A stretch of 64,000 nucleotides of DNA, taken from Apostichopus japonicus. Lineage: Eukaryota; Echinodermata; Holothuroidea; Aspidochirotida; Stichopodidae. The position numbers and the translations under genes are program-made. Below are positions 1-64,000 of the stretch, in pieces. Under the pieces are notes generated by a model. That model worked only from the letters and a program-made list of their open reading frames with translations. It was not told where the DNA came from and ran no database searches. Position 1 is the first letter of the stretch. Every line of letters begins with the position of its first letter. Where the stretch lies: contig NC_092569.1 in NCBI RefSeq assembly GCF_037975245.1, positions 20,329,001 through 20,393,000 on the forward strand, written 5' to 3'.

Positions 1-143
1 CACAGCACTTCCAGAAGATCGACGAAAGGTTGAACGTGACCGAGATCGCTTGATTAAACTCGTTCAAGGCGCTCTTCAAGACAAACAGAACATGACGTCA
101 TGTGTATCCAACATCGACGGATCCAAAAGTAATCTCAAACTGT
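1..143 (+). pseudogene. Relic of a small conserved ORF (copy A, broken)
   Basis: This segment reads as an open frame beginning TALPEDRRKVERDRDRL, the same as in copies B and C, but ends at a TAG at about 142-144 where B and C continue with KQKLK. I do not recognise the product; it is charged and looks helical. It may be an exon of an unrelated gene carried along by the duplication, or chance ORF conservation in recently copied DNA. Confidence 0.25.
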
Positions 144-3100
144 AGCAAAAGCTGAAAGCTAGGACAAATCGGTTTGTCTACAAACCTGAGATAATTTCCA
201 TATTCAAATTTTAGTAACTGATTGATATACCAATATGGTTTTATCTATTTTGTGACTGTAACAGTTGAACAGAAAGTATTTTCATTTCTAGTTACATCAG
301 CTGATATGATTATGAATCAGCAAAGTGACTTTGTGGGTGTTTTTTTTTTTTTTTTGCTGTAGGTTCTATTCAATGGCATTACAATGTAAGACTCTTGTTT
401 CTCGATCACTGAAAAATCTTTATTCAGCTCCATACATACAGGGTGGATATATACATACTGAAGGAAATTCGTCAGGGACATTAAATGTCACCATGTGTTG
501 CAAACTCGTAGACCTTACTAGAGCAGACATGTCTCTGTTTTCCAATTTGACAATCAATACCGTTAATCTCTGCTCCTTCATGTGGTGCTTCAATTTGAAC
601 AAATTATAACCTTAACTTGGAATGGTCACAATCGTTCTTGTTCCACAACGCTGCTTTATTAATTAACAGTTTGAGAAGGTGGCTGATTAAATTGCTTTCA
701 TCCTGATTGTGTATATTCGCCATTTGTAAAATATATAAATATTAACCTTATTGGCCAAAACATATATGATTAGTTTGCTTTATTATTATTATTGATTCCT
801 TGTTTGCATGTGAACCGTACATAATGCATATAAAATAAAGTCATGTAAAGTAGGAGATGATAAAAACTGGAATGATCATTACAAAAACACCCACTTGGCA
901 GCTCCTCTATATGGGCAAACAGGACGCCATTATGAGAATAAAAAATAGGAGATTAATGAAAAGAATATAAATCGTACGTTGCTAGGAGAAACCGAAATTT
1001 GTCAACACTGTGAATAAAGAAGATATGTCATAAAAGAAACTTGTTCATAAGATTAACTACTCTTTAGCAGACTGGTGTAATTGATTTACTATATACTGAA
1101 TATGGCATTATATTGGCAAGTTTATGATTTAAACCTACATTGTAAATATTCATTATTCTTCAACAGCCTGGTGCGTATTCAAGTTGATAAACTATAAACT
1201 GTATATGGCTTTAGTGTACTAAATGAGCGATTGGCATCTAAGTTGTCTATAATAGTAACAAGTTGCAATAACCAATGCAATATCACTGTCTGTCTATCTA
1301 TCTGTTCTGTGGTACGATTGTACAACATCTGACTTTTTTTGACCGTACTAAGACACACTCGATACTAATAGCTAGTACAGTAAATACTGTTCATGTTCCA
1401 CAACCGTGCGTCGGTAACTACTGCCCTGTGTTCGCAACACGGTAACATGTGTTACAGGTGGCACAGTTATTACTGCAAAGCTGTTACACGTCGCACTACG
1501 AGTCCGAAAGGTGGAAATGCGCAGCGACTGGGTAACGAAGACTACTCACTAGCCGTACAATACGGAGTTCGTGGTCGGCGCTGGCACAACACGTAGCCGA
1601 CACACTGCGGTGGTTATTTTATACTGCATGCGAGATTCAGATGGTAGCCTAACTTTTCTTGAATCGTATTTGTAAATCCATTTGATTGAAACATTCTTCA
1701 CGGACAGGTGAATGTGTGAAAATCTCAAATAGATACAGAACAGATACAAAAAATGCAACCTAAGGTGGTGGAGGGGGGACCAGGATTTGCCTTATGGGTA
1801 GTTCCACGTCTAAATTAGGCATTTACATAGAATTATTACCAGCATTTACATTAACATGTGAACAAATTGTTATTTTTTTCAATAAATCATCCTAGTTTAG
1901 TTATATGGAATAATATGTCCTGCACTGTTCAAAACACGGAGAAATAATGTTTCTAAACGGAAGTTTCTAAACTATATCAAAAGAGATGTGAGAAAGCATT
2001 AATATTAGCAAGACTATTTTTTATCTGTAATAAATGTCGTGTACATATATCAAACAAAAACACGACCTCGTGCTTTAATAACGCAAGCCTTTTGCCTTTG
2101 CAGTCATTATTAGTTAGCGATCCTTGCTGTAAATTCATCATTTACATGTGTTGTATTGATTATGGATATGAATTACATGTCAATCATTTCAGATATATTA
2201 TAAAATAGATATAGAACGACACAAGAAACAATTGACATCTCCAGCATTTCCATGTTACGTATTAATTGAAACTATCAGTTGATCCCCTTAACAAGTCCCT
2301 TTAGCATATGAGCCGTATAAAATGCATATAAAATAAAGCCATGAAACGTAGGAGATGATAAAAACCTGAATGAATATTACGAGAAAACAAAAAATCGACA
2401 GTTCCCAGTAAAGTTCAAACAAGACGCTATTATAAAAAGCAAATTAGATTAATGAAAAGGAAATAAATCTAAGATTGCTAGGAGAAACCGGGATTTTAAA
2501 GACTGTTAATAAGGGAGAAATCAATTATGAAAGAAACCTGATATAGAACGACACAAGAAACAATTGACATCTCCAGCATAAGGCCAAATATAGCCTCATT
2601 ATGAAAAACAAAATAAAAAGAGAAAATTAATAAAGAGGATAAAAATGTATATTGGGCCTTTTCTATGAGGAACAGTCCTTTTTCATTCACTATGTAAAGG
2701 GAAAAGGAGAAAGAAACGAAAGCCGTCCATACTCATTAATATGAATATAACAAGTCGGTTAATTAATATTTGTCCTGATTATACTGTAAGGCATAGACGA
2801 TATTAACTCCATCTATATGCTTCGTGTGGCTTTAGATTGCGAAGTGTTTGAATTACGCCTACATTCAAAGTGACTTATTGCAGTAAGGTACATGTCTGTA
2901 TCAACTCCTGTTTGTTTCTGTTCACGTGACAAAAACATAAAAATGCATAATCCTATATTTCCCGAGCATTACATGTCGAACACACATATACTATTCATGA
3001 CCGACTATTTAAGATGTGGTAAGTAAACTCCATAGAAATTGAACGGTAATTCATAGCATCGTACCATTCTGTTTGCACAGAAACTTATACAACTGAGTAA

Positions 3101-3378
3101 CTTTGACCATGATAGTATTACCATGACGTGGTACAGTAATACTTTTATACGGATAATAAACCTATGTTATCAGTAACATTGATTTAATGTGTAATTGATA
3201 TTATTGCAAACAGTGGTTTTCGTGTAATGGAAGACCCGACTGAAAGGTATCTTTACCGTTTCGATTTCATTGATAAAATAGTTCGAGGTGAATCTTTGCA
3301 GCTGTAGATCATTTACCACCATCCTTCGTAACAATCTCATAAACAAAATGTTTGAAAATGAAACTCACCCCACTCAAT

Positions 3379-3398
3379 CCGTCCGTCCGTCCGTCCAC
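3379..3398 (+). repeat. GTCC tetranucleotide microsatellite (copy A)
   Basis: Short run of GTCC units followed by degenerate CCAT/CCGT repeats. It is expanded to about eleven units in copy B and replaced by CCAT/CCAG repeats in copy C. Confidence 0.85.
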
Positions 3399-4689
3399 CT
3401 ATCCATCCATTCCGTCCGTCTAACCATCCAATCCGTCCGTCTATCTTACACCGGCTACTCCCATTTTCATAAGTGACAAAAAGGCTTAAAATTACAACCA
3501 TGAGGGAGTTGATGAATATCCCTGAACCTTTTAATAGCTCGACAACATATGTCAATTTCTAAAAATCGATATAGTACATCAGAACAGGTGCCAACATTCG
3601 GAATTAGACTCTGCTAAAATCTTAGAAAAATTTACATATGAACTTCTGTCATAACTAATAACCAATTAAAACGCCCTTTTGTATAATAAGAAAATAAGAA
3701 ATCAAAGTCTCAGCTCTTTGACTGCATATGTGGAAAAGAAAACGAAACCGATTTTGGAACAAATTTAAATTTAGGAAATGAGTTAGAAACAGATTTAACT
3801 AACATTTCTTGGAGTTGATATCTACAGTTTATCAATACTGCGCAAAAATAATGTATGCTGAAAAGTATTATCGTCTACCTGAAAAGAAAATTAATGTACC
3901 CTTCCCTGCCTGTTGCGACCATCGTGTGTTGTAATAGGATGTTCTTTTTAATAAGTTTTTATTTTCACTTCTTTATCAAAGTTTCACAAGCTTTGAGACA
4001 CTGAAATAGATATGTGTTTTCCCAAAAAACTAGACCCATGTTGATATTAATAACCAAAGATGAGATCTTTATTTCATTCACCTACTGAAAAACTCAACAA
4101 ATATCATAAATGACCATTGCCACATATTTATGTGGTTGCGTACCCCTGCATGGTGCCTATATTCGAAGCTCTTCTCCTCCTCACCTCTTCTCAAATTTTG
4201 GTAGATTAGATCAACAAATACAAATGTCCATCCTAAAACCAAGTGCATACATGACTATAAACTGAATATTTGTGGGACTCTAGACTTATGCTACCATGTG
4301 ATATTATACGGGCAACCCCCACCCCCTCCCCCCACCACCCACCCATACAACAGTTTTGGTGAAGACAATGGATCGAGCAAAGAATGTTTGGAATACTCAT
4401 TCTGTTTCACTTCTTTCTTTTTATGCCAATAGTACAACACAGAGTGCAGCTGTAAGACTACGGATACAGCCAAGATACACAGTTAACCACGTTCTGTTCT
4501 AAACACTAGCAACTTTTACACGCGTATAGACCGCTTGAATTTGATACTATTAATTCAATATCCTGAGTAAATACACTCCAAGGATACACAATAGGCAATT
4601 TAAGTAGTGTAATACATGTGAAAGCAATATATGATTCCACATAAGTGTATACTGCATTAGTATACAACGTCAATGAACTTTGACCGTAA

Positions 4690-5110
4690 CGATGGTGTTG
4701 GCGATGACAGTGATAATGAGAATGAAACCAGTGCCAGGAAGTGATGAGCTGGATGTTAGGATGAGGACGATAAAGACAATAATGATAGACCAGTGAGGAA
4801 GCTGAAAACAACGAGGACGACTTCACAGATGACGATTGTGAGTATAGGGATGACGAGGATGAAGATGATGTTACAAGGAAGGGGAACACGACAAAGAGGA
4901 GGACGGCGAAATTGATGAAATTGACAATGGTGACGATGATTATAAAGATAAGAATAAATATTGTGACATGAATGAGGATGAGATGAGATGATAACGGTAT
5001 ATACGATGACGTTGAGAACGATGAGGTAAACGAAAGCGATGAAGTGGGTGACGATGTAGGTGCAAATGACAATGACGATTGCGATGAACATACGATGATG
5101 CATGTGGTCA
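4690..5110 (+). repeat. GA/GAT-rich cryptically simple region (copy A)
   Basis: This is a purine-rich tract of imperfect GAT, GAC and GAG triplets. It creates a 227-residue open frame on the - strand (4506-5189) that is only Ser/Thr-rich low complexity with no domain. I treat it as non-coding. Copy B has the same tract with many indels that break the frame. Confidence 0.7.
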
Positions 5111-5386
5111 AAAGTACAAAAAAATCAATGGATTGGTTAAAATGGCACGTTAATAAGGAAAGTGTTATAAATTGATTCATTCTCATCATCTTGGATTAAC
5201 ATTTGACTTGTTCAGTACAATTTCTGCAAACTACCGTCAAACAAACCACCATTGCTTCAAAACTGCGAATCTCCTGTGAACTCGTTTCCATGCCAATACG
5301 CTATTTACTTTTTATTTAAAATGACGTGTCATTAGTTACGAAGATCCAAATGACAAAATATACATTAATATCAGCTAAGCGATCTA

Positions 5387-5399
5387 ATTGGCTATTTAA
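5387..5399 (+). promoter_or_regulatory. Candidate core promoter of gene A (inverted CCAAT and TATA-like)
   Basis: An ATTGG (inverted CCAAT) at 5387-5391 runs into a TATA-like TATTTAA at 5393-5399, about 140 bp before the start codon. Gene B keeps ATTGG at the equivalent place and has TTTAAAA instead. A start of transcription some 25-30 bp downstream would give a 5' UTR of roughly 110 nt. This is a motif inference only. Confidence 0.3.
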
Positions 5400-5532
5400 C
5401 AGCAGTACACGACCGTCATTAAACCATCATGCCACTTCTGATTGTTAAAATCCGTTCGGTACGTCGCAGTTCTTGATCTGGATTTTGAAGTTTCATATCA
5501 TTTTACCGAGGTTTGAATCGGGAAACAGAAAC

Positions 5533-5587
5533 ATGAAGTCCACCGTTATTTTGCTTTTGACAGTAGCTTATGTAGCCCTGATCAGAG
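5533..5587 (+). CDS. Gene A exon 1, signal peptide
   Basis: Encodes [18 protein letters not shown]: a basic start, a hydrophobic core, and a codon split after its first base (phase 1). The donor is GTAAGC. The same exon is found at 25740 in gene B, but not in gene C. Confidence 0.9.
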
Positions 5588-7262
5588 GTAAGCCTATTGT
5601 AATTTCTTCTTAATGTTACTTAATGTCCATTCATATGTAAAACAGTGTAATGTGAAAGATGTTGACTAGTTCACGTCTTCGTTTAATGTTTATTTTGTAA
5701 TAAAAATCCTCCCATGTAAAAAACAAATATATCTGTTCTTTAATACTACCTTCTATTATCCGTATACATCGATACCTACCTTAGTTGACATTAGCAATGA
5801 AGCTAGAGTTTTATGAAGCTAATAGATTATTATGGCATTGCATATCGAACAGTACCAATAAATCTGCTCAAAGGATGGCTAAGAAAACGTATGATATCCC
5901 TAATATGTTTTATTACAAACTTCACACAAAATTGTGTCAGTAATTGTTAGATCGACTTATATATTGAGTATATTGTAAAGTTGTGTAATTCTGAGCCAAG
6001 GCAAGCCATATTTACAAATTACTGAATAGCCACTCGGTCTTAATTAGAAATCTGTGCGGTTACAATTATTATAGTAATCAAATGTATATAGTTTTATTCC
6101 GTTTGATACAGAATCTCACGAACCTTTAGGTACAGAAGCCCTTAATTTCGAAATCTAAGCTACCTTTTAGACCCATGATTTTATCATATGTTGACGCCTT
6201 TTATGGTACATGGACTAACTTTATATTATAGTTATGAGTATTTTATAGTAACCTTTTATCAGTTTAGAGTAGTTTTTAATTCATTTAATACGTGTTTGAT
6301 ACCTAAATAGCAAAACTATCAATGTTATGGATCGAATATCATTTCAAATAACAAAGGAAAGAACAAAGAATAATATGGAATTTTCCAATTGGCATGTTAC
6401 ACTGATAGAGAGGTAATTCTATGCGACGAAGCCTTGGTTGGTAATTGTTGTTTTTTTTTTCAAATCAATTAACTATTTGCTCGTTAAACTGAATCATTTG
6501 GTAGCAATTTAAGTTCTTCTGGTCAATGAAAGTCTCATTTTAAGTGATTTTTTTAGCTTAATATTGATCGATGAAAAGTGAAACTTAAAAAACAGCAGTA
6601 TGGGTTGGCTGTGTTTGTCTCAAAGCACTGGTTTAATGTTCTATTTTGTAAACAAAGTTTATTTTGCACAAATTTAAATATATTCCGATGGCAGAGGTTG
6701 ATTTGTCAATAAACGTACAGGGAATTTCCTGCATATTTAGATCAAAATCACATCCTTACAGCATTTTCTATGACGAAGAAAGGAAGACATTTTCAAATTT
6801 GATTGTATTTTGTGAATGTATCTAGCGAAAGATGAGTGAATGGTGTCGTCACATCAACTCAACTGGAAACTTATTTACTTTCTTTGTAAAGCTGAACTCA
6901 CTTATTTCGCAGAGGCCAAACATATTTCTACAAAAATAAAGTTGTTTTTTCTTTAGCGTAAAATGAGCCGATGAAAAGTAAAAAAGAAAAACAAGCTTTA
7001 TGGGTTGACTGTGTATGTCTCATAGCACTGGTTTGATTTTATATGTTGTAGTCAAATTTTATTTTGCATAAATATAATTATATTCCGATGACAGAGGTTG
7101 ATATGTTAATAATCGTACATCGAGTTTTCTGCATATTTAGATCTAAATCACATCCTTAAAGCATATTCTATGCCGAAGAAAGGAACATTTGATTTGATTG
7201 TATTTTGTGAATGTATCTAGCAAATGATGCGTGAATGGTGTCGTCACACACACACACACACC

Positions 7263-7324
<62 letters not shown>

Positions 7325-10300
7325 ATCACAAAGATATCTTAATTGTACTGAAACACATTTATTTATCTAAATATTGTTTAACTTTGTCCAAAGGATTTAA
7401 GCATAAAACAACTCCAAATATAGTATATACTTTAAAAGATGAAAATATAGGAGAAAACTAAATTATTATAAAGTTTTAGATGATTCATCCCAAAACTGCA
7501 GGAAAGTACATGGAGAACTTTTGGATCATTAATCGTAGTTAATTTATGTATTCAATGCTGTAGAGAAATTTTAGACCCGCAGTTGCTGGAACGAAACAAG
7601 CGAATTTCGACCTTCAGCTGATGGCCTACTGCCACATGATGCGTGAATGGTGTCGTCACAGTTAACTATGCTGCAAATAGGAAAATAAAATGATTTTTTT
7701 TACAGTCATTCTAGATTAACATAAGTAGTAAAGCTTCATCGACCGACGAGGTAGCGAAAATTGACATTCAAGTGCAAATCCATAGTTATATATTTAAAAA
7801 GTGAATATTTCGAAAATAAAAAAATCGATATACATTCAATAACATTGGTATTGTACTGTATTGTTACTCCATGAATAATCGATACTGAAATCGAGGTAAA
7901 GTAATATTTTTAAGTACTCTTTCAAATTGCTTTTATCCACATTGAACAGCTCGTGACTCTGACGTTCGTGGATACTTTAAATGCACAAATAAAGTCGCAG
8001 AGAAGGAAGACATGCAGGTACATACTGCAAATGAAGGTAAGATGGACGGTGTGAACCTTTCTTCTAGTTTACGGACAATTTCATTGTAGAAACCGTTTCA
8101 TAAAATTATACAAAATATTTCGGGCTTGATAATATAGAAAAAAATAATTTTAATATGTTACATCAAAAGCACACGCGTCAGTCAGAATTGTTTTACTTGT
8201 ACTTAAACCATCAATGAATCATTAAAAAGAACATGCCTAATGGACTAAAATGACCTTCTTTTCCCTCTTCATTCACTAGGCAACCATCTCTTAACAAATT
8301 AAAAGGCCATTAAAATATCATTTTACACCAAAAATGCGATATCTACCTAATGAATGGAATGAATGTTATACGCCACTTACCTTGACATACTAGTAAAAAA
8401 TTTACAAACACATTACTAAAGCAGATATATCTCCAAAAGGAACGATAATTTTACCAGCTGTCTTATCGTACAGACAAGCATTTCTGTCGTCTAAGACAGA
8501 AACGACCATTAGACTTACATCTTAATTAATACCATTGGCGACTCAGCATCTATATATCAATTTGTAGGCCAGCTATCAATTTCCGTCATTTTGTTTTGAA
8601 ACTTAATATCGACGACAGAACAAATATATAATGTGTTCTCAGTATATGAACATGTATCCCAACAAAGCACCCAAGTATATATAAGCAGTTTTTATTGTAA
8701 CATCAGATTATTCAGCGTTGGATTAGTTTCTGATGTTAAACGTCACCATGCTTGATTCAATCAAGAACCCTCTCACTCACAACAAAAAAATATCTTACCA
8801 CCCCACCCCCACCACCACCCCACCACCTCCTCCGATTCGCCTAATTGGAAAAATTTCTAGAAAATCAGACATTAAGTAAAATATAGAAGCATTTGGAAAT
8901 TATTCATAATTCTGTTTCACTCCTTTCTCCCATGATATTAAACGTATTCTAGTTACAAGTGCACTTGGTTCAGATAATGAGGTTACCTTGCCGTTGACAC
9001 CACGTCATACACCACGCATAGAATATTTAATCAATTATGTTCATTGGAGAGTCGTATATATACGGCTCTGGTCCGTTGAGATGAACATTGCCCCAAATAC
9101 CTTGCATTTGAATCCTTCCTTGGCATTGTAGAACACTTCTTACTTTTGTTTTGTTTTGCGTGTAATACTTTCATTGTGAAACTTAGTCATCATGTTTAAC
9201 ACGGGCCGCGAATTTTTTTTCCCAAACAGGTTTGCAATTGTGTGTAAATATAGTCGCTCATGATTGGTCGGAAAAGTTACGTCATAACAATGAAATCTTC
9301 ACTTCGAGGTTATCAAAATGTCTGCATCCATTCGTTGCAACGAAGATATACCCGTTCAAAATTACCCGCAGTTTTTCGTAAATATATGTAGATGTGTTTT
9401 AAATTGGTTAAGACATATTGAGCCCACTAGTATTGTACGATCTACTTTGATCGAAGATTTCTGTGAAGGCATTAATCGATAACATCGCACAGTGAAAGTT
9501 TCGTACAGGGGTACATAACACATGCGCTGTAGGCCTATATGTATTAAAACTATGTATAGTAAAGGCTTCACAATTGACGCACCCCGTAATTGACGCACCT
9601 TCAATTATTACTAGCAACGATACAGCAGGCCACTTAAACTTTTTGCAGTCAAGCAGAGTTACACATTTCACGAGTTTGAATTCATTTCAGCTATTTAATG
9701 ACCAAATTGTGGTACTTGTTAAGCTTTTAACACCCTTCCCCTAGTTTTGCACGTATTTTGGGCATTTGGAAATCTTACACCCTAAAAATAACCAACATTA
9801 CCTCAGTATGATAACACTACTCTCTGGGACCTGACCTGTCTGAGCTTAGAGGCTCAGAGCATAGCAAACAACATCTAAAGTCAATGGATGTGTACTAAGG
9901 CCTACACTACAGTTAGCTTATCGACGAATGTGTCAATTTAGGGGTATGAAAGAACTTGACACGGCAAACAGTTTGTGATCAAATTCTGCTCAATTAAATA
10001 GTGCATAAGCACAGAATCTTAAATATTTTGAGATCATAACATTTCTGAGGAACTACTCATATGAAAAACACATACAGTTGAGTGATTTGGATTTTTCCTT
10101 GATAGTCATCGTTGAAAAAATCCTTAAGTGCGTCAATTATGAGCCTACCATGCTACACAGTGCAGTGACGGAAATATATCATACTGTACAATATACTGTT
10201 TTGCGTATATTCATTCAAGACTACTCGCGTCGTGAAGATGATTTTGGTGTAGGCCTACCCATTCCACGAAACGAATTCTGATTTCAATAGAACGGCTGAC

Positions 10301-13300
10301 GAATCTTGGATGACGTAAACACGAACCCGATAGAATGTAGCGTATGTATCATAAGTAAGGTCAACATGTTGCCCAACCATTAAAAGTAAAGTTAGGGCGT
10401 TTGCAGGGAAACCGCGTAACAAGACTTCATTAAGTGTCAGTGTGTAACTCAGTGAATGCCTTCGAACTTCCAAGCGATGGTCATTATTGATGCTGACGTC
10501 ACGAGCAATTGATTATCTGAAAATTCCGTAATTGCAAACCTGTTTGGGAAAAAAAATTCGCACACGGGCCTAGGCTGGATGTAACAATGTTGTAGGACCA
10601 TAGCCATATGCCTAGGCTATCATGTGATTTTACACTGTAATTAAGGACTTCAAGCGATATTACCCTCACCCTATAATATGTTTGGTGAAGACAGTGGATC
10701 AAAGAAGATCAAACAACGAATATTTTGAATACTAATTCCGTTTCACTCCTTTCTTACATGTACTTACACATATTAGTTCCCAGTGGACCTAACACCACGC
10801 CATACGCTACGACAAAAGAGGAACAGGACGTATCTACCACCAAGGATGGTAGGCTTGTTTGTTAATTTTGTTTAGTTAAATTCAATTTATTCCCCACCTC
10901 CCCCCAGTAAAAAAAAAAAAAATGTGCAATTTACTGTTAGTTAATGAACCTAAAGGAGAAGTAAGCCTAAAGACCATTGATAACATTATACACTTACTTT
11001 CATGGTTATCATAAGATAAAGATGCAGCCCACCCCCCCCCCCCCTTGCCCCTGTTAATAATAATTTCAATCTGTTTAGAAAATATCCGTGTGTTTAATAT
11101 CGTGAGAACTGTACACTGTTTGGAACTTAAGGCAAGAGCACCCGACCATAGAACATTTTTGGTGAATACAACAGATCAAATAGAGAACGTTTGGAATACT
11201 AAATCTGTTTCACTCATTTCTACCATGACATTACTCACATTCTAGTTACCAGTGAACCTGGTTCAAGTAATGAGGGTACCTCGCTTCCGGTTGACGCCAC
11301 ATCATACACCACGATCCGTACAAACTGCCTTACGAGTAATGGCAGTGTTATACAGGTAAGAATTAGTAATAGCTATGTTTCGATAATGTTTCGATGTAAT
11401 TCAAATTTTTAAATGTTAATAGCTTTGCTATTCTTTACTTTCATTAGCCAAGTTTAAGTTTAAGAATTATTAGAATGCAACTTATTGAAAGTTTCAGTCC
11501 ACTGTTGCGTTTTACATGTGAGTAATACAAATTCGAAAAATGGATAAAGAAATGATGGGAGCCAGATGGAAACATTAAATATTTGTTCATAAACCTTTAT
11601 TTTTTAAGTTATATAATAACCTAATCGATAAGCCTGATTGTACAGTTGTTGACAATATACGGCGGATTTTAGTTTCAAGTTGTTTGTAGAATTGACGTGA
11701 CATATTTTTGGTAACAACGGAATTATAAATATATCTGCATGGAAGAATGTACCGTTGTACTCGTTGTTCTTGGTAAAGAAGACCAAGGAATAACGCAAAA
11801 CAAAGACAAAGGTTTTATCAACTGTACCATGAAACAAATATCAGTGAAGTGATTTGCGAGCTAATTTGGACGGTTATGTGTCTTCCCAGATACAGTAAAG
11901 TAAAACTGCATCTTGACTTAGCGTTTAGTGTGAAGTTAGTTTTTTTTTTTCTGAACAAGCTATATCATCTTCACGCACCCGCTCAATTTAGTCAAGTTGA
12001 TTTTACGCTGTTAGAACCATTTGAATTCATAATAAGTTATTGTGCATTTGGAATACAGACAATTGTATCCTACATAATATAATCTAAGATGATATTTTAA
12101 ACGTAACTTGGAATCTTTGGGGAGGTTTAACAAGATTGCACAATTTCTTGTACGAGTTTGGTAGAATAAAATAAAATAAAATGAATAAAGTAGCTACAAT
12201 TATTAGTATTCTTTCTCTTAACTTTTTGGAGTGTTGATTTTGGTAATGCCATATTATGATAATTACAATGCAAAAGTTTGAGAGTGGAATTCTGTTCTCT
12301 TCATGCAAATAAAATATTATTTAAGTACAAGTTTATTTGATTGGTGTGTGTGTCTGTTTGCATTGTTTCGTCTGGTATTTGAAAAAAAAGTTTTAATTAA
12401 CCATTTTTCTCTGCTGGTAAAAGCCATAAGATAGTATATTGATAGTATATTGCATACAGTGAACCACAGTTCCTTAATTATATGTTTTGTCTTTCAAATG
12501 TTTATGTCCTATATTTCCTGTCGGTTTCATTTAAATCACATTTTAACTTTTGAACTCTTATGACTTGATTTCTCTTTTGATTCAGAATGGTTCACTTCTC
12601 GTGAATGAAGACTGTACAAGGATTTCAACCTGTGATAATGGAGTAATGAACTACAATGATCTCTACCAGTGTAGCTCTGATGCGGTTTGTGAAGTCCGTA
12701 ACGATGTACGCAAATGTTACTGCATGAGTGGTTACCATGGTAATGGAGTGAATTGTACAAAACACATGACCGACTGTAAGAATTGGTACGATGCTGGGAA
12801 CACTACTAATGGTATTTATACCATCATACCAACTAACTGGAGTGGAGCATCATTTGATGTTTCCTGTAATATGACTGACGGAGGAGGATGGACGGTAAGT
12901 CTAGTATGACATCCTATAGTATAGACGATATATTGCATATGTATAATATGACTGACGGAGGAGTATGGACGGTAACTCTAGAATTACATCATATAGTATA
13001 GACGATATATTGTTTATGTATAATATGACGGACGGAGGGGGGTGGACGGTAAGTCTATAGTTTGACATCTTATTGTATAGACGATATATTGTATATGTAT
13101 AATATGACTGACGGAGGAGGATGGACGGTAAGTCTATAGTTTGACATCTTATTGTATAGACGATTGTATATTTTAATATTACTGACGGAGGATGATGGAC
13201 GGTAGGTCTAGCATGACATCCTATAGTTTACACGATATATTGTATATGTATAATATGACTGACATGGGAGGATGGACCGTAAATCTGTTATAACTGCCTT

Positions 13301-16255
13301 TAATATAGACGGTATATTTGATTTTCACTAGAGAGGGGAGGTGTGACACAAAACCCAAACAGCAAACCTAATCCACCTAAACAAACCGCACCCCAACACA
13401 ACCGCACCCAGACACCACCACAACCCCGTATCTGAGCACTGTCTACAGTTTTACAGTGTAAACATGTTCCTCTTTGCGTTATACCTTTTCACATTACTCT
13501 TTAGGTTGTGAAAAGGCAAACTCATTTTCTGTTTCTCATTTTAATGCATTGCATAATTTACGCTAACACTTTCCTTTACATCCTTTGACCACATAACCTG
13601 TGGCGTATTACGTAAATAAGTAATGCGCTATAAAAAATCATACTATTATATCCTATTTACACATGTTTAAGGTTGTGGGCATTTTTGACCTTATTACGTC
13701 ATAACTCTAGTCTATTTTGTCATTTTGATATATACAACAATAGGCCAATGAGAATGGGGGAGAAGTTGCTGACATATTTAGTTTAGACAACCACATGCAT
13801 GTAATTTAGTTGCTCGCTTCAAAATTTGAGAATAAATAACATCTCTTTAAAAGAAACTGGTATAACAGTGTTAGTATAATATTTTATCTCCCCATCAATC
13901 AGATATTCCATCGTCGCGTTGATGGTTCTGTTGATTTCAATCGGACCTGGATCAGCTACAAAGAAGGCTTTGGTGATGTCGGTCATGAGTTTTGGTTGGG
14001 TAACGATAAACTGTATTACCTCACCAATCAAGGCAATTATCAACTCCGGGTTGATTTTGTGATCAGAGATGGTGATCCATTCTATGCTAAATTTGACCGG
14101 TTCCGTATCAACAATGAAAGTGACAACTATCGACTGTCTAGAATTGGAGAGTACAGCGGAAATGCAGGTTTGTGAACAGTTAGGCTATTGTGTGATTAAA
14201 CTTTATAACAGACAATCAATGCTTAAACGTCGTAAAACAAATTTCTCTCTCTTCTCTGAAATTAATTCGATGTAATCATGATTTAAAATCCAATCGGTTT
14301 AATTATAGTTGTCGTTGCTATAATTAAAATGTCAACGTGAAACCCTTCTGATTAGAATGATAATTTCAGGGCGATGGCAACAAGCCCGCCCTAGAAACTC
14401 GAGGGGGACTAATATGATGATATGTTGTATTCAAACCTGTGATTGGTGGACAATAGAACACCTCTAAAATAATAAGTAGCACATCGCTCAAACGAGCAAT
14501 TCCCAAGTAAAGCCAAACAATCGATCAAAAAAATCGATAACCAAATATTATGAAACACATATTTTCTTAACTTGTTTGAAATAATTGAGAGTGAAAAAGT
14601 TTAGTGAGCACGTTCCAGTGATAAATGTAATGGGACTTAAAGGAGGTTACATGGTACAATAAATATATTACAGACTGTAATATATACTGACACTATCCCT
14701 GATAATTTTCACGATGCATGCGCTACAGTAGTTTTGTTACCAATATGATTTTGTGGAAATATCCGTTTGAACTTACTTATGTATGTTTCTACAGACAATA
14801 CACAGATATACGCTAGTGCTGAAGGGACAATAAGTCAACAATGTCACAATATCCGTTGTAGCAGGATACGTCTTAATTTAAAATCACTCTCGTTGGACGA
14901 ATCCAGATCAATTTAAAGTTTTATGCTGAGCATATAAAAGCAATCCACGGAAGCTTTGAAAGCACATCCAATATTATATTAATATTAAGAAGAAGACAAG
15001 AGGAAACCATATGTTTCGGTTGACGTACGAGACACGTTAAGATCGTAGGATAATATGGACAGAAGGAGAAGTATATTCATTATAATATTAATAATAATTT
15101 GTGAATAGAATTTTTAAGTAAACTGGTAATATTTGGATGTCAAATATGTTTTGATTAAGTCTGGCAATGTATTTCTTTATACGTAAGCTGCATGTAATCA
15201 TTCCATGGTAATACACGCTATAATAATAATAATTAAATATTTCACACAAGTTTTATCAAAGATAGTGATTTTTTTTTTACATTGATTTCGCTTACGTAAA
15301 TTATGAGTAACTCCTTACCTGTATAAAGTTTGCATTTTATTACCACTTTTATGTTTATAATTTTATTTTGTTTTTATTGATGGCATTAAATAAAAATGAT
15401 ATTTCCGTATTTTAGACAGTAATCTTAAAAAGTATACAGACCAAGCGTTTAGCAGTTTGTCGGCATATTGAAAAATTAAAACAATGTAAAATAACAATGT
15501 CTTTTGGACCATATTCAAGTTTACTGTTAGTAACTCAAATTCAGGTGAAGCGGCAAGGAACTCAATTGGGGAGTGGGAAGGGGGGGGGGGTGGGAGTGGG
15601 TTTTCAAAACCTTTCAGGGATAGAGAGGCATGTGACATTGGGAAAACCACGTCCGTGAGAAAGACCCTATGTTAATTTTATTTGTTGTTTTTCAACGGCA
15701 CATTACTTTCATTAAAATTGTCTTTAAGTTGTCAAAATAGAGTATTTTCACAAAATTGGGAGGAAGTGAGAAATTCATCCCCAGCACTGTGCCCGGATCT
15801 TCTTCACTTTTATTTTGTTTTTATCTTTTATCTTCAAGCATTATAATATGATAATAGAGATTGGATAGTTGATAATATGATATCTCGTGATGTTTTGAGA
15901 TAATTTCCCAACTATGATGCATATTACTCTATCACGACGTTGATTGTTTATGGTTTTATTTTCAACTCAATATGCATTACCATAATTAAAATGCGTTCAT
16001 GGTATTGTTTAATATTTAGGTGGTGCTGGAGGTTTAAAGAATCGCTTGAATTATTCCTTCAGTACCTCGGACAAGAACAATGGAGGATGTTCGGATGACT
16101 ACCATTGTGGCTGGTGGTTCCGGGATTGTAATTTACGTTGCCTCAATGGTGACTATCATGCAGCGCGGAATGTAAGGTCAGGTGTATCCTGGTATAGAGA
16201 GTCTGGTTCCTATGATAATATCAAGTATACTGAGATGAAGATAAGGCCTGTCTAG
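5533..16255 (+). CDS. Gene A: secreted EGF / fibrinogen-domain lectin-like protein (FREP-type), 377 aa
   Basis: Seven exons join in frame: 5533-5587, 7950-8036, 10777-10848, 11246-11355, 12586-12894, 13903-14167, 16020-16255 (1134 nt including TAG). All introns are GT-AG. Residues 1-19 form a signal peptide, 20-48 a unique segment with one Cys, 49-108 a Ser/Thr-rich linker, about 118-165 an EGF-like domain (six Cys from 124 to 165, plus an extra Cys118), and about 170-377 the FBG domain. FBG hallmarks are DC-x-x-WYDAG at 171-179, GGGWT at 207-211, the [13 protein letters not shown] stretch, EFWLGN, GWWF at 330-333 and the terminal EMKIRP. Proteins of this type are extracellular pattern-recognition lectins in invertebrate immunity; ligand and specificity cannot be read from sequence. 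Possible N-glycosylation sites include NTT at 180 and NYS at 310. The start is the only ATG before the hydrophobic core. Confidence 0.9.
7224..7660 (+). mobile_element. Unit-A-specific insertion with 25-bp direct flanking repeats
   Basis: An identical 25-bp sequence lies at 7224-7248 and 7636-7660. Gene B has it once (about 27499-27523) with nothing inserted. The 387 bp between start with a CA/TA microsatellite and contain no coding domain. This may be a retroposed sequence with a long target-site duplication or a local duplication that captured a microsatellite; I cannot assign a family. Confidence 0.5.
7244..7321 (+). repeat. Compound CA/TA dinucleotide microsatellite
   Basis: About 17 CA units with one interruption, then about 20 TA units, at the left end of the unit-A-specific insertion in intron 1. 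Confidence 0.95.
7950..8036 (+). CDS. Gene A exon 2, unique N-terminal segment
   Basis: Symmetrical phase-1 exon of 87 nt reading [20 protein letters not shown] and then MQVHTANEG. It has a single Cys that could pair with the Cys of exon 4 or with Cys118. Gene B has H for Y in GYF. No domain match is recognised. Confidence 0.85.
8953..9022 (+). pseudogene. Relic linker exon (copy A)
   Basis: After a CTAG acceptor, the sequence aligns with the start of exon 4 ([15 protein letters not shown] against [16 protein letters not shown]) but has no usable donor and runs into intron-type sequence and a TAG. It appears to be a third, decayed copy of the linker-exon module. The inverted-repeat transposon lies just downstream. 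Confidence 0.6.
9208..10561. mobile_element. Non-autonomous inverted-repeat DNA transposon (1354 bp) in gene A intron 2
   Basis: The ends are perfect inverted repeats of about 31 bp (from 9208 inward and from 10561 inward), with looser inverted similarity beyond. A 9-bp direct repeat ACACGGGCC flanks it at 9199-9207 and 10562-10570. Gene C has the empty site: one copy (ACATGGGCT) at about 54600 with both flanks joined. There is no transposase ORF; short frames inside are not meaningful. A 9-bp duplication fits Mutator-like elements; an 8-bp reading would also permit hAT or P types, so the superfamily is open. Confidence 0.85.
10777..10848 (+). CDS. Gene A exon 3, short Ser/Thr linker
   Basis: Symmetrical phase-1 exon of 72 nt: [20 protein letters not shown], then TKD. 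It is a shorter version of gene C exons 3a and 3b, having lost 33 nt of the central GSSN part. The donor is GTAGGC. Confidence 0.85.
11246..11355 (+). CDS. Gene A exon 4, linker to EGF
   Basis: Enters in phase 1 and leaves in phase 0. Reads [20 protein letters not shown], then [16 protein letters not shown]. The acceptor must be the CTAG before TTACCAG; the CAG seven bases later would put the exon out of frame. One Cys lies just before the EGF exon. Confidence 0.88.
11356..12585 (+). other. Gene A intron 4
   Basis: AT-rich intron with the same counterpart in B (32136-33367) and C (55407-56630). I see no genes, transposons or strong repeats in it. Confidence 0.6.
12586..12894 (+). CDS. Gene A exon 5, EGF-like domain and start of FBG domain
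   Basis: A 309-nt, phase 0-0 exon of 103 codons (residues 109-211). The EGF-like Cys are at 124, 137, 143, 152, 154 and 165, with the usual C-x-C then GYxGxG spacing. The FBG domain begins with DC at 171-172, and its first disulfide partner is Cys202. The exon ends at GGGWT, where the intron splits the classic GGWTV-FQRR sequence. Its last 27 or so nt and the donor seed the downstream minisatellite. Confidence 0.93.
12866..13330 (+). repeat. Minisatellite copying exon-5 end and 5' splice site (copy A, about 6 units)
   Basis: Units of about 73-79 bp each repeat the exon-5 tail (TGACTGACGGAGGAGGATGG), the donor ACG|GTAAGT and about 45 bp of intron. The first unit is the real exon end; the sixth is degenerate. 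Some donors are mutated (GTAACT, GTAGGT, GTAAAT). Counted by eye. Confidence 0.9.
13903..14167 (+). CDS. Gene A exon 6, central FBG domain
   Basis: Phase 0 in, phase 1 out, residues 212-299. Begins [16 protein letters not shown], where B and C have [10 protein letters not shown]. Contains EFWLGN and the [10 protein letters not shown] segment. The donor GTTTGT is weak and the same in all three genes. Confidence 0.92.
14168..16019 (+). other. Gene A intron 6
   Basis: AT-rich. It lacks a block of about 250 bp that B (about 35962-36208) and C carry near the start. A G-rich run lies at about 15582-15591. No gene is seen. Confidence 0.55.
16020..16255 (+). CDS. Gene A exon 7, C-terminal FBG domain
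   Basis: Residues 300-377 and TAG. Contains [11 protein letters not shown] (the usual calcium-loop place), then CGWWFRDC and CLNGDYH. Besides the family Cys pair 323/336, there are two extra Cys at 329 and 340. Ends TEMKIRPV. Confidence 0.94.
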
Positions 16256-16378
16256 TGCGTTGTAGATGTTTAGAATAATTCTCAGCTTTGAATAATCTAG
16301 AGATAACTTAAACATTATACACAGAGAATGATGATAAACTGATCACCATCGGCAGTGAAACAAGTCATTGATGTTGAA

Positions 16379-16384
16379 AATAAA
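16379..16384 (+). other. Polyadenylation signal of gene A (candidate)
   Basis: AATAAA 124 nt after the stop codon, at the same place in genes B and C. Confidence 0.6.
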
Positions 16385-16593
16385 GAAACTGCTATCATTC
16401 TTATCATGATGCATATTAAATGTTGTTACACAGAGTGAACTTGTAAGTATTTTGGTAAATAGCTACTATATTTCCCTTTATATTACTCTAATATGTAATC
16501 TATAGACATTACGATTCAAGTAAGTGTCTGGAAGTTAGCAGCTTCCTTATTTTTCTTGTTGTCGTGTTTTTGTCTTTCTTTGATTTTTTTTTC

Positions 16594-16905
16594 ATTATGT
16601 TATAATAACTGGTTACCTTCCATACCTCACAGATCACTAGTTTATTGACTCATGTGTATAAATTGTAGCCTACGGGTTCTTAATGATAACAACAGATTTA
16701 CGTTAGAGCTGATAATTATAACCTCAGCTGGAATTTAGCAACTTCTGCTTTTTTTTTTATAAAAACAAATTATGTTATAATAACTGGTTACCTTTCATAC
16801 CTCACAGATCACTACTGGATTGACTGATGTGTGTTAATTGTAGCCTGTGGGTTCTTAATGATAACAACAGATTAACGTTAGAGCTGATAATTATCACCTC
16901 AGCTG
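16594..16905 (+). repeat. Direct duplication of about 150 bp downstream of gene A
   Basis: Two copies start at the same ATGTTATAATAACTGGTTAC motif and end near CCTCAGCTG. Unit C has both copies (about 61644-61955); unit B has one (about 38640-38775). Confidence 0.8.
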
Positions 16906-18329
16906 ACAGACCTACTTAGAAATATAAATCATTCAAGTACAGATGCTTATTGGGCAAAGTAAATTAGAATAATTGTTAAATTGGACAGGGTTGTCAGTTG
17001 GTATATTAAATAATACATCGGTTATTACTAATTGATTGGTAAAATACTGCCTTTGTTTTAAATTGTAACTGACATACTTTCTCACCAGGATTTAAACATC
17101 TACTCTGGCTGTATTGTAACAAGCTATAAATAAATTCAAAGCAGGAAAAGTTATCGTTGTTAACAATCTACATTAATGATTATAAAACAGTCTATGTACT
17201 ATCATTCTTTATAAATCTTCTTTGTCGATCCAGAAATTATTGCAAATTTATTCGAAAAATATCCGCGAAGAAGAATACAACAGAAAAGAAAATCAAGAAA
17301 GAGAGATAAATATTAGTATATATTACGATTTGTTTTGCGACGAAATTAGTAATAGTTTCAAAATTGTAGGCAAAATCGGATAATGCCGGACGAAGAATTG
17401 GCTAAGATTGTATTTATTCACTATTATTCTTCAATAATGGTAAAGGCGAAGCAAAACCATATCAATTATTTATTTGTAGTTAATATCCATCCCATTTCCC
17501 CTTCCCTTATCATCGTGTACAATTATCATTGAGTATAATTTCACTTTAATCTATTTCAAATGATTATAGGAAGAAAACATTCAAAATCATTTTTTGTAAA
17601 TATAGTTATAAATATTATTTGGAGATTCGATAAATATATGTAGTCACTCAAAAGTCAGCTTATTTCTTGTTATTGCCCTGTTTTCGTCGTTTTTTCTGTC
17701 TCCATAATGTCTCTAAAATGTCTTCTATAGTTTGGACCAATTCCAAGTTTAACAACCACCATCGTATGTTCAGATATATTAAATGGATTACCCATACCTA
17801 ATATGCCAATTTACTTAATCCCGACTCCCCAATCTGCTAATTAATATAATCCGTCATCGATATGTCACTTTAGAAACCTGTTGTAGTTTCCATCGTTAAC
17901 GATTATGTCATGATTCACCCCCCCCCCCCTCTGTCCTCCCCCAGGAATCAGATTCCCTACATCGGAACCAGCTTCAACGGTCCCACGGTCACACTTGCTC
18001 CTTTATCAGTTTATTAAATCCTGGATCCGTCTCAGATGACAATAGGTTCTTTCACTGACTGATGACGGTTGAGTCATTCTCGAGGAAACGATGTGTGATA
18101 TTCTGTCTGTGTATGTATGTATGTATGGGGGGGGGGGGTTGGGGTGTGGAGTGGAGTGGTGGGGAGATTCGAGCGTTAGGCTGCGTTATCTGACTGAGTA
18201 TCATTGCCAGGCTAGTAAAATGAATATGAACATCAGAAAAGACACTCAGGTAAAAATATTTGACATTATTCTATTTATGAGATTTCTCGAAATGAACGAA
18301 ATATACGGAATGAAACGGTATGAAAGGGT

Positions 18330-18504
18330 ATGAACGGGATGAACGGGATGAATGGGATGAGCGGGATGAGCGGGATGAGCGGGATGAGCGGGATGAGCGG
18401 GATGAACGGGATGAACGGGATGAACAGGATGAGCTGGATGCACGAGATGATCGGGATGACCGGGAACGAACGAACGAACGAACGAACGAACAAACGATCG
18501 AACG
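18330..18504 (+). repeat. 9-bp GATGAGCGG minisatellite and AACG repeats (unit A)
   Basis: A run of GATGARCGG units to about 18455, then AACG tetranucleotides. Open frames here in several registers (repeated RDE or SGM) are repeat artefacts. The same locus is larger in B and C. Confidence 0.9.
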
Positions 18505-20444
18505 AATTAAATTGAATTGAATGGAATCAAATTAAAACCAAGGAATGAAATCCATCGAATTGAAATCTGTTGAAATTCATCGACGAAATCGATGAAAAAT
18601 CGGTATATCGATGAAATCGATAACCCATGTTGAGTAAGGTGCAGAGGTATACTATTATATTTAATTTGTTCATATTTGGCAAACCATTAATGTCACAATA
18701 ATCCAAAAATATCCCAAACTAGAAATTTTACTATAAAAAATAAATTTAAAAGTTTACTTACTTTGTCAGTGAACGATCAACATCCTTTTAATGAGTAGGT
18801 CAAAGATCGTTTCCGGTCAACAATAATGAAATTATAAAAACTAATTACACCCGCTATTTAAACTAAGTACAGTATCATATAACTTTTTTTATGATTTTAT
18901 GTATGAAGCCTGTATGAATACCATATTTAATATAACTGTTTCTTTTATCTTGTTTGTTTCTTTGTTATACTTTCTTTCATTGGATGTCAAAAAAAAAAGA
19001 ACTGCACTAAAAGAACGAATGTGAAAACCGAGAATACTCTCCCATAACGTTCACTCTGGTTTAGTAGTGTAAATGTAATACGTAGATTGGAGTCGATCTT
19101 AATCTTCACATCAAACACCGATAAATATGTTTAACCTTAATAATTATTCGTGCAATTTACAGTGTGCAGCATTGCAAGTTACACTACCAACGAAAACAAA
19201 GCACAGGCCAGTATATGTTACTCGTACGTACTTTCATAGATGCGTAGTATTTTACTTGCTTACTAAGATCGTTAATATGAATACCAGAATTCCGAGCTAT
19301 TTGAAAGAAATGCAATAAAACCAGGATTATTCGAACTTCAAACTGTTAGGCAACGAATCCGAAACACTAGTAAATTTCTGCAGAAGAGCGCGACGTGATT
19401 TGAACTGTGTCATACGGTAAACGTTGTAGTGTGATAGTGATGTAGTGATATAGTGATCTATTTCCGCACCGCCACTTATAAACAACAGCTCATTATATGT
19501 TGGATGTTATCACAGTAAGCGTCAGCCCCGAACGAGTGTAGTCAATAATCTAACACTGGAAGCGTATATGATTTCTAGAAGGATACGTCTATAGATTTAC
19601 GTAAACATTGGATGGTTTGGTATGTATTGAATGATCTTAGCACTAACCATACGCTATTGTTTAGGTACCATCACCATACATAAAGCATGTTGTATGCTTA
19701 TCGTATTCAATTTACGCTCTTTACATTGTTTGTGATTTAATTTGTTGATTTCATTAGTAATATCAATGTCATAATACAGTACGCCATATTCTCAAATCTA
19801 GGCATAGTTGACTTCAAACGACTAACGAGAAAACAGCAATATCTGCCAGTGTATATTTGTTTGTGTATCGTCACTTTATCCTGTATAACGAAGTACGCGA
19901 AAATTATTTTTTAATAATCCAATGGATTGTGTAGTTTATAGGCAGCTGATTTAAGTTCCTTTGAAAACAAACTGAGGAGAGAGTCTCAGTTTGGTTGATT
20001 AATCTTTAGTCACGTTTAACTAGTATTGACTGTCTTGGTATAGTTTTGATCAATGCTACTGTCATCCAATGGAAGAAGGAACGAAGGTGTACTGAAGATA
20101 TTCCAGAAAAGCTGAGCTTTTTACATACAAGCGATTACACAAGGTCACCGTGAAGGAAGAAAAGTTGAGGGATGACCATCGAAAGACGACCACGTAAGTA
20201 TGCATTCAAAATGATGCATCTCGCGTCAGTATGGACAGCGGTGGATGTGGACATAACCGTTTACATGCCCTACTACTCCCCTGTTTAAAAATGCTTCAAA
20301 GGTGCCTCAAATAAGCTCATGCTTAGCATTGGATTGAACATGTACCTACAGTACAGATATGCGTCACTTTTTAGATGAACGGCGAGGTAATTATGACGTC
20401 AGCGATAAGTTTGTTTTTCATTTGCAAGCGAAGATGTTCACAAG

Positions 20445-20693
20445 TTGTCATTGTGCAGTCTTCAACAAACCAATAGTATCACAGCACTTCCAGAAGATCG
20501 ACGAAAGGTTGAACGTGACCGAGATCGCTTGATTAAACTCGTTCGAGGCGCTCTTCAAGACAAACAGAACATGACGTCATGTGTATCCAACATCGAAGAG
20601 TCCAAAAGTAATCCCAGACTGAAGCAAAAGCTGAAAGCTAGGACAAATCGGTTTGTCTACAAACCTGAGATAATTTCCATATTTAAATTTTAG
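20445..20693 (+). CDS. Small unrecognised ORF, 82 aa (copy B)
   Basis: Open from ATG to TAG, with a charged middle (EDRRKVERDRDRLIKLVRG). Copy A is interrupted by a stop and copy C has different ends (44771-45037). No domain is recognised and there is no clear promoter. It could be an exon of a neighbouring gene or a non-functional ORF; conservation of such recent copies proves little. Confidence 0.2.
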   Translation: MSLCSLQQTNSITALPEDRRKVERDRDRLIKLVRGALQDKQNMTSCVSNIEESKSNPRLKQKLKARTNRFVYKPEIISIFKF

Positions 20694-23578
20694 TAACTGA
20701 TTGATATACCAATATGATTTTATCTATGTTGTGACTGTAACAGTTGAACAGAAAGTATTTTCATTTCTAGTTACATCAGCTAATATGACTATGAATCAGC
20801 AAAGTGACTTTTTTGGTGTTTTTTTTTTTTTGCTGTAGGTTCTATTTAATGGCATTACAATGTAAGACTCTTGTTTCTCGATCACTGAAAAATCCTAATT
20901 CAGCTTCATGCATACAGGGTGGATATATACATACCGAAGGAAATTCGTCAGGGACATTAAATGTCACCATGTGTTGCAAACTCGTAGACCTTACTAGAGC
21001 AGACATGTCTCTGTTTTCCAATTTGACAATCAATACCGTTAATCTCTGCTCCTTCATGTGTTGCTTCAATTTGAACAAATTATAACCTTAACTTGGAATG
21101 GTCACAATCGTTCTTACTCCACAGCGTTGCTTTATTAATTAACAGTTTGAGAAGGTGGCTGATTAAATTGCTTTTCATCCTGATTGTGTATATTCGTCAT
21201 TTGTAAACTATATAAATATTAACCTTATTGGCCAAAACATATATGATTAGTTTGCTTTATTATTATTATTGATTCCTTGTTTACATGTGAACCGTATATA
21301 ATGCACATAAAATAAAGTCATGTAAAGTAGGAGATGATAAAAACTGGAATGATCATTACAAAAACACCCACTTGGCAGCTCCTCTATATGGGCAAACGGG
21401 ACGCCATTATGAGAATAACAAATAGGAGATTAATGAAAAGAATATGAATCGTACGTTGCTAGGAGGAACCGAAATTTGTCAACACTGTGAATAAAGAAGA
21501 TATGACATAAAAGAAACCTGTTCATAAAATTAACTACTCTTCAGCAGACTGGTGTGTACTTAATTGATTTACTATATACTGAATATGGCATTATATTGGC
21601 AGGTTTATGATTTAGATCTACATTGTAAATATTCATTATTCTTCAACAGCCTGGTGCGTATTCAAGTTAATAAACTATAAACTGTATATGGCTTTAGAGT
21701 ACTAAGTGAGCGATTTGCAGCTAAATTGTCTATAATAGTAACAAGTTGCAATAACCAATACAATATCACTGTCTGTCTATCTATCTGTTCTGTAACATGA
21801 TTGTACAACATCTGACTTTTTTGACCGTACTAAGACATACTCGATACTAATAGCTAGTACAGTAAATACTGTTCATATTCCACAACCGTGCATCGGTAAC
21901 TACTGCCCTGTGTTCGCAACACGGTAACATGTGTTACAGGTGGCACAGTAATTACTGCAAAGCTGTTACACGTTGCACTACGAGTCCGAAAGGTGGAAAT
22001 GCGCAGCGACTGGGTAACGAAGACTACTCACTAGCCGTACAATACGGAGTGCGTGGTCGGCGCTGGCACAACACGTAGCCGACACACTGCGGTGGTTATT
22101 TTAAACTGCATGCGAGATTCAGATGGTAGCCTAACTTTTCTTGAATCCTATTAGTAAATCCATTTGATTGAAACATTCTTCACGGACAGGTGAGTGTGTG
22201 AAAATCTCAAATAGATACAGAACAGATACACAAAATGCAACCTAAGGTGGTGGAGGGGGGACCAGGATTTGCCTAATGGGTAGTTCCACGTCTAAATTAG
22301 GCAATTACATAGAATTGTTACTAGAATTTACATTAACATGTGAACAAATTGTTATTTTTTTCAATAAATCATCCTCGTTTAGTAATATGGAATAATATGT
22401 CCTGCACTGTTCACAACACGGAGAAATAATGTTTCTATACGGAAGGTTCTAAACTATATCAAAAGAGATGTGAGAAAGCATTATTATTAGCAAGACTAAG
22501 TCCCTTTAGCATATGAGCCGTATAAAATGCATATAAAATAAAGCCATGAAAAGTAGGAGATTATAAAAACCTGAATGAATATTACGAGAAAACAAAAAAT
22601 CGACAGTTCCCAGTAAAGTTCAAACAAGACGCTATTATAAAAAGCAAAATAGAAGATTAATGAAAAGGAAATAAATCTAAGGTTGCTAGGAGAAACCTGG
22701 ATTTTAAAGACTGTTAATAAGGGAGAAATCAATTATGAAAAAAACCTGATATAGAACGACACAAGAAACAATTGACATCTCCAGCATAAGGCCAAATATA
22801 GCCTCATTATGAAAAAGAAAATAAAAAGAGAAAATTAATAAAGAGGATAACAATGTATATTGTGCCTTTTCTAGGATGAACAGTCCTTTTTCATTCACTA
22901 TGTAAAGGGAAAAAGGAGAAAGAAACGAAAGCCGTCCATACTCATTAATATGAATTTAACAAGTCGGTTAATTATTATTTGTCCTGATTATACTGTAAGG
23001 CATTAACTCCAGCTATATGCTTCGTGTGGCTTTAGATTGCGAAGTGTTTGAATTACGCCTACATTCAAAGTGACTTATTGCAGTAAGGTACATGTCTGTA
23101 TCAACTCCTGTTTGTTTCTGTTCACGTGACAAAAACATAAAAATGCATGATCCTATATTTCCCGAGCATTACATGTCGAACACACATATACTATTCATGA
23201 CCGACTATTTAAGATGTGGTAAGTAAACTCCATAGAAATTTAACGGTAATTCATAGCATCGTACCATTCTGTTTGCACAGAAACTTATACACCTGAGTAA
23301 CTTTGACCATGATAGTATTACCATGACGTGGTACAGTAATACTTCTATACGGATAATAAACCTATGTTATCAGTAACATTGATTTAATGTATAATTGATA
23401 TTATTACAAACAGTGGTTTTCGTGTCATGGAAGACCCGACTGAAAGGTATCTTTACCGTTTCGATTTCATTGATAAAATAGTTCGAGGTGAATCTTTGCA
23501 GCTGTAGATCATTTACCACCATCCTTCGTAACAATCTCATAAACAAAATGTTTGAAAATGAAACTCACCCCACTCAAT

Positions 23579-23624
23579 CCGTCCGTCCGTCCGTCCGTCC
23601 GTCCGTCCGTCCGTCCGTCCGTCC
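23579..23624 (+). repeat. GTCC microsatellite (copy B)
   Basis: About eleven GTCC units, longer than in copy A. Confidence 0.95.
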
Positions 23625-24909
23625 ACCTATCCATCCATTCCGTCCGTCCAACCATCCATTCCGTCCGTCTATCTTACACCGGCTACTCCCATTTTCATAA
23701 GTGACAAAAAGGCTTAAAATTACAGCCATAAGGGAATTGATGAATATCCATGAACCTTTTAATTGCTCGACAACATATGTCAATTTCTTAAAATCGATAT
23801 AGTACATCAGAACAGGTGCCAACATTCGGAATTAGACTCTGCTGAAATCTTAGAAAAATGTACATATGAACTTCTGTCATAACTAAAAACCAATTAAAAC
23901 GCCCTTTTTGTATAATAAGAAAATAAGAAATCAAAGTCTCAGCTCTTTGACTGCATATGTGGAAAAGAAAACGAAACCGATTTTGGAACAAATTTAAATT
24001 TAGGAAATGAGTTAGAAACAGATTTAACTAACATGTCTTGGAGTTGATATCTACAGTTTATCAATACTGCGCAAAAATAATGTATGCTGAAAAGTATTAT
24101 CGTCTACTTGAAAAGAAAATTAATGTACCCTTCCATGCCTGTTGCGACCATCGTGTGATGTAATAGGATGTTCTTTTTAATATGTTTTTATTTTCACTTC
24201 TTTATCAAAGTTTCACAAGCTTTGAGACAATGAAATAGATATGTGTTTTCCCCAAAAACTAGACCCATGTTGATATTAATAACCAAAGATGAGATCTTTA
24301 TTTCATTCACCTACTGAAAAACTCAAAGCAAATATCATAAATAACCGTTGCCACATATTTATTTGGTTGCGTACCCCTGCATTGTGCCTATATTCGAACC
24401 TCTTCTCCTCCCCCACCTCTTCTCAAATTTAGGTAGATTAGATCAACAAATACAAATGTCCATCCTAAAACCAAGTGCAAACATGACTATAAACTGAATT
24501 TTTGTGGGACTCTAGACTTATGCTACCATGTGATATTATACGGGCAACCCCCCTCCCCCCACCACCCACCCATACAACAGTCTTGGTGAAGACAATGGAT
24601 CGAGGAATAAATGTTTGGAATACTCATTCTGTTTCACTTCTTTCTTTTTATGCCAATAGTACAACACAGAGTGCAGCTGTAAGACTACAGATACAGCCAA
24701 GATACACAGTTAACCACGTTCTGCTATAAACACTAACCAACTTTTACACGCGTATAGACCGCTTGAATTTGATACTATTTATTCAATATCCTGAGTAAGT
24801 ACACTCCAAGGATACAATAGGCAATTTAAGTAGTGTCCTACATGTGAAAGCAATATATGATTCCACATGTATAGTGTATACTGCATTAGTATACAACGTC
24901 AATGAACTT

Positions 24910-25325
24910 TGACCGTAACGATGGTGTTGGCGATGACAATGATAATGAGAATGAAACCATGGTAAGGAAGTGATGATCTGGATGTTAAGATGAGGCCGAT
25001 GAATAAAATAATGATAGACCAGTGAGGAAGCTTAAAACAACGAAGACGACTTCGCAGATAACGATGGTGAGGATAGGGATGACGAGGATGAAGATGATGT
25101 TACAAAGATGGGGAACGCGTCAAAGAGGAGGACGGCGAAATTGATGACAGTGGTACGATGAATATGAAGATAAGAATAAATATTGTTACAAGGATGAGGA
25201 TAAGATGAGTATGATAACGGTATATATGATGACGTTGATGACGATGAGGAAATCGAAAACGATGAAGTGGGTGACGACGTAGGTGCAGATGATAATGACG
25301 ATTGCGATGATCATACGATGATGTC
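24910..25325 (+). repeat. GA/GAT-rich cryptically simple region (copy B)
   Basis: Same tract as 4690-5110 with different indels. No consistent reading frame is kept. Confidence 0.7.
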
Positions 25326-25593
25326 GAAAGTACAAACAATCAATGGATTGGTTAAAATGTCACGTTAATAAGGAAAGTGTTATAAATTGATTAATTCTTA
25401 TCATATTGGATTAACATGTGACTTGTTCAGTACAATTTCAGCCAAGAATAGTCAAACAAACCACCATTGCCTGAAAACTGCAAATCTCTTGTTTCCATGC
25501 CAATATGTTATTTACTTTTTATTTAAAATGACGTGTCATTAGTTACGAAGAGCCAAATGACAAAATAGACATTAATATCAGCTGAGCGATCTA

Positions 25594-25608
25594 ATTGGCT
25601 GTTTAAAA
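25594..25608 (+). promoter_or_regulatory. Candidate core promoter of gene B
   Basis: ATTGG at 25594-25598 followed by TTTAAAA at 25602-25608, in the same position as in gene A, about 135 bp before the ATG. Motif inference only. Confidence 0.3.
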
Positions 25609-25739
25609 GCCGTACACGACCGTAATTATACCATCATGCCACTTCATATTGTTAACATCCTTTAAGTACGTCGCAGTTCTTGATCTGGAGTTTGAAGTTT
25701 CATATCATTTTACCGAGGTTTGAATCAGGAAACAGAAAC

Positions 25740-25794
25740 ATGAAGTCCACCGTTATTTTGCTTTTGACCGTAGCTTATGTAGCCCTGATCAGAG
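25740..25794 (+). CDS. Gene B exon 1, signal peptide
   Basis: Encodes the same 18 residues as gene A ([18 protein letters not shown]); one silent base differs. Donor GTAAGC. Confidence 0.9.
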
Positions 25795-25970
25795 GTAAGC
25801 CTATTTTGGTTTCTCCTTAATGTTACTTAATGTCCATTCATCTGTAAAGCAGTGTAATGTGAAATATATTGGCTAGTTCACTTCTTCGTTTAATGTTTAT
25901 ATTGTAATAAAAATCCTCCCATTGAATTTTTTTTTATATATATGCCTTTTAATACTACCTTGTATTATCC

Positions 25971-26061
<91 letters not shown>

Positions 26062-29000
26062 CATTGATACCTACCTTAGTTGACATAAGAAATGAAGCTC
26101 GAGTTTTATGAAGTTCATAGATTTTATTTTTATGGCATTGCATTTCGAACAGTACCAATAAATCTACTCAAAGGATTGATGGCTAAGAAAACGTATAATA
26201 TCCCATATACGTTTTACTACAAACTTCACACAAAATTGTGTCTTTGTTAGATCGACTTATATATTGAGTATATTGTAAAGTTGTCTAATTCTGAGCCAGG
26301 GCAAGCCATATTTACAAATGACTGAATAGCCACTCGGTCTTAATTAGAAATCTGTACGGTTACAATTATTATAGTAATCAAATGTATATAGTTTTATTCC
26401 GTTTGATACAGAATCTCACGAACCTTTAGGTACAGAAGCCCTTAATTTCGAAATCTAAGCTACCTTTTAGACACATGATTTTATCATATGTTGACGCCTT
26501 TTATGGTACATGGACTAACTTTATATTATAGTTATGAGTATTTTATAGTAACCTTTTATTAGTTCAGAGTAGTTTTTAATTCATTTAATACGTGTTTGAT
26601 ACCTAAATAGCAAAACTATCAATGTTATGGATTGAATATCATTTCAAAAGATTACTATGGAATTTTCCAATTGGCATGTTACACTGATAGAGAGGTAATT
26701 CTATGCGACGAAGCCTTGGTGATCAATTGTTTTTTTCAAATCATTTAACTATTTGCTCGTTAAACTGAATCATTTGGTAGCAAGTTTAGTTCTTCTGATC
26801 AATGAAAGTCTCATTTTAAGTGATTTTTTTAGCTTAAAATTGATCAATGAAAAGTGAGAAAAACAACTGCAGTATGGGTTGACTGTGTTTGTCTCAAAGC
26901 ACTGGTTTAATGTTCTGTTTTGTAATCAAAGTTTATTTTGCACAAATTTAAATATATTCCGATGGCAGAGGTTGATTTGTCAATAAACGTACAGGAAATT
27001 TCCTGCATATTTAGATCAAAATCACATCCTTACAGTATTTTTTATGACGAAGAAAGGATTACATTTTCAAATTTGATTGTATTTTGTGAATGTATCTAGC
27101 GAAAGATGAGTGAATGGTGTCGTCACATCAACTCAACTGGAAATTTCTTTATTTTCGTTGTAAAGCTGAACTTACTTATTTCGCAGAGGCCAAACATATT
27201 TCTACAAAAATAAAGTTGTTTTTTTCTTTAGCGTAAAATGAGCCGATAAAAAGTACAAAAGAAAAACAAGCTTTATGGGTTGACTGTGTATGTCTCATAG
27301 CACTGGCTTGATGTTATATGTTGTAGTCATTTTTTTTTGTATATATATAATTATATTCCGATGACAGAGGTTGATATGTCAATAATCGTACATGGAGTTT
27401 TCTGCATATTTAGATCTAAATCACATCGTTAAAGCATATTCTATGGCGAAGAAAGGAACATTTTCAAATTTGATTGTATTTTGTTAATGTATCTAGCACA
27501 TGATGCGTGAATGGTGTCGTCACAGTTAACTATGCTGCAAATATGAAAATAAAATGATTGTTTTTACAGTCATTCTAGATTAACACAAGTAGCAAAGCTT
27601 CATCGACCGACGAGGTAGCGAAAATTGACATTCAAGTGCAAATCCATAATTATATATTTAAAAAGTGAATATTTCGAAAATAAAAAATCGATATACATTC
27701 AATAACATTGGTATTGTACTGTATTGTAACTCCATGAATGATCGATACTGAAATCGAGGTAAAGAAATATTTTTTAAGTACTCTTTCAAATTGCTTTTAT
27801 CCACATTGAACAGCTCGTGACTCTGACGTTCGTGGACACTTTAAATGCACAAACAAAGTCGCAGAGAAGGAAGACATGCAGGTACATACTACAAATGAAG
27901 GTAAGATGGACGGTGTGAACCTTTCTTCTAGTTTACGGACAATTTCATTGTAGAAACCGTTTCATCAAATTATACAAAATATTTCAGGCTTGATAATATA
28001 GAAAAAATAATTTTAATATGTTACATTAAAAGCACACGCGTCAGTTAGAATTGTTTTACTTGTACTTAAACCATCAATGAATCATTAAAAAGAACATGCC
28101 TAATGGACTAAAATGACCTTGTTTTCCCCTTTTCTTCACTAGGCAACCATCTCTTAACAAATTAAAAGGCCATTAAAATATCATTTTACACCAAAAATGC
28201 GATATCTACCTAATGAGTGGAATGAATGTTATACGCCACTTACCTTGGCATACTAGTAAAAAATTTACAAACACCTTACTAAAGCAGAATATCTCCAAAA
28301 GGAACGATAATTTTTGCCAGCTGTCTTATCGTACAGACAAGCATTTCTGTCGTCTAAGACAGAAACGACCATTAGACTTACATCTTAATTAATACCATTG
28401 GCGACTCAGCATCTATATCTCAATTTGTAGGCCAGCTATCAATTTCCGTCATTTTTGTTTTGAAATTTACTATCGACGACAGAACAAATATGTTATGTGT
28501 TCTCAGTATATGAACATGTATCCCAACAAAGCACCCAAGTATATATAAGCAGTTTTTATTGTAACATCAGATTATTCAGCGTGGATTAGTTTCTGATTTT
28601 AAACGTCACCATGCTTGATTCAATCAAGAACCCTCTCACTCACAAAAAAAAAAATATCTTACCACCCCACCCCCACCAACACCCCCACCCCCACCACCTC
28701 CTCCGATTCGCCTAATTGGGAAAATTTCTAGAAAATCAGACATTAAGTAAACTATAGAAGCATTTGGAAATTATTCATAATTCTGTTTCACTCCTTTCTC
28801 CCTTGATATTAAACGTATTCTAGTTACAAGTGCACTTGGTTCAGATAATGAGGTTACCTTGCCGTTGACACCACGCCATACACCACGCATAGAATATTTA
28901 ATCAATTCATTGGAGAGTCGTATATAAACTGCTCTGGTCCGTTGAGATGAACATTGCCCCAAATACCTTACATTTGAATCCTTTCTTGGCATTGTAGAAC

Positions 29001-32000
29001 ACTTCTTACTTTTGTTTTGTTTTGCCTGTAATACTTTCATTGTGAAACTTAGTCATCATGTTTAACACGGGCCGAGAATATTTTTCCCAAACAGGTTTGC
29101 AATTGTGTGTAAATATAGTCGCTCATGATTGGTCGGAAAAGTTACGTCATAACAATGAAATCTTCACTTCTAGGTTATCAAAATGTCTGCATCCATTCGT
29201 TGCAACGAAGATATACCCGTTCAAAATTACCCGCAGCTTTTCGTAAATATATGTAGATGTGTTTTAAATTGGTTTAGACATATTGAGCCCACTAGTATTT
29301 TATGATCTACTTTGATCGAAGATTTCTGTGAAGGCATTAATCGATAACATCGCACAGTGAAAGTTTCGTACAGGGGTACATAACACATGCGCTGTAGGCC
29401 TATATGTATTAAAACTATGTATAGTAAAGGCTTCACAATTGACGCACCCCGTAATTGACGCACCTTCAATTATTACTAGCAACGATACAGCAGGCCACTT
29501 AAACTTTTTGCAGTCAAGCAGAGTTACATATTTCACGAGTTTGAATTCATTTCAGCTATTTAATGACCAAACTGTGGTACTTTATAAGCTTTTAACACCC
29601 TTCCCCTAGTTTTGCACGTATTTTGGGCATTTGGAAATCTCACACCCTAAAAATAACCAAACGACCTCGTGGCTCTAAATCGGGATTAAAGCACAAAAGA
29701 CATACCCCGTCTTTGAGTACTGCACCAAACTAGCCTATTCAAAGCATTCTCAGTGAACTTCGACCTGTGAATCAATCGTCACGCACCGTCCGGCCTCGAG
29801 TGTTGACTCTTGTTGACTGCATTAAACCGATTGAAACTGTCATTGGGTATCACCCTCTTTGTTCGGATGTTAATTTGAATAAAAATCAGCTGAGCGTCAT
29901 TCGTCAAATCCCACGTGAGGATGCTTTTGTGACCAAGTTAAAACTTCAATGTTCTCTGTGGAACGCGAGATCGATCCGAGAGAAAACCGGGGCCTTGATA
30001 GGCTCAATTTTAGAAAATGGAACGGATATTTTTCTGCTCACTGAAACATGGCTCAAAAACCAAAACGATCCGACGCTTGGAGACCTCCGCTTGAGTTTGT
30101 CTGGTTACGACGTTACCCACTTCCCGAGAGCTCAACGGAGAGGAGGCGGTGTCGCCTTTATTACACGTAAAAATCTAACATTGAAACGGCATCCTTCGAC
30201 AAAGTTCAAGTCGTTCGAACACGGCATTGTTGACATTCGCACCTCTTCTGAGCTCCTACGTACTGTGTTAGTGTACCGGCCGCCACCTTCAGTCAGTAAT
30301 AAATCCTCGTCGATATCGCATTTTCTCCCGGACTTCTCTACATTAATGGAGAATATTCTCGACAGTCCTGGTTACCTTCTGATTACTGGTGATTTTAACT
30401 TTCACTGTGATGACCCAAACGACACAGACCATCGGAAATTCGCTGATTTACTGTCACGATTGTGCTTACGCCAATTGGTCTCTGGAGCCACGCACAAAAG
30501 CGGTCATACATTAGACCTGATCATCACGCGCGAGTCGGATACCATCGTGTCTAATTGGATTGTGGGACCTAGGATGATGTATGACCACCACTGCATTCAC
30601 TTCGGCCTAAACGTTCGCCGTCCGCGTGGATATTGAACGCCGCCATCTCTCGGGAATTGACACTGAAGTTCTGGCGAAGAAACTGGAGGAAGCTTACACT
30701 ACAGTTAGCGTATCGACGAATGTGTCAATTTAGGGGTATGAAAGAACTTGACACGGCAAACATTTTGTGATCAAATTCTGCTCAATTGTATAGTGCATAA
30801 GCACAGAATCTTAAATATTTTGAGATCATAACATTTCTGAGGAACTACTCATATGAAAAACACATACAGTTGAGTGATTTGGATTTTTCCTTGATAGTCA
30901 TCGTTGAACTTAAGTGCGTCAATTATGAGCCCACCATGCTACACAGTGCAGTGACGGAAATATATCATACTGTATGCTATACTGTTTTGCGTATATTCAT
31001 TCAAGACTACTCGCGTCGTGAAGATGATTTTGGTGTAGGCCTACCCATTCCACGAAACGAATTCTGTTTCAATAGAACGGCTGACGAATCTTGGATGACG
31101 TAAACACGAACCCGATAGAATGTAGCGTATGTATCATAAGTAAGGTCAACATGTTGTCCAACCATTAAAAGTAAAGTTAGGGCGTTTGCAGGGAAACCGC
31201 GTAACAAGACTTCATTAAGTGTCAGTGTGTAACTCAGTGAATGCCTTCGAACTTCCAAGCGATGGTCATTATTGATGCTGACGTCACGAGCAATTGATTG
31301 GCTGAAAATTCCGTGATTGCAAACCTGTTTGGGAAAAAAAAATCGCACACGGGCCTAGGCTGGATGTAACAATGTTGTAGGAATATAGCCATATACCTAG
31401 GCTATCATGTGATTTTACAATATAATTAAGGACTTCAAGCGATATTACCCTCACCCTATAATATGTTTGGTGAAGACAGTGGATCAAAGAAGATCAAACA
31501 ACGAGTATTTTGAATACTAATTCCGTTTCACTCCTTTCTTACATGTACTTACACATATTAGTTCCCAGTGGACCTAACACCACGCCATACGCTACGACAA
31601 AAGAGGAACAGGACATATCTACTACCAAGGATGGTAGGCTTGTTTGTTAATTTTGTTTAGAAATATTTAATTTATTCCCCACCTCCCCCAGTAAAAAAAA
31701 AAAAAAAAAATGTGCAATTTTCTGTTAGTTAATGTACCTAAAGGAGAAGTAAGCCTAAAGACCATTGATTACATTATACACTTACTTTCATGGTTATCAT
31801 AGGATAAAGATGCCCCCACCCCCCTTACCCATATTAATAATAATTTCAATCTGTTTAGAAAATATCCGTGTGTTTAATATTGCGAGATCTGTACACTGTT
31901 TGGCACTTAAGGCAAGAGCACCCGACCATAGAACATTTTTGGTGAAGACAGCAGATCAAATAGAGAACGTTTGGAATGCTAATTCTGTTTCATTCATTGC

Positions 32001-35000
32001 TACCATGACATTACTCACATTCTAGTTACCAGTGAACCTGGTTCAAGTAATGAGGGTACCTCGCTTCCGGTTGACGCCACATCATACACCACGATCCGTA
32101 CAAACTGCCTTACGAGTAATGGCAGTGTTATTCAGGTAAGAATTAGTAATAGCTATGTTTCGATAATGTTTCGATGTAGTTCAAATTTTTAAATGTTAAT
32201 AGCTTTGCTATTCTTTACTTTCATTAGCCAAGTTTAATTTAAGAATTATTAGAATGCAACTTATTGAAAGTTTCAGTCCACTGTTGCGTTTTACATGTGA
32301 GTAATACAAATTCGAAAAATGGATAAAGAAATGATGGGAGCCAGATGGAAACATTAAATATTTGTTCATTAACCTTTATTTTCAAGTTATATAATAACCT
32401 AATCGATAAGCCTGATTGTACAGTTGTTGACAATATACGGCAGATTTTGGTTTCAAGTTGTTTGTAGAATTGACGTGACATATTTTTTTGTTAACAACGG
32501 AAATATCATTATATCTGCTTAGAAAAATGTACCGTTGCACTCGTTGTTCTTGGTAAAGAAGACACAGAAAACACGTACAACAAAGACAAAGGTTTTATCA
32601 ACTGTACCATGAAACAAATATCAGTGAAGTGATTTGCGAGCTAATTTGGACCGTTATGTGTCTACCCAGATACAGTAAAGTAAAACTGCATCTTGACTTA
32701 GCGATTAGTGTGAAGTTAGTCTTTTTCTGAACAAGCTATATCATCTTCACGCAACCGCTCAATTTAGTCAAGTTGATTTCACGCTGTTAGAACCATTTGA
32801 ATTTATAATAAGTTTTTGTGCATTTGGAATACAGACAATTGTATCCTACATAATTTAATCTAAGATGATATTTTAAACCTAACTTGGAATCTTTAAAGAG
32901 GTTTAACAAGATTGCACAATTTCTTGTACGAGTTTGGTAGAATAAAATAAAATTAAATCAATAAAGTAGCTATAATTATTAGTATTCTTTCTCTTAACTT
33001 TTTGGAGTGTTGATTTTGGTTATGCCATATTATGATAATTACAATGCAAAATAAAGCTTGAGGGTGGAATTCTGTTCTCTTCTTGCAAATAAAATATTAT
33101 TTAAGTACAAGTTTATTTGAATGGTGTGTGTGTCTGTTTGCATTGTTTCGTCTTGTATTTGAAAAAAAAAAGTTTTAATTAACCATTTCTCTCTGCTGGT
33201 ACAAGATTGAAGATAGTTTATTGATAGTATATTGCATACAGTGAACCACAGATCCCTAATTATATGTTTTGTCTTTCAAATGTTTATGTCCTATATTTCC
33301 TGTCGGTTTCATTTAAATCACATTTTAACTTTTGAACTCTTATGACTTGATTTCTCTTTTGATTCAGAATGGTTCACTTCTCGTGAATGAAGACTGTACA
33401 AGGATTTCAACCTGTGATAACGGAGTGATGAACTACAATGATCTCTACCAGTGTAGCTCTGATGCGGTTTGTGAAGTCCGTAACGATGTACGCAAATGTT
33501 ACTGCATGAGTGGTTACCATGGTAATGGAGTGAATTGTACAAAACACATGGCCGACTGTAAGTATTGGTACGATGCTGGAAACACTACTAATGGTATTTA
33601 TACCATCAAACCAACTAACTGGAGTGGAGCATCATTTGATGTTTCCTGTAATATGACTGACGGAGGAGGATGGACGGTAAGTCTAGTATGACATCCTATA
33701 GTATAGATGATATATTGTATATGTATAATATGACTGACGGAGGAAGATGGACGGTAAGTCTAGTATGACATCCTTTAGTATATACGATATATAGCATATG
33801 TATTATATGACTGACAGAGGAGGATGGACGGTAAGTCTAGTATGACATCATATAGTATATACGATATATAGTATATGTATAATATGACTGACGGAGGTGG
33901 ATGGACGGTAAGTCTAGTATGACATCATATAGTATATACGATATATAGTATATGTATAATATGACTGACGGAGGTGGATGGACGGTAAGTCTAGTATGAC
34001 ATCCTATAGTATAGACGATGTATTGTATGTATAATATGACTGACAGAGGAGTATGGACGGTAAGTCTACTTTGACATCCTATAGTATAGACGATATATTG
34101 TATATGTATGGTATGACTGACGGAGGAGGATGAACGGTAAGTCTAGTATGACATCCTATAGTATATACGATATATAGTATATGTATAATATGACTGACGG
34201 GGAGGATGGACGGTAAGTCTATAGTATGACATCCTATACTATAGACGATATATTGTTTATGTATAATATGGCGGACGGAGGAGGATGGACGGTAAGTCTA
34301 TAGTATGACATCTTATTGTATAGACGATATATTGTATATGTATAATATGACTGACGGAGGAGTATGGACGGTAAGTCTAGTATGACATCATGTAGTATAT
34401 ACGATATATTGTATATATTTAATATGACTGACGGAGGAGGATGGGCGGTACGTCCAGTATGACATCCTATATTATAGACGATACATTGTATAATATGACT
34501 GACGGAGCAGGATGGACGGTAAATCTATTATAACTGCCTTTAGTATAGACGGTATATTTGATTTTCACTAGAGAGGGGAGGTGTGACACTAAACCCAAAC
34601 AGCAACCCTATTCCACTCAAACAAACCCCACCCCAACACAACCGCACCCAGACACCACCACAACCCCGTATATGCTCACCGTCTACAGTTTTACAGTGTA
34701 AAACTGTTCCTCTTTGCGTTATGATTTTCTACATTACTCATTGAGGTTGTAAAAAGGCATAATCATTTTCTTTTTTCATTTTAATTCATTGCATAATTTA
34801 CACTTACACTTTCCTTTACATCCTTTGACCACATAACCTGTGCAGTGGCGGAGCGTCCAAACAGTCAGCTGGAGCGGATGCCCCCCCCCCCCCCCCCCTG
34901 ACGGACTCAAATGGACTGCGGGCGACCTTTTCAGCTCTTAACCACTTTTTACTTATTCACGATTATTGACTTTTTTATTGCGCTCTCATCTATAAATATT

Positions 35001-38000
35001 GACATTTGTCACATTTTGTTGGTCTAATTTGGAGATGACACCTATTTAATTCTTCGTTTATCTGCAAATTAGCCAGGCCCGAAAAGGGTCATTTCCTGCG
35101 ATCTAGGGATTGTCTTTACTTAAAACAAATGTGTACGCTACGCGCCAATCTGTGGTGGCGCTCCGCTTAGATAGGGTTGAAAGCGCCCCTTCAGACCATT
35201 CTCGCCCCCCCCCCCTGACCAATACCCCTAGCTCCGCCACTGAACCTGTGGCGTTTTACGTTGATGAGTAATGCACTATAAGCGATCAGAATATGATATC
35301 CTATTTACACATGTGTAAGGTTGTGGGCATTTTTGACCTTATTACGTCATAGCTCACGTAGGAACCACATTTATTTTGTCATTTTAACATATACAACAAT
35401 GGGCCATATGCAGTTTTCACCTCTTGGAGTTTCACCTCTGACCTTGTGCGCTAAGATGAACGTCTTTTCTTTTCCGGATTGAGAATGGGGGAGAAGTTGC
35501 TGACATCTTTAATTTAGACAACCACATGCATGTAATTTAGTTGCTCGCTTCAATATTTGAGAATAAATAACTTTTCTTTTAAAAGAAACTGGTTTTACAG
35601 TTTCAGTATTATATTTCTCTCCCCCCATCAATCAGGTATTCCAACGTCGCGTTAATGGTTCTGTTGATTTCAATCGGACCTGGATCAGCTACAAAGGAGG
35701 CTTTGGTGATGTCAGTCATGAGTTTTGGTTGGGTAACGAAAAACTGTATCACCTCACCAACCAAGGCAATTATCAACTCCGGGTTGACTTTGTGAACAGA
35801 AGTGGTAATCCATTCTATGCTAAATTTGACCGGTTCCGTATCAACAATGAAAGTGACAACTATCGACTGTCTAGAATTGGAAAATACAGCGGAAATGCAG
35901 GTTTGTGAACAGTTAGGCTATTGTGTGATTAGATAATCAATGCTCAAACGTCGTAAAACAAATATACTCATGTCGGCCATGTTAATGATGCATTCGTGGT
36001 GATAATCAAAGAGTAATATATATTAGTATAACCGTATATATTCTATAGCGTCGGTGAGGTAACACCGATCGGTAGAGGGCACATACGGTATTTACAGGCT
36101 GGGATAATGATTTATTGATTTATAAAGATAGTCTATGGAGCCTAGCAAAAATAAGTGACTGCGATATAATCGATTAAGCAAATTCAAGTTGATTTTCCCA
36201 TGATTTATTTCTCTCCTTCTTCTCTGAAATTAATACGATGTAATCAGAATTTAAATCCAATCAGTTAAAGTAAAGTTGTCGTTGCCTTTATTAAAATATC
36301 AATGTGAAACCCTTCTGATTAGAATGATAATGTCGGGGCAATGGCAACAAGCCCGCCCTAGAAACTCAAGGGGGACTAACATGATGATACGATGTATTCA
36401 AACCTGTGATTGGTGGACAAAAGAACACCTCTAAAATAATAAGTATTAATTAGCACATCGCTCAAGCGAGCTATTCCTAAGTAAAGCCAAACAATCGATC
36501 AAAAAAAATCGATAAAAAAATAAATAATGTAAAAGATATTATTTTCTTAACTTGTTCGAAATATTCGGGCGTGAACAAGTTAGTGAGCACGTTCCAGTGA
36601 TAAATGTAATGGGGCTTAAAGGAGCTTACATGGTACATTAAATATATTACAGACTGCAATACATACTGACACTATCCCTGATAATTTTCACGATACATTC
36701 GCTACAGTAGTTTTGTTACCAATATGATTTTGTGGAAATATCCGTTTGAACTTACTTATGTATGTTTCTACAGACCATACACAGATATACGCTAATGCTG
36801 AAGGGACAATAAGTCAACAATGTTACAATATCCGTTGAAGCAGGATACGTCTTAATATAAAATCACTCTCGTAGGACGAATCCAGATCAATTTAGAGTTT
36901 TATACTAAGCCTATGATAGCAATTAAATCTACCGCCACATCTTTACAGTCCACGGAAGCTTTGAAGGCGCTCCCAATCTTATGTTAATATTAAGAAGAAG
37001 AAAAGAGGAAACCATATGTTTCGGTTGACGTACGTGACACGTTAAGATCGTAGGATAATATAGACAGATGGAGAAGTATATTCATTATAATATAAATAAT
37101 AATTTGTGAATAGAATCTTTCAATATACTGGTAATATTTGTATGTCGAACATGTTTGGACTAAGTCTGGCAATTTATTTCTGTATACGTAAGCTGCAAGT
37201 TGTCATACCATGGTAATACACGTTATAATAATAATAATTAAATATTTCACACAAGTTTTATCAAAGATAGTGATTTGTTTACATTGATTTCGCTTACGTA
37301 AATTATGAGTAACTCCTTACCCGTATAAAGTTTGCATTTTATTATCACTTTTATGTTTATAATTTTATTTTGTTTTTTTGTTTTAATTGATGGCATTAAA
37401 TAAAAATAATCTTTCCGTATTTTAGACAGTAATCTTAAAAAGTATACAGACCAAGCGTTTAGCAGTTTGTCGGCATATTAAAAATTAAAACAATGTTAAA
37501 TAACAATGTCTTTTGGACCATATTCAAGTTTACTGTTAGTAACTCAAATGCAGGTTTAGCGGGAAGAAATTCAATTTTGGAGTGGGAAGAAGGGGGGGGG
37601 GGTCGGAGTGCAAAACCTTCCAGGGACAGAGAGGCATGTGACATTGGGAAAATCACGTCCGTGAGAAAGAACCTATGTCAATTTTAGTTTTTGTTTTTCA
37701 ACGGCACATTATTTGTCATTAAAATTGTAATTAAGTTGTCAAAATTGAGTATTTTCACAAACATTGGAGGGGTGAGAGATTCATCCCCAGCCGTGCGCCC
37801 GGAACCTCTTCCCTGTAATTTTGTTTTATCTTTGATCTTCACACATTATAATATGATAATAGAGATTGGATAGTTGATAATTCGATAAATCGTGATGTTT
37901 TGAGATAATTTCCCAACTATGATGCATACTACTTTATCACGACATTGATTTTTTGTTTTACTTTCAACTCAATATACATTACTATAATTAAATGCTTACG

Positions 38001-38256
38001 TTTTATTGTTTAATCTTCAGGTGGTTCTGGTGGTTTCGGGAGTCGCTTGAATTATTCCTTCAGTACCTCGGACAAGAACAATGGAGGATGTTCGGATGAC
38101 TACCATTGTGGCTGGTGGTTCCGGGAATGTAGGACACGTTCCCTCAACGGTGACTATCATGCAGCACTGAATGTAAGGTCAGGTGTATCCTGGTATAGAC
38201 AGTCTGATTACTATGATAATATCGAGTATACTGAGATGAAGATAAAGCCTGTCTAG
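25740..38256 (+). CDS. Gene B: secreted EGF / fibrinogen-domain lectin-like protein, 377 aa
   Basis: Seven exons: 25740-25794, 27814-27900, 31562-31633, 32026-32135, 33368-33676, 35636-35900, 38021-38256 (1134 nt), with the same phases as gene A. Domain order and length are identical to A. Notable changes are the canonical VFQRR start of exon 6, Lys in the YTIKP stretch, and Ser in place of Cys340 in the FBG domain (ECRTRSLNG), which leaves the neighbouring extra Cys329 without its likely partner. All frames are intact. Its introns hold the TIR transposon with a nested LINE piece (intron 2) and the hAT-like MITE (intron 5). It is likely to be regulated as gene A, because the upstream 2 kb is nearly the same. 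Confidence 0.9.
25795..27813 (+). other. Gene B intron 1
   Basis: Carries the same tandem 300-bp block as gene A (about 26822-27135 and 27225-27525) and a TA microsatellite at another place. It lacks the 390-bp insertion of gene A. Confidence 0.65.
25971..26058 (+). repeat. TA dinucleotide microsatellite
   Basis: About 44 uninterrupted TA units in intron 1 of gene B. Gene A has no repeat here. Confidence 0.97.
27814..27900 (+). CDS. Gene B exon 2, unique N-terminal segment
   Basis: 87 nt, phase 1-1. Differs from gene A at GHF (for GYF) and HTTNE (for HTANE). Confidence 0.85.
28824..28893 (+). pseudogene. Relic linker exon (copy B)
   Basis: Same decayed linker-exon copy as 8953-9022: CTAG acceptor, exon-4-like start, no donor. 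Confidence 0.6.
29074..31346. mobile_element. Inverted-repeat DNA transposon in gene B intron 2, with nested LINE fragment
   Basis: Same element and same site as 9208-10561, flanked by ACACGGGCC at 29065-29073 and 31347-31355. The left terminal repeat has small changes. It is enlarged by a LINE fragment at 29661-30694 that replaces about 100 bp of the element. Shared position with A means insertion before the A/B duplication or transfer by conversion. Confidence 0.85.
29661..30694 (+). mobile_element. LINE (non-LTR retrotransposon) endonuclease fragment
   Basis: Sequence here has no match in unit A. An open frame at 29767-30636 (289 codons) encodes an apurinic-type endonuclease domain: WNARSI at 65-70, LTETWL at 91-96, GGGVAF at 126-131, GDFNFH at 208-213, HTLDLI at 247-252 and DHH at 273-275. 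At about 30625 the reading continues in another frame, so there is a frameshift. No reverse transcriptase follows. It resembles the CR1/L2 group of LINEs; the assignment is from motifs only. Both ends are truncated, and about 100 bp of the host transposon are missing at the site. Confidence 0.88.
31562..31633 (+). CDS. Gene B exon 3, short Ser/Thr linker
   Basis: 72 nt, phase 1-1. One change from gene A (QDIST for QDVST). Confidence 0.85.
32026..32135 (+). CDS. Gene B exon 4, linker to EGF
   Basis: Protein the same as gene A exon 4, from [13 protein letters not shown] to NGSVIQ. Phase 1 in, 0 out. Confidence 0.88.
32136..33367 (+). other. Gene B intron 4
   Basis: Counterpart of 11356-12585. 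No separate feature is seen. Confidence 0.55.
33368..33676 (+). CDS. Gene B exon 5, EGF-like domain and start of FBG
   Basis: 309 nt. All eight exon-5 Cys before the FBG pair are kept, including the extra one in NEDC. Changes against A: HMADCKYW and YTIKPTNW. Confidence 0.93.
33648..34560 (+). repeat. Minisatellite copying exon-5 end and 5' splice site (copy B, about 12 units)
   Basis: Same 76-bp-class unit as in gene A, about twelve times. Most units keep GGATGGACG|GTAAGT. Variants include GGCGGACGG units and GTACGT or GTAAAT donors. The last unit runs into the same unique intron sequence as in A and C. Confidence 0.92.
34843..35242. mobile_element. hAT-like MITE in gene B intron 5
   Basis: A 400-bp element with perfect 12-bp terminal inverted repeats (CAGTGGCGGAGC ... 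GCTCCGCCACTG) and an 8-bp target duplication AACCTGTG at 34835-34842 and 35243-35250. Unit A has the single, empty AACCTGTG at about 13597. It has no coding capacity and two C-runs near the ends. 8-bp duplications with CAG-type ends are typical of hAT. Confidence 0.92.
35636..35900 (+). CDS. Gene B exon 6, central FBG domain
   Basis: 265 nt. [20 protein letters not shown] start; GNEKLYHL and [10 protein letters not shown] differ from A. Weak donor GTTTGT. Confidence 0.92.
35901..38020 (+). other. Gene B intron 6
   Basis: About 250 bp near the start (35962-36208) are shared with C but not A. A G-run lies at about 37592-37601. No gene is seen. Confidence 0.55.
38021..38256 (+). CDS. Gene B exon 7, C-terminal FBG domain
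   Basis: 236 nt ending [22 protein letters not shown] start. [13 protein letters not shown] lacks the extra Cys that A and C have before LNG. Ends EMKIKPV. Confidence 0.94.
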
Positions 38257-38379
38257 TGCGTTGTAGATGTTTAGAATAATTCTCAGCTTTGAATAATCTA
38301 GAGATAACTTAAACATCATACAAAGAGAATGATGTTAAACTGATCACCATCGGCAGTGAAACAAGTCATTGATGTTGAA

Positions 38380-38385
38380 AATAAA
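38380..38385 (+). other. Polyadenylation signal of gene B (candidate)
   Basis: AATAAA 124 nt after the stop, conserved in position with A and C. Confidence 0.6.
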
Positions 38386-40215
38386 GAAATAAGACACATT
38401 AAAAATAGTTAATTGTTAAATATCCGTGTTTAGACCTCCTGCTATCATTCTTATAATGATGTATATTTAATGTTTGTTACACAGAGTGAACCTGTAAGTA
38501 TATGTGGTAAATAGCTACTTTATTTCCCTCAATTTTACTTCAATGCGTAATATTTAGATTGACATTACGATTAAAGTTAGTGTCTGGAATTTAGCAACTT
38601 CTGTTTGTTTCTTTGGTTGTTTTTTTTATCAAAAAAAATTATGTTATAATAACTGGTTACCTTTCATAACTCACAGATCACTAGTGGATTGACTGATGTG
38701 TGTTAATTGTAGCCTGTAGGTTCTTAATGATAACAACAGATTAACGTTAGAGCTGATAATTATCACCTCAGCTGACAGACCTACTTAGAAACAGAAATCA
38801 TGTTAGTCCAGTTGCTAAATACATGAAATACATACATAAAATTAAATACATCGGTATTGCAAAGTGATAGGTAAAATACTGCCTTTGTTTTAAATTGTAA
38901 CTGACATAATTTCTCACCAAGATTTCATCATCTACTCTGGCTGTATTGAAACAAACTATAAATAAATTCAAAGCAGGAAAAGTTATCGTTGTTAACAATC
39001 TACATTAATGATTATTAAAACAGTCTATGTACTATCATTCTTTATAAATAATCTTTGTCGATCCAGAAATTATCGCAAATTTATTCGAAAAATATCCGCG
39101 AAGAAGAATACAACGTTCAGAAAGGAACATCAAGCAGGGGAGCTTGATATTAGTATATATTACGTAACTTGTTGTGCGACGAAATTAGTAACAGTCTCAA
39201 AATTGTAGGCAAAATCGGATAATGCCGGACGAAGAATTGGCTAAGATTGTATGTATTCGCTATTATTCTTCAATAATGGTAAAGACGAAGCAAAACCAGA
39301 TAAATTATTTATTTGTAGTTAATATCCATCCTCTTTCCCTTCCCTTATCATCGTGTTCAATTATCCATGAGTATCATTTCACTTTAATCTATTACAAATG
39401 GTTATAGAAAGAAACAATTTAAGATAATTTCATAAATATATTTATAAATGTAATTTGGAGATTCGATGAATATATGTAGTCACTCAAAAGTTAGCTTATT
39501 TCTTGTTATTGCCCTCTTTTCGTCGTTCTTTCTGTCTCCATTATGTCTCCAAAATTTCTTCTATCGTTTTAAACAATTCCAGATTAATCAACCCCAATTG
39601 TGCAACAGATATATGAAATGGATTATCCATCCGTAATATGCCAGTTTACTTAATTCCCGACTCCCAAATCTGATAATTTACATAATCCGTCCTCGATATA
39701 TCACTTTAGAAACCTTTTGTAGCTTCCATGGTTATAGATGCTGTCATGATTCACCCCCCCCCCCCGCTCTGTCTTCCCCTAGGAATCAGCATCGGAATCA
39801 GTTTCCATATACATCGGAACCAGCTTCATCGGTCCCACGGTTACACTTCCTCCTTTATCAGTTTATAAAATCCTGGATCCGCCTCAGACGACAATATCTT
39901 CTTACACTGACTTATGACGGTTGACTCATTCTCGAGGAAAACAATGTATGCTATGCTGTCTGTGTATGTATGGGGGGAGGGGGGGGGTCGTTGGGGGTTG
40001 TGGAGGTGTGTCGTGGTGGGGAGATTCGAGCGTTAGGCTGCGTGATCTAACTGATTAAGTATTCAGGCTACTAAAATGAAAATATGAACGTCACAAATGA
40101 CACTCAGGTAAATATATTTGACATGAATATTTTTATGAGAGCTGCTCTCATTCTCGAAATGAACGAAATATACGGAATGAAACGGAATGAAACGAAATGA
40201 AACGGAATGAAACGG

Positions 40216-40390
40216 AATGAACGGGATGAGCGGGATGAGCGGGATGAGCGGGATGAGCGGGATGAGCGGGATGAGCGGGATGAACGAACGAAGGAACGAA
40301 CGAACGAAGGAACGAACGAAGGAACGAAGGAACGAAGGAACTAACGAACTAACGAACAAACGAACTAACGAACTAACGAACGAACGAATT
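40216..40390 (+). repeat. 9-bp GATGAGCGG minisatellite and AACG/AAGG repeats (unit B)
   Basis: About seven 9-bp units, then imperfect AACG, AAGG and AACT tetranucleotides. Confidence 0.9.
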
Positions 40391-40503
40391 AAATTGAATT
40401 GAATGAAATTAAACCAAGAAATGAAATCAATGGATTTGAAATATATTGAAATTGAATGGGATGAACGGATAAACGGATGAACGGACGGAATAAACGGACG
40501 GAC

Positions 40504-40701
40504 GAAAGAACGAACGAACGAACGAACGAACGAACGAACGAACGAACGAACGAACGAACGAACGAACGAACGAACGAACGAACGAACGAACGAACGAACG
40601 AACGAACGAACGAACGAACGAACGAACGAACGAACGAACGAACGAACGAACGAACGAACGAACGAACGAACGAACGAACGAACGAACGAACGAACGAACG
40701 A
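40504..40701 (+). repeat. AACG tetranucleotide microsatellite (about 48 units)
   Basis: Almost perfect run, much longer than the nearby run in unit A. The repeated NERT frame over it is not a gene. Confidence 0.97.
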
Positions 40702-42246
40702 ATTAAATTGAATGGAATGGAATGGAATGGAATGAAATTAAAACCAAGAAATGAAATCCATCGATTTTAAATCTGTTGAAATTCACCGACGAAATCGATG
40801 AAAAATCGGTATATCGATGAAATCGGTAACCCATGTTGAATAAGGTGCATAGGTATACTATTATCTTTAATGTGTTCATATTTTGCAAACCATTAATATC
40901 ACAATAATCCAAAAATATCCAAAACTAGAAATTTTATTATCAAAAATATATATTTTTTGTCAGTGAACGATCAATATCCTTTTAATGAGAAGGTCAAAGA
41001 TCGTTTCTGGTCAACAATAATGAAATTATAAAAACTGTTTACACCCGCTATTTAAACGAAGTACAGTATCATATAACTTTTTTATGATTTTATGTATGAA
41101 GCCTTTATGAATACTCTATATGAAATATCTGTTTTTTTTTATCTTGTTTGTTTCTTTGTTACTTTCTTTCATTGTATGTCAAAAAAAGGGAACTGCAATA
41201 AAAGTAACAAGTGTTACAACCGCGAATATTCTCTCATAACGTTCACTTGGTTTATTAGTGTAAATGTAATACGTAGATAGAAGTCCATCTGAATCTTCTA
41301 ACTTGTATCTATCACTTTCAAAACAAACACCAATACATAATTTAACCTTAATAATTATTCGTGCAATTACAGTGTGCAGCATTGCAAGTTACAGTACCAA
41401 CGAAAACAAAGCACAGGCCAATATATGTTACTCGTACGTACGTTCATAGATGCCCTAGTATTTTCATTTGCTTGCTAAGATCGTTAATATGAATACCAGA
41501 ATACCGAGCTATTTGTAAGAAATGCAATAAAACCAGGATTATTCGAACTTTGAACTGTTAGGCAACGAATCTGAAATACGCGTAACTCTCTGCAGAAGAG
41601 CGTGACGTGTTTAAACTGTGCCATACGGTAAACGTTGTAGTGTGATAGTTATATAGTGATATAGTGATCTATTTCCGCACCGTCACTAGTAAACAACAGC
41701 TCATTATATGTTGGATGTTATTACAAGAAGCGTCAGCCCCGAATGATTGTAGTCAACAATCTAATACTGAGAGCGTATAGTCTGCATGGTTTGTACAAGG
41801 ATTCGTTTATAGATTAACGTATACATTGGATGGTTTGGTATAGAATTGAATGATCTTAGCACTAACCATACGCTATTGTTTAGGTACTATCACCATTCAT
41901 AAACCATGTTGTATGCTTATTGTATTCAATTTACGCTCTTTTCATTTTTTTGTGATTTAATTTGTTGATTTCATTAGTAATATCAATGTCAAAATACAGT
42001 ACGCCATATTCTCAAATCTAGGCATAGTTGACCTCAAACGACTTACGAGAAAACAGCAATATCTGCCAGTGTATAATTGTTTGTGTATCCTCATTTTATC
42101 CTGAATAACGAAGTATGCGAAAATCCATTTTAATAATCCAATGGAATGCGTAGTTTATAGGAAGCTGATTTAAGTTCCTTTGAAAACAACTGAGGACAGA
42201 GTCTCAGTTTGGTTGATTGAATCTTTAGTCACGTTAAACTAGTATG

Positions 42247-44432
42247 TACTAGATAGATAGATAGATAGATATTTATTTCGTCCATAAGATATGGAAATTT
42301 GTCGCCCTGCAGCAAAACACATAAAAATTAAAGTTATAAAGATACATTCAGAATACAGTAAAATATTAGTATAAACAAAACACAGAGAAGTTGAATGAAA
42401 AGGTAAGAATATCAAAAACAACAATATCCAAACATGTGAGAATAAAAAAAACACATATATACATATATAAACAAGATTATAAAACAAAAGAAACCTATCT
42501 AACATCCCTCAGGTTGAAAAAAGAAACAGAATTGGGTACAAAAGAAAACCTGAATCTGTTATGCTTAGACCATGGCATGCGAAGTCTGCTGCCTGAACGG
42601 CAGAATACATAGTTTTCGAAAAGAGGATGTGTATGGTCTTTTAATATTCCATGGGTTTTCTGGTGCACCATATCAATGTAGAGTTCATAAATAGTCTTTA
42701 AACCAATATCCCTCCCAATAGTACGGCTGGCAGCCCTTACAACCTTCTCTAATTTAATCGAAGAATCCTTTGTAAGCAGCCCGTAAAAACATATAATACT
42801 AAAAGTCAGCACGCTTTGTATCACTGACTGGTAAAAAAGTAAAAGAATAGTGTTGTCGACATTAAAATATTTCAGTTTACGTAAAAAGTACAATCGTTGG
42901 CAAGCTTTTGATCTAATTGCATCAACCTGGTCTTTGAAGTTAAGTTTACAGTCAATGATAGTACCTAGATATTTATAGTGGTGCACCTTTTCGACAATCT
43001 CATCATTAACCCTGATTTGAGCATGATCATGTGGCCGTTTTCTGAAGTCATATACTATCTCCTTAGTTTTTTTGCCATTCAATTTTAGGTAGTTTTGGTT
43101 GCACCAAGTAACAAAATCCTCGATTTCCTTCTCATACGGAGCAACAACATCGTTGTGCAGGTAACCGGTTATCACTGTATCATCAGCATATTTAATAATA
43201 GAACAGACATCGTGTTTACTTCTGCAATCGTTAGTGTATAAGCAGAAAAGGACAGGAGATAGACAGCATCCCTGAGGGGCACCTGTACTAACGGATCGAA
43301 CATCAGAGCAAATGCCATTTAATTTAACAAACTGTGGTCTGTCTCTTAAATAGTTTAAGATCCACAACAGTAACCTGCAATTTACACCCATAGCTAACAG
43401 TTTATTAATTAATAAGCGCGGCTGAATGGAGTTGAAGGCACTCGAAAAGTCAACAAATGTAGCCCTAACAAAAGAATTTGGAGTTTCCAAGTGTTGAAAA
43501 ATTTTATGCAAAAACAATAGGACTGCGTCATCAACACTTCTATTAGCTCTATATGCAAATTGCATGGGATCTATGGTAACGCCACTCTCATTTAACAAAG
43601 TCCTAAGGATAAGTTTTTCGAGACATTTCATTACGGTAGAAGTAAGTGCCACTGGACGATAATCATTTAAGGTAATGACTGTACGTGATTTTGGAACTGG
43701 GGTGATTGCAGATGTTTTCCAAATAACAGGGATCTCACCAGTATCAATTGTATCTTGAAAAATTTCAGTAAAGATGGGAGCTAACTGGGCAGAGCATAAC
43801 TTAATTACTTTGTTACTAATACGATCCGGTCCGCTAGCTTTATGTACATTTACCCGAGAAAATAGCGTACGGACCTCGTCAACTGATAAAATAACCCTGT
43901 TTAAATCATTGCACTTATCAAATAGAATTGCACGAAGAGAAAGCTGTTCTTCATTAAAATCGATCTCGTCAAATCTACAATAAAACTGATTGAGTTCATT
44001 AATGAAGTCCATAGTAGCATGTGCAGTGTCTGACTTTTTCAGTTTATGACCAGTGATGGTGGACATGACTTTCCACGCTGCGCGACTGTCGTTGCACTGA
44101 AATTTACGTTCAAGTTTCTTTCCATACTGATATTGACACCGTTTAATTTCTCTTTTAATTTCCCTTTGACGAGTTCTCGCTGTTTCGTAATCTTTGTTAT
44201 GATAGGCCACGTGTTTCTGTTTCATCAATACCTTCAAATCCTTAGATAACCACGGTTTACTGTTCGGGAATACCCATCTTGTTGTAGTTGGAACAATGGA
44301 TTCAACACAAAAGTTAATATATTCACTGACAGCTGTAACCCTATTGTTGGTGTCGTCATCTTGAAACACGCCCCAGTCGGTGCTTTCAAAGCACCCACGC
44401 AACGTCTCAGTGACTTCATCCGACCACGCATT
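42247..44432 (-). mobile_element. 5'-truncated LINE (CR1/Rex1-like) with intact reverse-transcriptase frame
   Basis: Inserted into the end spacer of unit B; unit A has the uninterrupted site near 20023-20045. On the - strand the open frame (stop at 42495) covers about 645 codons of element after about 16 codons of flanking sequence. RT motifs: FVDFSSAFN at 342-350, TGAPQGCCLSPVLF from 399, KYADDTVI from 430, KYLGTIID from 503. The tail is a 3' UTR of about 250 bp with a short ATCT repeat at 42249-42272. The endonuclease half is missing. There is no clear target-site duplication; about 10 bp of the target seem deleted. Absence of stops suggests recent insertion. Confidence 0.93.
42495..44432 (-). 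CDS. LINE ORF2 fragment: reverse transcriptase
   Basis: Reverse-transcriptase domain of a non-LTR element, which would copy element RNA at the nicked target. The catalytic YADD is at 431-434 and the partner Asp is in FVDF (344), counting from the ATG at 44480 in flanking DNA. The C-terminal part ends in FVPNSVSFFNLRDVR, the usual end of CR1-type ORF2. With no endonuclease and no promoter it cannot move on its own. Confidence 0.9.
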   Translation of the reverse strand, partial: NAWSDEVTETLRGCFESTDWGVFQDDDTNNRVTAVSEYINFCVESIVPTTTRWVFPNSKPWLSKDLKVLMKQKHVAYHNKDYETARTRQREIKREIKRCQYQYGKKLERKFQCNDSRAAWKVMSTITGHKLKKSDTAHATMDFINELNQFYCRFDEIDFNEEQLSLRAILFDKCNDLNRVILSVDEVRTLFSRVNVHKASGPDRISNKVIKLCSAQLAPIFTEIFQDTIDTGEIPVIWKTSAITPVPKSRTVITLNDYRPVALTSTVMKCLEKLILRTLLNESGVTIDPMQFAYRANRSVDDAVLLFLHKIFQHLETPNSFVRATFVDFSSAFNSIQPRLLINKLLAMGVNCRLLLWILNYLRDRPQFVKLNGICSDVRSVSTGAPQGCCLSPVLFCLYTNDCRSKHDVCSIIKYADDTVITGYLHNDVVAPYEKEIEDFVTWCNQNYLKLNGKKTKEIVYDFRKRPHDHAQIRVNDEIVEKVHHYKYLGTIIDCKLNFKDQVDAIRSKACQRLYFLRKLKYFNVDNTILLLFYQSVIQSVLTFSIICFYGLLTKDSSIKLEKVVRAASRTIGRDIGLKTIYELYIDMVHQKTHGILKDHTHPLFENYVFCRSGSRLRMPWSKHNRFRFSFVPNSVSFFNLRDVR

Positions 44433-44770
44433 GGTATAGGTTTGATCAATGCTAGTGTCATTCCATGGAAGAAGGAACAAAGGTATACTAAAAAGATTCC
44501 AGAAAAGCTGAGCTATTTACATACAAACGATTACACAAGGTCACCGTGAAGAAAGAAAAGTTGAGGGATGACCATCGAAAGACGACCACGTAAGTATGCA
44601 TTCAAAATGATGCATCTCGCGTCAGTATGGACAGCGATGGATGTGGACACAGGCGTATACAAGTCCCACCACTCCCCCGTTTAATAATGCTTCAAAGGTG
44701 CCTCAAATAAGCTCTGGCTTACCATTGGATTAAACATGTACCTACAGTACAGATATGCGTCACTTTTTAG

Positions 44771-45037
44771 ATGAACGACGAGATAATTATGACGTCAGCG
44801 ATAAGTTTGTTTTCATCTTCTAACGAAGATGGTCACAAGTTGTCATGGCGCAGTCATCAACAAACCAAGAGTATCACAGCCCTTCAAGAAGATCGACGAA
44901 AGGTTGAACGTGACCGAGATCGCTTGATTAAACTCGTCCGAGGCTCTCTTCAAGACAAACAGAACATGACGTCATGTGTATCCAACATCGACGAGTCCAA
45001 AAGTAATCTCAGACTGAAGCAAAAGCTGAAAAGCTAG
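44771..45037 (+). CDS. Small unrecognised ORF, 88 aa (copy C)
   Basis: Shares the EDRRKVERDRDRLIKLVRG middle with 20445-20693 but starts in a longer frame and stops earlier because one extra A shifts the end. The differing ends among the copies argue against a conserved protein. Confidence 0.2.
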   Translation: MNDEIIMTSAISLFSSSNEDGHKLSWRSHQQTKSITALQEDRRKVERDRDRLIKLVRGSLQDKQNMTSCVSNIDESKSNLRLKQKLKS

Positions 45038-48000
45038 GACATTTCGGTTTGTCTACAAACCTGATGATAATGTCCATATTTAAATTTAAGTAACTGATTG
45101 ATATACCAATATGGTTTTATCTGTTTTGTTCCTGTAACAGTTGAACCAGGGAGCTGTTAGAGTAGCAGCTCCCTGGTGGAACAAAAAGTATTTGCATTTC
45201 TGTTTACATAAGCTAATATGACTATGAATCAGCAAAGTGACTTTTTGGGTGTTTGTTTGCTGTAGGTTCTATTCAATGGCATTACAATGTAAGACTCTTG
45301 TTTCTCGATCACTGAAAAATCTTAATTCAGCTCCATGCATACAGGGTGGATATATACATACCGAAGGAAAGTAGTCAGGGACATTAAATGTCACCATGTG
45401 TTGCAAACTCGTAGACCTTACTAGAGTAGACATGGCTTTGTTTTTTCAATTTGACAATCTATACCGTTAATCTCTGCTCATTCATGTGTTGTTTCAATTT
45501 GAACAAATTATAACTTTAACTTGATATGGTCACAATCGTTCTTGTTATGCAAAGCTGCTTAATTCATTGACAGTTTGAGAAGGTGGCTGATTACATTGAT
45601 ATTCATCCTGATTGTGTATATTCGTCATTTGTTTCATACATAAATATTAACCTTATTGGCCAAAACAAATATAATTAGTTTGATTTATTATTATTATTAA
45701 TTCCTTGTTTGCATGTGAGCCGTACATAATTCATATAAAATAAAGTCATGTAAAGTTGGAGATGATAAAAACTGGACCATAATTACAAAAACACTCACTT
45801 GGCAGCTTCTCTATATATGGGCAAACAGGACGCCATTATGAGAATCAAAAATAGAAGATTAATGGAAAGGATATAAATCGTACGTCGCTAGGAGGAACCG
45901 GGATTTGTCAACACTGTGAATAAAGAAGATATGACATAAAAGAAACCTGTTCATATTATTAATTACTCTTCCACAGACTGGTGTGTACTTAATTTGATTT
46001 AGTATATACTGAATATTGCATTATATTGGCAAGTTTATGATTTAAACCTACATTGTAAATAATCATTATTCATCAACAGCCTGGTGCGTATTCAAGTTGA
46101 TAAGCTATAAACTGTATATGGCTTTAGTGTACTAAGTGAGCGATCGGCATCTAAGTTGTCTATAATAGTAAAAAGTTGCAATAAAGAATGCAATATCACT
46201 GTCTGTCTATCTATCCGTTCTGTGAAATAGGTACATTCCAAGAGTGTGTTTTGATGTGGGTGTGAATTTTATGGTGGCAGGGGGTTGGGAGAGAAGACCG
46301 TTACGGTTTGGATGGGGGGGGTGGGGGCTTCCTCAGAAGAACGATATTTTTTGTATTCGATCCATCAAGAGCAACATGACTTTGATGACGTCAGCTAATG
46401 TTCATTACACTTCGTTTATTGATTAATCACATGATTGTACAACATCTGACTTTATTTGACCGTACTAAGACACACTCGATACTATATACTGTTCATGTTC
46501 CACAGCCGTGCATCAGTAACTACTGCACTGTCTTCGCAACACGGTAACATGTGTTACAGGTGGCACAGTAATTACTGCAAAGCTGTACACGTTGCACTAC
46601 GAGTCCGAAAGGTGAAAATGCGCAGCGACTGGGTAACGAAGACTACTCACTAGCCGTACAATACGGAGTGCATGGTCAGCGCTGGCACAACACGTAGACG
46701 ACACACTGCGGTGGTTATTTTATACTGCATGCGAGATTCAGATGGTAGCCTAACTTTTCTTTAATCGTATTATTAAATCCATTTGATTGACACATTCTTC
46801 ACGGACAGGTGAGTGTGTGAAAATCTCAAATAGATACAGAACAGATACACAAAATGGGACCTAAGGTGGAGGAGGGGGAACCAAGATTTGCCTTATGGGT
46901 AGTTCCACGTCTAAATTAGGCATTGATATAGAATAGGTTACCAGCATTTACATTACATGTGAACAAATTGTCATTTGTTTTAATAAATCATCTTCGTTTA
47001 ATTATATGGTATAATATGTCCTGCACTGTTCACAACACGGAGAAATGATGTTTCTAAACGGAAGGTTCTAAACTATATCAGAAGAGATGTGAGAAAGCAT
47101 TATTATTAGCAAGACTATTTTTTATCTGTAATAAATGTCGTGTACATATATCAAACAAAACCACGACCTCGTGCTTTAATAACACAAGCCTTTTGCCTTT
47201 GCAGACATTATTAGTTTGCGATCCTTGCTGTAAATTCATCATTTACTCGTGTTGTATTGATTATGGATATGAATGAAATGTCAATCATTTGGTATATTAT
47301 AAAATAGATATGGAACGACACAAGAAACAATTGCCATCTCCAGCATTTCCATGTTACGTATCTTTGTTACGTATTAATTGAAACTATTAGTTGATCCCAT
47401 TAATAAGTCCCTTTAGCATATGAGCCGTATAAAATGCATATAAAATAAAGCCATGAAAAGTAGGAGATGATAAAAACCTGAATGAATATTACGAGCAAAA
47501 AAAAACAGTTCCCAGTAAAGTTCAAACAAGACGCTATTATAAAAAGCAAAATAGAAGATTAATGAAAAGGAAATAAGTCTAAGATTGCTAGGAGAAACCG
47601 GGATTTTAAAGACTGTGAATGAGAGAGAAATCAATTATGAAAGAAACCTGATATAGAACGACACAAGAAACAATTGACATCTCCAGCATAAGGGCAAATA
47701 TAGCCTCATTATGAAAAACAAAATAAAAAGAGAAAATTAATAAAGAGGATAACAATGTATATTGTGCCTTTTCTAGGATGAACAGTCCCTTTTCATTCAC
47801 TATGTAAAGAGAAAAAGGAGAAAGAAACGAAAGCCGTCCATACTCATTAATATGAATTTAACAAGTCGGTTTATTAATCATTGACCTGATTATACCGTAA
47901 GGCAAATACGATAATAACTCAAACTATATGCCTCGTGTGGCTTCAGATTGCGAAGTGTTTGAAATTACGCCTACATTCAAAGTGACTTATTGCAGTACGG

Positions 48001-48277
48001 TATATGTGTGTATCAAATCCTATATGTGTAAAGCTGCACCGTCCTTCACATCAAAATGCACCTCACTGACACCAACATGGAAAGTTCATTGTATGTATGT
48101 CATTCCGACAATTGTTTGGTCTGAACTTTGCACAGAGTCATTGTCAATATGTCTACTTGTTTCTGTTTTCATGGTAAAACATGAACATGCATGATTATAT
48201 ATTTTCCGAGTATTTCATGCCGAACACACATATACTATTCATGACCGACTATTCAAGATATAGTAAGTAAACTCCAT
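45038..48277 (+). other. Spacer at start of unit C
   Basis: Close match to the early upstream spacer of A and B, including the block that B lost. It has a unique insert at about 46225-46435 with a G-rich run. No gene is supported. Homology stops at about 48277. Confidence 0.55.
45145..45177. repeat. Unit-C-specific perfect hairpin insertion
   Basis: Two 12-bp perfect arms (ACCAGGGAGCTG and its complement) around a 9-nt loop, absent from A and B, which read straight through. Could be the remains of an excised or very short palindromic element. Confidence 0.7.
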
Positions 48278-48715
48278 CAAATATTTCTAAAATATTGATT
48301 TTCACATATCGCTATATTGTTAGAACTTTCGCCATTCTACTTGTCAGAACTTCTGCAACCATATCATGCAAATCGCAGTTTCATGAGATCACACAATAAA
48401 TTACTTCTGTGTGAAAATCGCTCAAATCGATGATGGGGCAAAAGAGCTTTTGCTACTGCTGCCCCTTCTCTGTGGAACAGCCTTCCAGAATATGTAAATA
48501 AAACACAGTCCATCTCTTGCTTCTTTTGAACTCTCTCTCAAGAATCATCTGATGAAAACTGTTTAATTAATAGTTCACTGTTGCCCATTTTTGCTTGCAT
48601 TTTTGTATTGTATTATATGTTTACTTTTTTGTTTTTTTATGTCGCAGTGTTTGTGTCACTGCGCCATGAGCGAATGTATTGACGGATAATATATATTTAT
48701 ATATTATATTATTGA
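48278..48715 (+). mobile_element. Decayed LINE 3' end
   Basis: From 48437, one frame reads GKRAFATAAPSLWNSLPEY, the conserved C-terminal signature of many LINE ORF2 proteins (RAF..AAP.LWN.LP). A frameshift follows before the NHLMKTV-like end. It is different from the LINE at 42.2 kb. The limits are approximate. Confidence 0.65.
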
Positions 48716-49194
48716 TTCGTTAAAATGAAGGTATCTACATGGCCAACCGGTCAGCTATACATTGAATAGTAGGGTTTACTTATTGCGGTCTTCTGAAAGG
48801 ACTTAGAGACCTAGAGATTTCTTGGCGATTTAGTATGTACAGTAAGTCAACTAGTGCATGTGTATGGAGCATGCTAGCCCAGTGTTTTTCCCAGGTTTAA
48901 TCCATCTGCATTCTTGTCGGTTACATCAAATGTTCCTTATTTAGTTACTCATATTACTAAATGACAATTTTGATCGCTCGGTCACTATTCACTGACTTGC
49001 ACGAGGTTGTGAAGGACTCGGAATCGTACATTCACCATTTGAGAAAACACAATTCTAAGAATGGTCAATATAATATTAAATTGAATCGTTTTTCATGATA
49101 TACCAAAGTGATCGAGCAACCCGCACGGCAGTCAGGGTAGCAGTCCTTTCCGCGGGGAGAGGGGGAGGGGTAACCGAAGGGGAACGCAGTCGAG
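48716..49194 (+). other. Unassigned unit-C-specific sequence
   Basis: No match to A or B, no open frame of note; a purine-rich GGGGAGAGGGGG run at about 49156. Nothing further can be said. Confidence 0.4.
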
Positions 49195-51060
49195 GACATC
49201 AAATGTTATCAAGATATGTGTTGCAAACTATTAGACCTTAGGAGAGCAGACATGGATCTTTTCTCCAATCTGACAATCTAAATCATTAATCTTTGTTCCT
49301 TCCGCTTTCGCTTTAATATGAAAAAAGTATAAAGGATAAAATTAACTAGATATGGTCACAATCGTTCTTGTTAATATAGCATTGCTTTATTCATTGAAAA
49401 TTGGAGATGGCTAATATTCATCCGGATTGTGTACAGTCGTCTCTTCTTACATATTTAAATAACCTTTTGGCCAGCAAATCTATGTTTTGTATTAATTGAA
49501 ACTATTAGTTGATCCCCTTATTAAGTCATTTTTAGCATATGAGCCGTACAAAATGCACATAAAATAAAGCCATGAAAAGTAGGAGATGATAGAAACCTGA
49601 ATGAATATCACGAGCAAACAAAAAATTAACAGTTCCTAGTAAAGTTCAAACAAGGCGCTATTATAAAAAGTAAAAAATAGAAGATTAATGAAAAGGAAAT
49701 AAATTTAAGGTTGCTAGGAGAAACCGGGATTTTTAAACACTGTGAATAAAGGAGAAATCAATAAAAGAAACCTGTTTACAATATTAACTAATATTCCACC
49801 GACTGGTGCATATTTAAGAATATGGGCAAATATAACGCCATTATGAAAAACAAAATGAAAAGAGAAGATTAATAAAGAGGAAAGTAATGTATTGTGCTAA
49901 TTATAGGATGAAACTTGTTCTGTTATTACTATGAAAAGAGCAAATGAAATAGAAACGAAGCCGTCCATACTCATTATTATTAATTCGGTTGATTAATCAT
50001 TGACCTGATTATACCGTAAGGCATAGACAATATTAACTTAACCTATATGCTTCACGTGGCTTTAGATTGCGAAATCTTAAATTACGCCTACATCCAAAGT
50101 GACTTATTGCAGTAAGGTACATGTTTGTATTAACTCCTATTTGTGTAAAGCTACACCGTCCTACACATCAAGACGTACCTCACTGACACCAACATGGAAA
50201 GTCCTATGTGTGTATGGCATTCCGACAATTGTTTGCAAAGAGTCCATTGTCAATATGCCTATTTGGCTCTGTTTTCATGGCCAAAACATGAACATGCAGG
50301 AGTATATATTTCCCGACTTTTACATGTTGAATAAACACATACTATTCATCACCGACTATTTCAGATGTAGTAAGTAACCACCATAGAAAGTTAACGGTAA
50401 GTTATAGCATTGTACCTTTCTGTTTGCACAGAGTATTAGCATGACGTGGTAATACTTCTATGGTAAGATTATACCTATGTAGTCAGTCACATTTATTTAA
50501 TGTATAATTGATATTATTACAAACAGTAGCTTTCGTGTAATGATAGGCCCGACTCAAATTTATATTTACAGACTCAGTTTCATTGATAAAATAGTTCAAG
50601 ATGAATCTTTGTAGCTTTAGATACTTATTCATTTACACACATCCATAATATTAATCTCATCAACATAGTGTTTTGAAATGTCCATCCAACCATCTATCCA
50701 TCTATCTATCCATCCAGCCAGCCAGCCAACCAGCTAGCCACCCAGATAGCCAACCAGCCAGATAGCCAACCAGCCAGCATGCCCAGTAAGCCAGTCAGCC
50801 AGTCAGCCAATCAGCCAGACATTTTTACTGGCTCCTCCCATTTGATTAACTGACTTACATATTAGCCTCCCACGATTCGTTAAACTTCCCTGTGGTGTAT
50901 ACAGTAAAATATATTAAATGTCCAACCTTTAGTGGATTGATGAATATCAATGAATCTCTTAATAGATCGACAACATATGGCAATTTCTAAAAATCGACAT
51001 AGTACATCAGAACAGGTACCGAACATTTGCAATCAGACTCTGTTCAAATCTCAGAACAAC
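49195..51060 (+). repeat. Second, diverged copy of upstream spacer within unit C
   Basis: 49195-49460 resembles 45385-45640, and 49470-50400 resembles 47360-48280. The homology then continues into the part of the A spacer that includes 3180-3630. It is visibly more diverged than the first copy. It leads directly into gene C, so it is probably that gene's original flank. Confidence 0.75.
50690..50820 (+). repeat. CCAT/CCAG tetranucleotide-rich tract
   Basis: Imperfect CCAT, CCAG and CCAA units at the place where A and B have GTCC repeats. Confidence 0.85.
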
Positions 51061-51068
51061 CGAAAAAC

Positions 51069-61255
<10,187 letters not shown>

Positions 61256-63384
61256 TGCGTGGTAGATGTTTAGAATAATTATCAGCTTCGAATAATCTAG
61301 AGATAACTTAAACATCATACACAGAGAATGATGATAAACTGATCACCATCGGCAGTGAAAAAAAGTTATTAATGTTGAAAATAAAGAAACAAGACACATT
61401 AAAAATAGTTAATTGTTAAATATTCGTGTTTAGACCTTCTGCTATCATTCTTATAATGATGCATATTTAATGTTTGTAACATAGAGTGAACCTGTAAGTA
61501 TTTTGGTAAATAGCTACTATATTCCCCTTTATTTTAATTTAATATGTAATCTGTAGACATTACGATTCAAGTAAGTGTCTGGAAGTTAGCAACTTCCTTA
61601 TTTTGCTTGGTTGTCGTGTTTTTGAGTTTCTTTGATTTTTTTCATTATGTTATAATAACTGGTTACCTTCCATACCTCACAGATCACTAGTGTATTGACT
61701 GATGTGTATAAATTGTAGCCTGCAGGTTCTTAATGATAACAACAGATTTACGTTAGAGCTGATAATTATAACCTCAGCTGGAATTTAGCAACTTCTGCTT
61801 TTTTTATGAAAACAAATTATGTTATAATAACTGGTTACCTTTCATACCTCACAGATCACTACTGGATTGACTGATGTGTGTTAATTGTAGCCTGTGGGTT
61901 CTTAATGATAACAACAGATTAACGTTAGAGCTGATAATTATCACCTCAGCTGACAGACCTACTTAGAAATATAAATCATTCAAGTACAGATGCTTATTGG
62001 GCAAAGTAAATTAGAATAATTGTTAAATTGGACAGGGTTGTCAGTTGGTATATTAAATACATCGGTTATTACTAATTGATTGGTAAAATACTGCCTTTGT
62101 TTTAAATTGTAACTGACATAATTTCTCACCAAGATTTCATCATCTACTCTGGCTGTATTGAAACAAACTATAAATAAATTCAAAGCAGGAGAAGTTATCG
62201 TTGTTAACAATATACATTAATGATTATAAAACAGTCTATGTATTATCATTCTTTATAAATCTTCTTTGTCGATCCAGAAATTATCGCAAATTTATTCGAC
62301 AAATATCCGCGAAGAAGAATACAACAGAAAAGAACATCAAGCAGGGGAGCTTGATATTAGTATATATTACGTAACTTGTTGTGCGACGAAATTAGTAACA
62401 GTCTCAAAATTGTAGGCAAAATCGGATAATGCCGGACGAAGAATTGGCTAAGATTGTATGTATTCGCTATTATTCTTCAATAATGGAAAAGACGAAGCAA
62501 AACCAGATAAATTATTTATTTGTAGTTAATATCCATCCGCTTTCCCTTCCCTTATCATCGTGTTCAATAATCATTGAGTATCATTTCACTTTAATCTATT
62601 ACAAATGGTTATAGAAAGAAAAAAATTAAGATCATTTCATAAATATATTTATAAATGTAATTTGGAGATTCGATGAATATATGTAGTCACTCAAAAGTCT
62701 TGTTATTGCCCTCTCTTCGTCGTTCTTTCTGTCTCCATTATGTCTCCAAAATCTCTTCTATCGTTTTAAAAAATTCCAGATTAACCAACCCCTATCGTGC
62801 AACAGATATATTAAATGGATTATCCATCCGTAATATGCCCATTTACTTAATTCCCGACTCCCAAATCTGATAATTTACATAATCCGTCCTCGATATATCA
62901 CTTTAGAAACCTTTTGTAGTTTCCATGGTTATAGATGCTGTCATGATTCACCCCCCCCCCCTGTCCTCCCCCAGGAATCAGCATCGGAATCAGTTTCCCT
63001 ATATCGGAACCAGCTTCAACGGCACCACGGTCACACTTCCTCCTTTATCAGTTTATAAAATCCTGGATCCGTCTCAGATGACAATAGGTTCTGTCACTGA
63101 CTTATGACGGTTGAGTCATTCTCGAGGAAAAAAATGTGTGATATTCTGTCTGTATATGTATGGGGGAGGGGGGGGGGGGTGGCGGGGTGATTCGAGCGTT
63201 AGGCTGCGTTATCTAACTGATTTAGTATCATTGCCAGGCTACTAAAATGAATATGAACATCACAAATGACACTCAGGTAAATATATTTGACATGATTATA
63301 TTTATGGGAGTTGCTCTCATTCTCGAAATGAACGAAAGATACGGAATGAAACGTTATGAGACGGTATGAAACGAAATGAAACGG
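61256..63384 (+). other. Spacer downstream of gene C
   Basis: Matches the spacer of gene A more closely than that of B and keeps the 150-bp duplication (about 61644-61955). C- and G-runs lie at about 62950 and 63166-63179. No gene is supported. Confidence 0.55.
61380..61385 (+). other. Polyadenylation signal of gene C (candidate)
   Basis: AATAAA 125 nt after the stop, aligned with those of A and B. Confidence 0.6.
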
Positions 63385-63735
63385 AATGAAACGGTATGAA
63401 CGGGATGAACGTGATGCACGTGTTGAACGGGATGAGCGGGATGAGCGGGATTAGAGGGATGAGCGAGATGAACGGGATGAGCGGGATGAACGGGATGAAC
63501 GGATGAACGGAATGAGCGGGATGAACGGGATGAGCGGGATGAACGGGATGAACGGGATGAACGGGATGAACGGATGAACGGAATGAGCGGGATGAACGGG
63601 ATGAGCGGGATGCACGGCATGAGCGGGATGAGCGGGATGAGCGGGATTAACGGGATGAACGAGATGAGCGGGATGAGCGAGATGAACGGGATGAGCGGGA
63701 TGAACGGGATGAACGGATGAACGGCATGAGCGGCA
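63385..63735 (+). repeat. 9-bp GATGARCGG minisatellite at array edge (unit C)
   Basis: About 38 units with A/G variation at the sixth base and some 8-bp units; a stretch of about 70 bp is itself repeated (63484-63540 and 63550-63615). After it, homology to A and B is lost. Confidence 0.9.
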
Positions 63736-64000
63736 TAAGTGGGATTGTTTTAAAAGTTTAGATTACGAAATAGTTCAATATTTCTTGCATACCAAATTTT
63801 CTCTACTATGATGAACTCGTCGTCTTGAAAATAATAGATGACCAATAGATTACGTAACAGTTCAATATTTCTTGATCCATTTTCCTCAATAATTCACAAT
63901 TATGGTTTCTCCACTTCTAAGTTTTCTTCTTTCTTTTTTTTTTAACGTGGCCTGACCTCGATTATGAGCTTGCTCATGTACGCAGCACTTCCATAAAGTT
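63736..64000 (+). other. Unique sequence beyond the array
   Basis: No match to units A or B. It contains a short direct repeat around TTCAATATTTCTTG (about 63773 and 63861). No gene is seen. Confidence 0.4.

Follow-up and report, generated by a model that had tools for sequence, protein, structure and literature searches.

Three fibrinogen-related genes with intronic arrays

The window, the whole 64,000-nucleotide stretch of Apostichopus japonicus DNA analysed here, lies on contig C9 at 20.33-20.39 Mb of a genome of 671.6 Mb in 35 contigs. It holds three similar genes, copies A, B and C, at a spacing of ~21-23 kb. In all three, exon 1 encodes a putative EGF-like part followed by the beginning of a fibrinogen C domain, ends in NMTDGGGWT and is followed by GTAAGT. 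The joined exon translations score 170.1 bits against Pfam Fibrinogen_C (cut-off 22; E 8.5e-50), and the exon translations match 68 PDB sequences at E <= 1e-10, the best being a ficolin-1 chain; for the EGF-like part, EGF_3 (26.5 bits vs a cut-off of 28.5) and TILa (19 vs 27) score below threshold. The features are as follows.

12592..12894, + strand: exon 1 of copy A, the extent matched by tblastn (putative EGF-like part and fibrinogen domain start, ending NMTDGGGWT); the real donor GT is at 12895-12896
12867..13327, + strand: array A, 6 units, unit 1 overlapping the real exon end and donor (Tandem Repeats Finder and unit-by-unit reading)
13903..14169, + strand: exon 2 of copy A (fibrinogen domain middle)
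16058..16249, + strand: exon 3 of copy A, matched part (fibrinogen domain end)
33374..33676, + strand: exon 1 of copy B
33649..34567, + strand: array B, 12 units (Tandem Repeats Finder and unit-by-unit reading)
35636..35902, + strand: exon 2 of copy B
56637..56939, + strand: exon 1 of copy C
56912..58293, + strand: array C, 18 units (Tandem Repeats Finder and unit-by-unit reading)
59361..59627, + strand: exon 2 of copy C

Tandem Repeats Finder reports 77-bp arrays at 12867-13286, 33649-34558 and 56912-58284, and when each unit is read in turn the arrays hold exactly 6, 12 and 18 units, 71-79 bp in length and mostly 77 bp. Each unit consists of the last 28 nt of the fibrinogen-domain exon (the T of TGT plus the nine codons of NMTDGGGWT), the donor and ~43 nt of further intron; the exon-derived part is 28 nt long because the exon ends at 12894, directly before the donor GT. 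The units stand head to tail, fall within the ~10-100 bp range of minisatellites and vary in number between genes. The initial annotation had taken the repeat for a minisatellite that grew from the end of an exon together with its 5' splice site, and both this description and its counts of 6, 12 and 18 hold. Its unit make-up was also right in kind, with lengths of ~27 nt and ~45 bp for the exon and intron parts where we read 28 and ~43 nt, and array A is present where it was placed, running from 12867 to 13327 instead of 12866 to 13330. The intron half of the last unit is divergent in each of the three arrays, as expected for an array edge. The suspicion that the 6/12/18 ratio may be chance is confirmed, since array sizes elsewhere in the genome range from 2 to some 66-80 units (for example 2, 3, 5, 13, 15, 28, 37, 41 and 66-80), and we discard it as a rule.

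Other repeats accompany these genes. A 16-bp C/A-rich repeat follows each 77-bp array (13374-13419, 34613-34659 and 58339-58385), and a 9-bp satellite (ACGGGATGA) lies near the 3' end of A, B and C (18305-18506, 40172-40702 and 63380-63733), with GAAC repeats beside it in A and B.

The array recurs through a large gene family

A search of the animal's own genome with the unit returns at least 785 matches, scoring having covered 39 of the 127 candidate regions. With up to 3 mismatches allowed, a 40-base pattern of the unit has 1164 genome matches (408 + 756 by strand) against 0 for the reversed control; part of these are real exons, because a real exon end can differ from the pattern at only two bases. 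Among the matches listed, at least ~41 genomic places are represented on C2, C7, C8, C9 and C18, matches less than 10 kb apart being merged. The corresponding protein search with the exon gives 150 scored matches among 1175 candidates, most of the 150 on C9.

We read 32 arrays, namely A, B and C and those of a further 20, 1 and 8 loci. All except one (L017) start at the end of the same exon, exon 1. Sizes run from 2 units (L056) to 66-80 (L017, depending on threshold), and from 2 to ~75 among genes in which exon 1 was found. Twenty more distant paralogues were also read. The exon end is shared by 19 of these and is followed by GTAAGT in 17 of the 19, none of which has a unit (array-less meaning here no unit in the ~1.4 kb of intron read); the other paralogue, L030, carries an array. 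The array is a feature of a large fibrinogen-related gene family, present in the same intron in dozens of paralogues, which the initial annotation had missed.

Six arrays (L019, L021, L028, L049, L050 and L054) are interrupted by stretches of ~0.4-3.8 kb in which no units were recognised and which may be insertions. The intron starts of two of the 19 array-less genes, L036 and L033, are weakly like one unit, scoring 39 against a shuffle maximum of 37 and 33 against 37, respectively; this is suggestive only of a single-copy ancestor of the unit.

Units are alike between diverged genes

Across 24 arrays we collected 629 internal units, excluding the first and last of each array, with a finder that accepts up to 11 mismatches in a 37-base anchor. 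It overlooks some aberrant units, detecting 11 of the 12 in array B, and is biased towards the consensus. The consensus of the internal units differs from the query unit at 0 positions in 14 arrays, at 1 in 8, at 2 in B and at 3 in L026. Mean unit difference is 0.065 within arrays and 0.074 between them, the window arrays being less alike (0.109 among themselves); units of L009, on another contig, differ from those of C9 arrays by 0.070, as much as C9 arrays differ among themselves. Outside the repeat, exon 1 differs by up to 0.31 between array-bearing genes, and the post-array intron gives no alignment between A/B/C, L009/L023/L025 and the rest. Sequence has been exchanged between these paralogues, whose units are nearly alike while the rest of the genes has diverged; descent of the genes alone would not be expected to keep the intron half of the unit while its flanks were lost.

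The same pattern appears in silent sites of the real exon end. Among 31 array-bearing genes (L017, with no exon 1 found in 2.8 kb, is left out of exon counts), the last five codons are identical at their four-fold sites in all 1801 pair comparisons, pairs not being independent, while four-fold differences per site are 0.27 upstream in exon 1 and 0.21 in exon 2. The 19 array-less genes differ at the same sites in 271 of 648 comparisons, vs 0.57 upstream. An earlier count of silent sites covered 21 of 22 genes, without L016, which the later counts include. Counted on trees, the tail of the array-bearing genes has 0.2 changes per site (5 sites), fewer than the upstream part of the exon with 1.57 (7 sites; p 0.013) and exon 2 with 1.4 (25 sites; p 0.038); for the array-less genes the values are 2.5 in the tail (4 sites), 4.0 upstream (p 0.074) and 2.6 in exon 2 (p 0.52). 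The exon end appears to have been caught up in the unit exchange, the silent-site contrast being moderate and drawn from few sites.

An alternative is that a need at the DNA or RNA level, such as a splicing enhancer or a G-rich structure, has kept these silent sites, with no part for array exchange. The invariance of the four-fold sites would fit, as would the retention of GG runs in 85% of the 629 units. Against it, the array-less paralogues have the same exon end, mostly with GTAAGT, and do differ at these sites, the tree-counted contrast being moderate; we consider this explanation unlikely.

Ancestry changes across the array

In 14 genes at C9 26-37 Mb, two classes can be told apart on the 5' side, V with 8 genes and W with 6, and two in the post-array intron, alpha (8) and beta (6), with a mutual identity of 65-75%. 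Every pairing of front and back is represented, by 6 V-alpha, 2 V-beta, 2 W-alpha and 4 W-beta genes. The classes were named after part of the data had been seen, and the trees hold 14 of the 27 array-bearing genes for which both exons are available. The other 13 (A, B, C, L009, L023, L025 and L049-L055) are left out, having introns outside alpha/beta or unclassed beforehand, as are L022 and L027, whose exon 2 or 3' side lies beyond the fetched piece.

On the 5' side, trees of the stretch 5-110 bp upstream (13 genes, without L021), of that 30-1400 bp upstream (12 genes, without L018 and L021) and of exon 1 (14 genes) all recover V|W with 100/100 support, and alpha|beta is rejected on each (p 1.7e-60, 2.8e-5 and 1.7e-7, respectively). 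On the 3' side, trees of the post-array intron (14 genes) and of ~600 bp after exon 2 (12 genes, without L021 and L028) recover alpha|beta, again with 100/100 support, and here it is V|W that is rejected (p 3.5e-10 and 2.5e-101); well-supported branches of the post-array intron tree require at least 3 V/W changes.

Single sites tell the same story. In 13 genes (without L021; 12 for the two outer pieces), 59 sites 5' of the array split perfectly as V|W and 0 as alpha|beta, vs 1 and 143, respectively, on the 3' side. In successive pieces towards the array the perfect V|W sites number 24, 14, 20 and 1 (base 4 of unit 1), and the informative sites that fit neither split are 216 of 240 (-1400 to -110), 3 of 17, 2 of 22 and 7 of 8. 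Beyond the array, the last unit, intron, exon 2 and the stretch after exon 2 hold 0, 62, 0 and 81 perfect alpha|beta sites and 0, 0, 1 and 0 perfect V|W sites, with 14 of 14, 34 of 96, 19 of 20 and 31 of 112 informative sites fitting neither. The front of these 14 genes (upstream sequence and exon 1) and the back (the rest of the intron and the sequence after exon 2) have different histories, which change across the array. Two genes on other contigs, L054 (C7) and L055 (C2), combine a V-like exon 1 with an alpha-like back.

The window copies also change partners at the array: in the 460 bp directly 5' of it A and B agree on 16 sites vs 2 and 6 for the other pairs, and in the 300 bp directly 3' of it B and C agree on 26 sites vs 2 and 4. 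This switch of ancestry between gene halves had escaped the initial annotation.

Long, similar arrays are difficult to assemble, and mis-assembly could in principle produce both the unit numbers and the mosaic joins. We regard this as highly improbable: several genes share each of the front and back classes, and arrays are present on five contigs.

Some loci depart from the common layout. At L017:2805-8600, 66-80 units precede an alpha-type 3' side, and the 2.8 kb upstream contain nothing recognisable as exon 1; the copy may be a broken one. At L027:3335-4373 (gene orientation, the stored locus being reversed), the end of an array leads into a beta-type post-array intron and then into a W-type exon 1 with its own ~75-unit array, so that a back intron is joined to a front exon. 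Four alpha-type genes (L011, L012, L016 and L018) carry another tandem repeat, ~54 bp by match spacing, 3' of exon 2.

Exchange also occurs away from the array

These genes have exchanged sequence outside the array as well. Between alpha and beta genes the difference in exon 2 is 0.02-0.09, and on the exon 2 tree alpha|beta is weakly rejected (p 0.034) and V|W is not (p 0.16). Exon 1 with ~100 bp of upstream intron is a patch common to L009, L023 and L025. The window trio is patchy as well: the 5' side totals 104 sites for A=B, 30 for B=C and 38 for A=C, and the 3' side 56, 101 and 94, respectively, with single intervals favouring other pairs. Exon 1 and exon 2 distances correlate at 0.79 in 11 array-less genes (rank 0.55), at 0.41 in 20 array-bearing genes (rank 0.46) and at 0.11 in the 16 array-bearing genes that remain without A, B, C and L009 (rank 0.17), the array-less and array-bearing sets differing in depth.

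The array makes up a large share of the region, and some breakpoints could fall there by chance. The arrays might then be passive, neutral minisatellites that grew by slippage and were kept alike by general gene conversion within the cluster, the switch lying in the array merely through its length. The exchange seen in exon 2, in the window trio and in the exon 1 patches agrees with this, and so does the lack of site-specific constraint in the units described below. Against it stand the 0 perfect alpha|beta sites 5' of the array and 0 perfect V|W sites in the 3' introns of the 13 genes, and a unit consensus that hardly changes between classes with introns only 65-75% identical or unalignable. 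We consider such a passive origin of the switch somewhat unlikely.

The ladder of look-alike donors

As the initial annotation described, the real donor is followed by a ladder of look-alikes. In the window, GGTAAGT is kept in 27 of the 33 look-alike units and the remaining six keep GT; across the 24 arrays, GT is kept in 606 of the 629 internal units and the exact nine-base donor ACGGTAAGT in 483. The description of a stop soon after each donor also proved accurate: the frame through the real donor stops within 4-9 codons in all 31 array-bearing genes read, and any later donor, if used, carries the same early stop. The consensus unit contains no good acceptor, its best AG being preceded by 9 of 16 pyrimidines in a crude test. 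It thus differs from intron gain by tandem duplication, in which, according to the available text of PMC4974935, the duplicated stretch supplies a usable acceptor and donor.

The number of variant events per column in the 629 units is 7.0 for the donor, 6.25 for the next 16 intron columns, 7.9 for the exon-derived part and 10.8 for the far intron, and GTAAGT ranks 32nd in intactness among 72 hexamers. Measured against the whole intron half, the donor had looked constrained, with 9 GT-breaking events vs 22.8 expected, 13 events at +4 to +6 vs 31.6, and non-silent changes at 0.64 of expectation; we dropped this constraint because the near intron is equally constant. A raised variability of third codon positions in the units was likewise set aside, being mostly carried by CpG columns. 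Judged from this variation, the retention of GT and of the donor bears no sign of selection.

The decoys had been proposed to compete for U1 binding and to slow splicing or yield truncated products, and a functional ladder of this kind might poison splicing and set the protein level. The high retention of GT and of the exact donor and the early read-through stop in every gene read are what such a function would predict. The look-alike donors are, however, no more constant than the adjoining intron and lead to an early stop on use, so that the DNA lends a splicing role no support; a unit number that ranges from 2 to ~75 between genes with exon 1 also counts against it, and on these sequence data we take it to be quite unlikely.

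The closest known parallel to the donor ladder is the human IFI6 (6-16) minisatellite, which has a 12-nt unit and whose later donors give longer in-frame proteins. In that array two downstream repeat units serve as donor sites, according to the available text of PMC4526556. The present arrays are similar in being minisatellites with repeated donors, starting at the exon end in 31 of 32 arrays and keeping GT in nearly all internal units. They are unlike IFI6, a single gene, in having a 77-nt unit and in recurring across dozens of paralogues where gene ancestry changes; use of a later donor would also give no longer in-frame protein here, the stop coming within 4-9 codons after the first donor.

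Relation to other exchanging gene families

For the exchange, the nearest precedents among the sources available to us in part are the SmPoMuc genes of Schistosoma mansoni and the sea urchin SpTransformer (Sp185/333) genes. In the mucin genes, exon 2 with flanking intron forms genomic repeats more than 93% alike between loci, ascribed to concerted evolution, and the genes are mosaic (PMC2576457, in its available text). The likeness lies in repeats of exon plus intron sequence that are alike between loci and in mosaic genes; as far as that text goes, whole exons are repeated there and breakpoints are evenly spread, whereas here the repeat is an exon end and donor without a good acceptor. The SpTransformer genes are, like those studied here, a clustered, fast-changing immune gene family with several kinds of repeat, and the available text describes no exon-end-plus-donor array that we could find. 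Expanded, clustered fibrinogen-related (FREP) genes are reported from A. japonicus itself in the accessible part of PMC5638244, and a clustered expansion of such genes in sea cucumber also in that of PMC13228809; the large clustered family matches ours, and we found no such array described in the part of PMC5638244 available. In the open-licence literature searched, we found neither an exon-end/donor array in a gene family nor a paper that joins a donor ladder, paralogue exchange and the fibrinogen-related expansion.

A probable origin and role of the array

Taken as a whole, the arrays are probably a homogenised minisatellite, born of a splice junction, that lies at the joints between fronts and backs of paralogues and helps to make them. 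It would have arisen by tandem duplication of the end of the fibrinogen-domain exon with the donor and ~43 nt of further intron. Homology supplied by the array would then allow pairing between diverged paralogues, with chimeric genes arising through ectopic crossing-over or long gene conversion. Splicing would normally use the first donor, and the ladder would be mostly tolerated baggage, since a later donor gives the same early stop. The array is located at the joint; we infer that it also helps to cause the joining. If this is correct, a tandem repeat derived from a splice site extends into coding exons and also sits where the parts of chimeric genes meet in a large family, and it provides dozens of natural replicates, each with one to several dozen extra donors, for studying donor choice and repeat-steered gene shuffling.

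A more tentative and doubtful proposal is that the array acts as a recombination station, actively promoting exchange between paralogues and yielding new combinations of front and back, with the shared exon end and splice phase keeping the joins readable. Immunoglobulin switch regions, where intronic G-rich tandem repeats join one front to different backs, offer a comparison; there the breaks are somatic and deaminase-driven, and here the ancestry switch across the array records germline history only. The coding strand of the arrays is G-rich, with a GC skew of 0.38-0.39 vs a mean of 0.03 (sd 0.12) in 900-bp windows. G-quadruplexes or R-loops are possible on such arrays, and the G-rich coding strand is a possible cause of the exchange. 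The highest GC skew in the window falls in the 2-kb bin 56001-58000.
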